A DNA stretch of 64,000 nt from contig NZ_BCST01000001.1 in the NCBI RefSeq assembly GCF_001571005.1, forward strand, positions 496,001 to 560,000. The letters run 5' to 3'. The notes under the pieces were generated by a model. That model was given only the letters and a program-made list of their open reading frames with translations, was not told where the DNA came from and made no database searches. The translations under genes were made by a program, and so were the position numbers. Numbering within the stretch: the first letter of the stretch is position 1; the number at the start of each line of letters is the position of its first letter. Below, in pieces: positions 1 to 64,000 of the stretch. The stretch comes from Herbiconiux solani NBRC 106740. Lineage in GTDB: Bacteria > Actinomycetota > Actinomycetes > Actinomycetales > Microbacteriaceae.

Positions 1-558
1 GCGAACTTCGCCGACGCCCTCTCGGCCGGACCGGCCGGCGTCCACATCGACGCTCCGGTCATCCTCGTGCCGCCGACCGGGCTCGACGGCCCGACCTCGC
101 AGCTGATCAGCCGGTTCGGGTTCGAAGAGGCGGCCGTGATCGGCGGAAAGTCGTCCATCTCCGACGACACGCTCGCGGCTATCCACGCGCTCGTCCCCGG
201 CGACAAGGCCACCTTCCGGCTGAGCGGTGAGAACCGCTACGCGACCTCGGTCGCCGTGGCCTACCAGTTCTTCGGCGGGACAGACAGCGTCTTCGTCGCC
301 TCGGGCGAGACCTTCCCCGACGCCCTGTCTGCCGGCCCGGTGACCCGCACGTTCAACTCTCCGATCTACCTGTCGTCGAAGGAGTGCCTCCCGAACGTGG
401 TCTACGGCGACATCCAGGACATCGGTGCGACGGACGTGTACCTGGTCGGCGGTCCCGCCTCGCTCGCGACGCCGGCGCTGGATCAGCTGCAGACCTGCGA
501 CCCGATCACGACGAAGTCGGAGACGGCTCCCGTCTCGCCGCGGGGTGCTCGCGGCTAG
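1..558 (+). CDS. Cell wall-binding repeat 2 (CWB2) surface protein, 3' fragment
   Basis: The reading frame is open from the first base, so only the C-terminal 185 residues are present and the start lies outside the window. It carries two CWB2-type units: each has a phrase of the type NFADALSAGP or TFPDALSAGP, followed by a short beta-strand and a VxLVGG-like turn (VYLVGGPASL near the end). CWB2 repeats occur in secreted proteins and bind anionic wall polymers non-covalently, so this should be an exported, wall-attached protein. The catalytic or adhesive part, if any, would be upstream. The C-terminus ends shortly after the last repeat with no membrane anchor, which fits non-covalent attachment. 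A strong hairpin follows the stop codon. The family call is firm; the function of the whole protein cannot be judged from this fragment. Confidence 0.85.
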   Translation, partial: ANFADALSAGPAGVHIDAPVILVPPTGLDGPTSQLISRFGFEEAAVIGGKSSISDDTLAAIHALVPGDKATFRLSGENRYATSVAVAYQFFGGTDSVFVASGETFPDALSAGPVTRTFNSPIYLSSKECLPNVVYGDIQDIGATDVYLVGGPASLATPALDQLQTCDPITTKSETAPVSPRGARG

Positions 559-579
559 TCGCCGAACCACCACCGGCCC

Positions 580-620
580 CGGGGGCACGTGTCTGCTGTG
601 AGCGGAACCACGTGCCCCCG
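580..620. terminator. 12-bp stem hairpin after the CWB2 gene
   Basis: A perfect 12-bp inverted repeat (arms 580-591 and 609-620, GGGGGCACGTG in the left arm) encloses a 17-base loop. It lies 22 bases after the CWB2 stop and 28 bases before the next start. There is no T-run, so it is either a GC-type terminator or a dyad operator: the arms each contain the palindrome CACGTG. Confidence 0.5.
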
Positions 621-647
621 CGGTCGTTCCCCCGGTTGACTGGGGCC

Positions 648-1052
648 ATGAGCCCCGCGCCCGCCTCCTCGTCCGCCGACACCGCTACTGCCGCCGGCAT
701 CACCGACGCCCAGACCGCCGTCGCCCCCGCCGCACGGCCCGAGCGCCTCTGGCGCGAGGTCGTGGGCGACGAGCTCCGCACCGTGCGGCAGACCCGCGGC
801 GAGTCGCTCCGCCGGGTCGCTACCCGGGCCCGGGTCTCGCCTCAGTACCTCTCCGAGATCGAGCGCGGCTTCAAGGAGGCCTCGAGCGAGATCCTCGCCG
901 CCCTGGGCACCGCCCTCGACCTGTCCCTCGTCGACCTGACGAGAGGCGCCGCCGCGCGCCTCACGCCGACGGTGCTCGAGGTCTCGTCGCTGCAGACGGC
1001 CCCCGCCATGCCCGCAGCGCCCGCCGCCACCGCATTCGCCCTGGCCGCCTGA
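648..1052 (+). CDS. ClgR-like XRE-family transcriptional regulator
   Basis: 134-residue DNA-binding protein starting at ATG 648. A disordered Ala/Pro/Thr-rich leader of about 38 residues precedes one helix-turn-helix domain (about 40-105). The recognition region reads RVSPQYLSEIERGFKEASSE and is followed by ILAALGTALD. The ERGxKEASSE signature is characteristic of ClgR, the actinobacterial activator of Clp protease genes, so a ClgR-type fold is clear. Usual ClgR genes sit near cinA or pgsA, and none of those neighbours or any clp gene is present here, so this is more likely a paralogue with its own targets. The Ala-rich C-terminus could act as a degradation tag, as the ALAA-type end of ClgR does; here the protein ends FALAA, which supports that idea. 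Targets are not visible. Confidence 0.75.
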   Translation: MSPAPASSSADTATAAGITDAQTAVAPAARPERLWREVVGDELRTVRQTRGESLRRVATRARVSPQYLSEIERGFKEASSEILAALGTALDLSLVDLTRGAAARLTPTVLEVSSLQTAPAMPAAPAATAFALAA

Positions 1053-1084
1053 CCGCGCGACCGCCCGACCGCTGATTCAGGCAG

Positions 1085-1846
1085 TCACGCCGTCAGCACG
1101 AGCGGTCCGTCCTCCGTCACGGCCAGAGTGTGCTCGGTGTGCGCCGCGCGGCTTCCGTCGGCCGATCGCAGCGTCCAGCCGTCCGCATCCGTTCGAAGGC
1201 GGGCGGTGGTCTTCGCCCACCACGGCTCGAGGGCGAAGACCATCCCGGGGCGGATGCGGTAGCCCCGTCCCGCGCGCCCGTCGTTGCAGATGAACAGGTC
1301 GCCGTGCATGGTCCGCCCGACCCCGTGTCCGCCGAAATCGTGGTTGACCGGGTACCCGTACGCCGCGGCGACCGCACCGATCGCCGCCGAGATGTCGCCG
1401 ATCCGGTTGCCCGGCGTGGCGGCGGCGATCCCGGCCTCGAGAGCCTCTTCGGTCGACCGGATGAGGCGGAGGTCGTCGGGGTCGGGCCGCCCCACCACGA
1501 CCGTCACCGCCGCATCCGCCACCCAGCCGTCGACCGAGACGGCGAAGTCCAGGCTCAGCACGTCCCCGTCTCGGAGCACGTAGTCGTGGGGCATCCCGTG
1601 CTGGGCGGCGTCGTTCACCGAGAGGCAGATCACGTTGCGGAACGGGCCGTTGCCGAAGGAGGGCGCGTAGTCCCAGTAGCAGGAGACGGCTCCGCGGTCG
1701 GCGACCCTCCTCCGGGCGTCGGCCTCGAGGTCGAGCAGGTTGACCCCCACGGCGGCCCGCGCGGCCAATTCGTCCAGGGTTCGCCGCACGAAGGCGCCGG
1801 CCGCGCGCATCCGGTCGATCTCGGCGGGGGTGTGCAGTTCGATCAT
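1085..1846 (-). CDS. map: Type I methionine aminopeptidase (accessory paralogue)
   Basis: 253-residue cytosolic metalloprotease that removes the initiator methionine from nascent proteins. The start at 1846 was chosen because MIELHTPAEIDRMR is the family's normal N-terminus; an ATG further upstream would add 21 residues of low-complexity sequence and cross the promoter. All five metal ligands can be placed: D100 (LDF), D111 (ADAA), H174 (GGHGVG), E207 (ALEP) and E238 (TEHT). Catalytic histidines H83 (QHGMP) and H181 are also present, so it should be active. It lies divergent from a small XRE regulator (1912-2190) with a palindromic AT-rich promoter between them, not beside secY/adk where the housekeeping map usually is. 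This suggests a regulated second copy. If the predicted minus-strand -10 is used, transcription would begin only a few bases before the ATG. Confidence 0.92.
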   Translation of the reverse strand: MIELHTPAEIDRMRAAGAFVRRTLDELAARAAVGVNLLDLEADARRRVADRGAVSCYWDYAPSFGNGPFRNVICLSVNDAAQHGMPHDYVLRDGDVLSLDFAVSVDGWVADAAVTVVVGRPDPDDLRLIRSTEEALEAGIAAATPGNRIGDISAAIGAVAAAYGYPVNHDFGGHGVGRTMHGDLFICNDGRAGRGYRIRPGMVFALEPWWAKTTARLRTDADGWTLRSADGSRAAHTEHTLAVTEDGPLVLTA

Positions 1847-1849
1847 GTC

Positions 1850-1863
1850 GGTATAATAATACC
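1850..1863. promoter_or_regulatory. Palindromic AT-rich promoter/operator between map and xre
   Basis: GGTAT-AATA-ATACC is a 5-bp perfect inverted repeat with a 4-base spacer in an otherwise very GC-rich sequence. It contains a consensus TATAAT on the plus strand (1852-1857) and TATTAT on the minus strand (1861-1856), so both divergent genes could use it as a -10 box. A small XRE protein encoded next door is the obvious candidate to bind it. Confidence 0.6.
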
Positions 1864-1911
1864 GTTCCCCGAAGCCATGCCCAGGCCCAGGCCCAGCCCC
1901 AGGAGGCACTC

Positions 1912-2190
1912 ATGATGGTCCGCGCTCCCCTCACGCCCGAGCAGCTCGAGGCCGGCAGGCGCCTCGGCGAGACCCTCCGCCGCTCCCGGGGCGAACGACC
2001 GCTCGCCGAGGTCGCGATGCAGGCGGGCATCTCCCCTGAGACGCTCCGGAAGATCGAGACCGGCCGGCTGCCGAGCCCGGCCTTCGGCGTCGTCGCCGCA
2101 CTCGCTTCCGCCCTCGGACTCTCCCTGGATGCCTTGGCCGGCGAGATCGCCCCGATCCGCGCCGCGGACCGCGACGACCGGATCGCCTAG
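1912..2190 (+). CDS. Small XRE-family regulator paired with map
   Basis: 92-residue helix-turn-helix protein: HTH at about residues 13-75 with LAEVAMQAGISPETLRKIETGRLPS as the core (split across helices 2-4) and a short acidic tail. An AGGAGG sequence at 1901-1906 is 5 bases before ATG 1912 and 8 bases before ATG 1915, so either codon could start translation. No ligand-binding domain is present, so it is a simple DNA-binding regulator, probably autoregulatory and acting on the divergent map through the palindrome at 1850-1863. XRE-map gene pairs are a plausible conserved module in this family, but that is inference. Base composition is like its neighbours. Confidence 0.85.
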   Translation: MMVRAPLTPEQLEAGRRLGETLRRSRGERPLAEVAMQAGISPETLRKIETGRLPSPAFGVVAALASALGLSLDALAGEIAPIRAADRDDRIA

Positions 2191-2223
2191 CGGGCAGCAC
2201 CCGACCGGGGGTTCACTGGAAGC

Positions 2224-3261
2224 ATGAGAGCGATCGTGTACTCCGAGAACGGTTCATCCGAGGTGCTGCGGCTCGAGGAGCGGCCCGTGCCCGAGCCCGC
2301 CGCCGGCGAGGTGCGGGTGCGCATCGCCGTCTCGGCGGTCAACCCGACCGACTGGAAGAACCGGTCCGGCGGCGGCACCGGCGCCGGGGAGACCGGCGAC
2401 CGCACCCCGAACCAGGACGGCGCGGGCGTCGTGGACGCGGTCGGCGCGGGCGTGACCTCGGTGGTACCGGGCGACCGCGTCTGGCTCTTCCTCTCCGCCT
2501 ACCAGCGCCCGACCGGCACCGCGCAGGAGTTCACCGTGGTGCCCGCTGAGCGGGTCGTGAAGCTGCCCGAGGGCGTCTCGTTCGACCAGGGCGCCTCGAT
2601 GGGCGTGCCCGCGATGACCGCCCATCGCGCCCTCACCGTGCACGAGGGCGGTCCGGCGCGACTCTCCCCTGGCGCCCTCGAGGGCCGGACGGTGCTCGTC
2701 GCAGGCGGGGCCGGCGCCGTCGGTCACGCCGCCATCCAACTCGCCCACTGGGCGGGAGCAACCGTCGTCACGACCGTCTCCTCCGCCGAGAAAGCCGCCT
2801 CCGCGGCCTCCGCCGGCGCCGACATCGTCGTGAACTACCGCGAGGAGAATGCCGCCGAGGTCATCCGCACCGCCGCCCCCGACGGAGTCGACCTGGTGGT
2901 CGAGGTCTCGCCCTCGAAGAACGCCGAGCTGGATGCGGCCGTGCTCGCGAACCACGGCAGCATCGCCGTCTACGCCAACGACGGCGGCGACACCATGACT
3001 CTGGATGTGCGGGCCCACTTCGCCATCAACGCCCGCTACCAGTTCCTGCTGCTCTACACCGTGGGCGCCGAGGCGCTGAGCACCGCCGCCGAGGACATCA
3101 CGGCGGCCCTCGCCGACGGCGCGCTGCCGGTGGGCACCGAGGCGGGTCTGCCGCTCATCCGGTTCGCCCTCGAGGACACCGCGGCCGCCCACGACGCCGT
3201 GGAGCAGGGCGTGACCGGCAAGGTGCTGATCGACGTCGCCGATCTGCCGGCAGAGCGGTAG
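2224..3261 (+). CDS. NADPH:quinone reductase-like MDR oxidoreductase
   Basis: 345-residue zinc-independent medium-chain dehydrogenase/reductase of the quinone oxidoreductase type. The N-terminal GroES-like domain (about 1-130) contains the NQDGAGVV and GDRVW signatures but not the cysteine cluster of the structural zinc site. The Rossmann domain starts with AGGAGAVGHAAIQLAHWAGA (about 160-180), the expected NAD(P)-binding glycine motif. The probable reaction is NADPH-dependent reduction of quinones or alpha,beta-unsaturated carbonyls in the cytosol. The start at 2224 has only a weak upstream GGAAG. The next gene, an alpha/beta-hydrolase relative, begins 10 bases after the stop, so the two are probably co-transcribed. 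Substrate is not predictable. Confidence 0.88.
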   Translation: MRAIVYSENGSSEVLRLEERPVPEPAAGEVRVRIAVSAVNPTDWKNRSGGGTGAGETGDRTPNQDGAGVVDAVGAGVTSVVPGDRVWLFLSAYQRPTGTAQEFTVVPAERVVKLPEGVSFDQGASMGVPAMTAHRALTVHEGGPARLSPGALEGRTVLVAGGAGAVGHAAIQLAHWAGATVVTTVSSAEKAASAASAGADIVVNYREENAAEVIRTAAPDGVDLVVEVSPSKNAELDAAVLANHGSIAVYANDGGDTMTLDVRAHFAINARYQFLLLYTVGAEALSTAAEDITAALADGALPVGTEAGLPLIRFALEDTAAAHDAVEQGVTGKVLIDVADLPAER

Positions 3262-3271
3262 GACGGATCGC

Positions 3272-4216
3272 ATGGCCAACCAGCTGACCACCCTCCCCTC
3301 CGGCGACGTCGTCGGACTCTCCGCGACCGGCGACCCGCTCGCGACCCGGCTCGTGCTGTTCTGCCTCCCCACACCGGGCGCGGGCATGTTCGACCCCGAT
3401 CCGATGGTCACCGACCCGTGGGGCGTGCACCTGGTCTCGCTCGACCGGCCGGGCTACGGGTCGACCCCGCCCGTCGGCACCACCGGCCCGGGAATCGACA
3501 CCAGCACCCGGGTCCGCGACTCCGCGACCGAGGGCGGCACGCGCGACCGTCCGAGCATCCAGGACCGCGCGGACGACCTCGCCGCCTACCTCACCTCCTC
3601 CCGGCAGGACGCACAGCGCTCCAACGGCACCGTGCTGGGCGCGGCCGGGGTCGTCGGCTGGGGAACCGGGGGCATGGTCGCCCTCTCGCTCGCCGCGCGG
3701 CATCCCGAGCTCGTCGACCGGGTGGCCACCGTGCAGACCGCGGCCCCGCACGGCTTCACGTTCGATCCAGCGACCCAGGCCCTCCCTCCGTTCGACGTGG
3801 AGGCCCTCGGGATCCCGGGCGACGACCCGCGGCTCGAGCGCCCCGGCCTCCGCAACCGGCTCGACCGGATGCTGGCCGAGGCCGCCGTGCAAGGCGATGC
3901 GGGCGCCGCCGCCGACCGGCGCGCCCTGCGCGACCACTCCTGGGCGCGCGAGCTCGGCTCGGTCACCGCCGACGTGCGGCTGATCTACGCCGACGACATG
4001 ACCTACGTCGACCGCTATGACGGTTATTGGTACCGCAAGCGACTGCCCAAGGCTCGGGTGGTGCGCGTCTCCTCCGGCGGGGCGCTGGTGATCGCGACCC
4101 AGTGGGCGCGCATCCTGGCGCACGTCGCCCCGAACCACGGCGGTCTCTCGGAGACCTCGCGGGGCGTGCAGGATGCCGGTGCGCCGAGGGAAGCGCGATC
4201 CAGGAATCGGGGCTAG
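3272..4216 (+). CDS. Alpha/beta-hydrolase-fold protein lacking the nucleophile
   Basis: 314-residue protein with alpha/beta-hydrolase features: the strand 3/oxyanion region VLFCLPTPG, the LDRPGYGSTP turn after strand 4 (about 57-66), and a nucleophile-elbow segment GVVGWGTGGMVALSLAARHPELVDRV. The elbow normally reads G-x-Ser-x-G. Here it is G129-W-G131-T-G133, so the catalytic serine is replaced by glycine at codon 3662-3664. Unless another residue substitutes, it is probably not a serine hydrolase. It might be a binding or regulatory relative, or use a different chemistry. It follows the MDR oxidoreductase by 10 bases and precedes a small acidic protein gene by 10 bases. Confidence 0.75.
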   Translation: MANQLTTLPSGDVVGLSATGDPLATRLVLFCLPTPGAGMFDPDPMVTDPWGVHLVSLDRPGYGSTPPVGTTGPGIDTSTRVRDSATEGGTRDRPSIQDRADDLAAYLTSSRQDAQRSNGTVLGAAGVVGWGTGGMVALSLAARHPELVDRVATVQTAAPHGFTFDPATQALPPFDVEALGIPGDDPRLERPGLRNRLDRMLAEAAVQGDAGAAADRRALRDHSWARELGSVTADVRLIYADDMTYVDRYDGYWYRKRLPKARVVRVSSGGALVIATQWARILAHVAPNHGGLSETSRGVQDAGAPREARSRNRG

Positions 4217-4226
4217 TGTCGCGAAC

Positions 4227-4526
4227 ATGACCGATGACAGCACGCGCGACGAGAGCACGACCGAGAACACCTCCGACGATGTCACGCGAGACGACAGCGT
4301 GACCCGCGAGGTGGACGGCGACACCGTTCAGCACCGACCGATCATGAGCGGCGCCGACGAGGCGAGCGAGGACGAGAAGGCCGACGGCCGTGACGCCCAG
4401 GAGCGCGCCGACGCCGCGTTCTACGAGGGCAAGGACAAGACGAACGCGGGCCAGCCCGACCCCGAACCGTCCGAATCGGTCTACGTGAACCCCTCGAGCA
4501 GCTCCCTCTCGCACCAGAAGGACTAG
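4227..4526 (+). CDS. Small acidic hypothetical protein
   Basis: 99-residue, very hydrophilic protein rich in Asp, Glu, Thr and Ser, with no hydrophobic core and no recognisable domain; it is probably intrinsically disordered. The ATG at 4227 was chosen because a TAGTGT -10-like box (4214-4219) lies 7 bases upstream with no ribosome-binding site between, which fits leaderless translation. The N-terminal third repeats a Thr-Arg-Asp-(Asp/Glu)-Ser pattern (TRDEST, TRDDSVT). A hairpin follows the stop at 4536-4564. I cannot assign a function. Confidence 0.6.
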   Translation: MTDDSTRDESTTENTSDDVTRDDSVTREVDGDTVQHRPIMSGADEASEDEKADGRDAQERADAAFYEGKDKTNAGQPDPEPSESVYVNPSSSSLSHQKD

Positions 4527-4535
4527 GCCGGAGCG

Positions 4536-4564
4536 CCGGCACCCTACCCACTCGGAGGTGCCGG
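4536..4564 (+). terminator. Hairpin after the small acidic protein gene
   Basis: Eight-bp perfect arms CCGGCACC (4536-4543) and GGTGCCGG (4557-4564) start 10 bases after the stop codon. No T-run follows, so termination strength is uncertain. The rest of the 134-base gap to the DUF805 gene shows no gene. Confidence 0.45.
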
Positions 4565-4660
4565 TGTCCGCCACCCGATCGGGGGCTTGTCAGGCCCTGG
4601 GAGCACCGCGCTACAGTCGGCAGCGTTGCCGATTCCGTCCGGACCCCGAGAGGCCCCATC

Positions 4661-5110
4661 GTGACCGTTCCCGCTCAGCCCGCCACCGCCGTCCCGCTCG
4701 ACGCGCCCTACTACGACGCCCCGTTCGGTGCGGCCGTCTCCCGGTTCTGGAAGAAGTACGCCACCTTCACCGGGCGTGCCGGCCGGGCCGAGTTCTGGTG
4801 GTGGTGGCTGGTCAACCTGCTGGTGAACATCGTCTTCAACATCCTCGCCTTCGCCACCGGCGGCTACGGGATGCAGATGGACCAGACCTACGCGACCCCG
4901 AGCGCCGGGGCGGTCGTCGTATTCATCCTGTGGGGTCTGTGGGCCCTGGCCACGATCATCCCGAACCTGGCGCTGTTCGCCCGTCGGCTGCACGACGTGA
5001 ACCTCCCAGCCTGGTGGATCCTCATCGGCCTCGTGCCCGTCGGCGGGATCGTGCTGCTCGTGATGGCGGCGCTCACGCCGAACCCGGCCGGGGCGCGCTT
5101 CGACCGGTAG
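4661..5110 (+). CDS. DUF805 family integral membrane protein
   Basis: 149-residue membrane protein starting at GTG 4661 (GAGAGG a few bases upstream). The family signature FTGRAGRAEFWWWWLVNLL is at about residues 33-50. It is followed by transmembrane segments at about 44-65, 85-110 and 120-140, and the conserved RRLHDVNLPAWWIL motif lies before the last helix. DUF805 proteins (YhaH type) are small bacterial inner-membrane proteins of unknown function. A 15-bp stem terminator follows, isolating this gene from the minus-strand membrane genes downstream. Confidence 0.9.
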   Translation: MTVPAQPATAVPLDAPYYDAPFGAAVSRFWKKYATFTGRAGRAEFWWWWLVNLLVNIVFNILAFATGGYGMQMDQTYATPSAGAVVVFILWGLWALATIIPNLALFARRLHDVNLPAWWILIGLVPVGGIVLLVMAALTPNPAGARFDR

Positions 5111-5146
5111 CACCGCCGCAAGCCGGAGACACGAGCCGCAGACACG

Positions 5147-5180
5147 AAAGAGGCCCAGGGGCGAACCCCTGGGCCTCTTT
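5147..5180. terminator. Strong bidirectional terminator
   Basis: Perfect 15-bp stem (5147-5161 with 5166-5180) around the tetraloop CGAA. AAAG/CTTT at the stem ends gives short A and T runs on both strands. It lies between the convergent DUF805 gene and the small membrane protein gene ending at 5197, so it can serve both. Confidence 0.9.
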
Positions 5181-5196
5181 CTGTTACAGGCGCGTG

Positions 5197-5361
5197 CTAG
5201 ACGCGACGGTTTCCGGTGAGCAGACGCACCAGGAAGACGATCACGGCGATCGCCAGGAGGATGATCCCGACCCAGAGCAGGAAGTTCAGCGACGAGACGA
5301 AGCCGCCCGTGAACAGCAGGATGATCGCGATGACGGCGATGATGACGAGAAGGATGTTCAC
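5197..5361 (-). CDS. 54-residue two-helix membrane protein
   Basis: A short gene with a GTG start at 5361, preceded by a strong AAAGGAG ribosome-binding site a few bases upstream. The translation starts MNILLVIIAVIAIILLFTGG, then has a short polar turn, a second hydrophobic helix (about 27-47) and the basic tail RLLTGNRRV. Two transmembrane helices nearly fill the protein. The hydrophobic pattern and clean initiation site support a real gene even though it is very short. It is downstream of, and probably co-transcribed with, the DUF6458 gene (35-base gap). Function is unknown. Confidence 0.75.
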   Translation of the reverse strand: MNILLVIIAVIAIILLFTGGFVSSLNFLLWVGIILLAIAVIVFLVRLLTGNRRV

Positions 5362-5396
5362 TGTGTTTCTCCTTTGTTGCAGGGAATTGAGAGGGA

Positions 5397-5657
5397 TCAG
5401 ACGAGCGGGTCGTTGCTGTCGCGGGTGCTCCGCGTGACCTGCTCACCGCTGGCCGGGTCGACCGCGGTGCGGGTGGTGGCCGTCGTCTGACGACGACGGA
5501 GCACGAAGATGAGGCTGATCAGGAAGACGACCACTCCGGCGCCCATCAGGATGTACCCGATGAGGGACAGGTTGATGTAGCCGCCCAGGTCGACGTTCAC
5601 GGCGAACGCCAGGATGGCTCCGACCACGAACAGGCCGATGCCTGTACCGATACCCAT
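5397..5657 (-). CDS. DUF6458-like small membrane protein
   Basis: 86-residue protein with two predicted transmembrane helices (about 4-20 and 28-52). The phrases GLFVVGAILAFAVNVDL and GYILMGAGVVVFLISLIF are typical of the DUF6458 family, which is widespread in actinobacteria. A hydrophilic C-terminal tail follows (RRRQTTATTRTAVDPASGEQ), probably cytoplasmic. An AGGAGAG sequence precedes the ATG. Together with the 54-residue membrane protein it forms a small-membrane-protein operon on the minus strand. The role is not known; stress-linked membrane roles are only a guess. Confidence 0.8.
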   Translation of the reverse strand: MGIGTGIGLFVVGAILAFAVNVDLGGYINLSLIGYILMGAGVVVFLISLIFVLRRRQTTATTRTAVDPASGEQVTRSTRDSNDPLV

Positions 5658-5767
5658 GATGTGCTCTCCTCTCGCACCGCGAACGGTTCGCGGTGCCGAC
5701 TGCAGCCTGCTGAGAATCGTCTGATCCTCACCGGGACTGCGTGCCGTCTCCGACCATGCCTACCATG

Positions 5768-5794
5768 ATTGAGTCAATAGCGATTGAGTTGATC
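5768..5794. promoter_or_regulatory. Probable operator for the ArsR-phosphatase gene
   Basis: ATTGAGTCAAT at 5768-5778 is a palindrome (ATTGA-g-TCAAT), and the heptamer ATTGAGT recurs 15 bases later at 5783-5789 within GATTGAGTTGATC. It ends 28 bases before the start codon at 5823. ArsR-family proteins bind short AT-rich dyads of this kind upstream of their own genes. Confidence 0.55.
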
Positions 5795-5822
5795 CGATCC
5801 GTCCGATCGAAGGAAGTCCGCG

Positions 5823-6488
5823 ATGACCGAGCTGAAGCGTCGAGTGGAGGTCTTCGCTGCGCTGGCGGATCCGACCCGGTTGAGGATCGTCGACCTGCTC
5901 ACGCTGGGCGATCTCTCCTCCTCCGAGATCGAGAATCTGCTCGGACTCCGGTCGAACCTGGTCGCGCATCACCTCCGCGTGCTGGAGAAGGCGCAGATCA
6001 TCTCGCGCGCCCGTTCGGAGTCGGACAAGCGGCGGAGCTACATCTCCCTGCACCCCGAGGTCTTCGACACCCTCACGCCGCGCGGCGTCGACGTCCCCGA
6101 GCGGGTGGTGTTCGTCTGCACCGCGAACTCCGCGCGGTCCCAGCTCGCCGAGGCGATCTGGCGCGACTCCAGTGGGATTCCCACCGCCTCGGCCGGCGTC
6201 GCGCCGGGAACGTCGGTGAGGCCGGGGGCAATCGCCGCGGCGACCCGCCACGGCCTGCACATCGACGCCACGACGAGCCCGCGCCACATCGATCAGGTGC
6301 TCTCCGAGCACGATCTGGTCATCACCGTCTGCGACAGCGCGCATGAACTGCTGGAAGGCCGTGACGACCTGCACTGGTCGATCCCGGACCCCGCGCCCGT
6401 CGACACCCCCGAGGCGTACGACAACGCCTTCGTGCTGCTGGTGCGCCGCATCCACGCACTGACGGTGCGCCTCAGGCCTCTCACCTGA
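5823..6488 (+). CDS. ArsR-type HTH fused to low-molecular-weight phosphatase/ArsC-like domain
   Basis: 221-residue fusion. Residues 4-85 are a winged helix of the ArsR type (FAALADPTRLRIVDLL, then LRSNLVAHHLRVLEKAQII). Residues about 93-221 are a low-molecular-weight tyrosine phosphatase/thioredoxin-dependent arsenate reductase fold with the P-loop C99-TANSA-R105-S and the general-acid region IPDPAP (D189). The metal-binding cysteines of classical ArsR are not evident: the HTH contains no CVCDL motif. The catalytic domain could reduce arsenate or dephosphorylate a protein, and the HTH could make the protein its own regulator. AAGGAAG precedes the ATG. No arsenite exporter lies nearby, so arsenic resistance is not supported by context. 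Confidence 0.85.
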   Translation: MTELKRRVEVFAALADPTRLRIVDLLTLGDLSSSEIENLLGLRSNLVAHHLRVLEKAQIISRARSESDKRRSYISLHPEVFDTLTPRGVDVPERVVFVCTANSARSQLAEAIWRDSSGIPTASAGVAPGTSVRPGAIAAATRHGLHIDATTSPRHIDQVLSEHDLVITVCDSAHELLEGRDDLHWSIPDPAPVDTPEAYDNAFVLLVRRIHALTVRLRPLT

Positions 6489-6518
6489 CGCGCACCGTCG
6501 AGTCCGTGCTGTGAAACG

Positions 6519-6562
6519 GGGATGCGGCGGGGCGGATCCGCAGACCTGCCCCGCCGCATCCC
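6519..6562. terminator. Terminator between convergent phosphatase and GH3 genes
   Basis: Perfect 15-bp GC-rich stem (6519-6533 with 6548-6562) and a 14-base loop, in the 82-base gap between the two convergent genes. There is no long T-run, but the stem is very stable. Confidence 0.75.
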
Positions 6563-6570
6563 GGTCTCGG

Positions 6571-9500
6571 CTAGACCTCCAGCCGGCGGCGGCGCCGGGC
6601 CACGATGAGCCCGCCTCCGACACCGAGCAGCAGCAGGGCGCCCAGCAGGCCGACCATCGCCTGGCTGCCCGTCATCGCGAGGCCGGAGCCCGTGCCGGCT
6701 GCGGACGAGGAGCCCGAGCCGGTGCCGTTGCCGGTGCCTGTGCCCGTTCCGTTGCCGGTCCCGTCGCCGTTCCCGGTGCCAGGGTCGACGCCCGTCCCGG
6801 GGTCGGTCCCGGGGTCGGTGCCCGGCGCCGGGTCGACGACGGTGACGCCGAAGACCGAGGCGAGCAGCCGCACGGCGGTGAGCGAGTCCCCGCTGAGGAG
6901 GGCGTGCTCCGCGTCCGCGGTGACCGCGGCGGAAGCGTCGCCGGTCGCCGTCGTGCCGGACACCATGGCCGCCTGGGCCAGGTCACGCACCACCGAGACC
7001 ACGTCGTCCGCCGCGGCGAGCGTCGGGGCGTCGACTCCGGTGAGGGTGACGGGGGCCGCCACCGCGAGGGTGACCGCGGAGGTCGCCGACAGCGTCGACG
7101 CTGCGGGGCCGGTGAGGGCGGCCGCGGCGTTCGCCGCCAGCTGCGCGACCGTGGCTCGCGCCTGGTCGGTGTCGAGCACCGAGCCCGCCGCATCCCAGAC
7201 CGGAGCCGCGACGAGCGCGTCCACCGCGGCCCGCCCGGCCGAGCCCTCGGCCAGCGTGCCGGCCAGAGCGGTCAGTCGCGCCAGCGGCGAGTCGGTCCGC
7301 TCACCCCAGCCGTAGGCGTACAGCGGCTGGTAGTCGGTGTCTCCGACGTTGATCGGCACCTGCTCGGCCGAGGCCGGCCAGGTCAGGGGCAGACGACCCG
7401 TGAACGGCGTGGCGCCGAACAGCGTGTCGGCGACACCGGCGCCCTCGCTTCCGGGAAGGAAGGAGGCCACGAGACCCGAGATCTCCCCGAGCTGGTCGGT
7501 GACGAGCTGGGTGCGGCCGGCGACGACCAGCACCACGCACTTCATCGCACCGCAGACCGTGTCGATCGCGGCCCGGTCGCTCGCCGTCAGCGACAGGCTG
7601 TGCCCGTTGTTGCCGACGTCGCCCTGGCCTTCCGCGTAGGGCGTCTCGCCGACGACCACGACGCCGACGTCGCTGCCGGTCATCGGGGCCGAGGCGTCCT
7701 TCGAGTAGGTGATCGTCGCATCCGGAGCCACCTGCTGCATGCCCTGGAGGATGGTGGTCCCGGTCGTCGCGGTGGGGCCTGAACCGCCCTGCCACGAGAT
7801 CGTCCAGCCGCCCATCTGGTTGCCCAGGTCGTCGGCGTTCGAGCCGGCGACGTAGACGCGGGCGTCCTTCGCGAGCGGGAGCACGTCGTCGTTCTTCAGC
7901 AGCACCTGCGACTCGGCCGCGGCCTGGCGGGCGTCGGCCCGGTGGGCCGCTCCGCCGAACTCGTCGGCGAGGCTGCGGTCGGTGAAGGGATGCTCGAACA
8001 GGCCGAGCTCGAACTTCTGCGTCAGGATGCGGCGCACCGCGTCGTCCACGCGGTCCTGCGAGACCGTCTTGGTCGTGGTGACCGCGTCCGAGATGCTGGT
8101 GATGAACGCCGGGAAGTTGTACGGCGCCATGGCCATGTCCAGCCCCGAGTTCACCGAGCGGACCGCCTTCTCGGCGTAGGTGCCGCCGGGCAGCTTGTCG
8201 ATGCCCTCCCAGTCGCTGATGAGGAACCCGTCGAACCCGAGCTGCTGCTTCAGCAGGGTCGTGTTCAGCGCGGTGTTCTCGTGCATCCGGACGTCGCCCG
8301 TGCCGCCGATGTCGACACCCGAGTACGACGGCATGATGCTGCCGACCCCCGCGTCGATCGAGGGGATGTACGGGTCGACGTAGGTCGTCATGAACTGCTC
8401 GAGCGACGGCGACTCGGTGAGCCCCTGGTCGATCGGGTAGCCGTTGCCGGCCTTGGACGGGTCGTAGGTCGTGCCGCCGTCACCGACCCAGTGCTTCGCC
8501 GTGGCGAGCACCTCGTCGGCCGCCGACTTGTCGGCCGGGTCGTCGCCCTGGAGGCCGACCGTGTTGGCCGCCGAGAAGGTGGTGACCAGCGCCGGGTCCT
8601 CACCGAACGACTCGTAGGTGCGGCCCCAGCGCTCGTCGCGGCTGACGCACAGGCACGGGGCGAACGCCCAGTTCACACCGGTGGTCTTGGTCTCGATCGC
8701 GGTGTCCTCGGCCAGCGTCTGCACGAGGGCGGGGTCGCGGGTCGCGCCGAGTCCGATGTTGTGCGGGAAGATCGTCGCGTCGAGCACGTTGCTGTGGCCG
8801 TGCACCGCGTCCGCGCCGTAGAGCAGCGGGATCTGGAGCGAGGTCGACAGCGCCTGCTTCTGGAACCCGTCGATCATCCCGGCCCACGCTTCCGGCGTGT
8901 TCTGGGCGGGCGTGGATCCGCCGCCCGAGAGGATCGAACCGAGGCCGAGGTCGGCGATCTGGCTCGGCGTCTTGAGTCCGAGCCGCTCGGCCTGCGCCAT
9001 CTGGCCGACCTTCTCGGCCAGGCTCATCCGGCTCATCAGGTCTTCGACCCTGGTCGCCGTGGGGAGCGAGGAGTCGAGGTACGGCAGGCCGTGGGCGTTG
9101 ACCACGACCTTCGGCGCCGACGCCGGGAGCTGCGCGCCCTCGGCGTCGAGCACGATCGGGATGCTCCGGGCCTGGTCACCCGTGGTGCCGGCCGCCAGCG
9201 CCGAGACGTCGAAGGTCTGGGTCGTGCCGGACTCGGTTCCCGCGGCGAAGGTGAGCGTGCCGCCGAAGCCGGCGACGTGCGTGCCGATCTCGGCGGTGCC
9301 CGTCCCGGGGCCGTAGGTCACGTCGACGGGGCCGGTGAGGGGCTCGCCGTTCGAGGTGGTCAGGGTCACGCCGACCTGCGCGGTGGCGCCCGGGTCGAGG
9401 AGGTAGACGTCCTGCGAGGTGGTGACCGTCAGGTTCGCCGCCTGCTCCGGGGTGCCGTAGAGCTGCACGTCGTCGACGGCCCAGTTGGCGCTCGTCGGCT

Positions 9501-11484
9501 TGCCGGGCGCGAAGGTGATCGCGAAGCCCCAGGCGCTCGTGAGGTCGAGGGTACCGTTCTTCGTGGCGGCGTTTCCGGGCTGGTAGTCGCCGATCTTGAA
9601 GGCGCTGAACGGCAGTTCGACCAGCTTCCAGCGGCTCGTCGAGCTGCCCCAGTTGTCCTTGAAGGTCGCGGTCCAGAGCTCGGAGTGCTCGCCGTCGGGC
9701 CCGCCGTCCTTGAGCTCGACCTTGATGTCGTCACCGGCGGTCGGCGAGGCGGGGTTCGACGCCTGCGAGGCGTACCACCAGAAGCGGAGGCCCTGGTACG
9801 AGCTCCAGTCCTGTGACGAGGCGAGGTTGTCGCTGAAGCCCGCGTAGCCGCCGGCCGGGATCAGGTAGCTGCCGGAGAGCACCTTGTTGTCGGGCACGTC
9901 ACCGCGCTCCTGTGAGGTGACGGACATGGTCGCCAGGTTCTCCGACGAACCCCAGGTGAAGAAGCCGACGGGGTTCGCGGAGGTGCTGAGCGGCACGGTG
10001 CCCTGGAAGTCCTCCAGGGTGGTCGCGCGCTCGAAGGTGCCGAAATCGTCGAACGACCAGGTGCCCGCGCCGAGGCCGGTGAGGGTGACGGCGAAGCCGG
10101 TCGCGGCCGAGGGCGTGAAGCGGGCCGGGTTCGCCGGGTCGTTCTTCACGCGGAGGTCGGTGAACAGCACGCTGACCCGGCGCCATCCGGTCGAGTCGTC
10201 GATGACGGTGCGGTCGAAGAGCTGGCCGCCGGACTTGACCTCGTAGCCGAGCGACTTGCCGCTGCCAGTGCCGAGGAACCAGAAGCTGAAGCCGTCCGAC
10301 GCCGACCAGTCCTGCGCGGCGGTGTCGTTGGTGAAGCCGAACCAGTCGGAGCCGGTGGGCACGCCCGATACGGTCGCGACGAGCACGTGATTGTCGACCG
10401 GGGAGCCGGGGATGGTGTCGTCGACGACGGTCGAGAGCACGGGCTTCACCTCGTCGCGGCTGGCCCAGGTGGAGTAGTCGGCGGGGACGCCGGACTCGAA
10501 GCCCTGGAGCACCGTGGTCGCGCCGTCGTTCGGCAGGTCGCCGGTCGGGCGGATGGTCACCACGGCGGTGTTCCGCGAGCCGATGGTGATGCCGTCGGAG
10601 GGGTCGGTGAGAGCGAGCGTGAAGGTGCGGACGGGCGTCAGTGCGCCGTGCGAGACGGTGGGCACGGTGACGGATGCGGTGGTCTGGCCGGCCGGGATGG
10701 TCACGACCTGGTCGACGGCCGTGTAGTCGGTGCCCGCGGTGGCGGAGGCGTCCGAGCTGGTGACGTGCACCGTCTGGTCGGCGTCCGAGACGCTGTTCAG
10801 CGAGACACCGACGGTCGCGTCGGATCCGGCGGCCACGTCGACGGCCTGCGTGTCGAAACCGGCGGTGGGCACGGCGACCGTGCCGCGCACCGCGAAGGTG
10901 TACACGGAGTAGCCGTAGTAGTGCAGCGTCGGTGCCTCCCAGGTGGCGGCCGCACGCTTCAGCATCGCCAGGCGCACGTACCGGGCCTGGACGGGGGCGT
11001 CGAAGACGACCTGCTCGGTGCCGCCGACGCCCGCGGTCTTCGAGGCCGCGGTGCTCCAGCTGGCCTCCTCACCCGGGTTCGCGGAGGCGACCTGCACGTC
11101 GTAGGCGACCGCGTAGGCGGCCTCCCACGAGATCGAGACGCCGGTGACCGTGGCGATCGAGCCGAGGTCGCTGGTGAGGGACGCCGTGAAGGTCGTGTCC
11201 GAGTCGGGACCGTTGCCGCTGGCCCAGCGGGTGGCGTCGTTGCCGTCGGTGGCGTTCGACGCGGGGAAGTTGCCGTCCTTGTCGTTCTGCGACGCCGACG
11301 CGGTGGTCGTGCCGGTGAGCGCGAGGTCGGGCTCCGCGGCGACCGCGGACTGGGCGGCCGACTGGCCGACGACCAGGAACGCCGCCATCAGCGCGGAGAC
11401 GACTCCGGTGGCGACGATGCCGCGCAGTGAGCGGCGGGGGAAACGGATGGCAACGGACCGAGGGCCGGGTGCGGGCACTGTCAC
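6571..11484 (-). CDS. Giant secreted, sortase-anchored multidomain GH3 glycosidase
   Basis: 1637-residue exported beta-glycosidase starting at GTG 11484. Order of parts: signal peptide (about 1-50, basic RFPRRSLR then a hydrophobic stretch ending AVAA); a discoidin/F5-8C-like module (about 55-195); a Calx-beta-like module (205-305); two CBM11/CIA30-like beta-sandwich modules (about 320-485 and 488-670); another Calx-beta-like segment (685-795); and the GH3 catalytic domains (about 810-1400). The nucleophile is D1091 in ISDWEG. Then follow an unusual Ala-rich helical region, a Gly/Thr/Asn/Pro linker, and the anchor LAMTG (1602-1606), a hydrophobic helix and RRRRR. LAxTG is the sortase E-type signal, so wall attachment is likely. 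Substrate is probably a beta-linked plant or fungal glycan. It overlaps the upstream ROK repressor gene by 4 bases. Confidence 0.93.
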   Translation of the reverse strand: MTVPAPGPRSVAIRFPRRSLRGIVATGVVSALMAAFLVVGQSAAQSAVAAEPDLALTGTTTASASQNDKDGNFPASNATDGNDATRWASGNGPDSDTTFTASLTSDLGSIATVTGVSISWEAAYAVAYDVQVASANPGEEASWSTAASKTAGVGGTEQVVFDAPVQARYVRLAMLKRAAATWEAPTLHYYGYSVYTFAVRGTVAVPTAGFDTQAVDVAAGSDATVGVSLNSVSDADQTVHVTSSDASATAGTDYTAVDQVVTIPAGQTTASVTVPTVSHGALTPVRTFTLALTDPSDGITIGSRNTAVVTIRPTGDLPNDGATTVLQGFESGVPADYSTWASRDEVKPVLSTVVDDTIPGSPVDNHVLVATVSGVPTGSDWFGFTNDTAAQDWSASDGFSFWFLGTGSGKSLGYEVKSGGQLFDRTVIDDSTGWRRVSVLFTDLRVKNDPANPARFTPSAATGFAVTLTGLGAGTWSFDDFGTFERATTLEDFQGTVPLSTSANPVGFFTWGSSENLATMSVTSQERGDVPDNKVLSGSYLIPAGGYAGFSDNLASSQDWSSYQGLRFWWYASQASNPASPTAGDDIKVELKDGGPDGEHSELWTATFKDNWGSSTSRWKLVELPFSAFKIGDYQPGNAATKNGTLDLTSAWGFAITFAPGKPTSANWAVDDVQLYGTPEQAANLTVTTSQDVYLLDPGATAQVGVTLTTSNGEPLTGPVDVTYGPGTGTAEIGTHVAGFGGTLTFAAGTESGTTQTFDVSALAAGTTGDQARSIPIVLDAEGAQLPASAPKVVVNAHGLPYLDSSLPTATRVEDLMSRMSLAEKVGQMAQAERLGLKTPSQIADLGLGSILSGGGSTPAQNTPEAWAGMIDGFQKQALSTSLQIPLLYGADAVHGHSNVLDATIFPHNIGLGATRDPALVQTLAEDTAIETKTTGVNWAFAPCLCVSRDERWGRTYESFGEDPALVTTFSAANTVGLQGDDPADKSAADEVLATAKHWVGDGGTTYDPSKAGNGYPIDQGLTESPSLEQFMTTYVDPYIPSIDAGVGSIMPSYSGVDIGGTGDVRMHENTALNTTLLKQQLGFDGFLISDWEGIDKLPGGTYAEKAVRSVNSGLDMAMAPYNFPAFITSISDAVTTTKTVSQDRVDDAVRRILTQKFELGLFEHPFTDRSLADEFGGAAHRADARQAAAESQVLLKNDDVLPLAKDARVYVAGSNADDLGNQMGGWTISWQGGSGPTATTGTTILQGMQQVAPDATITYSKDASAPMTGSDVGVVVVGETPYAEGQGDVGNNGHSLSLTASDRAAIDTVCGAMKCVVLVVAGRTQLVTDQLGEISGLVASFLPGSEGAGVADTLFGATPFTGRLPLTWPASAEQVPINVGDTDYQPLYAYGWGERTDSPLARLTALAGTLAEGSAGRAAVDALVAAPVWDAAGSVLDTDQARATVAQLAANAAAALTGPAASTLSATSAVTLAVAAPVTLTGVDAPTLAAADDVVSVVRDLAQAAMVSGTTATGDASAAVTADAEHALLSGDSLTAVRLLASVFGVTVVDPAPGTDPGTDPGTGVDPGTGNGDGTGNGTGTGTGNGTGSGSSSAAGTGSGLAMTGSQAMVGLLGALLLLGVGGGLIVARRRRRLEV

Positions 11485-12716
11485 TCCTTCATGACGAACC
11501 GTTCGGCATCGAACGGAACTTCCAGTACAACCTCTGAATTCGTCCGGTCCCAGGACGAATGCGCCCCGGTCCGGCGTGTCGCGGATCGACCCGCTCCGGA
11601 GGCCCAGGCGGCCGAGAGGGTGCGGTCGATGATGCCCACGAGTTCTGAGCGCTCGCCGAGCGCAGCAGCCTGGATGCGCACGCGGGGTGACCCCTCAGCG
11701 GCTCCGCCGGCACCCTCACCGCTGGGATCCTCGTTGTCCGGCGTGAACCGGGCGAACGCATCCTTCACGCCCTCCATCAAGGCGCCGTCCGAGGCCCCGA
11801 AACGGCCGCCGAGGATGACGACCTCGGCGTCGACGAACGCGCTCAGCTGTGCGATCGCGCGGCCGACGCGGAGGCCGGCGAGCCGGCGGTCGGGCAGGCT
11901 CGCGGCGACGACCGTCTCGAGGCATCCGCGACGGCCGCAGCGGCAGACCTCGCCGTGCGGGTCGACCTGGATGTGGCCCATCTCGCCGCTGGTGCCCCGG
12001 GCGCCCGACAGCAGCATCCCGTCGACGATCACCCCCGAGCCGATGCCGTGTCCGAGCTTGACGTAGAGCAGGTTGTCGAGCTCGGGTGAGCCGCCGTGGA
12101 TGCGTTCGCCCCAGGCGCCGAAATTCGCGTCGTTGTCGTGCACGATCGGCCCGGGCAGCCCCGGCGGTCTCGCTTCGACAGCGGAGACGTTCTGCCAGCC
12201 GAGGAGCGCGACGGGGGCGAGGACCATGCCGGTTGGTTTGGTCACCGGGAAGGGGAACGAGACGCCGAAGCCGGCGACGTCCGTCGCACCCACGCCCGCG
12301 CGCGTCAGCGACGCGGCGACGAGCCGGTGGAGCTCGCGGAAGGTGGCGCGCGCCGAGTCGTCGACGGGGAACGGGATGCGCGTCTCCTCGAGCACGCGCC
12401 CCTTCAGGTCGCAGACGGCGACTGTCAGGTGCCGGTGCCCGATGTCGGCTGCGACGACGACGCCGCTCTGGCCGGCGAGCTCGAGCACGGCGGTCGGTCG
12501 CCCGCGCTGAGCGCCGTGCGCCGAACGGAGGGCGCCCTGCACGAGGCGCCTCTCGACCACGAGTCCCTGGGCGATGAGCTCGGAGACCGCCTGAGCGACG
12601 ACGCTCCGGGAGAGCCCGGTGTGCTCGGCGATCGCGCGCCGCGTGGTCTGGCCTGCGCGCCGGATGAACTCGAGATGGTCGCTGCGCCCCGACCCGTTCT
12701 GTGCTGGAACCGTCAC
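11481..12716 (-). CDS. ROK-family sugar-responsive transcriptional repressor
   Basis: 411-residue repressor: an N-terminal winged helix (about 12-70, RRAIAEHTGLSRSVVAQAVSELIAQGL) followed by a ROK sugar-kinase-like domain. The ROK part has the ADIGHRH phosphate-loop variant and the HDNDANFGAWGE catalytic-region motif. It also has the zinc motif GHIQVDPHGEVCRCGRRGCLE (His plus CxCGxxGC, split over 20 residues). Such proteins (NagC/XylR type) bind DNA until a sugar releases them. The start is GTG 12716 with AAGGGG 7 bases upstream. The stop overlaps the GTG of the giant GH3 gene (GTGA), so the two are translated from one message. The repressor probably controls its own operon in response to a sugar released by the glycosidase. 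Confidence 0.92.
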   Translation of the reverse strand: MTVPAQNGSGRSDHLEFIRRAGQTTRRAIAEHTGLSRSVVAQAVSELIAQGLVVERRLVQGALRSAHGAQRGRPTAVLELAGQSGVVVAADIGHRHLTVAVCDLKGRVLEETRIPFPVDDSARATFRELHRLVAASLTRAGVGATDVAGFGVSFPFPVTKPTGMVLAPVALLGWQNVSAVEARPPGLPGPIVHDNDANFGAWGERIHGGSPELDNLLYVKLGHGIGSGVIVDGMLLSGARGTSGEMGHIQVDPHGEVCRCGRRGCLETVVAASLPDRRLAGLRVGRAIAQLSAFVDAEVVILGGRFGASDGALMEGVKDAFARFTPDNEDPSGEGAGGAAEGSPRVRIQAAALGERSELVGIIDRTLSAAWASGAGRSATRRTGAHSSWDRTNSEVVLEVPFDAERFVMKE

Positions 12717-12758
12717 CGTGCATCCCCTTCGATGACCGACGTCGTACTACTCATTCAC

Positions 12759-12780
12759 CGCTCCCCCGAACGGGGGAGCG
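12759..12780. terminator. Perfect 9-bp hairpin between DUF2200 and ROK genes
   Basis: CGCTCCCCC (12759-12767) pairs with GGGGGAGCG (12772-12780) around a 4-base loop. It lies downstream of the DUF2200 gene and 43 bases upstream of the ROK start. It could end DUF2200 transcription or be an operator for the ROK repressor. Confidence 0.55.
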
Positions 12781-12834
12781 CACTCTCCTCTCATTGAAAC
12801 ACAGCCCGGCCCGAGGCGGCGTCGACGATCGAGG

Positions 12835-13194
12835 TCAGGCCCGGAGGATCGAGGTCATCTTCTTGCCCCGCGCGACCTCGTCGACGAGCTTGTCGAGGTA
12901 GCGGATGTTCTGCATGAGCGGATCGTCGATCTCCTCGACCCGGATGCCGCAGATCAGGCCGGTGATCAGCGAGGCGTTCGGGTTTGGAGCGGGGGCGTCG
13001 GCGAAGAAGGCGCGGAAGTCGGTGCGCTCGGAGAGGATGCGCTGGAGCGCGTCGTCGTCGTAGCCGGTCAGCCAGGAGATCACCTGATGCAACTCGGCCT
13101 CGGTGTGGCCCTTCCGCTCCACCTTGGCGAGGTAGTGCGGATAGATGTCGGCGAAGGCGGTGCGGAAGATGCGGTGCTCGGTCGTCTCGGTCAT
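12835..13194 (-). CDS. DUF2200 family protein
   Basis: 119-residue cytosolic protein matching the DUF2200/COG4898 pattern: HRIFRTAFADIYPHYLAKVERKGHT at the N-terminus, VISWLTGYD in the middle and the C-terminal LVDEVARGKKMTSILRA. The ATG at 13194 was chosen over an upstream frame extension because GAGGAGGGACCC directly precedes it and the family starts with this motif. It is transcribed divergently from the marR gene at 13300. Function of the family is unknown. Confidence 0.88.
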   Translation of the reverse strand: MTETTEHRIFRTAFADIYPHYLAKVERKGHTEAELHQVISWLTGYDDDALQRILSERTDFRAFFADAPAPNPNASLITGLICGIRVEEIDDPLMQNIRYLDKLVDEVARGKKMTSILRA

Positions 13195-13267
13195 GGGTCC
13201 CTCCTCGTCCTCCCACGGTAGCGAGGCCTCTCCGGCGGCACTAGACATCCGATAGTTCGAGGGTTGA

Positions 13268-13285
13268 CTGTTTGAGATCTAACAG
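13268..13285. promoter_or_regulatory. Candidate MarR operator
   Basis: CTGTT (13268-13272) and AACAG (13281-13285) form an inverted repeat with an 8-base spacer containing AGATCT. It sits 15 bases before the marR start and upstream of the divergent DUF2200 gene, a typical position for autoregulation. Confidence 0.5.
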
Positions 13286-13299
13286 TTAGAGTTCTGAGC

Positions 13300-13746
13300 A
13301 TGGACGAGACGGACTTCGACTACACGACCTCCCTGCAGCTGCTCCGCTGGATCGGCTGGGCGCAGCGGAAGGCCGGCGAGGACTGGATCCGGGAGCGCGG
13401 GCTCAGCCACGAGCAGAGCTTCGCCCTCGGTTTCCTCGTGCAGAACCCCGGATCCATCCAGCGGGACATCGCCGCGATGACCCGGACGAGCCCGGCCAGC
13501 GTGTCGAGCCTCCTGCAGGGGCTCGAGCGCCGCGAGCTCATCGAACGACGCAGCGAGGGCGGCAACGCCCGCGTCAAGCGCGTCTACCCCACCCGCGCCG
13601 GGATCGACCTGATCTCCGGTTTCGACGAGGCCATGGCCGCAACCGAGGACGAGATCCTCGCCCCGCTCAGCAGCACCGAGCGGGACACCCTGAACGCCCT
13701 CCTCACCAAGATCACGGGCCAGCTCCCGAAGCCGACCCGCTCGTAA
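13300..13746 (+). CDS. MarR-family transcriptional regulator
   Basis: 148-residue winged-helix regulator. The DNA-binding part is about residues 45-105 (SIQRDIAAMTRTSPASVSSLLQ, then LERRELIERRSEGGNARVKRVYPT as recognition helix and wing), flanked by dimerisation helices. The MarR family usually responds to small aromatic or toxic ligands. It is followed, after 179 bases, by a MATE efflux transporter gene on the same strand and preceded by a dyad. It therefore probably represses this exporter until a drug-like ligand binds. The 179-base gap holds two short perfect GC hairpins (13753-13766 and 13879-13894) that could modulate read-through. Confidence 0.9.
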   Translation: MDETDFDYTTSLQLLRWIGWAQRKAGEDWIRERGLSHEQSFALGFLVQNPGSIQRDIAAMTRTSPASVSSLLQGLERRELIERRSEGGNARVKRVYPTRAGIDLISGFDEAMAATEDEILAPLSSTERDTLNALLTKITGQLPKPTRS

Positions 13747-13925
13747 GCAGGGCCGCCCTCGGGCGGACCCGGACCCGCATCCCGACGTCACCGCCTCCCC
13801 CGGGTCGCGGCACTCCGTCGCGCCTCGGAGCCCGGCTCCGTCGCGCACCCGATCACCTCCTCCACTCACCCCCGCCGTGCCGGCGTCCGCCGGCGCGCGC
13901 TCGAACCTGCCCGAAAGGAGCCGTC

Positions 13926-15326
13926 ATGAGCACCTCGAACCGCTGGTACCTCTCGACCGCACCCGTCCTTCGCGCCCTCGTGCACCTCTGCGTGCCGATG
14001 GCCGCCGCCATGATCGTCGGCGCCGTCTACAACGTCATCAACGCCGGCTTCATCGGCTCGCTGCACGACAGCAGCCTGCTCGCCGCCGTCACCCTCGGGA
14101 GCCCGGTGCTCGCCCTGGTGATGGCCGTCGGCGGCGTCTTCGGCGTGGGCGGCGGCGCCCTCATCTCCCGCCTGCTCGGCGCCTCGGAGAACGAGCCGGA
14201 GCGGGCGGGCGAGATCAAGCACGTCTCGTCGTTCGCCCTCTGGGGATCCGTCCTCTCCGGTGCCGCCCTCGGTGGCATCGGCCTGGTTTTCCTCACTCCC
14301 CTGGTGACCCTCCTCGGCGCGGACGCCTCGGCGACCGCCGCCACGAGCGCCTACATCGGCGTCATGCTCGCCTTCGTCCCGGTGCTCGCCGCGGCCTTCT
14401 GCCTCGAGCAGATCGTGCGCGCCGAGGGAGCGGCCCGGCAGGTGATGATCGCGCTGATCGCGTCGACCGTGGCGAACATCCTGTTCGATCTGCTGTTCAT
14501 CCTGGTGCTGGGCTGGGGCGTCGCCGGGGCCGCGCTCGCGATGGGGCTGTCGAACCTCGGGGTCGTGGTCTACTTCGCCGTGTGGCTCCACCGCACGAGC
14601 GAGCACGTGAGCCTCGCCCCGCGCTGGTTCACGCTCGCGCCCGCGGTCCTCAAGCCGGTGTTCGGGGTGGGTTCGGGCGAACTGCTGCAGTCGGCCTTCC
14701 TGATCGTGACCTCACTCGTCCTCAACAACCTCGCGGTCGCCTACGGCGACACGGCGCTGGCGGCCATGGGGGTCGCGGTGCGCATCGCCCAGGTGCCGGA
14801 GTTCCTCGTGATGGGCGTCACGCTCGGCATCCTGCCCCTGCTGGCCTACTCGTACGGCAAAGGCGACCGGGAGCGGCTGAACGCCGCGCTCCGCGTCTCG
14901 GCGATCACGGTCGGAGCGATCGTGCTCGTGTCGGCCGGCGCGGTCTACGCTTTCCGCGAGCCGCTGTTCTCGGCGTTCTCGTCGGACCCGTCGGTGCTGG
15001 TGATCGGCGTCACCATCCTGACCGCGCAGCTCGTCGCCATGATCGTGAACGGATTCACGGGCCTGCTCACCTCGCTCTTCCAGGCGACCGGCCGTTCGCT
15101 GCCGGCCATCCTGATGTCGCTGTCGCAGGGCGTGCTGTTCATCCCGATCGTGCTGCTGGGCAACCTGTGGTTCGGGCTCGCCGGGATCATCTGGTCGCTG
15201 ACCGTCTCGGAGGCGATCGTGTTCGTGCTCGGCGTGGCGCTCTGGCTCGGCACGCGGAGGGCGATCGACCGGGGTCTCGACGAGGGCAGCCCGGAGCGGG
15301 CCGAGGCGGTGCTCGAGGAGGCGTGA
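13926..15326 (+). CDS. MATE-family multidrug efflux transporter
   Basis: 466-residue integral membrane protein with about 12 hydrophobic segments, arranged as two homologous six-helix halves. Diagnostic phrases include CVPMAAAMIVGAVYNVINAGFIGSL near the N-terminus and LEQIVRAEGAARQVMIALI at the end of the first half. LGILPLLAYSYGKGDRERLNAAL lies in the second half. MATE proteins export cationic drugs using a Na+ or H+ gradient. An AAAGGAG ribosome-binding site at 13914-13920 gives a clear start. The upstream MarR gene is the likely regulator. Length is normal for the family. Confidence 0.93.
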   Translation: MSTSNRWYLSTAPVLRALVHLCVPMAAAMIVGAVYNVINAGFIGSLHDSSLLAAVTLGSPVLALVMAVGGVFGVGGGALISRLLGASENEPERAGEIKHVSSFALWGSVLSGAALGGIGLVFLTPLVTLLGADASATAATSAYIGVMLAFVPVLAAAFCLEQIVRAEGAARQVMIALIASTVANILFDLLFILVLGWGVAGAALAMGLSNLGVVVYFAVWLHRTSEHVSLAPRWFTLAPAVLKPVFGVGSGELLQSAFLIVTSLVLNNLAVAYGDTALAAMGVAVRIAQVPEFLVMGVTLGILPLLAYSYGKGDRERLNAALRVSAITVGAIVLVSAGAVYAFREPLFSAFSSDPSVLVIGVTILTAQLVAMIVNGFTGLLTSLFQATGRSLPAILMSLSQGVLFIPIVLLGNLWFGLAGIIWSLTVSEAIVFVLGVALWLGTRRAIDRGLDEGSPERAEAVLEEA

Positions 15327-15332
15327 GCCTTC

Positions 15333-15890
15333 TCAGTCCGAGCCCGCGAGGGTGGTGACGGTGGATGTCGGCGAGTCCCAGAGTCGGAGGCCGGTCACTG
15401 CGGCGCCGGCTGGGGCGGCCCCGGTCAAGCCGGCTTCCTCGACCAGCCGCAGGGCCTGCGGGAGGGCGTCGAGGCGCATCCGCCGCGCGAGCGTGACGTG
15501 GGGCATCCAGTCGCCCGGGGTTGTGTGCGGCGCATCCTCACCGCCTCCCCCGGCCCGGGCGTGGACGGCGGCGTGCAGGTCGAGCAGGGCCCGGGTCGGG
15601 ACGACCGAGCGCACGAGCACCCGTCGGTCGCCCTCGCCGAACAGGAGGGGCGCGCCGAGCTCGATCGGCAGCGGGAGCGGAAGGCCGGCGAAGGTCTCCG
15701 GCCCGGGGAGCGCCAGCCCCGTGCCGGGCCGCACCAGCAGCGTGACATGCGGGCGGTTGCTGGGCGACGGATGCGAGCCCAGGCTCGAGAGACCCGCCTC
15801 GGCGAGCGCCGTCCACTGCCGCCGGATCCACTCGTCCGTCGCGCCGTCGAGCACGAGCTCGAGGCTCCGGATCGGGCGGGAGTCATTCAT
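15333..15890 (-). CDS. 2'-5' RNA ligase-like 2H phosphoesterase
   Basis: 185-residue soluble protein with the two HxT motifs that define the 2H phosphoesterase fold: H48-V-T50 (RPHVTLLV) and H131-V-T133 (WMPHVTLAR). Bacterial members act on 2',3'-cyclic or 2'-5' phosphodiesters of RNA, tRNA fragments or small nucleotides. The ATG at 15890 was chosen because MNDSRPIRSLELVLDG starts the first strand of the fold; GGGAGG lies just upstream. It converges with the MATE gene (7-base gap) and is divergent from the exonuclease gene. The true substrate is unknown. Confidence 0.88.
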   Translation of the reverse strand: MNDSRPIRSLELVLDGATDEWIRRQWTALAEAGLSSLGSHPSPSNRPHVTLLVRPGTGLALPGPETFAGLPLPLPIELGAPLLFGEGDRRVLVRSVVPTRALLDLHAAVHARAGGGGEDAPHTTPGDWMPHVTLARRMRLDALPQALRLVEEAGLTGAAPAGAAVTGLRLWDSPTSTVTTLAGSD

Positions 15891-15998
15891 CCTCCCAGTG
15901 TGCCGCGGGCGGGCGGATGTCGGGGACGCCGTCCAGGGGCGCTGTCGGTGGGTGCGCCTAGCGTCGTGGATGCATCCGCACCGACCGAGAAGAGCCCC

Positions 15999-16646
15999 AT
16001 GAACGCCCGTGGTTTCGCCACCATCGACTTCGAGACGAGCGGGCTCGCGCCCTCGCACGGGGCGCGGGCGCTCGAGATCGCGGTCGTGCACTCCGATCCC
16101 GACGGCGTGGTCACGGGCCGGTGGGACACGTTGATCGGCGTCGACGGGCCGGTGGGGCGGGTCGACATCCACCGCATCTCCCGCTCGGCGCTGGCCGGGG
16201 CGCCGGAGTTCGGGCAGATCGCACCGGGCCTGGTCGAGCTGTTGCGCGGCCGGGTCGTCGTGGCGCACAACGCCGGCTTCGACCTCCGCTTCCTGGTCGC
16301 CGAACTGGGGCTGATCGGCTACCGCTTCGCCGCGGCGCCGGTCAGCCTGTGCACGCAACGGCTCGCCCGCAGCTATCTGCCCGGGGTGCGGCGCTCGCTC
16401 GCACACCTGTGCGAGGTGTTCGGCATCGCGCTCGAGGGCGCGCACCGCGCCTCGGTCGACGCCCTGGCCACGGCCCAACTGCTCGAGTGCTACCTCGCGA
16501 ACTCGTCCGACCGCTCGGGCTTCCACGCGCAGCTCGACCGGGCCGCCGCACTCCCCCACCGTCCCCTCCCGGCGAGCGGGGTGCCCTGGTACCCGCGCGA
16601 GCGCGTGCCGGGCACGGCCTGGTCGCGGCCCGCGTTCCGGGCCTGA
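15999..16646 (+). CDS. DEDDh-family 3'-5' exonuclease (DnaQ/epsilon-like)
   Basis: 215-residue stand-alone exonuclease. Motif I is ATIDFETSGLAP (D10 and E12), motif II is VVAHNAGFDLRFL, and motif III is HRASVDALATAQLLE with the His-x4-Asp spacing of the DEDDh class. Metal-dependent hydrolysis of DNA or RNA 3' ends is expected. The C-terminal 45 residues (LPHRPLPASGVPWYPRERVPG) are outside the fold and resemble tails of actinobacterial exonucleases with no BRCT domain. Start ATG 15999; a TAGCGT box about 35 bases upstream may be its promoter. It is the divergent neighbour of the 2H phosphoesterase, which also suggests nucleic-acid processing. Confidence 0.88.
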   Translation: MNARGFATIDFETSGLAPSHGARALEIAVVHSDPDGVVTGRWDTLIGVDGPVGRVDIHRISRSALAGAPEFGQIAPGLVELLRGRVVVAHNAGFDLRFLVAELGLIGYRFAAAPVSLCTQRLARSYLPGVRRSLAHLCEVFGIALEGAHRASVDALATAQLLECYLANSSDRSGFHAQLDRAAALPHRPLPASGVPWYPRERVPGTAWSRPAFRA

Positions 16647-16678
16647 TCGCATTCCGGGCCTGATCGGGTTCGGTGCGT

Positions 16679-17215
16679 TCAGGCGCGCTCGAGCGCGGGC
16701 CGCGAATCCTCGGGCCGCGCATTCTCGGGCTGTGCATTCTCGGGCTGTGCATCCTCGGGCCGCGCATGCTCGGGCGGCACCGCTTCGGGCCGGATGCGCT
16801 CCGGGTCGACGAGGCGGTCGCCCGCGCGCGCGGCCGGCGCGAGCCGCTCCCCGGTCTCGGCATCGACGAAGCGCATCCCCGCCGGCGCCGACGAGGGCCG
16901 GTTGCGGTCGGCCCAGTCGCCGAGCGCCAGCAGCACCATCGCGAGCTCCTGCCCGGCGCCGGTGAGCACGTACTCGTCGCGCGCCCGCCCGCTCTCGGGC
17001 TTGTAGGAGCGTCGCTCGAGCACTCCCCCCTCGACCAGGGTCGCCAGCCGCGCGGTGAGCACTTCGCGCGGGATGCCGAGCGACTCCTGGAACCGGCTGA
17101 ACCGTGTCGTGCCGGCCAGAGCGTCGCGGACGATCATGAGCGTCCACTTCTCGCCGAGCACGTCGAGGGAGCGGGCGATGGGACAGCGGTCGTCGCCGCC
17201 GAGGATGCCGAGCAT
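16679..17215 (-). CDS. HxlR-family regulator with repetitive Pro/Glu-rich tail
   Basis: 178-residue regulator. Residues 11-108 are a winged helix of the HxlR type (CPIARSLDVLGEKWTLMIVRD, FSRFQESLGIPREVLTARL, wing YKPESGRARDEYVLT). Residues about 150-175 are a disordered tail of five-residue units (ARPED, AQPEN, AQPEN, ARPED, SRPAL) encoded by tandem 15-base repeats at 16701-16775. HxlR proteins sense electrophiles, redox changes or cell signals and often control a divergent oxidoreductase. Here an SDR gene is divergent, with a dyad between them. The repeat count may vary between strains. Confidence 0.9.
   Translation of the reverse strand: MLGILGGDDRCPIARSLDVLGEKWTLMIVRDALAGTTRFSRFQESLGIPREVLTARLATLVEGGVLERRSYKPESGRARDEYVLTGAGQELAMVLLALGDWADRNRPSSAPAGMRFVDAETGERLAPAARAGDRLVDPERIRPEAVPPEHARPEDAQPENAQPENARPEDSRPALERA
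16701..16775. repeat. Five tandem 15-bp repeats inside the HxlR gene
   Basis: Five copies of a 15-base unit of the form (c/t)g(c/t)gcat-n-ctcgggc lie head to tail in frame. They encode the Pro-Glu pentapeptides of the HxlR tail. Two internal copies differ at one to three positions only. Confidence 0.85.
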
Positions 17216-17229
17216 CCCGTCATCGTACC

Positions 17230-17277
17230 TGAGTTCGGTTAGCAGAGCCAGTATGCTAGGTTCGCTTCACGAACTCA
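17230..17277. promoter_or_regulatory. Dyad operator between HxlR and SDR genes
   Basis: TGAGTTCG (17230-17237) is matched by its exact reverse complement CGAACTCA (17270-17277). Inside lies a second dyad, GTTCG (17260-17264) and CGAAC (17270-17274), and a TATGCT -10-like box at 17252-17257. The location between divergent genes fits HxlR binding. Confidence 0.6.
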
Positions 17278-17304
17278 GATGTACGAAACCGATGAAGGAG
17301 ACTC

Positions 17305-18006
17305 ATGGACATCCACGGAGCGACAGTGCTGGTGACCGGCGCCAACGGCGGACTGGGCGCGGAATTCGTGCGGCAGGCCCTCGACCGCGGAGCGGCGACG
17401 GTCTACGCGACCGCCCGCTCGCCGCGCGAGTGGGACGACGACCGCATCCGCCCGCTCGCCCTCGACGTGACCGACGAGACGAGCGTGCAGGCCGCCCTGG
17501 CCGCGGCCCCCGACGTCTCGATCGTCGTGAACAACGCCGGGGTGGGTGGAGCTGGCCGCCTCCTCGACACCTCGGTCGCCGACGTCGAGCAGGTCTTCGC
17601 CACCAACGTCTTCGGCGCCCTCCGGGTCGCGAAGGCCTTCGCCCCCTCGCTCGCCGCCCAGGGCGGAGGCGCCCTCGTCGACGTGCACTCCGTGCTCAGC
17701 TGGCTGGCGCTCGCGGGCGGCTACTCCGCCTCGAAGGCGGCCCTCTGGTCGCTCACGAACTCGCTCCGGGTCGAGCTCGCGCCCCAGGGCACCCTCGTGC
17801 TCGGCGCGCACCTCGGCTACACCGACACCCCGATGACCGCCGCCCTCGAGGCCGAGAAGAACGACCCGGCCGACGTCGTCTCCGCGATCTGGGACGCAGT
17901 GGCCGCCGGCCACGACGAGGTGCTGGTCGACCAGGTCAGCCGCGACGTGAAGTCGGCGCTCTCCGGCCCGGTCGCCGCCCTCTACCCCCAGCTCAGCGGC
18001 CGCTGA
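17305..18006 (+). CDS. Short-chain dehydrogenase/reductase (SDR)
   Basis: 233-residue classical SDR. The cofactor motif is VTGANGGLGAEFVRQ (TGxxxGxG, about 11-20), then VNNAGVGG after strand 4, and the catalytic Ser and the YSASK Tyr-x3-Lys in the WLALAGGYSASKAALWSL segment. It should reduce or oxidise an alcohol/carbonyl with NAD(P). AAGGAG precedes the ATG. It is divergent from HxlR, the likely regulator, and its 3' end overlaps the convergent XRE gene by 14 bases. Confidence 0.92.
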   Translation: MDIHGATVLVTGANGGLGAEFVRQALDRGAATVYATARSPREWDDDRIRPLALDVTDETSVQAALAAAPDVSIVVNNAGVGGAGRLLDTSVADVEQVFATNVFGALRVAKAFAPSLAAQGGGALVDVHSVLSWLALAGGYSASKAALWSLTNSLRVELAPQGTLVLGAHLGYTDTPMTAALEAEKNDPADVVSAIWDAVAAGHDEVLVDQVSRDVKSALSGPVAALYPQLSGR

Positions 18007-18862
18007 GCTCCACCACATCCCCCTCGGGCGCCGTCCCGAGCGTCTGCAGCCCGGTGACCCGGAGCAGGTCGAGCTTCGCCTCGTCCTCGCTGCCCGGCTC
18101 GACCGTGTAGACCACGATCCGCAGGTCGCCGCCCGGCACGGTGAGCACGTCGCAGTCGACCGTGATCGGCCCCACCGGGGTGCCGGTCACGGTCTTGCGG
18201 CTGGAGCGATGCTCAGCCACCTTGGCCTCGGCCCAGCGCCGCTCGAACTCCGGTGATTCCGCGCGCAACCGCGCCACCAGGTCGGCCAGCGCGGCGTCAT
18301 CCGGGTACCTGCCGAGGGCCGAGCGCAGGTCCGCCGCCAGATCGCTCGCGAACTCCTCCTCGTGCCGCTCGTCGAACTCGGTGCCGTCGTGGCCGGTGGT
18401 GAAGTGCCGCCACACCAGGTTGCGGTCGCGGCCGGTGTGCGCTGAGGGGTCGCCGGCGAGCGCGGCCCAGAGCGGGTTCCACAAAAGGATGTCGTGGGTC
18501 GCGGTGAAGACCGCGAGAGGCACGTCGCCGAGCCGGTCGACGATCCGCTGCACCCCGGGGGTGATGTGCTGCGGCACGACGCCCCGCGTCGGCGGCGCGA
18601 CACCGGCGACCCGGTACAGGTGGTCCCGCTCGTCCTCGGTCAGCCGGAGGGCGATCGCGAGCGCTCCGAGCAGCTGGGGCGACGGATGCGAGGCCCGGCC
18701 CTGCTCCAGCCGCACGATGTAGTCCACGCTCACCCCGGCGAGCGCCGCGAGCTCCTCGCGCCGAAGCCCGCTGGTGCGCCGCAGACCACCGGCGGGGAGC
18801 CCGACATCGGCGGGGCGCACGCGGTCGCGCCACGAGCGGAGCACACTGGCGAATTCGGTCAT
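17993..18862 (-). CDS. XRE-family regulator with MmyB-like ligand-binding domain
   Basis: 289-residue regulator. Residues about 10-85 form the HTH with the phrase TSGLRREELAALAGVSVDYI followed by VRLEQGRASHPSPQLL. Residues about 110-270 resemble the MmyB PAS-like ligand-binding domain (VFTATHDILLWNPLWAALAGDPS, RNLVWRHFT). This family in actinobacteria binds fatty acyl-like ligands and often controls a divergent SDR. The start at 18862 was chosen because MTEFASVLRSWRDRVRP is the usual N-terminus; an upstream extension would add 30 residues with no conservation expected. It is divergent from an SDR gene (18964) and overlaps the other SDR at its 3' end. Confidence 0.9.
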   Translation of the reverse strand: MTEFASVLRSWRDRVRPADVGLPAGGLRRTSGLRREELAALAGVSVDYIVRLEQGRASHPSPQLLGALAIALRLTEDERDHLYRVAGVAPPTRGVVPQHITPGVQRIVDRLGDVPLAVFTATHDILLWNPLWAALAGDPSAHTGRDRNLVWRHFTTGHDGTEFDERHEEEFASDLAADLRSALGRYPDDAALADLVARLRAESPEFERRWAEAKVAEHRSSRKTVTGTPVGPITVDCDVLTVPGGDLRIVVYTVEPGSEDEAKLDLLRVTGLQTLGTAPEGDVVELSGR

Positions 18863-18890
18863 GTCCCCATCCTGCCCTCCCCCGGGCCGG

Positions 18891-18935
18891 TCTCCCTGGT
18901 ACTCGCAGTCCCCCTGACGAGGGGTGCCTGGGAGA
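18891..18935. promoter_or_regulatory. Imperfect dyad between XRE and SDR genes
   Basis: TCTCCCTGG (18891-18899) pairs with CCTGGGAGA (18927-18935) at 8 of 9 positions. The 27-base centre contains a smaller hairpin, CCCCTGACGAGGGG. It lies in the 101-base divergent region and is a candidate site for the MmyB-type regulator. Confidence 0.45.
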
Positions 18936-18963
18936 ACCCGCGCCGCGGGCACAGCATGGAGCC

Positions 18964-19644
18964 ATGACCATCACACTCATCACCGGGGCCAACAAGAGCC
19001 TCGGTCTCGAAACCGCCCGCCGCCTCCTCGAGGCCGGCCACACCGTCTACGCCGGCGTCCGCGACCCGGCCTCCGCCGACGCCGTCCGTGCACTCGGCGC
19101 CGAGGTCGTGCAGCTCGACGTCACCGACCAGGCGAGCGTCGACGCGGCCCTCGCCTCACTCCCCGCCCTCGACGTGCTCGTGAACAACGCCGGGGTGCTC
19201 GGCACCTCGTTCGGCGTCGACGACCTCTCGGCCGAAGCCATGCAGGCGGTGCTCGACACCAACGTGCTCGGCATCGTGCGCGTCACCCAGGCCGCGCTGC
19301 CGCTGCTCCGTGCATCCGACGCCCCGGTGATCTTGAACGTCGCCTCGGGCGTCGGCTTCCCCCGCTACCTTCAGGATCCCGCCCGCGACGAGTACCCGGT
19401 GCCCGCGATCCCCTACGCCGCCTCGAAGGCCGCGGTGATCACGCTGACCGTGCAGTACGCCAAGAACCTGCCCGGCTTCCGCATCAACGCGAGCGACCCG
19501 GGCTACACCGCGACCGACTTCAACGGCCACGGCGGCCACCAGACGGTGACCGAAGGCACGGATGCGACGGTCGCGCTCGCCCTGGTCGGGGCGGACGGCC
19601 CCACCGGCGAGTTCCACGACCGTCACGGCCGCGTCGAGCTCTAG
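18964..19644 (+). CDS. Short-chain dehydrogenase/reductase (SDR)
   Basis: 226-residue SDR with the N-terminal TGANKSLGLETARRLLEAG cofactor motif, the VNNAGVLG phrase and the catalytic YAASKAAVITL (Tyr-x3-Lys). An extra ATG 9 bases upstream (18955) is in frame, but MTITLITGANKSLG is the natural start. It is probably the target of the divergent XRE-MmyB regulator, a common arrangement. Substrate cannot be read from the sequence. The C-terminus ends 16 bases before the convergent MFS gene. Confidence 0.92.
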   Translation: MTITLITGANKSLGLETARRLLEAGHTVYAGVRDPASADAVRALGAEVVQLDVTDQASVDAALASLPALDVLVNNAGVLGTSFGVDDLSAEAMQAVLDTNVLGIVRVTQAALPLLRASDAPVILNVASGVGFPRYLQDPARDEYPVPAIPYAASKAAVITLTVQYAKNLPGFRINASDPGYTATDFNGHGGHQTVTEGTDATVALALVGADGPTGEFHDRHGRVEL

Positions 19645-19660
19645 GCCGGCACGCCCGCCT

Positions 19661-20968
19661 TCAGGCCCCGAGCTTCTCGCGCACCGTGCGATAGGTCTCG
19701 GGGCCGAAGACGGCCACGACCGACGAGAGCACCGACGCCCCGCCGCAGAGCAGCACGGCGGGCACCCAGTTCGTGCCCCCGGCGCCGGCGGCCTGGGCGA
19801 TCGCGGGCGCGAAGCCCGCCAGCAGGATGCCGAGCATGAGTCCCACGGCCATCCCGGTGTACCGCACCGACGCCGGGAACAGCTCCGGGTAGTAGACCGC
19901 CCCGATGGTGATCGGGATGCAGTAGAAGATTCCGATCCCGAGGATGCCCGAGACGAAGATCAGCGGGATGTCGCCGGCGTCGATCGCGACGAACAGCAGC
20001 AGCATGCAGACGCTCGAGGCCAGCGACCCCGCGATGAACAGCGGCTTCCGGCCGAACCGGTCCGAGAGCAGTCCGGCGAGCGGCGCCATGACCACGGCGA
20101 CGAAGTTCGCGATCGACACGACGGTGAGCATCACGGCGCTCGGGATGCCGTTCGCGCTGCCGTAGGCGAGGGCGAAGACGTTGAAGATCGTTCCGACGAT
20201 GTTGATCGTGCTGAGCGCGAGCACCCGCAGCACGGTGCGCCAGTGATTCGCCAGCAGTTCCGCGATCGGCAGCTTCGCCCGCGATCCGTCGTTCTTCAGG
20301 GCCTCGAAGGTCTCGGTCTCCTCGAGCTTTCGGCGCAGCAGATAGGCGACCACGGTGAAGACGCCGCTGATCAGGAACGGCACGCGCCAGCCCCAGCTGA
20401 GCAGCTGATCCTCGGGCAGGGCCGCGATCGGGATGAAGACGAGGCTGCCGAGCGCGATGCCGAACTGCATCCCGCTCATCGTGAAGCTCGTGAAGAATCC
20501 GCGCCGGCCGACCGGGGCGTGCTCGACGGTCAGTGAGGTCGAGCCCGGAGACTCACCGCCGGCCGAGAGACCCTGCAGCAGCCGGAGAAGGATGAGCAGA
20601 GCCGGCGCCGCCCAGCCGATCGCCGCGAAGGTCGGCAGCAGGCCGATGGCGAAGGTCGCCACTCCCATCAGCGCGATGGTGAGCACGAGTGCGCGTCTGC
20701 GCCCGAAGCGGTCGCCGATGTGCCCCCAGAGCACCGCACCCAGCGGCCTCACGACGTAGGCGACGCCGAAGGTGGCGATCGAGACCAGGGTCGCGGCGGC
20801 CCCGGAATCCGGGAAGAACAGCCGCCCGAAGATCAGGGCCGAGGCCGAACCGTAGACGAGGAAGTCGTAGTACTCCAGCGCGCTGCCGAAGAAACCGGAG
20901 ACCGCCGCGCGACGCGCCTGCGCCGACGACGGGGAGGTGGAGGTGCCTGTACTGGTCTTTACCGACAT
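19661..20968 (-). CDS. MFS metabolite:H+ symporter (MHS-type)
   Basis: 435-residue transporter with 12 hydrophobic segments. The N-terminal phrase FFGSALEYYDFLVYGSASAL and the loop GHIGDRFGRRRALVLTI place it in the metabolite:H+ symporter branch (ShiA/KgtP/ProP relatives). It takes up organic acids, shikimate-like compounds or osmolytes. The neighbouring VOC protein gene lies upstream by 39 bases on the same strand, and a MarR gene precedes that. A catabolic import operon for an aromatic or carboxylic compound is likely. Specific substrate unknown. Confidence 0.9.
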   Translation of the reverse strand: MSVKTSTGTSTSPSSAQARRAAVSGFFGSALEYYDFLVYGSASALIFGRLFFPDSGAAATLVSIATFGVAYVVRPLGAVLWGHIGDRFGRRRALVLTIALMGVATFAIGLLPTFAAIGWAAPALLILLRLLQGLSAGGESPGSTSLTVEHAPVGRRGFFTSFTMSGMQFGIALGSLVFIPIAALPEDQLLSWGWRVPFLISGVFTVVAYLLRRKLEETETFEALKNDGSRAKLPIAELLANHWRTVLRVLALSTINIVGTIFNVFALAYGSANGIPSAVMLTVVSIANFVAVVMAPLAGLLSDRFGRKPLFIAGSLASSVCMLLLFVAIDAGDIPLIFVSGILGIGIFYCIPITIGAVYYPELFPASVRYTGMAVGLMLGILLAGFAPAIAQAAGAGGTNWVPAVLLCGGASVLSSVVAVFGPETYRTVREKLGA

Positions 20969-21007
20969 GAGGTGCTCCGTTGCAGATGGGGTGGCGAATG
21001 GATGCGG

Positions 21008-21748
21008 TCAGGGGGCGATCGGGGCGAGCTCGCCCTGATCGATCGGCGCGTGGTCGAGGGTGATCGGGTTCAGCCGGATGGCCTGGGGCCCGTCGGTCGT
21101 GCCGAAGCCCACGGCGTAGAGGCCGTCCGGCCCGCCGTTGTAGGAGAGCTCGACGCCCCAGGCATCCGGGTCGATCGCGTCGCCGAGCCAGTCGCGGAGG
21201 CCCTCCTCGGTGCCGCCGAGCTCGAGCGAGGTGACGCCGGTCGCCTGTGCGTCGCCCGTTCCGGGCTGGGTGTCGAGGAGGCTCGAGTGCGAGCCGAGAT
21301 CGGGCACGTAGTAGATGTTCGGGCGGCCGACGAGCCAGGAGTTGCGGAAGTCGGGGGCGTGCAGCGCTTTGCCGCGCTTCTGGCCGGGGACCATCAGCTC
21401 CTTGCCACCGGCGATCTCCGCCGACGACTCGACACCGCGGTGCCGGGCGAAGGCCGCGATCTCCTCCGGGTCGTCGCTGCGGAGGCAGAGCCCGGCGAAG
21501 CAGTCCCCCGTCGCGGTCTGGCGTTCGAGCTCGAGGGCCAGCGGGCGGCGCTCGGCGATCATGCGGTGGTCGACGATGCTCTCGACCTCGATGTAGACGT
21601 GCCCGCCGAGCGAGATGATCTTCTGGCCGAGACCGAGCCCGGGGAACCAGCCCCCGTCGGCACTGCCGAGGCCGGTGCGGCGCGAGATCTCCAGTGTCGT
21701 GCGGTAGAGGTTGTCGGACCAGATGGCGATGTGGTCGAGCGAGATCAT
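21008..21748 (-). CDS. VOC-superfamily glyoxalase-like protein
   Basis: 246-residue protein starting MISLDHIAIWSDNLYRTTLEI with the glyoxalase-like beta-alpha-beta pattern. The N-terminal LDHIAI and GGHVYIEVES segments supply the usual first-module metal ligand positions (His6 and Glu53-55). Members include lyases, dioxygenases and isomerases. Spacing to the MFS gene (39 bases) suggests one operon under the MarR dyad at 21781-21844. It may process the compound imported by the MFS protein. AAGGAG lies 7 bases before the ATG. Confidence 0.8.
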   Translation of the reverse strand: MISLDHIAIWSDNLYRTTLEISRRTGLGSADGGWFPGLGLGQKIISLGGHVYIEVESIVDHRMIAERRPLALELERQTATGDCFAGLCLRSDDPEEIAAFARHRGVESSAEIAGGKELMVPGQKRGKALHAPDFRNSWLVGRPNIYYVPDLGSHSSLLDTQPGTGDAQATGVTSLELGGTEEGLRDWLGDAIDPDAWGVELSYNGGPDGLYAVGFGTTDGPQAIRLNPITLDHAPIDQGELAPIAP

Positions 21749-21780
21749 CCAAGGACTCCTTCACGTGCCCGTTCGAGTTA

Positions 21781-21844
21781 TTACAAATTCGAAGTTATTC
21801 CGGACATGTTACCGCGGATGTCCTCAAGTGTTTCGAATTTGTAA
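21781..21844. promoter_or_regulatory. Long dyad operator upstream of VOC-MFS operon
   Basis: TTACAAATTCGAA (21781-21793) and its exact reverse complement TTCGAATTTGTAA (21832-21844) flank a 38-base spacer. Both arms are AT-rich in GC-rich surroundings, and GAGTT/AACTC extends the symmetry outwards imperfectly. The spacing of about five helical turns (51 bp centre to centre) fits two dimers on one face. The MarR protein encoded 53 bases upstream is the likely ligand. Confidence 0.7.
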
Positions 21845-21896
21845 AACTCGCAGAAACCGCGAGTGGAGAGTGAGTCCGCCCGGGAGATTCCTGCGC

Positions 21897-22391
21897 TCAG
21901 GCTCCCGCAGCACGCACCTGGTCGGGCAACAGCCCACCGGTCGCCTCGCCGCGGAGGTGGAGCTGCAGCTGGCCCAGCACCCGGTGGAGCGCCTCGACGT
22001 CGCCCGGGTCGAGCGGCTCGATCACCGCGTCGACGATCATGTCGTTCTGGGTCTGCGAGACCTCGACCAGCAGAGCGCGACCCGCGTCCGTGATCCGCGC
22101 GAGCACCCCGCGCTCGTCGTCGCGCGCGAGCACGCGTTCGGCGAGACCCGCCTTCTCGAGCTGACCCACCTGGTAGGTCAGGCCGCTCGGCGTGCTCACC
22201 AGTTTGTTGGCGAGCTCCGTCATCCGCAGCTCTCCGCCGGCGTTCCGCAGCCGGATCAGCACCTCGTACTGCGAGTACTTGATGCCGGTGTGATCGCGGG
22301 TCGCGCGGTCGGCGCGGCGCTCGAGCAGCTTGCCCACGTCGATCAGCCGCTCGAACAGCGCGAGCTGCACGGAGTCGAGCTTCTCAGCCAT
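21897..22391 (-). CDS. MarR-family transcriptional regulator
   Basis: 164-residue winged-helix regulator: KYSQYEVLIRLRNAGGELRMTELANKLVSTPSGLTYQVGQLEKAGLAERV holds the DNA-binding helices (split across about 45-95), followed by the wing DDERGVLARIT. The start at 22391 is preceded by GGAGGGACTCC. The start codon overlaps the end of the GH3 gene by 8 bases, so translation may be coupled. The downstream dyad and VOC-MFS genes suggest it represses uptake and processing of a small molecule. The start lies inside a glycosidase gene, so glycosidase transcription might also feed the regulator. Confidence 0.9.
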   Translation of the reverse strand: MAEKLDSVQLALFERLIDVGKLLERRADRATRDHTGIKYSQYEVLIRLRNAGGELRMTELANKLVSTPSGLTYQVGQLEKAGLAERVLARDDERGVLARITDAGRALLVEVSQTQNDMIVDAVIEPLDPGDVEALHRVLGQLQLHLRGEATGGLLPDQVRAAGA

Positions 22392-24888
22392 GGAGTCCCT
22401 CCGATCGCGGAGCCGGCGGCTCCTCGTCCCTGGACCGCCCATGGTATCGACCCGGCCCCGAGAGCAGGTTCACGAGGCGCAGCAGGAGGCGGGTGCCTCG
22501 GCGGCCTACCGCGCCTTCGGTGACGGTGGGGAACATCCGGAACGCAAGCTGCGCCACCACCTCACCGGCGACCCGGTCGACTCCCGCGCCGGGCGGAGCG
22601 CCGATCGTCTTGACCGCGACGGCACGGAGGAGACGGAAGAGCAGGCGGCCGACGAGCGCGCCCTGCATGTCGCGCACCGCGGTGTCGAGCGTGAAGGAGC
22701 CCGGGCGGGCGGCCACGTTCGGCGGCGCCGCCCGGCCGAGGAGGCGCGCGAAGTCGGCGGCGGGGAACGGATCGCGGGTGGTCGCGGAGGGGTGGTCGTA
22801 GGCGTCGATGCGCGGGGCCCCGGTCGGTGCCTCCGTCGGCTCAGCGCCCGGGATGTCGACCTCGGCTCGGTACAGGATGTCGCGAGACGACCGCCCCACC
22901 CGCACCTCGTAGCGCCCGGGCTCGGGCCGCCAGGCCCCGCGCCCGGCATCCCACACCCGGAAGGCGCGCTCGTCGACGCGGAGCCGCACCGGCGCGCTCT
23001 CGCCCGGCTCGAGCTCCACCTTGGCGAAGGCGCGGAGCTCGTGCTCGGGCCGGAAGACGCTCGGGGCGTCCTGGTGCAGGTACACCTGCACCACCTCGCT
23101 GCCGCGACGCGAGCCGGAGTTCGTCACGACGAGCGAGACGTCGAGCTCGGCGCCCTCCTCGGCCGCCTCGACGTCCACTTCGGAGCAGTCGAACCGCGTG
23201 TACGACAGGCCGTGCCCGAACGGGAAGGCGACCTCGGCCCCCACCGAGTCCGACCACCGGTAGCCCACGTAGAGGCTCTCCCGGTACTCGACCGTCGCGG
23301 GGCCGTTCGGCATCCCCGCCACCGGATGGTCGGAGTAGCGCACGGGGAAGGTCTCGGCCAGCCGCCCACCCGGTTCCGCGATCCCGAGCAGCACGTCGGC
23401 CAGGGCGCCGCCCGAGGCCTGACCGCCGAGGTAGGCCTCCAGCACGACCGGCACCTCGTCGCGCCAGGGCAGCTCGACGGGCGCGCCGTTCTGCAGCACC
23501 ACGATCGTCTGCGGGTTCATCGCCCGCACGGCTCGCACGAGCCGGTCGTGCGCCGGCGGCAGTCTCAGGTGGGAGCGGTCCACGCCCTCGGTCTCGTAGG
23601 TCTCGGGGAGGCCGACGACCACGACCGCCACGTCGGCGACCGCCGCCGTCTCCTCGGCCTCGGCCAGCTGTGCGGCCGTCGAGCGGCTGGTCGCGCGGTC
23701 GTAGCCCGGTGCGTAGAGCACGGCGGTGCCGTCTGCGCGCGCGGGAAGCGCGTCGGTCAGGGCATCGAGCAGCGTGTCGACACGCGTCGGCACGACGTGC
23801 GAGCTGCCCGCGCCCTGGAACCGCGGCTCATCCGCGAATGCGCCGATCACGGCGACGCGGATGCCCGAGCCGGCCGCGAGCGGCAGCAGACCGCCCTCGT
23901 TCTTCAGCAGCACGGTCCCGGCGGTCGCCGCGCGACGGGCGAGCGCGTGGTGCGCGTCGAGATCGGGTGCGGGCCCGCCGTCCGCGATCCCCCGGTGCTC
24001 GTCGAGGAGGGTCAGGATGCGCGCCACGGCCCGGTCGAGGTCGTCCCGTCCGAGCGCCCCCGAACGCAGGGCGGCACGCACATAGGCGTCGTCGCCGCGC
24101 CCGAGCCCCGGCATCGTGAGATCGGTGCCCGCCGGGATGGATGCGCAGCGGTCCCAGGAGGCGCCCCAGTCCGAGAGCACCACGCCCTCGAAGCCCCACT
24201 CCTCACGCAGGATGCCGTTCAGGAGCGCTGCGTTCTCGGTGCAGTGCCATCCGTTGAGGCGGTTGTAGGCCGCCATCACGGTCGCGGGCCGCGCGCGGCG
24301 CACCACGTGCTCGAAGGCGGCGAGGTACAGCTCGCGGAGGGCCCGGTCGTCGACCACCGACTCCACGCCGTACCGGCGCTGCTCGGTGTTGTTGGCCGCC
24401 AGGTGCTTGAGCGAGGCGCCCACGCCCACGCTCTGCACCCCCTCGACCCACGCGGCCCCGAGCTCGCCGGAGACCAGCGGATCCTCGGAGAAGTACTCGA
24501 AGTCACGGCCCCCGACGGGCGTGCGTTTCAGGTTGACGCCGGGGCCGAGGAGAACGCCGATGCCGTGCCCGGCGGCCTCGCGGCCGAGCGCGACGCCGAC
24601 CTCGCGCACCAGTGCCGGATCCCAGGAGGCCCCGAGCGCCGAGGCGGTGGGGAAGCAGGTCGCCGGGTGCGAGGCGAACATCGACATGCCGGAGCCGTCG
24701 TGCGGGCGGCGCACCCCGTGCGGGCCGTCGCCCAGACGCAGCGCGGGGATGCCGAGGCGTTCGACGGCGACCGTGGTCCAGGCATCCGCCCCGGCCGTCA
24801 GCGCGACCTTCTCGTCGTCGGTCAACCGCGCGATCAGGTCGCCGGCGGCAGGGGCCGTCGCGGGTGCGTCAGGTCGGATGCCGGTCAT
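22384..24888 (-). CDS. Cytoplasmic GH3 beta-glucosidase
   Basis: 834-residue GH3 enzyme without signal peptide, hence probably intracellular, hydrolysing imported oligosaccharides or glycosides. The N-terminal barrel has the family start LIARLTDDEKVALTAG and the nucleophile D240 in VVLSDWGASWD. The alpha/beta sandwich domain follows (TVLLKNEGGLLPL, about 330). A fibronectin III-like domain is at about 600-700 (SGSRRGSEVVQVYLHQ). A further region of about 120 residues follows (from YRAEVDIPG) that is unusual: it ends Arg-rich with two hydrophobic stretches (GRLLFRLLRAVAVKTIG and TRLLLRLVNLL). ATG 24888 gives MTGIRPDAPA. It overlaps the downstream marR start by 8 bases and diverges from the GT2 gene. 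Confidence 0.92.
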   Translation of the reverse strand: MTGIRPDAPATAPAAGDLIARLTDDEKVALTAGADAWTTVAVERLGIPALRLGDGPHGVRRPHDGSGMSMFASHPATCFPTASALGASWDPALVREVGVALGREAAGHGIGVLLGPGVNLKRTPVGGRDFEYFSEDPLVSGELGAAWVEGVQSVGVGASLKHLAANNTEQRRYGVESVVDDRALRELYLAAFEHVVRRARPATVMAAYNRLNGWHCTENAALLNGILREEWGFEGVVLSDWGASWDRCASIPAGTDLTMPGLGRGDDAYVRAALRSGALGRDDLDRAVARILTLLDEHRGIADGGPAPDLDAHHALARRAATAGTVLLKNEGGLLPLAAGSGIRVAVIGAFADEPRFQGAGSSHVVPTRVDTLLDALTDALPARADGTAVLYAPGYDRATSRSTAAQLAEAEETAAVADVAVVVVGLPETYETEGVDRSHLRLPPAHDRLVRAVRAMNPQTIVVLQNGAPVELPWRDEVPVVLEAYLGGQASGGALADVLLGIAEPGGRLAETFPVRYSDHPVAGMPNGPATVEYRESLYVGYRWSDSVGAEVAFPFGHGLSYTRFDCSEVDVEAAEEGAELDVSLVVTNSGSRRGSEVVQVYLHQDAPSVFRPEHELRAFAKVELEPGESAPVRLRVDERAFRVWDAGRGAWRPEPGRYEVRVGRSSRDILYRAEVDIPGAEPTEAPTGAPRIDAYDHPSATTRDPFPAADFARLLGRAAPPNVAARPGSFTLDTAVRDMQGALVGRLLFRLLRAVAVKTIGAPPGAGVDRVAGEVVAQLAFRMFPTVTEGAVGRRGTRLLLRLVNLLSGPGRYHGRSRDEEPPAPRSEGLHG

Positions 24889-24957
24889 GTGCTCCCATCG
24901 TAGAAGACCGCGTCTGCTTCTGCCGTGGAGCGGGCCCGCCATGCCAGACTGAGCACC

Positions 24958-25815
24958 GTGACCGACGCCACTGAGCTGCCCACCGTCTCCATCGTCATCC
25001 CCGCCTACAACGAGGAGGCCGGAATCCGGCACTGCCTCGTCGCGGCCATCGAACAGACCGTCAAGGCGCACGAGATCATCGTGGTCGACAATCGCTCCAC
25101 CGACGGCACGCGCGCCGCGGTCGAGGCGATGGCGACGGCCTTCCCCGAGGCGAACATCCGGCTGGTGACCCAGGATGCCGAGCAGGGCATAACCCCCACC
25201 CGGAACGCGGGCTTCGACGCCGCGACGGGCGTGGTGATCGGGCGCATCGACGCGGACAGCGCGCTCTTCCCCGACTGGGTCGAGCAGGTGCAGCGGGCCT
25301 TCGCCACCGGCGAGTTCGTCGCGGCCAGCGGGCCGGTCGAGTACTACGACATGCCGATGCGGGCGTTCGGCCACCACGCCGACGACACCTTCCGCAAGCT
25401 GCAGGTCAAGCTCGCCGGCAAGTACGTCTTCCTCTTCGGCACGAACATGGCGATCACCAAGGAGGCCTGGCTCGCGGTGCGCGGCGACGTCTGCCCCGAC
25501 CGCGAAGACCTCATGCACGAAGACCTCGACCTCGCCGTGCACCTCGCCCTCAAGGGCCTCAAGGTCGGCTACGTCTCGGCGATGGTGGTCGGGATGTCGG
25601 CCCGCCGCCTCGACTCGTCGCCGCGCGACTACCTGTACTACGTCGAGCGCTTCGAGCGCACCTACGCGGCCCACGGCATCCACGACCTGCGCCTGCTGGC
25701 GCCGATGGCGGTGTTCCTCGGAATCTACCCGGCCCTGCACGCCGAGCGGCGGCTGCACGAGCACCGCACGGCGCAGCAGTGGGGCGGGGTGCCGCGGCCG
25801 GTCAAGGCCGACTGA
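24958..25815 (+). CDS. Family 2 glycosyltransferase
   Basis: 285-residue GT-A fold enzyme. It starts with VSIVIPAYNEEAGI (nucleotide-binding strand, about 9-22), contains the metal-binding GRIDADSALFPDWVEQ (DxD-type), and has HEDLDLAVHLALKGLKVGYV as the acceptor/catalytic ED motif. It transfers a sugar to a lipid, wall polymer or glycan. No transmembrane segment is obvious, apart from a C-terminal hydrophobic stretch (about 240-258). The GTG start at 24958 was chosen: a CAGACT -10-like box at 24945-24950 is 7 bases upstream and no ribosome-binding site is visible, suggesting leaderless translation. The acceptor is unknown. Confidence 0.88.
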   Translation: MTDATELPTVSIVIPAYNEEAGIRHCLVAAIEQTVKAHEIIVVDNRSTDGTRAAVEAMATAFPEANIRLVTQDAEQGITPTRNAGFDAATGVVIGRIDADSALFPDWVEQVQRAFATGEFVAASGPVEYYDMPMRAFGHHADDTFRKLQVKLAGKYVFLFGTNMAITKEAWLAVRGDVCPDREDLMHEDLDLAVHLALKGLKVGYVSAMVVGMSARRLDSSPRDYLYYVERFERTYAAHGIHDLRLLAPMAVFLGIYPALHAERRLHEHRTAQQWGGVPRPVKAD

Positions 25816-25869
25816 GCCCGGCGAACCCGGCCCCGCCGAGCCCGGCAGACCCGGCCGGTCCCGCCGGCG

Positions 25870-26829
25870 CTAGTCCCGCGCGTCCTCCTGGCGCATCCGC
25901 TCGCGGATGCCGCCGTCGACGCCCCGGCCCGCGGCCATCGGCTCGTAGATCGCGCCGTCGGTCGGCGGCTCGGGATCGCCCTTCTTCGACTCGGCGTCGG
26001 CCGTCTTGCCCGAGAGGCGTTCGGTGACACCGGGGAACAGGTGGTGCGAGACATCGGCGAGCCGGGCCTTTACCCCCACGGGCTGTTCCGGCTTGGGGTT
26101 CGTGCAGGCCTCGACGATCGCGTCGACGACGATCTGCGGGTCGTCCATGGCGGCCATCCGCGGCGTGCGACCGCTGTAGTTGGCGGCGTGGGTCCACCAG
26201 GGGGTGTCGACCGCCCAGGGCAGGATCGTGCCGACCGAGATCCGCTCGTCCTCCCCCGTCAAGCGCAGTTCCTCGTTGAGCGAGCGCCCGAGGCTGAGCA
26301 CCGCGGCCTTGGACGCGGCGTAGGACGACTGGTAAGCCAGCGGCACCTCGCTGTCGACCGAACCGACATTCACCAGGGTGCCGCCGCCCTGCGCACGGAA
26401 CCGCGTCAACGCGACGTGCGCTCCGTAGATCAGGCCTTTGAGGTTCACGTCGATGATCCGCGCGTGGGCCTCGAGCGGGATGTCCCAGAAGAAGCCGATG
26501 GCGCCCACGCCCACGTTGTTCACCCAGACGTCGATGGAGCCGAACCGCTTGACCGCCGCATCCGCCAGCCGTTCCACGGCCGCCGGATCACTCACGTCGG
26601 TGGTCACCGCGAGGGCCGTGCCGCCTGCGCCTACGATCTGCGCGACCAGCTCGTCGAGCAGGTCGGTGCGTCTGGCGGCCAGCACCACCTGGGCGCCCTG
26701 CGCGGTGAGCTTCTCCGCCGCACCGCGCCCGAACCCGCTCGAGGCGCCGGTGATGACGATCGTCTTGCCCGTCACGCCGGAGGCTTCGTCCGTCGTGGTT
26801 CCGTCTGTGGTGCCGTTGTCGTCGCTCAT
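25870..26829 (-). CDS. SDR-family oxidoreductase
   Basis: 319-residue SDR. After a Thr/Asp/Glu-rich leader of about 18 residues comes KTIVITGASSGFGRGAAEKL (TGxxxGxG), WVNNVGVGAIGF and the catalytic SYAASKAAVLSL. The C-terminal 70 residues extend beyond the catalytic core (HLFPGVTERLSGKTADAESKKGDPEPP) and are polar. An in-frame ATG at 26838 (MSCMSDD) is an alternative start. It converges with the GT2 gene; the 54 bases between consist of repeated cccgg(c) units without a clear terminator. Substrate unknown. Confidence 0.9.
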   Translation of the reverse strand: MSDDNGTTDGTTTDEASGVTGKTIVITGASSGFGRGAAEKLTAQGAQVVLAARRTDLLDELVAQIVGAGGTALAVTTDVSDPAAVERLADAAVKRFGSIDVWVNNVGVGAIGFFWDIPLEAHARIIDVNLKGLIYGAHVALTRFRAQGGGTLVNVGSVDSEVPLAYQSSYAASKAAVLSLGRSLNEELRLTGEDERISVGTILPWAVDTPWWTHAANYSGRTPRMAAMDDPQIVVDAIVEACTNPKPEQPVGVKARLADVSHHLFPGVTERLSGKTADAESKKGDPEPPTDGAIYEPMAAGRGVDGGIRERMRQEDARD

Positions 26830-26891
26830 GCAGGACATCGTGCCCCCGCGGCCGGGATTCCGCGCGGGGGTTGCGGCCACCTCAGCCCGGA

Positions 26892-27815
26892 CTAGTCGTT
26901 CTCGACGATGTCCAGCGCGTGCCGCAGGTCGGCCGGGTACCGACTCTCGAACGACACGTACTCGCGGGTCTCGGGGTGGATGAACCCGAGCCGCATCGCG
27001 TGCAGCCACTGCCGCGTGAGCCCGAGCCGTGCCGAGAGGATCGGATCAGCTCCGTACATCGTGTCGCCGACGCAGGGATGCCGCTGTGCGGCCATGTGCA
27101 CCCGGATCTGGTGCGTGCGACCGGTCTCGAGGTGCACCTCGAGCAGGGTCGCGGCGCGGAACGCCTCGAGCGTCTCGTAGTGCGTGATCGACGGCTTGCC
27201 GGCGGCGGTGACCGCGAACTTCCAGTCCGACTTCGGATGCCGGCCGATCGGGGCGTCGATGGTGCCCGAGAACGGATCGGGGTGCCCCTGCACGAGCGCG
27301 TGGTAGATCTTGTCGACCTCGCGGTCGTGGAAGGCGCGCTTCAGCCAGGTGTAGGCGGCCTCGCTCTTGGCGACGACCATCAGGCCGCTGGTGCCCGCAT
27401 CCAGCCGGTGCACGATGCCCGCGCGCTCGGCCGCGCCACTGGTGGCGACGCGGTAGCCCGCGCCGGCCAGGGCGCCGAGCACCGTCGGGCCGGTCCAGCC
27501 GACCGAGGGATGCGCGGCCACGCCCACGGGCTTGTCGATCACGATGATGCTGTCGTCGTCGTAGACGACCTCGAGCTCGGGGACGACGACGGGCACGATC
27601 GACGGCTCTTCCCGGGGAGACCACTCGACCGAGAGCCAGGTGTCGCGGTGCAGCTTGTCGGACTTGCCCACCGTGCGGCCGTCGACGCTCACTCCCCCGG
27701 CTTCGACCACCTCGGCGGCGAAGGTCCGGGAGAAGCCGAGCAACTTGGCGATCCCGGCGTCGACGCGCGAGCCGTCGAGGCCGTCGGGCACCGGGAGGGT
27801 GCGGGATTCCACCAC
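26892..27815 (-). CDS. RluA-family 23S rRNA pseudouridine synthase
   Basis: 307-residue RNA-modifying enzyme. The N-terminal S4 RNA-binding domain (about 14-75, [20 protein letters not shown]) is followed by the RluA catalytic domain with [19 protein letters not shown], where the Asp attacks uridine. The C-terminus has the [19 protein letters not shown] motif. It converts uridines of rRNA (RluD-like) to pseudouridine. It starts at GTG 27815, overlapping the lspA stop by one base, and is thus the last gene of the division cluster operon; this pairing with lspA is common in bacteria. Confidence 0.93.
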
Positions 27816-28390
27816 TAGACCTGCTCGCGCTCGTCGGCGGTCGTGCTGCCGGTCTCGCCGTCCGCATCCTTCGGCGCAGCGACGTGCCGCGTGCCGTCGA
27901 GGCCGATGCCCCGGATGGTGAGGATGAGGAACAGCACCATCGCGGCCGTGATCGACACGTCGGCGAGGTTGAAGATCGCGGGCAGCAACGGGATCGTGAT
28001 GAAGTCGACCACGTGGCCGACGCCGAAGCCTGGCTCCTTGAAGAGCCGGTCGATCAGGTTGCCGATCGTGCCGCCGAGCAGCAGTCCGAAGACCCAGGCC
28101 CAGGCGAACGAGCGGATGCGCCGCGCGAACCAGATGATGAACACCGTGACGGCGGCGGCGAGGATCGAGAAGATCCAGGTGTAGGCGTTTCCGATCGAGA
28201 AGGCGGCGCCCGAGTTCTTCACAAAGCGAAATTGGATGAGGTCGCCCACGACGGGGACGACCTCACCCAATTCGAGGTTCTGTACGACCAGGAGCTTCGT
28301 GATCTGATCGATCGCGATCGACGCGAATGCGACGACCGCGAGGACGATCAGAACCCGGGGGCGGCCCTTCGAGCTCTCGCTAACCGCCAA
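27815..28390 (-). CDS. lspA: Lipoprotein signal peptidase (signal peptidase II)
   Basis: 191-residue membrane aspartyl protease that removes signal peptides from diacylglyceryl-prolipoproteins. Four hydrophobic segments are visible. The conserved DQITKLLVV, the NLIDRLF motif carrying the first catalytic Asp and FNLADVSI carrying the second Asp are all present. The C-terminal 35 residues are polar and not conserved. The start is TTG 28390, because no ATG/GTG precedes the first conserved segment; it overlaps the end of divIVA by 11 bases. Co-transcription with divIVA and the pseudouridine synthase is likely. Confidence 0.95.
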
Positions 28391-29021
28391 AGCCGCTGAA
28401 GCTCGACGTCGGAGAAGGGCTCTTCTCGCCGTCGACGCTCGAGGAGGTCAGCTCCTGGAGCTGGTCTTCGATGTAGGTCTTGAGACCGGCGCGGTAGTCC
28501 TTCTCGAACGTGCGCAGCTCGTCGATGCGGTGCTCGATGCCGGCCTTCTCCTGGTTGAGACGGGCCAGCTCGTTACGCTGCTTGGTCTCGGCCTCGGCCA
28601 CGATGCGCGCGGCGGTGGCGTGACCCTCGGCGATGAGCGCGTCGCGCTTGTCGGCACCTTCCTTGACGTGCTCGTCGTGGAGGCGACGGGCCAGCTGGAG
28701 GAGGTTCGTGGTGGAGACGGACTCGTCATCGACCTCGGGGGCGGCGGGAGCCGCGGCGACGGGTGCGGGCACCTCGGCGACGGGGGCCGGAGCCGGGACC
28801 TCGACGACAGCCTCTTCGACGACGGCGGCGACCGGGGCAGGAGCCTCGGAGGAGGCGCCGGACTCGAGCTTGGCCTTCAGTTCCTCGTTCTCCTGCGTCA
28901 GACGGCGCAGTTCGACGACGACCTCGTCGAGGAAGTCATCCACCTCGTCCTGGTCGTAACCTTCACGGAACTTGGTCTGAGAAAATCTCTTGTTAACAAC
29001 ATCTTCCGGAGTTAACGCCAT
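28380..29021 (-). CDS. divIVA: DivIVA/Wag31 polar growth protein
   Basis: 213-residue coiled-coil protein that marks poles and septa and organises wall growth. Residues 1-35 are the membrane-binding head (LTPEDVVNKRFSQTKFREG). A first coiled coil (about 30-52) is followed by an Ala/Pro/Val-rich linker (about 53-95), then a long second coiled coil (about 100-190). The C-terminus ends GFGG. Homologues in actinobacteria are essential and phosphorylated by PASTA kinases such as the one encoded at 49791-51809. A perfect 7-bp dyad at 29062-29079 lies in its promoter region, so it can probably be transcribed separately from the upstream cluster. Confidence 0.95.
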   Translation of the reverse strand: MALTPEDVVNKRFSQTKFREGYDQDEVDDFLDEVVVELRRLTQENEELKAKLESGASSEAPAPVAAVVEEAVVEVPAPAPVAEVPAPVAAAPAAPEVDDESVSTTNLLQLARRLHDEHVKEGADKRDALIAEGHATAARIVAEAETKQRNELARLNQEKAGIEHRIDELRTFEKDYRAGLKTYIEDQLQELTSSSVDGEKSPSPTSSFSGFGG

Positions 29022-29061
29022 GGTTTTCCACCTTTATTGCTTCGACAAACAGTGATAACGC

Positions 29062-29079
29062 GTTGCTAACCGTAGCAAC
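29062..29079. promoter_or_regulatory. Palindrome upstream of divIVA
   Basis: GTTGCTA (29062-29068) and TAGCAAC (29073-29079) form a perfect 7-bp inverted repeat with a 4-base spacer, 41 bases before the divIVA start. It may be an operator or a promoter element. No regulator is obvious. Confidence 0.5.
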
Positions 29080-29146
29080 ATTCCTGACGAACGTCCCGTG
29101 AACGGCACGATCTCGTCCGAGGCCTTCCGCTTCAGGATACATGGGT

Positions 29147-29160
29147 GCCCCGTTCGGGGC
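29147..29160 (-). terminator. Short hairpin after yggT
   Basis: GCCCCG (29147-29152) and CGGGGC (29155-29160) form a 6-bp stem with a 2-base gap, 10 bases after the yggT stop in transcription direction. No T-run, so partial termination before divIVA at best. Confidence 0.4.
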
Positions 29161-29170
29161 TCACCGCCGG

Positions 29171-29476
29171 TCAGGCGGCTCGGAGGAAGCCGGCGACGGA
29201 CATCGCGATGATGACCAGGAGCATCGTGATGCTCCAACCGAAGTCGAGGGCGATCGCGCCCACGCGCAGCGGCGGGATGATGCGACGGAAGAAGCGGATC
29301 GGCGGATCGGTCACCGTGTAGGTGACCTCGGCCAGCACCAGCACCCCGCCGGACGGCCGCCAGTCGCGGCGGACCGTCCGGACGAGGTCGAGGATGAACC
29401 GTCCCCACATCAGGAAGAAGTACAGCAGGAGAGCGAAATAGACGACGGTCGCGATGATGGAGACGAGGGAACCCAC
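29171..29476 (-). CDS. YggT family membrane protein
   Basis: 101-residue integral membrane protein with two hydrophobic helices (about 3-27 and 78-98) separated by a polar loop. The loop has the family phrase VTDPPIRFFRRIIPPLRVGAI. YggT lies between sepF and divIVA in most actinobacteria and is thought to help membrane or septal organisation; its biochemical role is not settled. Start GTG 29476 is 7 bases downstream of the sepF stop, so they are co-transcribed. Confidence 0.93.
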   Translation of the reverse strand: MGSLVSIIATVVYFALLLYFFLMWGRFILDLVRTVRRDWRPSGGVLVLAEVTYTVTDPPIRFFRRIIPPLRVGAIALDFGWSITMLLVIIAMSVAGFLRAA

Positions 29477-29483
29477 TCGCTAA

Positions 29484-29990
29484 TTATGACTGGACGAAGA
29501 AGGACGACTCCGCGCGTGCCTCGGTGCCGTTGTCCCCGGAGACGGAGACGTGCGACGGCGAGAGCAGGAAGACCTTGTTCGTGACGCGCTCGATCTTGCC
29601 GTAGAGGCCCTGCGAGAGGCCGCCGGCGAAGTCGATCAGGCGGCGCGCGTCGGCATCCGTCATCTGCGACAGGTTCATGATCACCGGGATGCCTTCGCGG
29701 AAGTTCTCGGCGATGACCTGGGCGTCCTTGTACTGCTTGGGGTGGACGGTGAGGATTTCGTTCATTTCAGCAGGTGCCACATTCTTGGGGGTGTGCGCGG
29801 ACTTGCGGAGAGGCGTCACGGGGGCGCGGTTCGAGGTCGCAGCCGGCTGCTGCCGCGGCGCCTCGGGCGCGGGGGCGGCCTGCGGGTGCGGGACGGGGGC
29901 GACGGGCGCCTGGGTCGCGGGAGCCTCGTACTCGAGCTCCTCGTCGGCGAGACCCAGGTACACCATGGTCTTGCGGAGTGGGTTGGCCAT
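29484..29990 (-). CDS. sepF: SepF cell-division protein
   Basis: 168-residue cytosolic FtsZ-membrane tether. The N-terminal amphipathic helix [14 protein letters not shown] can insert into the membrane. A disordered Pro/Ala/Gln linker (about 20-70) follows, then the SepF core (about 76-155) with [19 protein letters not shown] and [19 protein letters not shown]. SepF recruits and bundles FtsZ, and in actinobacteria, which lack FtsA, it is the main membrane anchor of the Z-ring. It is 40 bases downstream of yggS. Confidence 0.95.
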
Positions 29991-30030
29991 CAGAACCTCC
30001 GGTTGCAGTTGCTTCTTCTTATCCCCGAGA

Positions 30031-30708
30031 TTAATCGCGCGGAGGCCGTAAACCGGTGATTGCGGTGCCGATCCGCAGGTGTGTCGCGCCCTCGGCGATG
30101 GCCTCGCGGAAGTCGTTCGACATGCCGGCCGACATCCAGCGCGCCTCGGGGACGACGGTTCGCACCCGGTCGCCGAGGGCCCGGAGCCGTGCGAAGGCGG
30201 CTCGCGGTTCCTCGTCGAGGGGCGCGACGGCCATCACGCCGAGAAGACGCAGATCGTCCGTCGCGGCGACACGCTCGGCGAGTTCGACGAGCTGATCCGG
30301 ATGCGCTCCCCCGCGGGCCGGGTCGTCCGTGAGGTTGACCTGGAGGAAGACGTCGAGAGGATGCTCGCCCCCCGCGAGCTTGTCGACGAGCTCCTGGCGG
30401 TCGACCGAGTGGATCACCGTGGCGTACTCCCGGGCTTGGCGCGCCTTCTTCGTCTGCAGCTGGCCCACGAAGTGCCAGTTCAGGTCGAGGTCGGCCAGTT
30501 CGGCAGCCTTCTCGCGCGCCTCCTGGTGACGGTTCTCGCCGAAGTCGCGGATCCCGAGGGCGTGGAGATCACGGACCAGCTCCACGGGGTGGTACTTGGT
30601 CACGACGATCAGCGTCAGCTCGTCGGGTGAACGACCGGCGGAGCGGGCCGCATCCGAGATCTCGGATCCGACCCGCTCGACACGCTCGGCGAGGGAGGGT
30701 TCGATCAC
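30031..30708 (-). CDS. yggS: YggS/PLPBP pyridoxal-phosphate homeostasis protein
   Basis: 225-residue alanine-racemase-like TIM-barrel protein that binds PLP and buffers the cellular pool. The PLP lysine is in LIVVTKYHP (about K38), and the phosphate-binding [12 protein letters not shown] motif and the [12 protein letters not shown] segment are clear. The start is GTG 30708, overlapping the ftsZ stop by 4 bases (GTGA). In many actinobacteria a peptidoglycan-editing gene (pgeF/yfiH) separates ftsZ and yggS; it is absent here. Upstream in-frame codons belong to a long open frame antiparallel to ftsZ coding and were not used. Confidence 0.94.
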
Positions 30709-31922
30709 TTCAGGAAGTCGGGGACATCCAGGTCGGCGTCGTCGTCCTCGGACGCGGGGTCGAGGGCGACCGCGCCGGTGAGGCCCAGGTCGCTGGTCGC
30801 GTTCTGCCAGACCGGCGAGCTCGGCGCAGCCTGCTGCTCCTCGGCGGCCTCGGGCTTCTGGTCGCGACGGAGGGTCGCGGTCGCGGCGCCACCGCGGCCG
30901 AAGGGGTCGACCTCCTCGGCGTTGCCCACGAAGCTCCCGCGGCGCGTGTCGGCCGGAGGGGTGTTCGCGTTCGGCTCGCCGCCGTCGAAGCCCGCGGCGA
31001 TGACCGTGACGCGCACCTCGTCGCCGAGGGTGTCGTCGATCACGGCACCGAAGATGATGTTGGCCTCCGGGTGCACCGCATCCTGGACCAGCTTGGCGGC
31101 GTCGTTGATCTCGAAGATGCCGAGGTTCGATCCGCCCTGGATCGAGAGCAGCACGCCGTGCGCGCCGTCGATCGAGGCCTCGAGCAGCGGGCTCGCCACC
31201 GCCAGCTCGGCCGCCTTGATGGCGCGGTCGGCGCCCCGGCTCGAGCCGATGCCCATGAGTGCGGAACCGGCACCCTGCATGACCGACTTGACGTCGGCGA
31301 AGTCGAGGTTGATCAGGCCCGGCGTGGTGATCAGGTCGGTGATGCCCTGCACACCGGCCAGGAGCACCTGGTCGGCGGTCGAGAAGGCCTCGAGCATGCT
31401 GATGCCGCGGTCGCTGATCTCCAGCAGGCGGTCGTTCGGCACGACGATGAGGGTGTCGACCTCGTTCTTCAGGGTCGCGACGCCATCTTCGGCCTGGGCC
31501 GCCCGGCGCTTGCCCTCGAAGCCGAAGGGCTTCGTGACGACACCGATGGTCAGGGCGCCGATCGACTTGGCGATTCGCGCCACGACGGGCGCGCCGCCGG
31601 TGCCGGTACCGCCGCCCTCTCCGGCGGTGACGAAGACCATGTCGGCGCCGGCGAGGGCTTCCTCGATCTCCTCCGCGTGGTCCTCGGCGGCACGACGGCC
31701 GACCTCGGGGTCGGCACCCGCTCCGAGTCCCCGGGTGATCTCGCGGCCGACGTCGAGCTTGACGTCGGCGTCGCTCATGAGCAGCGCCTGCGCGTCGGTG
31801 TTGATCGCGATGAACTCGACTCCGCGGAGCCCGAGCTCGATCATGCGGTTGACGGCGTTCACGCCGCCGCCGCCGATGCCGACGACCTTGATCACGGCGA
31901 GGTAGTTCTGGTTTGACGTCAC
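30705..31922 (-). CDS. ftsZ: Cell-division GTPase FtsZ
   Basis: 405-residue tubulin homologue that forms the cytokinetic Z-ring. GTP-binding features: [17 protein letters not shown] near the N-terminus, the tubulin signature [13 protein letters not shown] (about 103-115), and the T7 loop segment [11 protein letters not shown] with catalytic aspartates. A disordered linker (about 320-393) ends in the C-terminal recruitment peptide DLDVPDFLK, which binds SepF. Start GTG 31922 with GGAGG 6 bases upstream. The 203-base gap to ftsQ holds a probable independent promoter and a 27-bp palindrome at 31941-31967. Confidence 0.97.
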
Positions 31923-31940
31923 GTCCGGCCTCCGCTGGAA

Positions 31941-31967
31941 CCTTAAACTTCAACTTGAAAGTTAAAG
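31941..31967. promoter_or_regulatory. 27-bp imperfect palindrome upstream of ftsZ
   Basis: Arms CCTTAAACTTCAA (31941-31953) and TTGAAAGTTAAAG (31955-31967) face each other around one central base, with 10 of 13 positions symmetric. It is strongly AT-rich in a GC-rich chromosome and lies 19 bases before the ftsZ GTG. MerR-type activators bind such dyads; the ftsR-like gene is at 62649-63395. Confidence 0.6.
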
Positions 31968-32125
31968 TTATTCCGAGTATGTATTTCCTAGGTGCGAAGC
32001 TACGCGAGGATGCGGCGCACGACTCCCACCACGCGCCGCGTGTCGCGAACGGGGCGAGATTCTCTTCGCTGCGAGCACGTCGCGAGCACCTCGGACGCGC
32101 CTGCCTCGCCGAAGCTGCGCACCGG

Positions 32126-33715
32126 TCAGCGGACCACGGGGTTCTGCGGGCTCGACACGTCGTACTCGACGGCCGCCGCCGGATCCTGCGTCGCGATCAG
32201 GCGCTGCAGGATGACGGCCTTGAGCTCCGAGTCCTCCGCGCTCCCCCACACCACGCGCTGGCCGGCCCCGCCGAAGACGAGGGTGACGCTGTCGGGCGTG
32301 GTGCCGCTGATCCGGTCGACCTGGCTGAGCAGGGCATCCGGAAGCGAGGTCAGCACGGCGGCCGCCGCCTCGAACCCGGGGCTGCCGATCTGGGTGCCGG
32401 TCAGGTCGATCACCGGGAAGCCCGCGATGCGCTCGACGCTCTGCTGCACGGTCACGCCGGCCGCGTCGAGCAGGTCGAAGCCGGTCGCCGTCTGCACCTG
32501 CGCCACGGGACGGCGCTCGACCACGCGGATCGCGAGGATGTCCGGCGGCCGCGCCTCGACCGAGTACGACTCGATCATCGGGAACTGGGCGAGATCGCGT
32601 TCGATCGCCCCGTAGTCGACCAGTGCGAGCGGGCGCCCGACCTGGTCGTCGAGGGCGTTGGTGACCGCGGTGACGTCCACTCGTGAGGTGCCTTCGATCG
32701 CGACCCCGCGCACGGCGAGGAGCGGTGAGTAGGCGGCGAGCAGCACGACGAGCACCAGGCCGGCGACGGCTCCCCCGCTGATCAGCCAGGCCAGGCGACG
32801 ACGGCGGGACCGCTGGGTGAACCGCCGCGACTCGTCGCGCTCGTACCGCTGGCGTGACCGGGTGGCCTGCTTGAGCTGTCGGCGGGCGTCGCCCGCGCGG
32901 GTGCGCCAGGATGCGGCGGTGCCGGTCGCGGGACGGCTCGCGCTCGGTGCTGGCGTGCTCTGGCCCGAAGCGCTCCGTGCTGACGTGCTCTGGGCCGACT
33001 TGCTCGGCGCAGACTTGCCGGAGCGGGCGATCGGTTCGGTGACCCCGGAGTCGGCGGCCTTCGACTTCGCCGACGCCGCGCCGCTCGGGCGCGCTCCGGA
33101 GTTCTTGAGGCCGGCGATCTTCGGTCCGCGTCGATTCGAGGCTGCGCCCTTCCGTGCCACCGGCTCGGTGAGCTCGTGGTCCCGACTCGTGGGGCGCGCA
33201 CCACCTGACTGAGTGCCGGGGGTCGCGGCCTTCGCACCGGCGTTCGCGCCAGCGCTTCGGTCGCGGTCCTCGGGAGCGCGCGGCGTCGTCCACCACGCCT
33301 CGCCGAGCGACGAGCTGCGGGAGGCCGATCCCGAGCGCGGCCGAGCGGACGACGAAGCAGACGGGGCGGCAGGGGCCTTCGAGGTGGATGCGGCCGGGGC
33401 CTCCGCGGGTACGGCCTTCGCTGCCGGGGAACCGCCACCACGGCCGGCACGACCGGGTCGGCCCAGCGGCGTGACCGGTTCCGTCACATCCGAGGCGGAC
33501 GACGAGGAAGCCGGCGATGACGATCGTGCCGACGGTGACGAGGGTGACGACGGCGCAGACGGCGAGGGAGCGGCCGGAGCCGCCTTCGCGTCGGAGGCGC
33601 GAGGCGGCACGGGTCGGCGCTTCGACCCCCGCGCTCCCCGGCCGTCACCCGGCGCGGGCGACCCGGCCGACGGGGGCGGCGGCGGTGGAGGCGTGATGCC
33701 GGGCGGTCTTTTCAC
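32126..33715 (-). CDS. ftsQ: FtsQ division protein with a long disordered N-terminus
   Basis: 529-residue single-pass divisome protein; typical FtsQ is 220-350 residues. Residues 1-300 are cytoplasmic, Pro/Ser/Ala/Arg-rich and without fold. They contain a motif repeated three times: VTEPVTPLG (77-85), LTEPVARKG (182-190) and VTEPIARSG (225-233). The transmembrane helix is about 309-329 ([20 protein letters not shown]). A POTRA domain (about 333-405, [17 protein letters not shown]) and a beta domain follow, the usual sites for FtsB/FtsL contacts. Start GTG 33715 overlaps the murC stop by 4 bases (GTGA). The long tail could bind cytosolic partners. Confidence 0.93.
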
Positions 33716-35220
33716 TCTCCTCCAGCGGCCGCACCGGCCGATGCCGCTGCACCGGAGGCCGAGCCGGAGGCAGAACCTGGGGCCGATCCAGGGGCCGAGC
33801 CGGAAGCGTCGGCATCCGAACCGTCGGAACCGCCCGAACCCAGCGACTCGAGCAGCTGCGGCACGATCAGGTTCACGTCACCGCAGCCGAGCGTCACCAC
33901 GAAGTCGCCCGGCTCGGCGATCGTCGCCAGGTAGTCGGCGGCCCGCTGCCAGTCGTCGATGTAGGCCACGCGCGACGGGTCGTCGAAGCGCTCGGAGACG
34001 AGCTCGCCCGTCACGCCCTCGATCGGGTCCTCGCGCGCGCCGCACACCTCGAGCACGATCGTGAAGTCGGCCGTGCGCTCGAGCGTCTCGGCGAACTCTC
34101 CCGCCATCAGCTTCGTGCGGCTGTACAGGTGCGGCTGGTGCACGGCGATGATGCGGCCCTCGCCGACGACCGTGCGCGCGGCGGTGAGCGCCGCATCCAC
34201 CTCGGTCGGGTGGTGGGCGTAGTCGTCGTAGACGCTCACGCCGCCGACCGTGCCGTGGAGTTCGAACCGGCGCCCGGTGCCGCCGAACGCGCCGATCGCG
34301 GCCAGGGCCGCATCCAGGGGGAAGCCGAGCCCGACCAGCACGGCGGCCGCTCCCGTGGCGTTGATCGCGTTGTGGTGGCCGGGCACGCGCAGGACTCCCG
34401 GGTAGCTCTGGTCACGGTAGTCGACCGTGAAGCGCACGGGCCCGTCGGTCTGGATGGAGTGCACCCGCAGGTCGGCATCCTCGGCCTCGCCGAAGGTGAG
34501 CACGTTCGGGTGCGAGAGTCGCGCCGAGACCCGGAGCGCCCCGGCGTCGTCGGAGGAGATGACGACCAGTTCGTTCGCGGCGTCGGCGAACTGCACGAAG
34601 GCGTCCTCGACGGCCTCGACCGAGCCGTAGTGGTCGAGGTGATCCGGGTCGACGTTCGTGATGAGCGCGACGGCGGTGTCGTAGAGCAGGAACGAGCCGT
34701 CCGACTCGTCGGCCTCGAGCACGAAGAGCTCGCCGTCGCCGAAGGCCGACGAGGTGCCGAGCTCGGAGATCACGCCGCCGTTGACGAAACTCGGCTCCTG
34801 GTCGAGTTCGAGCAGACCGGTGACGATCATGCCCGTCGAGGTGGTCTTGCCGTGGGCGCCGGCGACCGCGACCAGGCGGTTCCGGTTCGAGAGCCAGGCG
34901 AGGGCCTGGGAGCGGTGCAGGATGGTCATCCCGCGCTCCTGGGCCCGAAGGTACTCGGGGTTGTCGGGCCAGAGCGCGCTCGTCACGACGAGGGTGTCGG
35001 CCTCGCCGACATTCGCGCCGTCGTGGCCGACCGCGACCGGGATGCCGATCGCGCGGAGCTTGGCGGCGGTCTTGGAGTCGGTGCGGTCCGAGCCGGTGAC
35101 GGTAAGACCGGCGGCGTGGTAGAGCCGCGCGATGCCGCTCATCCCGCTGCCGCCGATGCCGACGAAGTGCACGGCGCCGAGGTCGTCTGGGATGGGGATC
35201 GAGAGGTCGGGCTTGATCAA
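33712..35220 (-). CDS. murC: UDP-N-acetylmuramate--L-alanine ligase MurC
   Basis: 502-residue cytosolic ATP-dependent ligase adding L-Ala to UDP-MurNAc. [21 protein letters not shown] is the N-terminal UDP-binding motif, [14 protein letters not shown] the P-loop, and [14 protein letters not shown] a catalytic-region signature. After about residue 460 the sequence becomes a low-complexity GS/GA tail ([17 protein letters not shown]), not part of the family fold. Start TTG 35220 was chosen because no ATG/GTG precedes the UDP motif; AAAGGG is 9 bases upstream. Overlaps ftsQ by 4 bases. Confidence 0.95.
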
Positions 35221-35298
35221 GCGGTCACGCCCTTTCTGTGGTGGTGGGGGTCGGGTGCGGCACGCGAGGTGCGAGGGACAAGGTTACGCTCACCCGGC

Positions 35299-36432
35299 TC
35301 ACGGTTGGCCCAGTGCCGGCTCGCCCGGCGCCTGCCGGCCCGGACCTGCGGAGGCCAGGGCCCGTTCGACCAAAGCGACCAGGCGTGCCGAGGCGTCGGG
35401 GATCCCGACCTCGACCGACCGGGCCGCCATCTGCTGGATGCGGTCACGGTCTTCGAGCACCGCGAGCAGTTCTCCGGCGACCCAGTCGGGCGTGAAGTCG
35501 GCGTCATCGACGAGGAGCGCGCCGCCCGCGCCCACCAGGTCCTGCGCGTTGAAGCGCTGCTCCCCGTTGCCGACCGGGTAAGGCACGAGCACGGAAGGCA
35601 CCCCGACGACGGCGAGTTCGGAGACCGTGGATCCGCCGGCCCTCGAGACGGCGAAGTCGGCGACCGCGAGAGCCAGCTCCATGCGGTCGCAGTACTCGAG
35701 GTAGACGTAGCCCGGAAGGTGCGGATCCGAGACCTCGGAGCGGTCGCCCGCGATGTGCAGCACGTTCCAGCCGGCTCCGACGAGCCGTTCGGCCGTCGCA
35801 TGGATCGTCTCGTTGATCCGCCGGGCGCCGAGCGATCCGCCGGTCACCAGCAGGGTGGGCCGGGCCGGGTCGAGCCCGAAGAGCGAGGCCCCCTCAGCCG
35901 CCGCTGCCGCGCGCGCCTCAGGATCTGCGAGAGCGGTGACCTCCTCGCGGAGGGGCATGCCGACGAGCGTCGCATTCGGGAGCGTCGTGCTCGCGAAGGT
36001 CACGCCGACCCAGCGCGAGGAGCGCGCCCCGAGCCGGTTCGCGAGGCCGGGCTTCGCATTGCCCTCGTGGATGACGAAGGGGATGCCCGCCCGCCGTGCC
36101 CCGAGGTAGCCGGGCGCGGAGGCGTAACCGCCGAAACCGACGACCGCGTCGACCCCGCGCGAACGGATGATCGAGGCCACCTGCGCGATCGTGCGCCGGA
36201 GCGCCCCGGGGAAGCGCAGCGCGGCCGCGTTCGGCCGGCGCGGGAAGGGGAGCTTGGGGACGGTGAGCAGTTCATAGCCGCGCTCGGGCACCAGCCGGGC
36301 CTCAAGGCCCTCCGCGGTTCCGAGCACGAGCACCGTGGCCGCCGGGTCGCGGCGCCGCAGTTCGTCGGCCGTGGCGAGCAGCGGGTTCACGTGACCCGCG
36401 GTGCCTCCCCCGGCGAGGAGGTAGGTGGTCAT
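35299..36432 (-). CDS. murG: Undecaprenyl-PP-MurNAc-pentapeptide GlcNAc transferase MurG
   Basis: 377-residue peripheral membrane GT-B glycosyltransferase that makes lipid II from lipid I. YLLAGGGTAGHVNPLLATADE is the N-terminal glycine-rich motif, HEGNAKPGLANRLGAR the lipid I/diphosphate region, and GGSLGARRIN (about 193) and VSRAGGSTVSELAVVGVPSVLVPYP (split over two helices, about 280-305) bind UDP-GlcNAc. The ATG (36432) overlaps the ftsW stop (ATGA). A 78-base gap separates it from murC. Confidence 0.96.
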   Translation of the reverse strand: MTTYLLAGGGTAGHVNPLLATADELRRRDPAATVLVLGTAEGLEARLVPERGYELLTVPKLPFPRRPNAAALRFPGALRRTIAQVASIIRSRGVDAVVGFGGYASAPGYLGARRAGIPFVIHEGNAKPGLANRLGARSSRWVGVTFASTTLPNATLVGMPLREEVTALADPEARAAAAAEGASLFGLDPARPTLLVTGGSLGARRINETIHATAERLVGAGWNVLHIAGDRSEVSDPHLPGYVYLEYCDRMELALAVADFAVSRAGGSTVSELAVVGVPSVLVPYPVGNGEQRFNAQDLVGAGGALLVDDADFTPDWVAGELLAVLEDRDRIQQMAARSVEVGIPDASARLVALVERALASAGPGRQAPGEPALGQP

Positions 36433-37796
36433 CGCCGCGTCACCAGCGGGACGCCCGAGCGGGCGGAGCGACCGGTGCGAGCGGACCCCGCCGCCGCAGC
36501 CGCAGCCGCGTCCTCGCGGGCCACCGCGGCGGCCGCCCCCGCCGTCAGGGCGTTCTCGCGCGCGATCGACAGCACGACCCCGATCGCCGCCAGGGTGGTC
36601 AGAAGCGCCGACCCGCCTGACGAGATCAGCGGCAGCGGCACACCGAGCACGGGCAGCACGCCGAGCACGACCGCGATGTTCACGAAGGCCTGCCCGATCA
36701 GCCAGACCATGACGGCGCCGGTGACGACCTTCGAGAACATGTCGCTGGTCGAGCGGATGATGCGCACGAAGGCGATGGCCAGCACGATAAACAGCAGCAG
36801 AACCACGATCGCGCCGACGAGCCCGAGCTCCTCGCCGATGATCGCGAAGATGTAGTCGTTGTCGGCGGCGGGCAGCCACGACCACTTGGCGCGGGAGTTG
36901 CCGAGGCCGACGCCGAAGACGCCTCCGCCGGCCAGCGCCCACTCGCCGTGCTGGGCCTGCCAGTCGGTGCCCTCGTAGTCGGCGTTGGTGCCGCTGAAGA
37001 ACGACATGATGCGGGTGGTGCGGCTCTCGCTCGAGAAGGCGACGACCACGGCGATGACCGAGCCGACGATGAGCGGGATGGCGAGCATCCGGAGCTTGAT
37101 GCCGGCGAAGAACAGCGCGCCGAAGACGAGCCCGGCCATGATCATGACCGTTCCGAGGTCGCCGCCGAGCAGCACGAGCAGGATGGCGCCACCGGCCACG
37201 GGCAGGATCGGCACGATCACGTGACCGAGCCGGCCGAGCAGGGCCTCCTTCTTGGCCAGGATGGCGCCCATCCAGACCACCAGCGCGAGCTTCACGAGCT
37301 CGGAGGGCTGGAAGGTGAAGCCGCCGATCGCGATCCAGTTGAGGTTGCCGCCCACCTCGTCGCCGAGGGGGGTGAACACGAGCAGCTGCACGCCCATGGC
37401 GAAGAAGATCGCCAGCCACGCCCAGCGCTTCCAGAAGCGGATGGGCAGGCGCGATACGACCAGCATCAGCGGGATGCCGATCAGCGCGAACAGGCCCTGC
37501 TTCGAGAACACGCCGAAGAAGCCCTGCCGCTGCGTGAACGAGTCGATCGAGCTGGAGGAGAGCACCATCACGAGCCCGAGGAGCACCAGGAAGAGCGTCG
37601 TGCCGAGCAGCAGGAAGTAGTTGCTCGACTCGGCGGTGAACACCTGGCCGAGCGAGATGCGGGCCGAGGCCACGCCGGAGGCCGCACCCGAACCCCGCGA
37701 ACCGGCAGGGCCACGCGAACCGGCAGGGCCGCGGGACGAGCCGGATCTACTCCGGCCGAGCCACGGGAGATTCCGGGAGGGTGTCGTCACCGTCAT
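36429..37796 (-). CDS. ftsW: FtsW SEDS peptidoglycan glycosyltransferase/polymerase
   Basis: 455-residue membrane protein of the SEDS family with about 10 helices. After a polar N-terminus with an imperfect repeat (GPAGSRGPAGSRGSG, about 24-38) come NYFLLLGTTLFLVLLGLVMVLSSSS, the KQGLFALIGI loop and the late signature VPLPLISSGGSALLTTLA. SEDS proteins polymerise lipid II at the septum with the class B PBP encoded at 43436. The ATG at 37796 overlaps murD by 50 bases. A later start is possible, but this one places the family hydrophobic segment normally. Confidence 0.94.
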   Translation of the reverse strand: MTVTTPSRNLPWLGRSRSGSSRGPAGSRGPAGSRGSGAASGVASARISLGQVFTAESSNYFLLLGTTLFLVLLGLVMVLSSSSIDSFTQRQGFFGVFSKQGLFALIGIPLMLVVSRLPIRFWKRWAWLAIFFAMGVQLLVFTPLGDEVGGNLNWIAIGGFTFQPSELVKLALVVWMGAILAKKEALLGRLGHVIVPILPVAGGAILLVLLGGDLGTVMIMAGLVFGALFFAGIKLRMLAIPLIVGSVIAVVVAFSSESRTTRIMSFFSGTNADYEGTDWQAQHGEWALAGGGVFGVGLGNSRAKWSWLPAADNDYIFAIIGEELGLVGAIVVLLLFIVLAIAFVRIIRSTSDMFSKVVTGAVMVWLIGQAFVNIAVVLGVLPVLGVPLPLISSGGSALLTTLAAIGVVLSIARENALTAGAAAAVAREDAAAAAAAGSARTGRSARSGVPLVTRR

Positions 37797-39297
37797 TACC
37801 TCCCACGTGCTTGCGCACCGCCTCCGCGAATCGGTTTCCCCGATCGGCGTAGTCCACGAACTGGTCCATCGACGCGGCTGCCGGTGCCAGCAGCACCACG
37901 TCTCCCGGATGCGCCGCCTCGGCCGCCAGAGCGACCGCCACGGACATCACGTCATCAGTCTCATCGTGATCGACCTCGAACAGCGGAAGCTCCGGCGCGT
38001 GTCGCCGGATGGAGCCGACGACCTCCTGGCGGTCGACGCCGATCACCACGACGGCGCGCACCCGCGCGCCCACGGCGCCGGACGCGTCGAGCACGGCGTC
38101 GCGGACCAGCGGATCGATGTCCACGCCCTTCAGCAGCCCGCCGACGACCCAGACGACCGAGGGGTAGGCCTTGATCGAGGCCGCGGCGGCGTGCGGATTC
38201 GTGGCCTTGGAGTCGTCGACCCAGGTCACTCCCCCAGCGGTCACGACATGCTCGATGCGGTGCCGGTCGAGCTCGAACCCCGCGAGGGCGGCCCGGATCG
38301 CCTCGATCGAGACCCCGTAGCTGCGGGCGAGCGCCGCGGCGGCGAGCACGTCGGCGACGGTGTGCGTGGCTCCGAGTCCGCGTTCGCGGAGCTCGTCCAC
38401 GGTCGCGATCTCCAGAGCCGTGTCGCGCCGCTCGTCGTGGAAGGCCCGGTCGACGAGGATGCCGTCGACCACGCCGAAATCGCTCGGCCCGGGGATGCCG
38501 AGACCGAAGCCGATGGCGCGGGCGCCCTCGACCACGTCGGCCTCCTCGACCATGGTGCGGGTGAGCGGGTCGGCCGTGTTGTACACGCAGGCCACCTGGG
38601 TGTTCGTGTACACCCGCGCCTTGGCGGCCGCGTAGGCCTCGAACGAGCCGTGCCAGTCGAGGTGGTCGTCGGCGACGTTCAGCACGACCGCCGAGTACGG
38701 AGACATGCTCGAGGTCGAGTGCAGCTGGTAGCTCGAGAGCTCGACGACGAGCACGTCGAAGCCGGCGGGGTCGCGGATGGCGTCCAGCACCGGGATGCCG
38801 ATGTTCCCGCAGGGCGCGACCCGGTGGCCGGCCGCGAGCAGCATCGTGGCCGTGAGCTGCACGGTCGTGGTCTTGCCGTTGGTGCCGGTGACGGCGATCC
38901 AGTCAGCCGGCTTGCCGGTCTGCGCATCCACCACCTTGTCGCGGAGGCGCCAGGCGAGTTCGACGTCGCCCCAGACCGGGATGCCGTGGTCGGCCGCCCA
39001 GACCAGGAGCGGGTCGTCGGGGTGGTAGCCGGGCGAGGCGACGACGAGGTCGGCCTCCAGCGCGTCGAGCTCGGGCGGGACGACGCCGGCCGGAGCGAGA
39101 ACGAGGGTCGCGCCGATCACCGGGATCAGGTCGGCCCACTTCGGCTGCGCCTTCTCGGCGACGACGAGCACGGTGGCGCCGAGTTCGGCCAGGGTGTCTG
39201 CGACCGAGAAGCCGGTGACCCCGAGGCCGAGCACGGCGACGCGGAGGCCCTTCCAGTCGGCGTGCCAGCTGGTCAGGTCGGAGAGCGGTGCGGCCAT
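37747..39297 (-). CDS. murD: UDP-MurNAc-L-alanine--D-glutamate ligase MurD
   Basis: 516-residue ligase that adds D-Glu during precursor synthesis. The Rossmann-like start VAVLGLGVTGFSVADTLAE, the P-loop VTGTNGKTTTVQL (about 140) and the YQLHSTSSMSPYSAVVLN region are present. The C-terminal domain begins around 330. The ATG 39297 shares one base with the mraY stop (TGATG). The C-terminus overlaps ftsW by 50 bases, the longest overlap in this cluster. Confidence 0.95.
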   Translation of the reverse strand: MAAPLSDLTSWHADWKGLRVAVLGLGVTGFSVADTLAELGATVLVVAEKAQPKWADLIPVIGATLVLAPAGVVPPELDALEADLVVASPGYHPDDPLLVWAADHGIPVWGDVELAWRLRDKVVDAQTGKPADWIAVTGTNGKTTTVQLTATMLLAAGHRVAPCGNIGIPVLDAIRDPAGFDVLVVELSSYQLHSTSSMSPYSAVVLNVADDHLDWHGSFEAYAAAKARVYTNTQVACVYNTADPLTRTMVEEADVVEGARAIGFGLGIPGPSDFGVVDGILVDRAFHDERRDTALEIATVDELRERGLGATHTVADVLAAAALARSYGVSIEAIRAALAGFELDRHRIEHVVTAGGVTWVDDSKATNPHAAAASIKAYPSVVWVVGGLLKGVDIDPLVRDAVLDASGAVGARVRAVVVIGVDRQEVVGSIRRHAPELPLFEVDHDETDDVMSVAVALAAEAAHPGDVVLLAPAAASMDQFVDYADRGNRFAEAVRKHVGGNDGDDTLPESPVARPE

Positions 39298-40391
39298 CAG
39301 CGCGACAGCCACTCGAGGTAGAACGAGCCGACGGCGCCCGCGACGAACAGCCCCGCGATGATCCAGAACCGCACCACGATCGTGACCTCGGCCCAGCCCT
39401 TCATCTCGAAGTGGTGGTGCAGCGGGCTCGCCCGCCAGATGCGTTTGCCCTTGGTGAGCTTGAAGTAGGTGAGCTGCACGGCCACCTGGCCGGCGACGAT
39501 CACGAAGATGCCGCCGATCAGCACGAGCAGGAGTTCGGTGCGGGCGAGGATCGCGAGCGCCGCGAGGGCTCCGCCGAGCGCCAGCGAACCGGTGTCGCCG
39601 AGGAAGATCTTGGCGGGGTTGGTGTTCCACCAGAGGAACCCGATCAGCGCGCCCACGACGGTCGCGGCGACCACCGCGAGGTCGAGCGGGTCGCGCACGT
39701 CGTAGCACTTGTCGAGCACGTCGGTGTCGAGGGTGACGCTGGCGCAGGACTGGTTGAACTGCCAGAAGCCGATGATCACGAACGAGCCGATGGCCAGGAT
39801 GCTCGACCCCGGCGCGAGCCCGTCAAGCCCGTCGGTGAGGTTCACGCCGTTCGACGTGGCCATAACCATGAAGCAGATCCAGATGACGAAGGCGATCGTG
39901 CCGAGCACGACCCCCCAGGAGAGGAAGTCGAACGGCAGGTCGCGGATGAAGGAGATCTGAGTGGAGGCCGGCGTCTCGCCGATCTCGTTCGGGAACTGGA
40001 TCGCCAGGAGCGCGAACACGATGCCGACGATCACCTGACCGACGATCTTGGCGACCGGGCTGAGCCCGAGGCTCCGCTCCTTACGCACCTTCATGAAGTC
40101 GTCGATGAAGCCGACGATCCCGAGCCCCGTCATCAGGAACAGCACCAGCAGCCCGGAGACGGTGGGCGGCTCCTGCGTGAACAGGGCCGACACGAAGTAG
40201 CCGAACAGCACCGCCAGGATGATGACGATGCCGCCCATCGTGGGCGTCCCGCGCTTGACGTGGTGCGCATCCGGGGTGTCGACGTTGATGAACTGGCCCC
40301 AGGCGAACCGCTTGAAGATGCGGATGAACACGGGCGTCAGGAACAGGGTGAACGCCAGCGACAGAGAGGCGGACGCCAGGAGGGTGATCAT
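39297..40391 (-). CDS. mraY: Phospho-MurNAc-pentapeptide transferase MraY
   Basis: 364-residue membrane enzyme with about 10 helices that makes lipid I. The [15 protein letters not shown] loop (about 46-60) and the [12 protein letters not shown] catalytic aspartate motif are conserved, and the C-terminal [14 protein letters not shown] carries the catalytic histidines. Start ATG 40391 overlaps the murF stop by 4 bases (ATGA). Normal length. Confidence 0.97.
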
Positions 40392-41830
40392 GAATTGGCC
40401 TCCGCGATCCGGTCGCCGAGGAAGCGCAGGCCCGCCGAGTTCGACGACTTGACCAGCACGAGGTCGCCGGGGCGCGTGTCGGCCGCGACGAGCTCGAAGG
40501 CCTCGTCGGCGGTCTCGACGAAGACGGCTTCGCCGCCCCAGGAACCCTCGTGCTCGGCCGCGAGGTGCACCGCGCGGGCGCCCTCGCCGACCACGATCAG
40601 CCGCTCGATGTTGAAGCGGACGACCATGCGGCCGATCCGGTCGTGCTCCTCGACGGAGTACGGGCCGAGCTCGCTCATCTCGCCGAGGATTGCGGTGGTG
40701 CGCTGGCCGGGGCGCGCGATCAGCGCGAGGGTCTTGAGGGCGGCGGCCATCGAGTCGGGGCTCGCGTTGTAGGCGTCGTTGATCACGGTGACGCCGTCCT
40801 TGCCGCCCATGACCTCCATGCGCCAGCGCTCGGCGCGGGTGACGGTCTCGAGGGCGGCCACGATCTCGTCGATCTGCACGCCGAGCACGTGGGCGGCGGA
40901 GGCCGCGGCCAGCGCGTTCATCACGTGGTGCTCGCCGAGCACGGCGAACTTCACCGGGCGCGACTGCCCCTCGGGAAGATGCAGCACGAAGGAGGTGCCC
41001 TCGGCGGTCGCGTCGATCTCGGTCGCCCGCACGGCGGCGTCGTCGGAGAGCCCGAACCACAGCACCTGGGCGTCGGTCTTCTCCGCCATCCCGGCGACCC
41101 GGGGGTCGTCGAGGTTGAGCACGGCGGTGTCGGCCGGCTCGAGGTCGATCACCATCTCGGTCTTGGTCGCGAGGGTGGTCTCGATGCCGCCGAACTCGCC
41201 CGCGTGGGCGAGACCGACCGTGAGGACGACTCCGACGTCGGGCTTCGCCATCCGGATCAGCCGGGTGATCTCGCCCTTGCCGCTCGCGCCCATCTCGGCC
41301 ACGAGGAAACGCGTGGTCGGCGTGAGCTTCAGCATCGTCAGCGGAGCGCCGACCTCGTTGTTGAACGAGTCGCGGGGCGCCACGGTCTCGCCGACGCGCT
41401 TCAGGATGGCGCGGAGGAGGTTCTTGGTGGTGGTCTTGCCGTTGGAGCCTGTGATGCCGACGACCTTCAGGTCACCGCCCGCGCGCACGCGGGAGACGAC
41501 CTCGGTCGCGAAGTGCCCGAGCGCGAGCACGGAGTCCTCGACCACGACCTGGGGCACGGTGAGATCGTGCCCGTCGGTCTTCGCGAAGGCGTGCTCGACC
41601 ACGACGAGCGCGGCGCCGGCCTCGACGGCCGCGCCGACGAAGCGGTGGCCGTCGTCGAACTCGCCGCGCTTGGCGACGAAGACGTCACCCTCGCCGATCA
41701 GGCGGGAGTCGGTGTCGACCGTTCCGTTGACGACCGTCTGCGGGCTCCAGCCCGCGCGCGAGGCGGCATCGGTGATCACGAGTTCGCCCTGGAGCGCCGT
41801 CGCGATCTCGGTCAGTGTGAGATCGAGCAT
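40388..41830 (-). CDS. murF: UDP-MurNAc-tripeptide--D-alanyl-D-alanine ligase MurF
   Basis: 480-residue ligase adding D-Ala-D-Ala. N-terminal substrate domain (1-85, with [15 protein letters not shown]), P-loop [16 protein letters not shown] (about 128-143), and the [17 protein letters not shown] and [16 protein letters not shown] motifs typical of MurF. ATG 41830 lies 3 bases after the murE stop, and the end overlaps mraY. No anomaly noted. Confidence 0.96.
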
Positions 41831-41833
41831 GTG

Positions 41834-43420
41834 TCAGAGCCATCCGTGTTCGTGCAGCGCGTTGCGCGCGTCGTCGCGGGCGGAGTAGGGGATCCGCTCT
41901 CCTGCGACCTCGTGGTAGTCCTCGTGCCCGGGGCCGGCGTAGAGGATGACGTCACCCTCCTCGGCCAGGGACAGAGCGGTGCGGAAGGCCGCCCGGGGGT
42001 CGGCGACCTCGTGGATCTCGCGATCCGGAACGGCCGCGCGGGCCGCGTCGATCAGCACACGGCGGATCGTGGCCGGGTCTTCGGAGCGGGGGTGGAAGTC
42101 GGTGACGACCACCGCATCCGACAATCGGGCGGCGATCGCGCCCATGTCTTCGCGCTTCGAGGGGTCGCGGTCGCCGTCGGCGCCGAAGAGCATGATGATG
42201 CGGCCGTCGGTGACCCGGCGGATCGACTCGAGGGTCGAGATGAACGCGTCGGGGCTGTGCCCGTAGTCGATGTAGACGATCGGCCCGCGCTCACCGGAGA
42301 CCTTCTCGGCCCGGCCCGGGATGTACACGTCGATGCCGGCGACGAAGTCCTCGTCGTCGATCTCCGTGCCGTCTTCGTCGTGCGGCACGTTCAGGGCGTG
42401 CGCGATCGCGTCGAGGTCGAAGCCCGACTCGACGAGCATCACGATCGCCAAGGCGGCGTTGGCCGCCATGTACCGGCCGAGCAGCGGCACCGAGGTCGTG
42501 AGCACCCGGTGCTCGGGACCCTGGAGGGTGAACGTCGTGCGGTCGGCGCGCTCCTCGTCGATCAGCAGCGTCCACTCCGCGTCCGCGTCGGGATCGGTCG
42601 AGATCGTGGTGAGCGGGATGCGCGACTCGGCCGCGAGCCGGGAACCCCACTCGCCGTCGACGATCACGACGCCGCGCCGGGCGCGGTCGGGCTGGAACAG
42701 CTCGGCCTTCGCCTGGAAGTACACGTCCATCGTCTCGTAGTCGTCGAGGTGGTCGTGGGTGAGGTTGGTGAACCCGACGACGTCGAAGACGATGCCGTCG
42801 ATGCGGTGCTGAGTGATGGCCTGGGCCGACACCTCGAGCACGGCGGCGCGCACGTCGGCCTCGCGCATCCGGGCCAGCATGGCGTGGATCTCGGTGGCCT
42901 CGGGGGTGGTGAGCTTGGAGACGATGGTCTCGTCGCCGATCTTCCGCTCCGCGGTCGTGCTGATGCCCGCGACGATGCCGAGCTGACGGAGGATCGCCTC
43001 CAGCAGGTAGGCGACGCTCGTCTTGCCGTTCGTGCCGGTGACGCCGAACAGGGTGGGCGGATCCTCCCGCGTGCGGTAGATCCACGCGGCGAGCTCACCG
43101 AGCGCCAGCCGGGGCTCGGGCGTCACGATGACCGGGAGCCCGGAGTCGATCGCGAGCTCGGCGCCCTCGTCGTCGGTGAGGATCGCGACGGCACCCGCCT
43201 CCTTGGCGGCCTCGGCGAAGGAGGCGCCATGGAACCGCGCGCCCTTCAGGCCCACGTAGAGGTCGCCGGGCATCACGTCCTTGGACGAGATGGTGACCCC
43301 GGAGACCACCTCGGCGACCGGTGCGCCACGGTGTTCGAACCCGAAATCCTCCACCAGATGAGGGAGCGATCGCGCGATCGGATGCTCGGGCCGTAGAGCC
43401 GAGGAATCCCGATCAGCCAC
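41834..43420 (-). CDS. murE: MurE: UDP-MurNAc-L-Ala-D-Glu ligase for the position-3 amino acid
   Basis: 528-residue ligase adding the third amino acid of the stem peptide. The P-loop is GVTGTNGKTSVAYLL (about 128-142), followed by conserved YLEAILR and SAQAITQHRIDGIVFD. In m-diaminopimelate enzymes the specificity loop reads D-N-P-R (Escherichia) and in Lys enzymes D-N-P-A. Here residues 441-445 are D-F-H-P-R, so the tetrapeptide is F-H-P-R (42086-42097). This suggests a different diamino acid, as Microbacteriaceae have B-type peptidoglycan with diaminobutyrate, ornithine or lysine. Start GTG 43420; the gene directly follows ftsI by 15 bases. Confidence 0.95.
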   Translation of the reverse strand: MADRDSSALRPEHPIARSLPHLVEDFGFEHRGAPVAEVVSGVTISSKDVMPGDLYVGLKGARFHGASFAEAAKEAGAVAILTDDEGAELAIDSGLPVIVTPEPRLALGELAAWIYRTREDPPTLFGVTGTNGKTSVAYLLEAILRQLGIVAGISTTAERKIGDETIVSKLTTPEATEIHAMLARMREADVRAAVLEVSAQAITQHRIDGIVFDVVGFTNLTHDHLDDYETMDVYFQAKAELFQPDRARRGVVIVDGEWGSRLAAESRIPLTTISTDPDADAEWTLLIDEERADRTTFTLQGPEHRVLTTSVPLLGRYMAANAALAIVMLVESGFDLDAIAHALNVPHDEDGTEIDDEDFVAGIDVYIPGRAEKVSGERGPIVYIDYGHSPDAFISTLESIRRVTDGRIIMLFGADGDRDPSKREDMGAIAARLSDAVVVTDFHPRSEDPATIRRVLIDAARAAVPDREIHEVADPRAAFRTALSLAEEGDVILYAGPGHEDYHEVAGERIPYSARDDARNALHEHGWL

Positions 43421-43435
43421 TGGTCTCCTTCATGC

Positions 43436-45223
43436 TCAATACGTCGTCGGCAGGTCTGGGCCCGGTTCCGTGGAGGGCAGAACCCGCTTCTCCTTCAGAA
43501 CCTGCGACATGATCTTCTGGAAGACCGGTGCCGCAGCCAGAGCCGACTCAATGGTAACGGGCTTCGCGATGGTCACCGAAACGACGTACTGCGGATCCTC
43601 CGCCGGAGCCAGTCCGGCGAGCGAGGTCACGTAGCTGGAACCGTAGGCTCCGTTGCCGTCGCTCATCTGCGCGGTACCGGTCTTGGCGGCGACCCGGTAG
43701 CCCGGGATCTGCAGGTCGGCCTTGGCGTACCCGCCGGTCACGACGGTCTCGAGCATGTTGATCGTGTCGGTGGCCGCGGAGGGCGAGACGACCTGCGTGC
43801 CGGTCGCATCCGGCACCTGGGTCATCGTGCCGTCGGGCTGACGGCAGCCCTCGACGAGCTGCACCGGGAGCCGCACGCCGCCGTTGCCGAGCGCCTGGTA
43901 GACGCTGGCCATCTGCACGGCCGTGGTCGCCACGCCCTGGCCGAAGGTGGTGGTGAGGTTGGTCTGGTCGTCCCACTGGTCCCACGGCGAGAGGATGCCG
44001 CCGGACTCACCGGGGAAGCCGACCTCGCTGGACGAGCCGATGTGGAACGCCTGCATGTAGTTGTAGCGCTGCTCCGGGGTGAGCAGTTCGCCGAGCATCG
44101 CGGTACCGGTGTTGGAGGACTCCTGCATGACGCCGGCGAAGGTGAGGCGGAGCGGGTCGACGTGGAACTCGCTGTCGCGGGTCGACGCCCCGTTCGGGTC
44201 GGTGTAGATGTAGGGCGCCTCGACCTGGGTGCCCACGTTGGCGAGCCCCGCATCCAGCACCGAGGCCGCGGTCAGCGCCTTGAACGTCGAACCGGGCTCG
44301 AAGGGCGCCTGGAAGGCGATCGAGCCGCGATCGGTGCTGGGCGTGCCGTCGATGTTGTTGGGGTCGACGCTCGGGTAGTCGGCGACCGCGAGCAGCTTGC
44401 CGGTCTTGACCTCCTGCACCACGACGGTGCCCCAGGCGGCGCCGGTCTCCTTGATGCGGTCGACCAGGGCCTGCTGCGAGAACCACTGCAGGTCGCTGTC
44501 GAGGGTCAGCACCGCGGTGCCGCCGTCGACCGCCTGCGTGGTCGTGACCGTGCTGCCCGGGATGGCGACGCCGTCGGCGCCGCGCTCGTAGGTCTCGAGG
44601 CCGTCGGTGCCCACCAGGCACTGGTTGTCGATCTGCTCGACGCCGGCGGAGCCCGTGGGCTTGCCCTCGCCGTCCTCTCCCATGAAGCCGACCACGCTGC
44701 CGGCGACCGCTCCGTTCGGGTAGGTGCGGACCGGGTTCGACTCGTAGTACAGCCACGGGATGCCCAGATCGCGGATGGCGCGGAACGCGTCGACGTCGAT
44801 GTCCTTGACCACGTAGGCGAAGTTCGAGGTCGGGTCGGCCGTCAGCGTGCCGTAGACCTGATCGGCCGTCTGGCCGGTGATCGCCGCGATCTCCGCGGCG
44901 GCCTGGGTCGGCGTGACCGTGCTGGTCGTGCCGTCGGCGGCCGTGCGCGTGAAGTCGGTGACCGACTTGGGCGACGCGGTGACGCCGTAGCGGAGCACCG
45001 TGGTGGCGAGCACCGTGCCGTCGGCGTCGACGATGTCACCGCGAAGGCCGTAGATCGAGGTGCTCGCGGAGAGCTTGTCGAACGAGGCGGCGTTGAGGGT
45101 GTCGGCCTGCACGATCTGGATCGTGACGAGCCGCACGACGAACACCGCGACCACGGCGACGACCGCCATGACGGCCAGAGCGGCCCGTCGCTTCGTGGTG
45201 CGGTTGGCTGCTGCGGGGTTCAC
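43436..45223 (-). CDS. ftsI: Division-specific class B penicillin-binding protein (FtsI/PBP3)
   Basis: 595-residue septal transpeptidase. It has a short cytoplasmic N-terminus, a transmembrane helix (about 15-35, AALAVMAVVAVVAVFVVRLV), a pedestal domain (IYGLRGDIVDADGTVLATT) and a penicillin-binding transpeptidase domain. The catalytic motifs are EPGSTFKAL (Ser-x2-Lys), SSN in ESSNTGTAML, and KTGTAQM. It cross-links septal wall with FtsW. GTG 45223 starts right after the ftsL-like gene (6-base gap), and the stop is 15 bases before murE. Confidence 0.96.
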   Translation of the reverse strand: MNPAAANRTTKRRAALAVMAVVAVVAVFVVRLVTIQIVQADTLNAASFDKLSASTSIYGLRGDIVDADGTVLATTVLRYGVTASPKSVTDFTRTAADGTTSTVTPTQAAAEIAAITGQTADQVYGTLTADPTSNFAYVVKDIDVDAFRAIRDLGIPWLYYESNPVRTYPNGAVAGSVVGFMGEDGEGKPTGSAGVEQIDNQCLVGTDGLETYERGADGVAIPGSTVTTTQAVDGGTAVLTLDSDLQWFSQQALVDRIKETGAAWGTVVVQEVKTGKLLAVADYPSVDPNNIDGTPSTDRGSIAFQAPFEPGSTFKALTAASVLDAGLANVGTQVEAPYIYTDPNGASTRDSEFHVDPLRLTFAGVMQESSNTGTAMLGELLTPEQRYNYMQAFHIGSSSEVGFPGESGGILSPWDQWDDQTNLTTTFGQGVATTAVQMASVYQALGNGGVRLPVQLVEGCRQPDGTMTQVPDATGTQVVSPSAATDTINMLETVVTGGYAKADLQIPGYRVAAKTGTAQMSDGNGAYGSSYVTSLAGLAPAEDPQYVVSVTIAKPVTIESALAAAPVFQKIMSQVLKEKRVLPSTEPGPDLPTTY

Positions 45224-45229
45224 GAGGCG

Positions 45230-45952
45230 TTATCGCGTCGTCGGGGAGGGAAGTGCACCCTGCCACGGTACGTCGGCCTGCGGCTGGGCCGCGGGAGGCG
45301 CGCTCGCCGCGTCAGGGGTTGCCCCGGCAGCGGCGGTACCGGTCGCGGTCGCCGTGCCGGTTCCTGTGCCGGTCGCTGCGCCGGTACCGGTGCCGGTGCC
45401 CGCCGCGGCGGGGGTGCCGGTCGCGGCGGTGACGCTGGGTGCGACGAGCAGGGAGTTCGGGATGAGGGTCTGTCCGCCCGTGAGGGTCGGCGCCGACGCG
45501 GAGGCGGCGACCGGTGAACCGAGCACGGCGCCGTCGGAGAGGCGCAGGTAGACGGGGGCGCTGTTGGCGACCATCCCGAGCGACTCGGCGCTGGCGGCCA
45601 GGTTCTGCGGCGAGGAGAGCTTGTCGAACTGCTCGGAGAGCACCTGGTTGCTGCGGTCGAGCTCCTTCTGGGTCTGCTGCAGCGACGAGATCTCGTAGGC
45701 GCCGTCGGAGAGGCCGATGCTGAGCATCAGCTGCGTCACGACGATCGCGAGCACGCCGGTGACGACAACGGCCGCGTAGGCGATCTTCGGGCGGGCCCGC
45801 TTCTGGCTGCGGGTCGGGACGATCTCGATCCGCGGCGCGATCGGCAGGTCGTGACCCGGGAAGGCCGGGGCCGGGAGCTTCGGAGCGGCGGAGCCACCGG
45901 ACATGAGGTTCGGGCGGGGTCGCGCCATGTAGGCGCCGGCGGGATTGCTCAC
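45230..45952 (-). CDS. ftsL: FtsL-like septum protein with Ala/Thr-rich tail
   Basis: 240-residue bitopic membrane protein in the usual ftsL position between rsmH and ftsI. After a Pro-rich cytoplasmic stretch there is one transmembrane helix (about 57-81, [20 protein letters not shown]) and a periplasmic coiled coil (about 84-115, [20 protein letters not shown]). A short FtsL/DivIC-like segment ([16 protein letters not shown]) follows. The last 75 residues are a low-complexity Gly/Thr/Ala tail (GTGTGTGAATGTGTGTATATG). Identity is assigned by topology and position, since FtsL sequence is poorly conserved. GTG 45952 overlaps the rsmH stop (GTGA). Confidence 0.85.
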
Positions 45953-46920
45953 GCGATCCTCCTGTTCGGTTCGGCTTGACGGATCTTCTCGGCCGCGCGG
46001 AGGCGGACCGGGATGGCACGGGGGTTGCGGGCACGCTCCTCGTCGTCGGCGAGCTCGGCGCCGCGGACGAGGAGGGTGAGTTCGGGGCGGTGCTCGGGGA
46101 GCTCGACCGGGAGGCCGGCGGGAGCGGAGGAGGTGGAGCGCTTCGCGAGCTCGCGCTTCACGATCCGGTCTTCGAGCGACTGGAAGGCGAGCACCACGAT
46201 CCGGCCGCCGACGGCGAGGGCGTCGATGGCCTTCGGGAGAGCACGTTCGAGCACCGCGAGCTCGGCGTTCACCTCGATCCGCAGCGCCTGGAAGACGCGC
46301 TTGGCGGGGTGACCGGAGTTCGAGAACTTGGCGGGTGTCGCCGCCTGGATGATGTCGACCAGGTGTCCGGACCGGAGGATCGGGCCGTCCTCGCGGGCGG
46401 CGACGATCTTGCGGGCGTACCGGTCGGCGAGCTTCTCCTCGCCGTACTCGCGGAAGATGCGGCGGAGGTCGGCCTCGGAGTAGGTGGCGATGATCTCGGC
46501 GGCCGTGAACTCGGCCGTGTCGTCCATCCGCATGTCCAGCGGAGCATCCTTCGAGTACGAGAAGCCGCGGTCGACCTCGTCGAGCTGCATGGAGGAAACG
46601 CCGAGGTCGAACAGGATGCCCTCGACCTGGTCGATGCCCAGGTCGTCGAGGGCCTCGTCGATCTGGTCGTAGGTGCAGTGCACGAGGTCGATGCGGTCGG
46701 CGAAGGGGGCGAGCCGCTCCCCCGCCAGTCGCAGCGCGTTGGGATCGCGGTCGAGCCCGACGAGGTGGAGCTCGGGGAACGCGGTGAGGAAGGCCTCGGA
46801 GTGGCCGCCGAGCCCGAGGGTGCAGTCGACGAGCACGGCACCCGGTCGACCGAGGGCGGGGCCGAGGAGGTCGAGGCTCCGCTCGAGAAGGACCGAGGTG
46901 TGGATGTCGGGGATCTCCAT
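45949..46920 (-). CDS. rsmH: 16S rRNA m4C1402 methyltransferase RsmH (MraW)
   Basis: 323-residue SAM-dependent methyltransferase modifying the 16S rRNA decoding centre. It starts [19 protein letters not shown]. The SAM-binding [27 protein letters not shown] and the catalytic-region [18 protein letters not shown] (split) are conserved. The start at 46920 ([14 protein letters not shown]) was chosen over an ATG at 46962 because it matches the usual family start. The upstream 14 residues (rich in RIRIRI) look non-conserved. Gap to mraZ is 104 bases with no promoter obvious. Confidence 0.94.
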
Positions 46921-47024
46921 CTGAATCCGGATCCTGATTCGCAACCCCTGATCCCCATCCATTCCGACCTGGCACCGGGGAAGTGCGCCAGGGCGACGAA
47001 CGGCTGGGAGTCAGGGGCGACGAC

Positions 47025-47456
47025 TCAGAACAGGCCCGGGATCACCTCCTCGTCGGTCTCGGAGAAGGCGGCTTCCTGGGCTTCGAGGTAGGCGTTCCAC
47101 GCCTCCGCGTCCCAGATCTCGGCGCGGGAGCCGACGCCGATCACGACGAGGTCGCGGTCGAGCTTGGCGTAGCCGCGCAAGGGGGCGGGGATCGTGATGC
47201 GGTTCTGCTTGTCCGGGGTCTCGGCGCTGGCGCCGGAGAGGAACACGCGCTGGTAGTCACGGGCCTGCTTGCTCGTGACCGGTGCCTGGCGGATCTTCTC
47301 GTGCAGCGTCTCGAACTCGCGGGTGGAGAAGACGTAGATGCAGTTCTCCTGGCCCCGGGTCATGACGACACCGCCGGCGAGCTCTTCACGGAACTTGGCC
47401 GGGAGGATGATGCGCCCTTTTTCGTCGAGCTTGGGTGCGTAGGTGCCAAGGAACAT
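47025..47456 (-). CDS. mraZ: MraZ regulator of the division cluster
   Basis: 143-residue protein with two SpoVT-AbrB swapped-hairpin domains. [26 protein letters not shown] is the first and [22 protein letters not shown] the second. MraZ forms oligomeric rings that bind tandem repeats ahead of its own gene. The ATG 47456 is preceded by GGGGAGGTAG. The C-terminus ends in an acidic [12 protein letters not shown]. It heads a minus-strand transcription unit that appears to run to 26892. Confidence 0.96.
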
Positions 47457-47492
47457 CTACCTCCCCTTACTCTTCCGGCCAGAATTGTGGGC

Positions 47493-47522
47493 TTGGCTCC
47501 ACTTTACTCCACTACCCACCAC
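47493..47522 (-). promoter_or_regulatory. MraZ-box: three 10-bp direct repeats
   Basis: On the minus strand three units GTGGTGGGTA, GTGGAGTAAA and GTGGAGCCAA follow each other at exact 10-base spacing, ending 36 bases before the mraZ ATG. Triple direct repeats with one-turn spacing are how MraZ recognises its own promoter. Confidence 0.8.
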
Positions 47523-47640
47523 CAATCAATGCATTCACGCTTTCCGACGCGCCGAATCGCACCTTCAGCCGCGGAATTGTGCGGATCTCGGCGGTGGAGG
47601 GAAATGGAGGGATTTCGTCGGGACCGGGAGTGTCCGGGCA

Positions 47641-47670
47641 CAAAAAAAGACCGGCCCGAAGGCCGGTCTT
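47641..47670 (-). terminator. Intrinsic terminator of the DUF3040 gene
   Basis: Stem 47647-47656 with 47661-47670 (10 bp) around CGAA. On the minus strand it is followed by a run of Ts (complement of the A-run 47642-47648). It lies 48 bases after the DUF3040 stop and ahead of the mraZ promoter. Confidence 0.9.
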
Positions 47671-47717
47671 GATCCGGGGGGAGCGAAAGGGAGCTGCCCC
47701 GGGAGGATGGTGGAGGG

Positions 47718-48113
47718 TTACTCGCGATCGTCGTCGCGGCGTTCCCACCGGTCGTTCAGTCGATCCATGAAGCCCGACTTGGACGACGCCGAGTTCTTGC
47801 CGGCGCCGGCGGCGGCGCGCGGAGCCCCCGGGGCGGCGGCGGCGGGACGACCTCGTCGCGTGCGGCGGAGTGCGAGCAGCACGCCGGCGAACATCGCGAC
47901 GAACCCGACCAGGCCGATGACCGGCTGGTGGAAGATCACACCGGCGATCACGACACCGAGACCCAGGATCCCGACCAGGATTCCCAGCACGAGCGCGCCG
48001 TAGTTCAATCGGCCTCGGCCACCGCCGACGGCCGACACGAAGTCGGCGTCGTTGTGGTAGAGGCTGCGCTCCATCTCATCGAGGAGTCGTTGTTCTTGCT
48101 CCGAAAGCGGCAT
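47718..48113 (-). CDS. DUF3040 family membrane protein
   Basis: 131-residue protein starting PLSEQEQRLLDEMERSLYHNDADF, the hallmark of actinobacterial DUF3040 proteins. Two transmembrane helices (about 39-58 and 63-82) are followed by a basic/Pro-Ala-rich cytoplasmic tail. It commonly lies just upstream of mraZ in actinobacteria. Function unknown; a division-related role is a guess from this location. Confidence 0.93.
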   Translation of the reverse strand: MPLSEQEQRLLDEMERSLYHNDADFVSAVGGGRGRLNYGALVLGILVGILGLGVVIAGVIFHQPVIGLVGFVAMFAGVLLALRRTRRGRPAAAAPGAPRAAAGAGKNSASSKSGFMDRLNDRWERRDDDRE

Positions 48114-48190
48114 CCTTTTTTCACCTCAGGCTCGGGACCGACGCGTGGTAGTGCTGATTGTAGTGCGCGCAGTCTAGCTAGGCTAGGCGA

Positions 48191-49303
48191 GTGATGGAAA
48201 GCCCACGCCTAGTCAAACTGGTCGACTCACGAATCAACGAGTTCCTCGTGTCGCGTGATTCCATTCTCGACCGGATCGCCCCCGAACTCGCCCCCTTCGC
48301 CCGGTTCTCGCGGGATCTTCTCAGCGGCGGCAAGAGGTTCCGCGCGCAGTTCTGCTACTGGGGCTGGCGGGCGGTCTCCCCCGCCGGATCCACCCCCGGC
48401 GCCGTGCCCACCGAGGCCGATCTCGACGCGCTCATCGACCTCTGCGCGGGGCTCGAGCTCTTCCACGCGGCCGCCCTCGTCCACGACGACATCATCGACA
48501 ACTCCGACACCCGTCGCGGGATGCCGGCGGTGCACCGCCGGTTCGAGTCCCTGCACCGTGAGGAGGACTGGCGCGGCCCCGGCCGGAGCTTCGGCGAAGG
48601 CAGCGCCATCCTGCTCGGCGACCTGCTGCTGGCGTGGAGCGACGAGATCATCGCCCGCGGCATCCTGGGCGCTCCCTCCCTGCAGACCCACGTCGCGGCC
48701 CGCGAGGCGATCGACACCATGCGCACCGAGGTGACGCTCGGCCAGTACCTCGACCTGCTCGAGGAACGCGCCTGGGCGACGGTCGACGCCGAGCGCTCGC
48801 TCGAGCGGGCCGAGCGCGTGATCGTGTACAAGTCGGCGAAGTACAGCGTCGAGGCGCCGCTCGTGATCGGCGCGTCCCTCCGTGGGGCGACCCCGGCCCA
48901 GCTCGACTCGCTGCGCCGCTTCGGCCTGCCGCTCGGCATCGCCTTCCAGCTGCGCGACGACGTGCTCGGGGTGTTCGGCGACGCCGAGCGCACCGGCAAG
49001 CCGAGCGGTGACGACCTCCGCGAAGGCAAGCGCACGGTGCTGGTCTCGATCACGCGCTCCCGGCTCGACGGCTCGTCGCGCCGGCTCTTCGACGAGCTGA
49101 TCGGCGACCCCGACCTCGACGAGGAGCAGATCCGGATGCTGCAGCGCACGATGGTCGACGCGGGTGCGGTGACCGAGGTCGAGATGATGATCGCGGGGCG
49201 TCTGCGTGCCGCGCTCGAAGAGCTCGAGCGGTCGCCGCTCGGTGACACGGCGCGCACCGAGCTCGCGAGCCTCGCCCGCACGATCACCGATCGGCAGAGC
49301 TGA
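48191..49303 (+). CDS. Polyprenyl diphosphate synthase
   Basis: 370-residue trans-prenyltransferase making polyprenyl diphosphate (C20 or longer) for quinones or carotenoids. The first Asp-rich motif is DDIIDNSDTRRG (DDxxD), the second is LRDDVLGVFGD; GGKRFRAQF holds substrate lysine/arginine. In-frame starts are GTG 48191 and ATG 48194. A TAGGCT box (48179-48184) lies 6 bases upstream, which suggests the GTG or ATG is at or near the 5' end of a leaderless message. It is syntenic with the mycobacterial idsA2 gene near pknL. Chain length cannot be fixed. Confidence 0.9.
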   Translation: MMESPRLVKLVDSRINEFLVSRDSILDRIAPELAPFARFSRDLLSGGKRFRAQFCYWGWRAVSPAGSTPGAVPTEADLDALIDLCAGLELFHAAALVHDDIIDNSDTRRGMPAVHRRFESLHREEDWRGPGRSFGEGSAILLGDLLLAWSDEIIARGILGAPSLQTHVAAREAIDTMRTEVTLGQYLDLLEERAWATVDAERSLERAERVIVYKSAKYSVEAPLVIGASLRGATPAQLDSLRRFGLPLGIAFQLRDDVLGVFGDAERTGKPSGDDLREGKRTVLVSITRSRLDGSSRRLFDELIGDPDLDEEQIRMLQRTMVDAGAVTEVEMMIAGRLRAALEELERSPLGDTARTELASLARTITDRQS

Positions 49304-49319
49304 CCGGCGGTTCCTCAGC

Positions 49320-49655
49320 TCACAGCGCCTGGGCGATCCTTCGCACCTCGGCCTTGCGGCCCGCCCGCAGTGCGGCGAGCGGCGCCGCATCCAGCAGCTC
49401 GTTGGGCTCGAGCAGCCACTCCATGATCTCGTCGTCGGTGAAGCGGTTGTCGGCGAGCAGGATGATGGTGCCGCGGAGCTCGGTCAGCGGCTCGCCGTCC
49501 CGGATGAAGTCGGCCGGCACCTGGATCACCCCGTCGCGGCGGACCGCGACGAGGTGGCGGTCCTCGATCAGGCGCCGGACCTGACTGGGCGTGAGCTCCA
49601 GCTGGTCGGCGAGGTCGGGAACGGTCAGCCACTCGGTGGCGGGCAGATCAGTCAC
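49320..49655 (-). CDS. Rv2175c-like DNA-binding protein (likely kinase substrate)
   Basis: 111-residue winged-helix protein. The HTH (WLTVPDLADQLELTPSQVRRLIEDRHLVAVRRDG) and the C-terminal FTDDEIMEWLLEPNELLDAAPLAALRAGRKAEVRRIAQAL match the mycobacterial Rv2175c family. That protein is phosphorylated by the neighbouring kinase PknL, which abolishes DNA binding. The start is GTG 49655 (MTDLPATEW): a longer frame adds 29 unconserved residues. It is divergent from the PASTA kinase gene by 135 bases, a conserved arrangement, so it is probably the kinase's target. Its N-terminal Thr2 fits a phosphosite. Confidence 0.88.
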   Translation of the reverse strand: MTDLPATEWLTVPDLADQLELTPSQVRRLIEDRHLVAVRRDGVIQVPADFIRDGEPLTELRGTIILLADNRFTDDEIMEWLLEPNELLDAAPLAALRAGRKAEVRRIAQAL

Positions 49656-49790
49656 GAGTACAGATTGCCACGCATCCGGGCGGGCATGACAATCCCGTTC
49701 GGTCACGAAAGCATAAAAAAGGGGCCGGAGCGCCGCATCCACCAGTGTCTATACGGCCAAGTGGATATCCCGCTCTCTAGACTCGAACCC

Positions 49791-51809
49791 GTGACCAGTG
49801 CCCCGCCCGACCCCATGCTCGGACGTCTCATCGACGGCCGGTATCAGGTCCGGTCGCGGATCGCGCGCGGCGGCATGGCCACGGTCTACCTCGCCACCGA
49901 TCTGCGCCTCGAGCGCCAGGTGGCCATCAAGATCATGCACGGCCACCTGGCCGACGACGCCGTCTTCAAGGAGCGTTTCGTGCAGGAGGCCCGATCGGCG
50001 GCCCGGCTCGCACATCCGAACGTCGTGAACGTCTTCGACCAGGGCCAGGACAGCGACATGGCCTACCTGGTGATGGAGTACCTCCCCGGGATGACGCTCC
50101 GCGACCTTCTGAAGGATTACGGAAAGCTCACCACCGAGCAGACGGTCGACGTGATGGATGCGGTGCTCGGCGGTCTCGCGGCCGCGCACAAGGCCGGCAT
50201 CGTTCACCGCGACCTCAAGCCCGAGAACGTGCTGCTGGCCGACGACGGTCGCATCAAGATCAGCGACTTCGGGCTCGCCCGGGCGGTCTCGGCGAACACG
50301 GCGACCGGGCAGGCGCTGCTCGGCACGATCGCGTACCTCTCCCCCGAGCTCCTGACCCGCGGCACCGCCGACGCCCGTAGCGACATCTACGCGGCCGGCA
50401 TCATGATGTACGAGATGCTCGTCGGTGCGCAGCCCTACGTGGGCGAGCAGCCGATGGCGATCGCGTTCCAGCACGCCAACGACCAGATGCCCACGCCCAG
50501 CTCGGCGAACCCGGACGTGCCGGACCAGCTCGACGACCTGGTGCTCTGGGCGACCTCGAAGAGCCCGGACGACCGGCCGACGGATGCGCGCGAGATGCTC
50601 GAGCGGCTCCGCTCGGCTGAGGGCGAGATCGCGGGCTCGCGTCGCTCCCCCAATGCGACCGGCCGCACGGTCGTCATGCCGCCCGACACCTTCGACGCCG
50701 ATCTCGACCAGGCGCAGACCCAGGTGCTCGAGGCGCGTCGGCGCACCGACCCGTTGTCGATCCTGGATCCGGATGCGTCGGCCACGACGGTCTACGGCAG
50801 CTCGGTCGCGTCGCGGCCGGGTGCCGGTGCTTCGGCACCTGCCGGCGGCGGGTCGAAGCCGCCGCGTCCCGGTGCCCAGGAGCGGCTCGACCGCAAGGCC
50901 TCGGGCCGTCGGAAGCGCGGGGCGTGGATCTTCGTGATCGTCGTCGTGCTCGCGGCGGCGCTGGGTGGTGGCGCCTGGTACTTCGGAGCCGGCCCCGGCG
51001 CGAAGACGACGGTGACGGATGTGGCGGGCCAATCCTCCGAGCAGGCGGTCGGCACGCTGACGCAGCTCGGCTTCAAGCCGACCGCGGTCCCCCAGTCGAA
51101 CCCCACGGTCGCCTCCGGCACGGTCATCTCCACAGACCCGACGGCGGGCTCCTCGGTGCAGAGCGGCGCGGAGATCACGGTCTACGTGTCCTCCGGCCCC
51201 GCGATGCTCGACGTGCCGACGCTCGCCGGTCTCAAAGAAGCGGATGCGGTGGCCGCCCTGCAGCAGGCCGGCTTCACCTCGGCCGGGTCGACCCAGCAGT
51301 TCAAGTCCGACGTGCCGGCGGGCATCGTGATCGCCCCGCTCGGCGCCGACGGCAACGTGCTCGGCAAGCAGTACGGCGACCAGCAGCCGGTCACGCTCGT
51401 GGTCTCGCTGGGCCCGGTGCCGGATGTGGTAGGCCAGACCCTCGAGGAGGCGCAGGCAACGCTGTTCGACGTCGGGCTCTCGGGCGTGGAGGGCTCGCAG
51501 GACTTCAGCGACGACATCCCCGAGGGCGAGGTCTACCAGGCGGTCGTGACGACCGACCCGGTTCGCCCCGGCGACCAGGTGACCCTCAACATCTCGCGCG
51601 GCCCCGAGCCGGTCACGGTGCCCTCGGGCCTGAACGGCATGTCGTGGACCGACGCAAAGCCCAAGCTCGTGGCCCTCGGCTTCGACCTGCAGTACAACGC
51701 GGTCGCCGACGCCTTCCCCGACACCTTCAAGGTCTCGGCCACCGACCCGGCTTCCGGCACCTCGGTCCCCCGAGGCACCAAGCTCATAGTCAGCTTCAGC
51801 GTCTTCTAG
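49791..51809 (+). CDS. PASTA-domain Ser/Thr protein kinase
   Basis: 672-residue membrane kinase. The N-terminal kinase domain (about 14-275) has the Gly-rich loop ARGGMATVYLA, Lys47 in AIKIMH, catalytic HRDLKPEN (Asp141), DFG (159-161), and an activation loop with T170 and T172 (NTAT), the TxT phosphosites of PknB-like kinases. A juxtamembrane linker and a transmembrane helix (about 379-398) are followed by four PASTA repeats (about 407-470, 472-545, 546-608, 609-672) that bind muropeptides or lipid II. Such kinases link wall state to growth and division. Position next to the Rv2175c-like gene matches PknL, but PknL lacks PASTA domains. GTG 49791 is preceded by TAGACT and no Shine-Dalgarno, suggesting a leaderless message. 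Confidence 0.95.
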   Translation: MTSAPPDPMLGRLIDGRYQVRSRIARGGMATVYLATDLRLERQVAIKIMHGHLADDAVFKERFVQEARSAARLAHPNVVNVFDQGQDSDMAYLVMEYLPGMTLRDLLKDYGKLTTEQTVDVMDAVLGGLAAAHKAGIVHRDLKPENVLLADDGRIKISDFGLARAVSANTATGQALLGTIAYLSPELLTRGTADARSDIYAAGIMMYEMLVGAQPYVGEQPMAIAFQHANDQMPTPSSANPDVPDQLDDLVLWATSKSPDDRPTDAREMLERLRSAEGEIAGSRRSPNATGRTVVMPPDTFDADLDQAQTQVLEARRRTDPLSILDPDASATTVYGSSVASRPGAGASAPAGGGSKPPRPGAQERLDRKASGRRKRGAWIFVIVVVLAAALGGGAWYFGAGPGAKTTVTDVAGQSSEQAVGTLTQLGFKPTAVPQSNPTVASGTVISTDPTAGSSVQSGAEITVYVSSGPAMLDVPTLAGLKEADAVAALQQAGFTSAGSTQQFKSDVPAGIVIAPLGADGNVLGKQYGDQQPVTLVVSLGPVPDVVGQTLEEAQATLFDVGLSGVEGSQDFSDDIPEGEVYQAVVTTDPVRPGDQVTLNISRGPEPVTVPSGLNGMSWTDAKPKLVALGFDLQYNAVADAFPDTFKVSATDPASGTSVPRGTKLIVSFSVF

Positions 51810-51887
51810 CCCGGGCCGCCCCGCCACCCTCTGGACCCCGATCCTTCCCGGTGCACGCTCTCCCGGGCCCCCACCCCTTCCGCCGAC

Positions 51888-51935
51888 CCGTCAAAAACCG
51901 CCCTACCCGGCGTCCGGAAGGGCGGTTTCTGACGG
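51888..51935. terminator. 17-bp bidirectional terminator (copy 1)
   Basis: Arms 51888-51904 (CCGTCAAAAACCGCCCT) and 51919-51935 pair with a single mismatch around a 14-base loop that itself pairs CCGG with CCGG. A and T runs sit in the stem. It separates the kinase gene from the convergent aroG. Confidence 0.9.
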
Positions 51936-51962
51936 CTCGCGGCCGAGGTGGTGCGTGGAGGG

Positions 51963-53345
51963 TCAGCGACCTCCGGAGGACGCCACGAGCTCCTCAGCCA
52001 CGAGGAACGCCAGCTCGAGCGACTGCATGTGGTTCAGGCGCGGGTCGCAGAGGGACTCGTAGCGGGTCGCCAGGGTGTCCTCGTCGATGTGCTCCGAACC
52101 GCCGAGGCACTCGGTGACGTCGTCGCCGGTGAGCTCGACGTGGATGCCGCCGGGGTGCGTTCCCGCCGCCCGGTGCGCCTCGAAGAAGCCCTTGACCTCA
52201 TCCACCACGTCGTCGAACCGCCGCGTCTTGTAGCCGTTCGGGGTGGTCAGGCCGTTGCCGTGCATCGGGTCGGTGACCCACAGCGGCAGCGCATCCGAAG
52301 CCTTGATCGCCTCCAGCAGGGGCGGCAGGGCGTCGCGGATCTTGCCCGCGCCCATCCGCGTGATGAAGGTCAGGCGCCCGGGCTCCCGGTTGGGGTCGAG
52401 CTTGTCGATCAAGCGCAGCATGTCGTCGGCCGACGTGCTCGGGCCGAGCTTCACACCGATCGGGTTGCGCACCCGGGAGAGGAAGTCGACGTGCCCGCCG
52501 TCGAGGTCGCGCGTGCGCTCCCCGATCCAGACGAAGTGCGACGAGGTGTTGTACGGCGTTCCGGTGCGCGAGTCGATGCGGGTCATCGGCCGCTCGTAGT
52601 CGAACAGCAGCGCCTCGTGGCTGACGTAGAACTCGGTGCGCTTCAGCGCCTCGAAGTCGGCGCCGCAGGCGACCATGAACTTGACCGCACGGTCGATCTC
52701 GCCCGCGAGCTGCTCGTAGCGCACGTTGGCCGGGTTCGAGGTGAAGCCCTTGTTCCAGTGGTGCACCTGACGGAGGTCGGCGAAGCCGCCCTGCGTGAAG
52801 GCCCGGATGAGGTTCAGCGTCGACGCGGCCATGTGGTAGCCGTCGAGCAGTCGCTGCGGGTTCGCGGTGCGCGACTCCGGGGTGAAGTCGTAGCCGTTCA
52901 CGATGTCGCCACGGTACGCCGGCAGGGTGACCCCGCCGCGCGTCTCGGTGTCGCTCGAGCGGGGCTTGGCGAACTGGCCCGCCATCCGCCCCATCTTGAT
53001 CACGGGCATCGAGGCGCCGTAGGTCAGCACGACGGCCATCTGCAGGATGGTCTTCACCCGGTCACGGATCTGGTCGGCCGTGGCTCCCGCGAAGGTCTCG
53101 GCGCAGTCGCCGCCCTGCAGGAGGAAGGCCTCGCCGCGGGCTGCTGCGGCCAGTCGGTCACGCAGGTTGTCGACCTCGCCGGCGAACACCAGCGGGGGAA
53201 GCCCCGCGATCTCGCGGGAGACCGCCTCGACGGCCGTCTGGTCGGGCCATGCCGGCTGCTGCTTGACCGGGAGAGTGCGCCAATAGTCCAGACCCGCGAT
53301 CACCGATTCATCCGCTTCGACGACGAGTTCTGTTGGATCTACCAC
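51963..53345 (-). CDS. aroG: Class II 3-deoxy-7-phosphoheptulonate (DAHP) synthase
   Basis: 460-residue cytosolic enzyme joining PEP and erythrose 4-phosphate, the first step to aromatic amino acids. Class II features: QGGDCAETF, KMGRMAGQFAKPRS (PEP/metal binding), and WVTDPMHGNG (metal ligand His). The GTG at 53345 was chosen because VVDPTELVVE continues into the conserved DYWRTLPVKQQPAWPD start of the family (Trp and Pro residues). It is the last gene of the glk-plsC-aroG unit, and 31 bases after plsC. In mycobacteria it also lies near the pknL gene. Confidence 0.95.
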   Translation of the reverse strand: MVDPTELVVEADESVIAGLDYWRTLPVKQQPAWPDQTAVEAVSREIAGLPPLVFAGEVDNLRDRLAAAARGEAFLLQGGDCAETFAGATADQIRDRVKTILQMAVVLTYGASMPVIKMGRMAGQFAKPRSSDTETRGGVTLPAYRGDIVNGYDFTPESRTANPQRLLDGYHMAASTLNLIRAFTQGGFADLRQVHHWNKGFTSNPANVRYEQLAGEIDRAVKFMVACGADFEALKRTEFYVSHEALLFDYERPMTRIDSRTGTPYNTSSHFVWIGERTRDLDGGHVDFLSRVRNPIGVKLGPSTSADDMLRLIDKLDPNREPGRLTFITRMGAGKIRDALPPLLEAIKASDALPLWVTDPMHGNGLTTPNGYKTRRFDDVVDEVKGFFEAHRAAGTHPGGIHVELTGDDVTECLGGSEHIDEDTLATRYESLCDPRLNHMQSLELAFLVAEELVASSGGR

Positions 53346-53376
53346 TGGACTTGTTTCCCGTATCTATTTGAAGTCT

Positions 53377-54081
53377 CTACGAGGCAGAGACAGGTCGCAC
53401 GACTTTCGCGCGTTTCTCCTTGACCGAAGTCGCGTACACGTCGGAGTATTCCTGGCCGCCCAGGCGGTGGAGCTCGTACATGATCTCGTCGGTCACCGAG
53501 CGAAGGATGAACCGGTCGGATTCCAGCCCTTCGAACCTAGAGAAATCTAACGGCTCGCCGATGACGATGCCAACCCGCATGATCTTGGGCACCTTCGTGC
53601 CGATCGGCATGACCTTTTCGGTGTCGATCATCGCGACCGGGATGATCGGCACGTGCGCCTCGAGCACCATCCGGGCCACACCCGTGCGGCCCCGGTAGAG
53701 CTTGCCGTCGGGGCTGCGGGTGCCCTCGGGGTAGATGCCGAGCAGCTCGCCGCGCGAGAGCACGGCGAGGCCGGTGTTGAGCGAGGCCTCGGAGGCCTTG
53801 CCGCCCGAGCGGTCGATCGGGATCTGGCCGGAGGCGTTGAAGAACAGCCGACTCAGGAAGCCCTTGATGCCCTTGCCGGTGAAGTAGTCGCTCTTCGCCA
53901 GGAACGACACGTGCCGGTCGACGACGACGGGCAGGAACACCGAGTCGCTGAAGGAGAGGTGGTTCGAGGCGAGGATCGCCGCCCCGTTCGCCGGGATGTT
54001 CTCGAGCCCGATCACCCAGGGCCGGAAGAAGGTCTTGAGGAAGGGAGCGACCACCAGGTACTTCGCGAGGAAATAGAACAC
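53377..54081 (-). CDS. 1-acyl-sn-glycerol-3-phosphate acyltransferase (PlsC-like)
   Basis: 234-residue membrane-associated acyltransferase. Block I is ILASNHLSFSDSVFLP (His-x4-Asp), block III is GIYPEGTRSPDGKLYRG, and IPIDRS is also seen. A hydrophobic start (MFYFLAKYLVVAPFLKTFF) anchors it to the membrane. It acylates lysophosphatidate in phospholipid synthesis. Start GTG 54081, only 3 bases downstream of the glucokinase stop. Homologues lie in the same order in mycobacteria (Rv2182c). Confidence 0.92.
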   Translation of the reverse strand: MFYFLAKYLVVAPFLKTFFRPWVIGLENIPANGAAILASNHLSFSDSVFLPVVVDRHVSFLAKSDYFTGKGIKGFLSRLFFNASGQIPIDRSGGKASEASLNTGLAVLSRGELLGIYPEGTRSPDGKLYRGRTGVARMVLEAHVPIIPVAMIDTEKVMPIGTKVPKIMRVGIVIGEPLDFSRFEGLESDRFILRSVTDEIMYELHRLGGQEYSDVYATSVKEKRAKVVRPVSAS

Positions 54082-54084
54082 GGC

Positions 54085-55032
54085 TCAGATCGTCTCGGCG
54101 TAGTGACGGGCGAGGTCGGCGGCGCCGACGACCCCGGCGTCGTTGACCAGCTCGGCGATCGCGAACTCGGGCTCCGGGTGGTATCCCCGGGCCGGCAGCG
54201 TCTCGAGGAAGGCGGCACGGATGGGATCCAGCAGCAGGTCGCCGGCCTGGGCGACTCCCCCACCGATCACGAACAGCTGCGGGTCGAGCACGGCGGCGAG
54301 GCTCGAGCAGGCCTGCCCGATCCAGCTGCCGAGGGTGCGGAGGGCGGAGAGGGCCCCGGGGTCGCCGACCCCGATCAGCTCGCTCACGTCGAGACCGGTG
54401 AGCACGCCGTTTCGGGTGCGCACCGAGGCGAGCGCCTGGCCGATGCCGCCCGCGTCGGCGAGCTCGTTGGCCATCCGGAGCAGGGCGCGGCCCGAGCCGT
54501 ACTGCTCGATGCAGCCGTGCGCGCCGCAGCCGCAGGGCAGACCGCCCGGCACGACACGGAGATGACCGAGCTCGGCACCGGCGCCGAAGCCGCCGCGGAA
54601 CAGCCGGTCGCCGGAGACGATCGCGCCGCCCACGCCCGTGCCGATCGTGAGGGTGACCATGTCGCTGACCAGCCGGCCCGCGCCGAACCGGAACTCGGCC
54701 CAGCCCGCCGCATTGGCGTCGTTCTCGACCACGATCGGGATACCGAGCCGCTTCTCGAGCTTCTCGCGGAAGGGCTCGTTGCGCCAGTTGATGTTCGGCG
54801 CGTAATAGACGGTCGACTGCGAGGCGTCTATGAAGCCGGCGGCGGCGACGCCGACCGCGGAGATCTCCTGACCCTCCGAGAGGTGCTGGACCATCTCGAC
54901 CACCGTGTCCTCGATGACCTGGGGCTCTGCGGCGAAGGTGGGACGGCGGTTGTGGGAGACGATCGTGCCGAGCTCGTCGACCACCGCGCCGGCGATCTTC
55001 GTGCCACCGATGTCGATTCCGATGGCCCGCAT
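54085..55032 (-). CDS. ROK-family glucokinase
   Basis: 315-residue cytosolic sugar kinase phosphorylating glucose. Motifs: GIDIGGTKIAGAVVDE (phosphate loop), ENDANAAGWAEFRFGAG (catalytic Asp), and the zinc motif GHLRVVPGGLPCGCGAHGCIE, split over 20 residues (His plus CxCGxxGC). No DNA-binding domain, so it is an enzyme, not a repressor. The ATG at 55032 was chosen because MRAIGIDIGGTKIAG is canonical. It begins the unit glk-plsC-aroG and diverges from the FadD gene by 103 bases. Confidence 0.93.
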   Translation of the reverse strand: MRAIGIDIGGTKIAGAVVDELGTIVSHNRRPTFAAEPQVIEDTVVEMVQHLSEGQEISAVGVAAAGFIDASQSTVYYAPNINWRNEPFREKLEKRLGIPIVVENDANAAGWAEFRFGAGRLVSDMVTLTIGTGVGGAIVSGDRLFRGGFGAGAELGHLRVVPGGLPCGCGAHGCIEQYGSGRALLRMANELADAGGIGQALASVRTRNGVLTGLDVSELIGVGDPGALSALRTLGSWIGQACSSLAAVLDPQLFVIGGGVAQAGDLLLDPIRAAFLETLPARGYHPEPEFAIAELVNDAGVVGAADLARHYAETI

Positions 55033-55135
55033 GGCTGTGTTCCTCTCGACGACGTGCGACGGTGCCCAGGGAAGCCCCGGACGCACCAAGTAGAGTGTAG
55101 ATGAGTTGCACTCGACCGGTACCGAAGGAGCTGCC

Positions 55136-56959
55136 GTGGACCAGTATTTCGTTCCCCCCGTCGTCACAGCCGACCCGGAGGCCAACACCACCGATCTCCT
55201 GATCGAGCGTGTCCGGCTCACCCCCGACGAGCCGCTGTTCTCGGTTCCCGAGGGCGCGGGCTGGCGTGACATCACCGCCGCGGAGTTCCTCACCCAGGTG
55301 CGCGCGGTCGCCAAGGGCCTGATCGCGGCGGGCATCGAGCCCGGCGACAAGATCGGCCTGATGTGCAAGACCCGCTACGAGTGGACGTTGATCGACTTCG
55401 CGACCTGGTTCGCCGGTGCCGTGCTCGTGCCGATCTACGAGACCTCCTCCCCCGCCCAGGTGCAGTGGAACATGAGCGACTCGGGCGCGACCGCTGTCAT
55501 CCTCGAGACTGCCGACCACTTCGCCCGTTTCGACGAGGTGCACGCCGACCTGCCGCTGGTCACCCGCGTCTGGCAGGTCGACCTCGGCGACCTCGACAAG
55601 CTCGCCTCCTCGGGAGGCGCCGTCTCCGACGAGGAGCTCGAGCGCCGCCGCACGCTCGCGAAGGGTTCCGACCTCGCCACCCTGATCTACACCTCGGGCA
55701 CGATGGGGCGCCCGAAGGGCTGTATCCTGACGCACTCGAACTTCGTCGAACTCAGCCGCAACGCCGCGGTCGTGATGAAGGACATCGTGAAGCCCGGCGC
55801 ATCCACTCTGCTGTTCATCACGACGGCGCACGTGTTCGCACGGTTCATCTCGATCCTCTCGGTGCACGGCGGCGTGAAGGTGGGCCATCAGGCCGACACG
55901 AAGCAGCTGCTGCCCGCGCTCGGGTCGTTCAAGCCCACCTTCCTGCTGGCCGTGCCGCGCGTGTTCGAGAAGGTCTACAACTCCTCCGAGCAGAAGGCCG
56001 AGACCGGTGGGCGGGGCAAGATTTTCCGCAGCGCCGCCGCTGTGGCCGTCGAACACTCCGAGGCTCTGGATGCCGGGCACGTGCCGCTCGGGCTGCGCCT
56101 CAAGTTCGCGCTCTTCGACCGGCTGGTCTACTCCAAGCTGCGGGCGGCCCTCGGCGGCCGGGTGCAGTACGCCGTCTCCGGCTCTGCACCCCTCGGCCAC
56201 CGTCTCGGCCACTTCTACCGCAGCCTCGGCATCACGATCCTCGAGGGCTACGGCCTCACCGAGACCACGGCGCCCGCCACGGTGAACCTCACCGACAAGT
56301 TCAAGATCGGCTCGGTCGGCCCGGCGCTGCCCGGCGTCGGCATCAAGATCGCCGACGACGGCGAGATCCTCGTCGCCGGCGTCAACGTGTTCGCCGGCTA
56401 CTGGCAGAACGAGGCGGCGACCGCTGACGTGATGGATGGCGAGTGGTTCAAGACCGGCGACATCGGTGCGCTCGACGACGACGGCTTCCTCACCATCACC
56501 GGCCGAAAGAAGGAGATCATCGTGACGGCGGGCGGCAAGAACGTCGCCCCGGCCGCGCTCGAGGACCCCATCCGCTCGAACCCGCTGGTCGGTCAGGTCG
56601 TCGTTGTCGGCGACCAGAAGCCGTTCATCTCGGCCCTGATCACCCTCGACGCGGAGATGCTGCCGGTCTGGCTCGGCAACAACGGTCAGAGCGCGACGCT
56701 GACCCTCGCCGAAGCCGCCGTCAACCCGGCGGTGCTCGCCGAGGTGCAGCGCGCGGTCGACGCGGCCAACACGCTGGTGTCGCGGGCGGAGTCGATCCGC
56801 AAGTTCGTCGTGCTGAGCGACGACTTCACCGAGGCGAGCGGCCACCTGACGCCGAAGCTTTCGATCAAGCGCGCCGTGATCCTCAAGGACTACGCCCCCG
56901 TCATCGAGGGCATCTACAACGCGGCCCCCGCCACCGAGGGGCAGTCGCTCGTGCACTAG
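55136..56959 (+). CDS. Long-chain acyl-CoA synthetase (AMP-forming, FadD15-like)
   Basis: 607-residue adenylate-forming enzyme that activates fatty acids. The P-loop-like TLIYTSGTMGRPKGCILTH (about 180-198) and EGYGLTETTAP motif with DGEWFKTGDIG are clear, and the C-terminal lysine region KPFISALITLD follows. Start GTG 55136 was chosen because AAGGAG lies 6-7 bases upstream and VDQYFVPPVV fits; 10 extra residues would come with an upstream ATG. Divergent from the glucokinase gene. In mycobacteria, fadD15 is in the same neighbourhood. Confidence 0.94.
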   Translation: MDQYFVPPVVTADPEANTTDLLIERVRLTPDEPLFSVPEGAGWRDITAAEFLTQVRAVAKGLIAAGIEPGDKIGLMCKTRYEWTLIDFATWFAGAVLVPIYETSSPAQVQWNMSDSGATAVILETADHFARFDEVHADLPLVTRVWQVDLGDLDKLASSGGAVSDEELERRRTLAKGSDLATLIYTSGTMGRPKGCILTHSNFVELSRNAAVVMKDIVKPGASTLLFITTAHVFARFISILSVHGGVKVGHQADTKQLLPALGSFKPTFLLAVPRVFEKVYNSSEQKAETGGRGKIFRSAAAVAVEHSEALDAGHVPLGLRLKFALFDRLVYSKLRAALGGRVQYAVSGSAPLGHRLGHFYRSLGITILEGYGLTETTAPATVNLTDKFKIGSVGPALPGVGIKIADDGEILVAGVNVFAGYWQNEAATADVMDGEWFKTGDIGALDDDGFLTITGRKKEIIVTAGGKNVAPAALEDPIRSNPLVGQVVVVGDQKPFISALITLDAEMLPVWLGNNGQSATLTLAEAAVNPAVLAEVQRAVDAANTLVSRAESIRKFVVLSDDFTEASGHLTPKLSIKRAVILKDYAPVIEGIYNAAPATEGQSLVH

Positions 56960-56978
56960 CGCACGGCCATGTCCGAAC

Positions 56979-57024
56979 CGTCAAAAACCGCCCTTCCGGT
57001 CGCCGGATAGGGCGGTTTTTGACG
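56979..57024. terminator. 16-bp bidirectional terminator (copy 2)
   Basis: Perfect 16-bp stem (56979-56994 with 57009-57024), beginning CGTCAAAAACCGCCCT, loop of 14 bases with CCGG-CCGG inside. Almost the same sequence as the terminator at 51888-51935. It separates the convergent FadD and def genes. Confidence 0.92.
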
Positions 57025-57049
57025 TTTCGCCCTCGGGCGGGGTGGGGGG

Positions 57050-57541
57050 TCAGAACCAGGCGGACTCACGGACTTGGCGCATGGCCTCGCGACGGGAGGG
57101 CTTGTCGAGGCGGTCGAGGTAGAGCAGGCCGTCGAGGTGATCGGTCTCGTGCTGCAGCGCCTGCGCGAGCACCCCGGTGCCGCTGACCTCGATCTCGTTG
57201 CCATCGAGGTCGATGCCCCGGGCCCGCGCGAACGGGTACCGGCTGGTCTTGAACCAGAGGTTCGGCACCGAGAGGCAGCCCTCGTCGACCAGCTCAGGCT
57301 CTCCCGAGACCTCGACGACGACGGGGTTCAGGATGTAGCCGATCTCGCCGTCGACGTTGTAGCTGAAGGCGCGCAGGTTGACCCCGATCTGCGACGCGGC
57401 GACGCCGGCACGGCCGGGCACCTTGACGCTGTCGATCAGGTCGTCGACGAGCGACCTGACCCTGTCGTCGATCTCGACGATGGGGTCGGACACGGTCTTC
57501 AGCACGGGGTCGCCGAACAGGCGGATCTCACGGACGGTCAC
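57050..57541 (-). CDS. def: Peptide deformylase
   Basis: 163-residue metalloenzyme removing the formyl group from initiator methionine. Metal ligands: C89 in EGCLSVP, H131 and H135 in QHETDHLDG, with catalytic E132. Motif 1, usually GVGLAAPQ, reads [10 protein letters not shown] here (44-53), with Gly-to-Ala and Pro-to-Ser changes, so it may be a divergent paralogue, but Gln51 that stabilises the intermediate is kept. GTG 57541 starts [15 protein letters not shown]. It is downstream of pyc by 44 bases. Complete and plausible as active. Confidence 0.93.
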
Positions 57542-57585
57542 TCTGGGGAACTCTCTCTCGGGCTGCGCTTCTCGGGCAGCTTGTC

Positions 57586-60500
57586 TCAGGCAGGGTCGAC
57601 GACGACGATCAGATCGCCGGCCTCGACCTGCTGGGTGATGGGGATCGCGAGGCGCGAGACGGTTCCGGCGATCGGAGTGGTGATCGCGGCCTCCATCTTC
57701 ATCGCCTCGATGGTGGCGACGGGGTCGCCCGCCGCGACGGTGTCGCCCTCGGCGACCTTGAGCGTCACGACGCCGGAGAAGGGCGCGGGCACCTGGCCGG
57801 GCCGGCCCGCATCCGCCTTCTCTGCTGCCTTCGTCTCGACCTTCACGGAGCGGTCGCGCACGTTGACGGGGCGCAGCTGGCCGTTGAGCGTGGTCATGAC
57901 GGTCCGCATGCCCTTCTCGTCGACCTCGCCGATCGCCTCGAGGCCGACGAACAGGCGCACGCCCTTGTCGATCTCGACGACGTGCTCGACGCCCTGCTGA
58001 AGGCCGTAGAGGTAGTCGACCGTGTCGACGACGGAGAGGTCGCCGAACTGCTCGCGGGCCTCCTCGAAGGTGCGGGTCGGGGCCGGGAACAGCAGGCGGT
58101 TGAGCGTCGCCCGGCGCTCGAGCGCGTCGGCGTCGGGTGCGATCGATGCCTGATCCTCGGCCGACAGCGCGGTGACCCCGATGTTCACGGTCTTGCCCTC
58201 GAGCACCTTGGTGCGGAACGGCTCGGGCCATCCGCCCGGCAGTTCGCCGAGCTCGCCGGCCATGAAGCCGATCACCGAGTCGGGGATGTCGTAGTTGCCC
58301 GGGTTCGCCTCGAAGTCGGCGGGGTCGGCCTTCACGGCGGCGAGGTGCAGCGCGAGATCGCCCACGACCTTCGACGACGGGGTGACCTTGGGGATGCGCC
58401 CGAGGATCCTGTTCGCCGCGGCGTAGAGATCCTCGATCAGCTCGAAGTCGTCGGCGAGGCCGAGCGCGATCGCCTGCTGCCGCAGGTTCGAGAGCTGGCC
58501 TCCCGGGATCTCGTGCCGGTACACCCGGCCGGTCGGCCCGGGCAGTCCCGACTCGAACGGGGCGTACACGTGCCGCACGGCCTCCCAGTACGGCTCCAGG
58601 TCGCTGACCGCCTCGAGCGAGAGCCCGGTGTCGCGCTCGGTGTGCGCGAGCGCGGCGACCAGAGCGGATGCACTGGGCTGCGAGGTCGTGCCCGCCATCG
58701 GCGCACTCGCCACGTCGACCGCATCCGCCCCCGCCGCACTGGCGGCCAGCAGCGTCGCGAGCTGCCCGCCCGCGGTGTCGTGGGTGTGAACGTGGACCGG
58801 CAGCTCGAACTCCTGGCGGAACGCCGCCACGAGCTTCGCCGCCGCCGCGGGCCGGAGCAGGCCCGCCATGTCCTTGATCGCGAGCACGTGCGCGCCCGAG
58901 GCGACGATCTGCTCGGCGAGCTTCAGGTAGTAGTCGAGCGTGTAGAGGTCTTCGGCGGGGTCGAGCAGGTCGCCGGTGTAGCAGACGGCGACCTCGGCGA
59001 TCGTCGTGCCGGTGGCGAGCACCGACTCGATCGCGGGCCGCATCTGCGACACGTCGTTCAGGGCGTCGAAGATGCGGAAGATGTCGATCCCGGTCGCGGC
59101 GGCCTCACGGACGAAGGCATCCGTGACCTCGGTCGGGTACGGGGTGTAGCCGACCGTGTTGCGGCCGCGGAGGAGCATCTGGATGGCGATGTTCGGCAGC
59201 GCCTCCCGAAGGGTCGCGAGGCGCTCCCACGGGTCTTCGCCGAGGAAGCGGAGGGCGACGTCGTAGGTCGCTCCACCCCAGGCCTCGACGCTGAGTAGCT
59301 GCGGGGTCATGCGCGCCACGTAGGGAGCCGCCGCCACGAGGTCGCGGGTGCGGACACGGGTCGCCAGGAGCGACTGGTGCGCGTCGCGCATGGTCGTCTC
59401 GGTGACCGCCAGGGCGGTCTGCGCCCGGAGCGCCGCCGCGAACCCGACCGGGCCGAGTTCGAGCAGGCGCTGGCGGGAGCCGTCGGGCGCCGGCGTCTGG
59501 AGGTCGATCGCCGGGAGCTTCACCTCGGGCGAGACCCCGCCCAGGTGCGGGCCGTTCGGCTGGTTCACCGTCACGTCGGCGAGCCAGTTGAGGATCTTGG
59601 TCCCACGGTCTTTCGACTGGTGGCCGCCGAGCAGTTCGGGTCGCTCCTCGATGAAGCTCGTGCTCAAGTCGCCGGCGGCGAACGAGGGGTCGTCGAGCAC
59701 ACCCTGCAGGAACGGGATGTTCGTCGACACGCCTCGGATGCGGAACTCTGCCAGAGCGCGCCGGGCCCGCCGCACCGCGGCCGGGAAGTCGCGGCCGCGG
59801 CAGGTCATCTTGGCCAGCATCGAGTCGAAGTGCGGCGAGATCTGAGCCCCCACGTCGACGGTGCCGCCATCCAGCCGCACACCCGCGCCGCCCGGAGAGC
59901 GGTAGGCGACGATCTTGCCCGTGTCGGGGCGGAAGCCGGCCGTCGGATCCTCGGTCGTGATGCGGCACTGCAGGGCGGCGCCGTGCAGCACGATGTCGTC
60001 CTGGTGCATGCCGAGCTCGTCGAAGGTCGCCCCGCTCGCGATCAGCATCTGCGACTGCACGAGGTCGACGTCGGTGACCTCCTCGGTCACCGTGTGCTCG
60101 ACCTGGATGCGCGGGTTCATCTCGATGAACACGTGCTGCCCCGCGCGCTCCCCCACCGTGTCGACCAGGAACTCGACCGTGCCGGCGTTGACGTAGCCGA
60201 TCGACTTCGCGAATTTGATGGCGTCCGAGTGCAAGGCCTCGCGGAGCTCGTCGCTGATGTTCGGCGCCGGAGCGATCTCGACGACCTTCTGGTTGCGGCG
60301 CTGCACCGAGCAGTCGCGCTCGAACAGGTGCAGGGTCTCCCCCGTCGAGTCGGCCAGGATCTGCACCTCGATGTGCCGGGGCCGCAGCACCGCCTGCTCG
60401 AGGAACATCGTCGCGTCGCCGAATGCACTGTCGGCCTCCCGCATCGCCGCCTCGAGGGCGCCACGCAACTCCTCACGGGTCTCGACCCGGCGCATCCCCC

Positions 60501-60996
60501 GCCCGCCGCCACCCGCGACCGCCTTCGCGAACACGGGGAAGCCGATCTCGTCGGCCGCTGCGATCAGCACGTCGAGGTCGGTCGTCGCCGGTGACGACTT
60601 GAGCACCGGCACGCCGGCCGCGATCGCGTGCTCCTTCGCGGTGACCTTGTTTCCCGCCATCTCGAGCACGTGCTCGCCGGGGCCGATGAAGGTGATGCCG
60701 TTCTCGGCGGCGGCCTTCGCGAGCTCGGGGTTCTCGGAGAGGAAGCCGTAGCCCGGGTAGATCGCATCGGCGCCCGACTCCTTCGCCACGCGGATGATCT
60801 CGGCGACATCCAGGTACGCCCTGACCGGATGCCCCTCCTCACCGATCTGGTAGGCCTCGTCGGCCTTCAACCGGTGCATCGAGTTGCGGTCCTCGTAGGG
60901 GAACACCGCGACGGTCTTCGCACCCAGTTCGAACGCGGCCCGGAACGCCCTGATCGCTATCTCTCCGCGGTTGGCAACCAGAATCTTTGTGAACAT
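57586..60996 (-). CDS. pyc: Pyruvate carboxylase
   Basis: 1136-residue biotin-dependent anaplerotic enzyme converting pyruvate to oxaloacetate. Biotin carboxylase domain at the N-terminus (about 1-450, ATP-grasp with [12 protein letters not shown]), carboxyltransferase domain (about 530-810, [17 protein letters not shown] and the metal-site HTHD), then the PC central domain, and the biotin carrier at the end with EAMKMEA (K1100). ATG 60996. It is divergent from the parA gene. GarA homologues inhibit 2-oxoglutarate enzymes, so central carbon metabolism genes are close to a garA gene here. Confidence 0.97.
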
Positions 60997-61071
60997 CGAG
61001 ACCTCTCGGGCACATGCGCGTACAGCGAACAGTTAGGTTCTCCAAGCCTAGTGAAGGTAACGTTGTCGACT

Positions 61072-61881
61072 GTGCATGTACTCAGCGTCTCTTCCCTCAA
61101 GGGGGGTGTGGGCAAGACCACAGTGACGCTCGGGCTCGCCTCCGCAGCGTTCGCCAAGGGATTGCGCACCCTCGTCGTCGATCTCGACCCCCAGTCGGAC
61201 GTGTCGACCGGTATGGACATCCGTGTCGCCGGTCACCTCAACGTCGCCGACGTGCTCGCCTCTCCCAAGGAGAAGGTCGTCCGTGCGGCGATCGCCCCCT
61301 CGGGGTGGACGAAGGATCGCGGTGGCAAGATCGACGTCCTGATCGGCAGCCCCTCCGCCCTCAACTTCGACGGGCCGCACCCGTCCATCCGCGACATCTG
61401 GAAGCTCGAAGAGGCACTGGCCACGGTCGAGAGCGAGTACGACCTCGTGCTCATCGACTGCGCCCCGTCTCTGAACGCTCTCACGCGCACCGCCTGGGCG
61501 GCATCCGACCGCGTCTCGGTCGTGACCGAGCCCGGGCTGTTCTCCGTCGCCGCCGCCGACCGCGCCCTGCGCGCGATCGAGGAGATCCGCCGCGGTCTCT
61601 CCCCTCGCCTGCAGCCCCTCGGCATCATCGTGAACCGCGTGCGGTCGCAGTCGCTCGAGCACCAGTTCCGCATCAAGGAGCTGCGCGACATGTTCGGCCC
61701 GCTCGTGCTCTCGCCTCAGCTGCCCGAGCGCACCTCGCTGCAGCAGGCCCAGGGCGCCGCGAAGCCCCTGCACGTCTGGCCCGGCGAGGGCGCCCAGGAG
61801 ATGGCGCGCAACTTCGACCTCCTCCTCGAGCGCGTCATGCGCACGGGTCGCGTGGGCGAGTACGCCGAGCTGAAGGCCTAA
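61072..61881 (+). CDS. ParA-family ATPase without a ParB partner
   Basis: 269-residue deviant Walker-A ATPase (SSLKGGVGKTTVTLGLA, about 6-22), with DLDPQSDVSTG as switch and IDCAPSLNALT as Walker B region. The motif set is ParA/Soj. No parB or parS is nearby. It could be a division-site or cargo-positioning factor like PldP rather than a chromosome partition ATPase. Three in-frame starts are possible: GTG 61072 (chosen), TTG 61063 (GAAGG 5 bases upstream) and GTG 61051. Followed by a strong terminator and by convergent merR. Confidence 0.88.
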   Translation: MHVLSVSSLKGGVGKTTVTLGLASAAFAKGLRTLVVDLDPQSDVSTGMDIRVAGHLNVADVLASPKEKVVRAAIAPSGWTKDRGGKIDVLIGSPSALNFDGPHPSIRDIWKLEEALATVESEYDLVLIDCAPSLNALTRTAWAASDRVSVVTEPGLFSVAAADRALRAIEEIRRGLSPRLQPLGIIVNRVRSQSLEHQFRIKELRDMFGPLVLSPQLPERTSLQQAQGAAKPLHVWPGEGAQEMARNFDLLLERVMRTGRVGEYAELKA

Positions 61882-61904
61882 CCCCTTCCTTCTCCTCTTC
61901 GAGA

Positions 61905-61950
61905 AGTCAAAAAAACGTCCAAACTCATCGAGTTGGACGTTTTTTTGACT
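61905..61950. terminator. 18-bp bidirectional terminator (copy 3)
   Basis: Perfect 18-bp stem (61905-61922 with 61933-61950), A-run and T-run of 7 within the arms (AGTCAAAAAAACGTCCAA). Like those at 51888 and 56979 it has GTCAAAAA at its outside, but the core is different. It ends both parA and merR transcripts. Confidence 0.95.
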
Positions 61951-61976
61951 CCTCGAGGGAGTCAGAGGTTCTGGGG

Positions 61977-62525
61977 TCAGACTGCCTTGCGGGCGGCGCG
62001 GCGCTGGGCGAGCTCGTCGTTGGGCTCGACGACCATGGAGTCGATGTCGACCAGGCTGTTCTCGACCTCGCGCAGCACCTTGCCCACGGCGATGCCGAAG
62101 ACACCCTGGCCGCGGCTGACGAGGTCGATGACCTCGTCGTTCGAGGTGCAGAGGTAGACGCTCGCACCGTCGGACATCAGCGTGGTCTGTGCCAGGTCGT
62201 TGATGCCGGATTCGCGGAGCTGGTTGATCGCGGTGCGGATCTGCTGCAGCGAGATGCCGGTGTCCAGCAGACGCTTGACGAGCTTCAGCACGAGGATGTC
62301 GCGGAAGCCGTAGAGCCGCTGCGATCCGGAACCCGCGGCCCCGCGGACGGTGGGCTCGACGAGCGCGGTGCGCGCCCAGTAGTCGAGCTGACGGTAGGTG
62401 ATGCCGGCGGCACGGGCGGCGACGGCGCCGCGATAGCCGCTGGCGTCGTCGAGGTCCGGCATGCCGTCGGTGAAAAGGAGCCCGAGGTCGTAGCGAGAAT
62501 CGTCGTTCTGGCTTAGCTCGCTCAT
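61977..62525 (-). CDS. MerR-family regulator (Rv1830-like)
   Basis: 182-residue regulator with an N-terminal MerR winged helix: AAGITYRQLDYWARTALVEPT as the HTH, then FRDILVLKLVKRLLDTGISLQQIRTAI. No metal cysteines are seen. The rest (about 95-182) is an effector or coiled-coil part of unknown function. Start ATG 62525 chosen because MSELSQNDD is followed by family conserved residues. In mycobacteria a related MerR gene lies two genes from garA and ftsR; the intervening DUF151 nuclease gene is absent here. The 123-base gap to ftsR may include its promoter. Confidence 0.85.
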   Translation of the reverse strand: MSELSQNDDSRYDLGLLFTDGMPDLDDASGYRGAVAARAAGITYRQLDYWARTALVEPTVRGAAGSGSQRLYGFRDILVLKLVKRLLDTGISLQQIRTAINQLRESGINDLAQTTLMSDGASVYLCTSNDEVIDLVSRGQGVFGIAVGKVLREVENSLVDIDSMVVEPNDELAQRRAARKAV

Positions 62526-62648
62526 TGCGCCTTCCATCGTCCGGTGCATCCGGAACGTCTCGTGTTCGTACCCCACGCTAGCGACCGCGACCCGTGGGGG
62601 CAACGACATCACCCATTCGGCTCCGGCGTGTCGCGGAGGACGGGTCGG

Positions 62649-63395
62649 TCAGGGGGTGATCCGGCCGAGCGCCGAGCGGATGAGGCTCGATCGCACGATC
62701 TCCAGCTGGCCCGCGATCTCCATCGCCATCTCGGCGACCTTGGCCCGGCTGGACGGGTCGCGACGGCGCGCCACCGGCATCAGAGCGCTCTCGATCAGGC
62801 CGAGTTCGCGCTCGGTGGCCTGCCGGAAGCCGCGAAGGTGCCGCGGCTCGATCCCGCTGCGCTGCAGTTCGACGAGGGCCTTCAGCACGACGAGCGAATC
62901 CTCGCCGTACGACTCAGCCGGGGTGAGCACCGCGGCCGAGAAGGCATCCTGCACCAGCATCGGCGTGGCACCCGCCTCGCGGGTCAGATCCTCCCGCGAG
63001 AGGCGACGGCCGGTCTGCAGGATGGACGCCCCGCCCACCAGGGCCGAGCCGGGCATCGGGGGGTTGAGCCCCGCATCCACGTCGGCGAGGTACTCCTTGA
63101 TCACCGCGAGCGGCAGGTAGCAGTCGCGCTGCATGGTGAGGATGAGACGCAGGCGGCTCAGGTCGTTCTGCGAGAACTTGCGGTAGCCCGACGCGGTGCG
63201 GGCCGGATGCACGAGGCCGCGCTCTTCGAGGAAGCGCAGCTTCGAGGGCGTCAGGTCGGGGAAGTCGGCGGTGAGCTTCGCGAGCACCTGGCCGATGCCG
63301 AGCAGCGGGCCCTGCGATGCGGACTCGGAGGCCGGGCTCCCGGGCGCGGACGAAGACGAGGACTCCGCCGACCGGCGGGGCTGTGCGGCTGCCAC
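62649..63395 (-). CDS. ftsR: FtsR-like MerR-family regulator of ftsZ
   Basis: 248-residue regulator. N-terminal winged helix (about 30-105): LLGIGQVLAKLTADFPDLTPSKLRFLEERGLVHPARTASGYRKF (split), then YLPLAVIKEYLADVDAG. This matches FtsR/Rv1828, in Corynebacterium an activator of ftsZ transcription. The rest (about 150-248) is the effector/dimer region. Start GTG 63395 overlaps the FHA gene's stop by one base. The target site proposal is the palindrome at 31941-31967 ahead of ftsZ. Assignment is based on remembered family signatures and location next to garA. Confidence 0.82.
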   Translation of the reverse strand: MAAAQPRRSAESSSSSAPGSPASESASQGPLLGIGQVLAKLTADFPDLTPSKLRFLEERGLVHPARTASGYRKFSQNDLSRLRLILTMQRDCYLPLAVIKEYLADVDAGLNPPMPGSALVGGASILQTGRRLSREDLTREAGATPMLVQDAFSAAVLTPAESYGEDSLVVLKALVELQRSGIEPRHLRGFRQATERELGLIESALMPVARRRDPSSRAKVAEMAMEIAGQLEIVRSSLIRSALGRITP

Positions 63396-63877
63396 TACTC
63401 TCCAGCGGCGGTGACGACGTCGATCCGCGACGGGTAGAACGTGAGGCGGAACTTGCCGATCTGCACCTCGGCGCCGTCGTCGAGGAGCGCCTCGTCGACA
63501 CGCACGCCACCGACGTAGGTGCCGTTCAGCGAGCCAAGGTCGCGCACCGTGAAGGTGTGGCCGTGGCGGGCGAACTCGGCGTGCCGGCGCGAGACCGTCA
63601 CATCGTCGAGGAAGATGTCGGCGTTCGGGTGGCGGCCCACGGTGCTGACGGAGGTGTCGAGCAGGAAGCGGGCGCCCGAATTGGGGCCGCGACGGACGAT
63701 CAGGAGCGCAGAACCGGAGGGCAGGGCCGCGATCGACTCGAGCTCCTCGCTCGTGACTCCGCCTTCGAGGGCGGCCAGCTGCGCCGCGAACTCGCCCGTG
63801 AGGGAGAGCGTCGTGTCGGCGGCCGACGCGGGCACGGGGATGCTCGTGGTGCGATCGTCGTTCGTGTGGTTCGTCAT
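63395..63877 (-). CDS. garA: GarA/OdhI-like FHA-domain protein
   Basis: 160-residue phosphothreonine-binding protein. The N-terminus has ADTTLSLTGEF with T22 and T23, matching the kinase-phosphorylated ETT motif of GarA/OdhI. The FHA domain (about 60-150) has VGRHPNADIFLDDVTVSRRHAEF and GSLNGTYVGG (GRxxxxD, SRRH, NGTYVN-type). Phosphorylated protein folds on itself and stops inhibiting 2-oxoglutarate dehydrogenase and activating glutamate synthase. ATG 63877. Gene order garA-ftsR is as in other actinobacteria. The PASTA kinase at 49791 could phosphorylate it. Confidence 0.92.
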   Translation of the reverse strand: MTNHTNDDRTTSIPVPASAADTTLSLTGEFAAQLAALEGGVTSEELESIAALPSGSALLIVRRGPNSGARFLLDTSVSTVGRHPNADIFLDDVTVSRRHAEFARHGHTFTVRDLGSLNGTYVGGVRVDEALLDDGAEVQIGKFRLTFYPSRIDVVTAAGE

Positions 63878-63929
63878 CCCTCAGCCCTCCTAGCTCCGTC
63901 CAGCGTAGCCGATCACGCCCCCTCCTCCA

Positions 63930-63945
63930 CCCGGGAATTCCCGGG
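63930..63945. promoter_or_regulatory. Perfect 16-bp palindrome upstream of garA
   Basis: CCCGGGAATTCCCGGG is a perfect 16-base palindrome 53 bases upstream of garA and 32 bases before a possible plus-strand start at 63977. It may be an operator for either divergent gene. It contains no cloning remnants in its surroundings. Confidence 0.5.
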
Positions 63946-63976
63946 ACGCAGGCCGAGCATCCCCTATGCTCGTCGC

Positions 63977-64000
63977 ATGTCGCCTCTGATCGCCTCGCTC
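63977..64000 (+). CDS. Possible start of a plus-strand gene, cut by the window end
   Basis: An ATG at 63977 opens a frame (MSPLIASL) that continues to the last base. A CTATGCT sequence about 10 bases upstream resembles a -10 box, consistent with leaderless initiation. Only eight codons are seen, so the existence and identity of the gene are uncertain. Confidence 0.3.

Follow-up and report, generated by a model that had tools for sequence, protein, structure and literature searches.

Repeated T-x-P-[IVL] sites in the long cytoplasmic arm of FtsQ of Herbiconiux solani, candidate targets of PknA/PknB-type kinases

Ser/Thr kinase control of the actinobacterial divisome is unsettled, and in the papers cited here the FtsQ phosphosite is a single site in mycobacteria. 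FtsQ of Herbiconiux solani NBRC 106740 carries three similar TEP sites on a long cytoplasmic arm, which raises the question of what these sites are and whether relatives keep them. We analysed a stretch of 64,000 nucleotides (the window) that holds the gene and belongs to contig C1 of the 3.85 Mb genome. An earlier note on this DNA had described the arm as disordered and about 300 residues long, and had proposed that its three motifs bind a partner or are phosphorylated.

The ftsQ gene and its cytoplasmic arm

Firstly, we delimited the gene and the parts of its product:

32126..33715, minus strand: ftsQ, 529 aa, between murC and ftsZ (translation and Pfam; the neighbours are FtsZ and a Mur ligase by Pfam)
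33680..33715, minus strand: conserved N-terminus, residues 1-12, beginning MKRPPG (same-genus comparison, 95% mean pairwise identity)
32906..33679, minus strand: Pro/Ala/Ser-rich linker, residues 13-270, predicted disordered by charge-hydropathy (29% mean pairwise identity)
32792..32905, minus strand: Arg-rich segment next to the membrane, residues 271-308, possibly helical (mean pairwise identity 67% within the genus)
32720..32791, minus strand: transmembrane segment, about residues 309-332 (hydropathy maximum 317-335)
32513..32716, minus strand: POTRA domain, residues 334-401 (Pfam PF08478, E 1.7e-10)
32186..32500, minus strand: FtsQ/DivIB C-terminal domain, residues 406-510 (Pfam PF03799, E 2.5e-6)

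The product is a member of the FtsQ/DivIB family. POTRA_1 (334-401) and FtsQ_DivIB_C (406-510) follow one transmembrane segment and both score above the Pfam cut-offs, and the gene has the dcw location, with murC and ftsZ on either side. The closest named FtsQ match is that of Herbiconiux daphne (84% over residues 276-529), and the transmembrane and outer part of the protein is 80% identical within the genus. The start as read is plausible, because its GTG overlaps the murC stop and because RPPG[IL]TPP follows directly, as it follows the start in 15/15 same-genus arms, though the linker behind it is not conserved; this N-terminal agreement is partly built in, since a KRP-type pattern set the starts in the relatives. 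Just ahead of ftsQ, MurC ends in a Gly/Ser/Ala-rich tail of low complexity (33715-33834).

The cytoplasmic arm spans about 308 residues, and its charge and hydropathy place residues 1-270 on the disordered side (0.412 vs a boundary of 0.445); the length and the disorder described earlier thus stand, the latter as a prediction. Residues 1-309 are net basic (54 K/R, 18 D/E) and contain 9 Glu and 16 Val/Leu/Ile, the motifs taking three of the former and six of the latter. By the cut applied to its relatives the arm measures 296 residues and is the longest of 130 Microbacteriaceae arms, whose median is 124.5; a same-genus arm outside that set (L159), subjected to the same kind of cut, reaches 313.

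The three TEP copies and the unit kept in the genus

The three copies, read from the translation, are spaced along the linker:

33461..33487, minus strand: motif copy 1, VTEPVTPLG, residues 77-85, Thr78
33146..33172, minus strand: motif copy 2, LTEPVARKG, residues 182-190, Thr183
33017..33043, minus strand: motif copy 3, VTEPIARSG, residues 225-233, Thr226

All three match (V/L)TEP(V/I)(A/T)xxG, as had been noted, and they exceed what chance would give. When the 309-residue arm was shuffled 50,000 times, TEP occurred 0.07 times per shuffle on average against the 3 observed, at least three copies were present in 4e-5 of the shuffles, and three copies of [VL]TEP[VI] were reached in none of them. 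Since the codons differ among the three copies, we rejected a recent tandem duplication of the DNA as their origin.

A codon search for TEP[VI] through the whole genome, in which TEPM is matched as well, yielded 120 places. Of the 100 of them that were listed, no two outside ftsQ lie within 1 kb of each other, while the three of ftsQ lie within 460 bases. Thirty of the 120 were opened; three are those of ftsQ and the other 27 were viewed at the site only, codon composition speaking against coding at several of them. At one place on contig C1, about 564022 and outside the window (L284:621-1595), TTRTEPITPIDLDD is found close to the probable N-terminus of a protein that, we presume, resembles polyphosphate kinase 2.

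Secondly, we compared the arm with those of the same genus, where 15 of 16 genomes gave an FtsQ match. The literal TEP[VIL] occurs in 2/15 arms, the window being one of the two, whereas T-x-P-[VIL] occurs in 15/15 against 2.3 expected from shuffles, which ignore shared ancestry. We therefore rejected TEP, which the earlier note had placed at the core, in favour of T-x-P-[IVL]; the conservation in close relatives that the note had named as its test failed for the literal motif and held for this wider unit. Position +1 varies within the genus (E, A, V, Q, T, I), while Thr, Pro at +2 and the aliphatic residue at +3 are constant. The unit is retained in all 15 arms even though the linker has a mean pairwise identity of 29% over the aligned pairs and ranges from 84 to 275 residues. 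Its position in the arm is variable among relatives and its natural copy number runs from 1 to 4, two or more copies being present in 10/15 arms against 0.2 expected from shuffles. One same-genus FtsQ (L166:1501-2787) has four T-x-P-[IV] sites at intervals of about 26 residues, each in a nearly identical unit (for example AETAPIGRLG), and this arm looks like a local tandem expansion.

This manner of variation bears on whether the motif could be a short linear motif for direct binding of FtsZ, SepF or DivIVA, independently of phosphorylation. Genes for all three proteins lie close to ftsQ, and SepIVA, which is DivIVA-like, is a partner of FtsQ in mycobacteria. A variable +1 between a fixed Thr, Pro+2 and aliphatic +3 is, however, the signature of a kinase site, and in M. 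tuberculosis the binding of FtsZ maps to the Arg/Ala-rich helix of FtsQ (PMC10036325). We regard direct binding by the motif as quite improbable.

Occurrence in Microbacteriaceae and beyond

Thirdly, we searched 150 Microbacteriaceae genomes, 146 of which gave an FtsQ match. The 130 arms counted consist of 30 loci and 100 further ones, 16 of the 146 having been left out before counting. Arm starts were set by the KRP-type pattern in 122 cases and by the first ATG or GTG in 8, and one of them (L032) probably starts too early; the first 8 residues were excluded from the shuffles. Starts of the KRPxG kind are frequent in the family: 93/130 arms match the strict pattern that set the starts, and [MVL][KR][RK]P is found anywhere in 140/160 frames before any choice of start, as a raw count. 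In an alignment of 33 rows, the invariance of M1, R3, P4 and G6 is partly built in by the start choice, and the conservation seen outside the genus is selected, because those rows were mostly chosen for motif-bearing arms.

T-x-P-[VIL] is present in 38/130 family arms, against a null mean of 10.3 and a highest value of 20 in 200 shuffles that ignore shared ancestry. Two or more copies occur in 9/130 arms (0.7 expected), and 25/76 genera have the motif. Control patterns that alter its fixed positions, counted in the same 130 arms, stay at or near what shuffling gives:

S-x-P-[VIL]: 15 arms, 11.3 shuffled
A-x-P-[VIL]: 20 arms, 24.7 shuffled
[DE]-x-P-[VIL]: 19 arms, 16.9 shuffled
T-x-P-[not VIL]: 65 arms, 70.9 shuffled
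T-x-[not P]-[VIL]: 61 arms, 54.5 shuffled
TP-x-[VIL]: 12 arms, 10.2 shuffled
T-x-x-P-[VIL]: 16 arms, 10.6 shuffled, the furthest from the null and still within the shuffle range

Around T[EDGQ]P[VIL] (n=38), the frequency of acidic residues is 0.53 at -3 and 0.37 at -4, against a background of 0.11. The TEPI-like group also has an aliphatic residue at +5 (0.74 vs 0.08, n=38), which the window copies lack.

The arm could alternatively expand and contract by neutral drift of low-complexity sequence, its motifs arising by chance. Its low complexity, its fast divergence and the patchiness of the motif across the family agree with such drift: 92/130 arms and 51/76 genera are without even T-x-P-[VIL], a patchiness that also counts against reading the sites as a phosphosite array. 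The presence of the unit in 15/15 same-genus arms, where shuffles give 2.3, and the closeness of the control patterns to background make drift alone very improbable in our judgement, although the genomes are not independent samples, since the shuffles ignore shared ancestry.

A draw at class level gave FtsQ in 102/118 genomes; 89 were read, and 85 were kept after removal of four Microbacteriaceae that had already been counted. The arm start is uncertain in many of these frames. T[EDGQ]P[VIL] was found outside Microbacteriaceae in 2/85 (ITEPL, ITEPI), both from one genus (g92), in which the other two of four genomes are without the motif. Three other frames from outside the family have only T-x-P-[VIL], with a doubtful start or with the site at the membrane. 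The g92 arm continues as a stretch rich in Arg and Ala that resembles the one in M. tuberculosis FtsQ as described in PMC10036325. Our literature search found no paper combining FtsQ and Microbacteriaceae, and within its partial coverage we recognised nothing on this motif in FtsQ outside mycobacteria.

Mycobacterial FtsQ, candidate kinases and readers

The core of the motif is already known. The earlier note knew it from no described FtsQ; M. tuberculosis FtsQ nonetheless has VTEPL, whose Thr24 has been mapped as a phosphosite more than once (PMC4322841, PMC4389566), and what is added here is the multiplication of the motif in a distant family. The phosphopeptide VADDAADEEAVT(p)EPLATESK carries its phosphate on the Thr of VTEPL (PMC4322841), and PMC4389566 lists phosphorylation at Thr24 for M. 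bovis BCG and M. tuberculosis and none for M. smegmatis. FtsQ phosphorylation goes down with a PknA/PknB inhibitor (PMC5845002, which reports Thr(P)-X-Pro and Glu-X-X-Thr(P) as motifs) and upon pknA depletion (PMC7164672), the passages on this naming no residue. It goes up in the double depletion of pknA and pknB (PMC7164672), so that the kinase assignment is not clean. The suggestion that the motif is a kinase target fits both the mapped Thr24 and the response of FtsQ phosphorylation to PknA and PknB.

The pattern given for pknA sites puts Pro at -1 and +2, Leu or Val at +3 and a basic residue at +4, with acidic residues at -1, at -3 to -6 and at +7 (PMC7164672). All three window copies share with this pattern the Thr, the Pro at +2 and an aliphatic +3 (Val, Val, Ile), and copies 2 and 3 have an upstream acid, Asp at -4. 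They differ from it at +4, which is Thr, Ala and Ala instead of a basic residue, and copy 1, with Asp at -2 only, is without an acid at -1 or at -3 to -6. The aliphatic +5 of the TEPI-like relatives falls outside the pattern.

FtsQ of the window and that of M. tuberculosis are alike in family, in a cytoplasmic arm, predicted to be disordered in the window, that precedes an Arg-rich segment, and in the core [VI]TEP[LVI]. The window arm agrees with the mycobacterial type in length and composition, its juxtamembrane helix being putative. M. tuberculosis FtsQ (Rv2151c) differs in having an arm of 99 residues (about 308 in the window), one motif copy instead of three, an acidic N-tail where the window arm is net basic, and a mapped phosphosite, Thr24, where those of the window are predicted. 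Counting against a phosphosite role, M. tuberculosis FtsQ with a mutated Thr24 reportedly supports viability, with a cell length that is not normal, and its binding of SepIVA reportedly takes place independently of phosphorylation (Jain 2018).

Two genes of the window are candidates for acting on such sites:

49791..51809, plus strand: Ser/Thr kinase, one of three candidates, with four PASTA stretches (Pfam PF00069, PF03793; start as in the earlier note)
63395..63877, minus strand: small FHA-domain protein (Pfam PF00498, E 1.2e-19), which we take to be GarA/OdhI-like

The kinase at 49791 had been singled out as one that could phosphorylate the Thr of TEP. Its being the obvious candidate is not supported, as contig C3 holds a same-strand run of genes for FhaA (FhaA_N and FHA), an FhaB-like protein (FHA), a PP2C phosphatase and two further kinases; both kinases show PASTA signals, of which one is weak and falls under the Pfam cut-off. 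Hence candidate writers, a candidate eraser and candidate readers are all present in the genome.

The balance of evidence is for a conserved kinase-site motif that has become multiplied in the Herbiconiux lineage, and its repetition and retention in a linker that evolves fast, in a distant family, speak for a function of the site. We consider it somewhat better than an even chance that the TEP sites are an instance of a recurring FtsQ-arm phosphosite motif, T-x-P-[IVL], of PknA/PknB type, which acts on septum assembly. Its basis here is the sequence, the enrichment, the retention in relatives, the kinase, phosphatase and FHA genes and the published phosphorylation of the equivalent Thr in M. 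tuberculosis; from these we infer phosphorylation in Herbiconiux, the kinase, the reader and an effect on division. The motif, in most cases preceded by acidic residues at -2 to -4, would be phosphorylated by PknA/PknB-type Ser/Thr kinases at Thr78, Thr183 and Thr226. The phosphates may then alter the contacts of the arm, either with FHA readers (FhaA and/or FhaB) or with the Arg-rich segment next to the membrane; in M. tuberculosis the corresponding segment binds FtsZ and the membrane. Septum assembly would thereby be coupled to kinase signalling, and several copies on a long tether may give a graded or multivalent response.

A stronger form of this explanation has FhaA or FhaB bind pThr-x-P-[IVL] specifically, the copies bringing several such proteins to the septum. 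FHA domains bind pThr, and the residue at +3 influences this recognition (PMC5549992); the motif has Thr and not Ser and an aliphatic +3, and the genome has fhaA and fhaB. An overlap between the interactomes of FhaA and FtsQ is reported (PMC11898655), and phosphorylated CwlM is bound by FhaA (PMC6180346). CwlM of M. tuberculosis is comparable in that the Thr phosphosites made by PknB on the C-terminal tail of this cell-wall regulator are read by an FHA protein (PMC6180346); it is another protein, and FHA reading of FtsQ sites is an analogy only. A kinase preference alone, for Thr, Pro+2, aliphatic +3 and upstream acids, covers the conserved core, which makes FHA reading an extra step, and the paper in which FhaB was said to bridge FtsQ and FtsZ has, according to PMC10036325, been retracted. 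Co-occurrence of FHA domains and motif, tried as evidence, was set aside as uninformative, since all 150 family genomes (150/150) carry FHA domains and it thus provides no test. Specific reading by FhaA or FhaB is a tentative possibility, well short of even.

We think it unlikely that FtsQ of the genus and of some Microbacteriaceae is a multi-site scaffold, that is, a tether whose 1 to 4 pThr-x-P-[IVL] sites gather FhaA/FhaB at the septum, with a copy number tuned by lineage and a single site kept in motif-bearing mycobacteria. Were this so, FtsQ would be a main input by which kinases that sense the cell wall set the timing of septation in actinobacteria with long arms.

The phosphates might instead act by charge alone, loosening or tightening the Arg-rich segment on the membrane or on FtsZ, with no reader involved. 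In M. tuberculosis, the only ordered part of the 99-residue FtsQ arm is an Arg/Ala-rich helix, to which acidic membranes and the GTPase domain of FtsZ bind; a spin label places the residue-24 region near this helix, and acidic residues of the N-tail bridge its Arg residues (PMC10036325). The Arg-rich segment of the window resembles that helix in place and composition (PMC10036325) and is kept in the genus (67%). Against such a switch, the window arm is net basic, and its copies stand about 45 to 190 residues from the Arg-rich segment, at positions that vary in relatives, which leaves little geometric constraint. An action by charge alone is therefore doubtful. For the PknA/PknB-type phosphosite motif that we prefer, Herbiconiux, which is not known to be pathogenic, offers a non-mycobacterial system for tests of kinase, reader and mutants, with copy numbers of 1 to 4 as a built-in series.

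The linker, otherwise poor in hydrophobic residues, also holds a Trp-Trp motif, EAWWTTP (residues 138-145, 33281-33304), possibly a second interaction site in the arm. It is found in the FtsQ arms of 11/160 extracted loci, namely in 6/15 same-genus arms and in a few other genera, with PWWTTP, PWWLTRR and AWWMNK as variants elsewhere.
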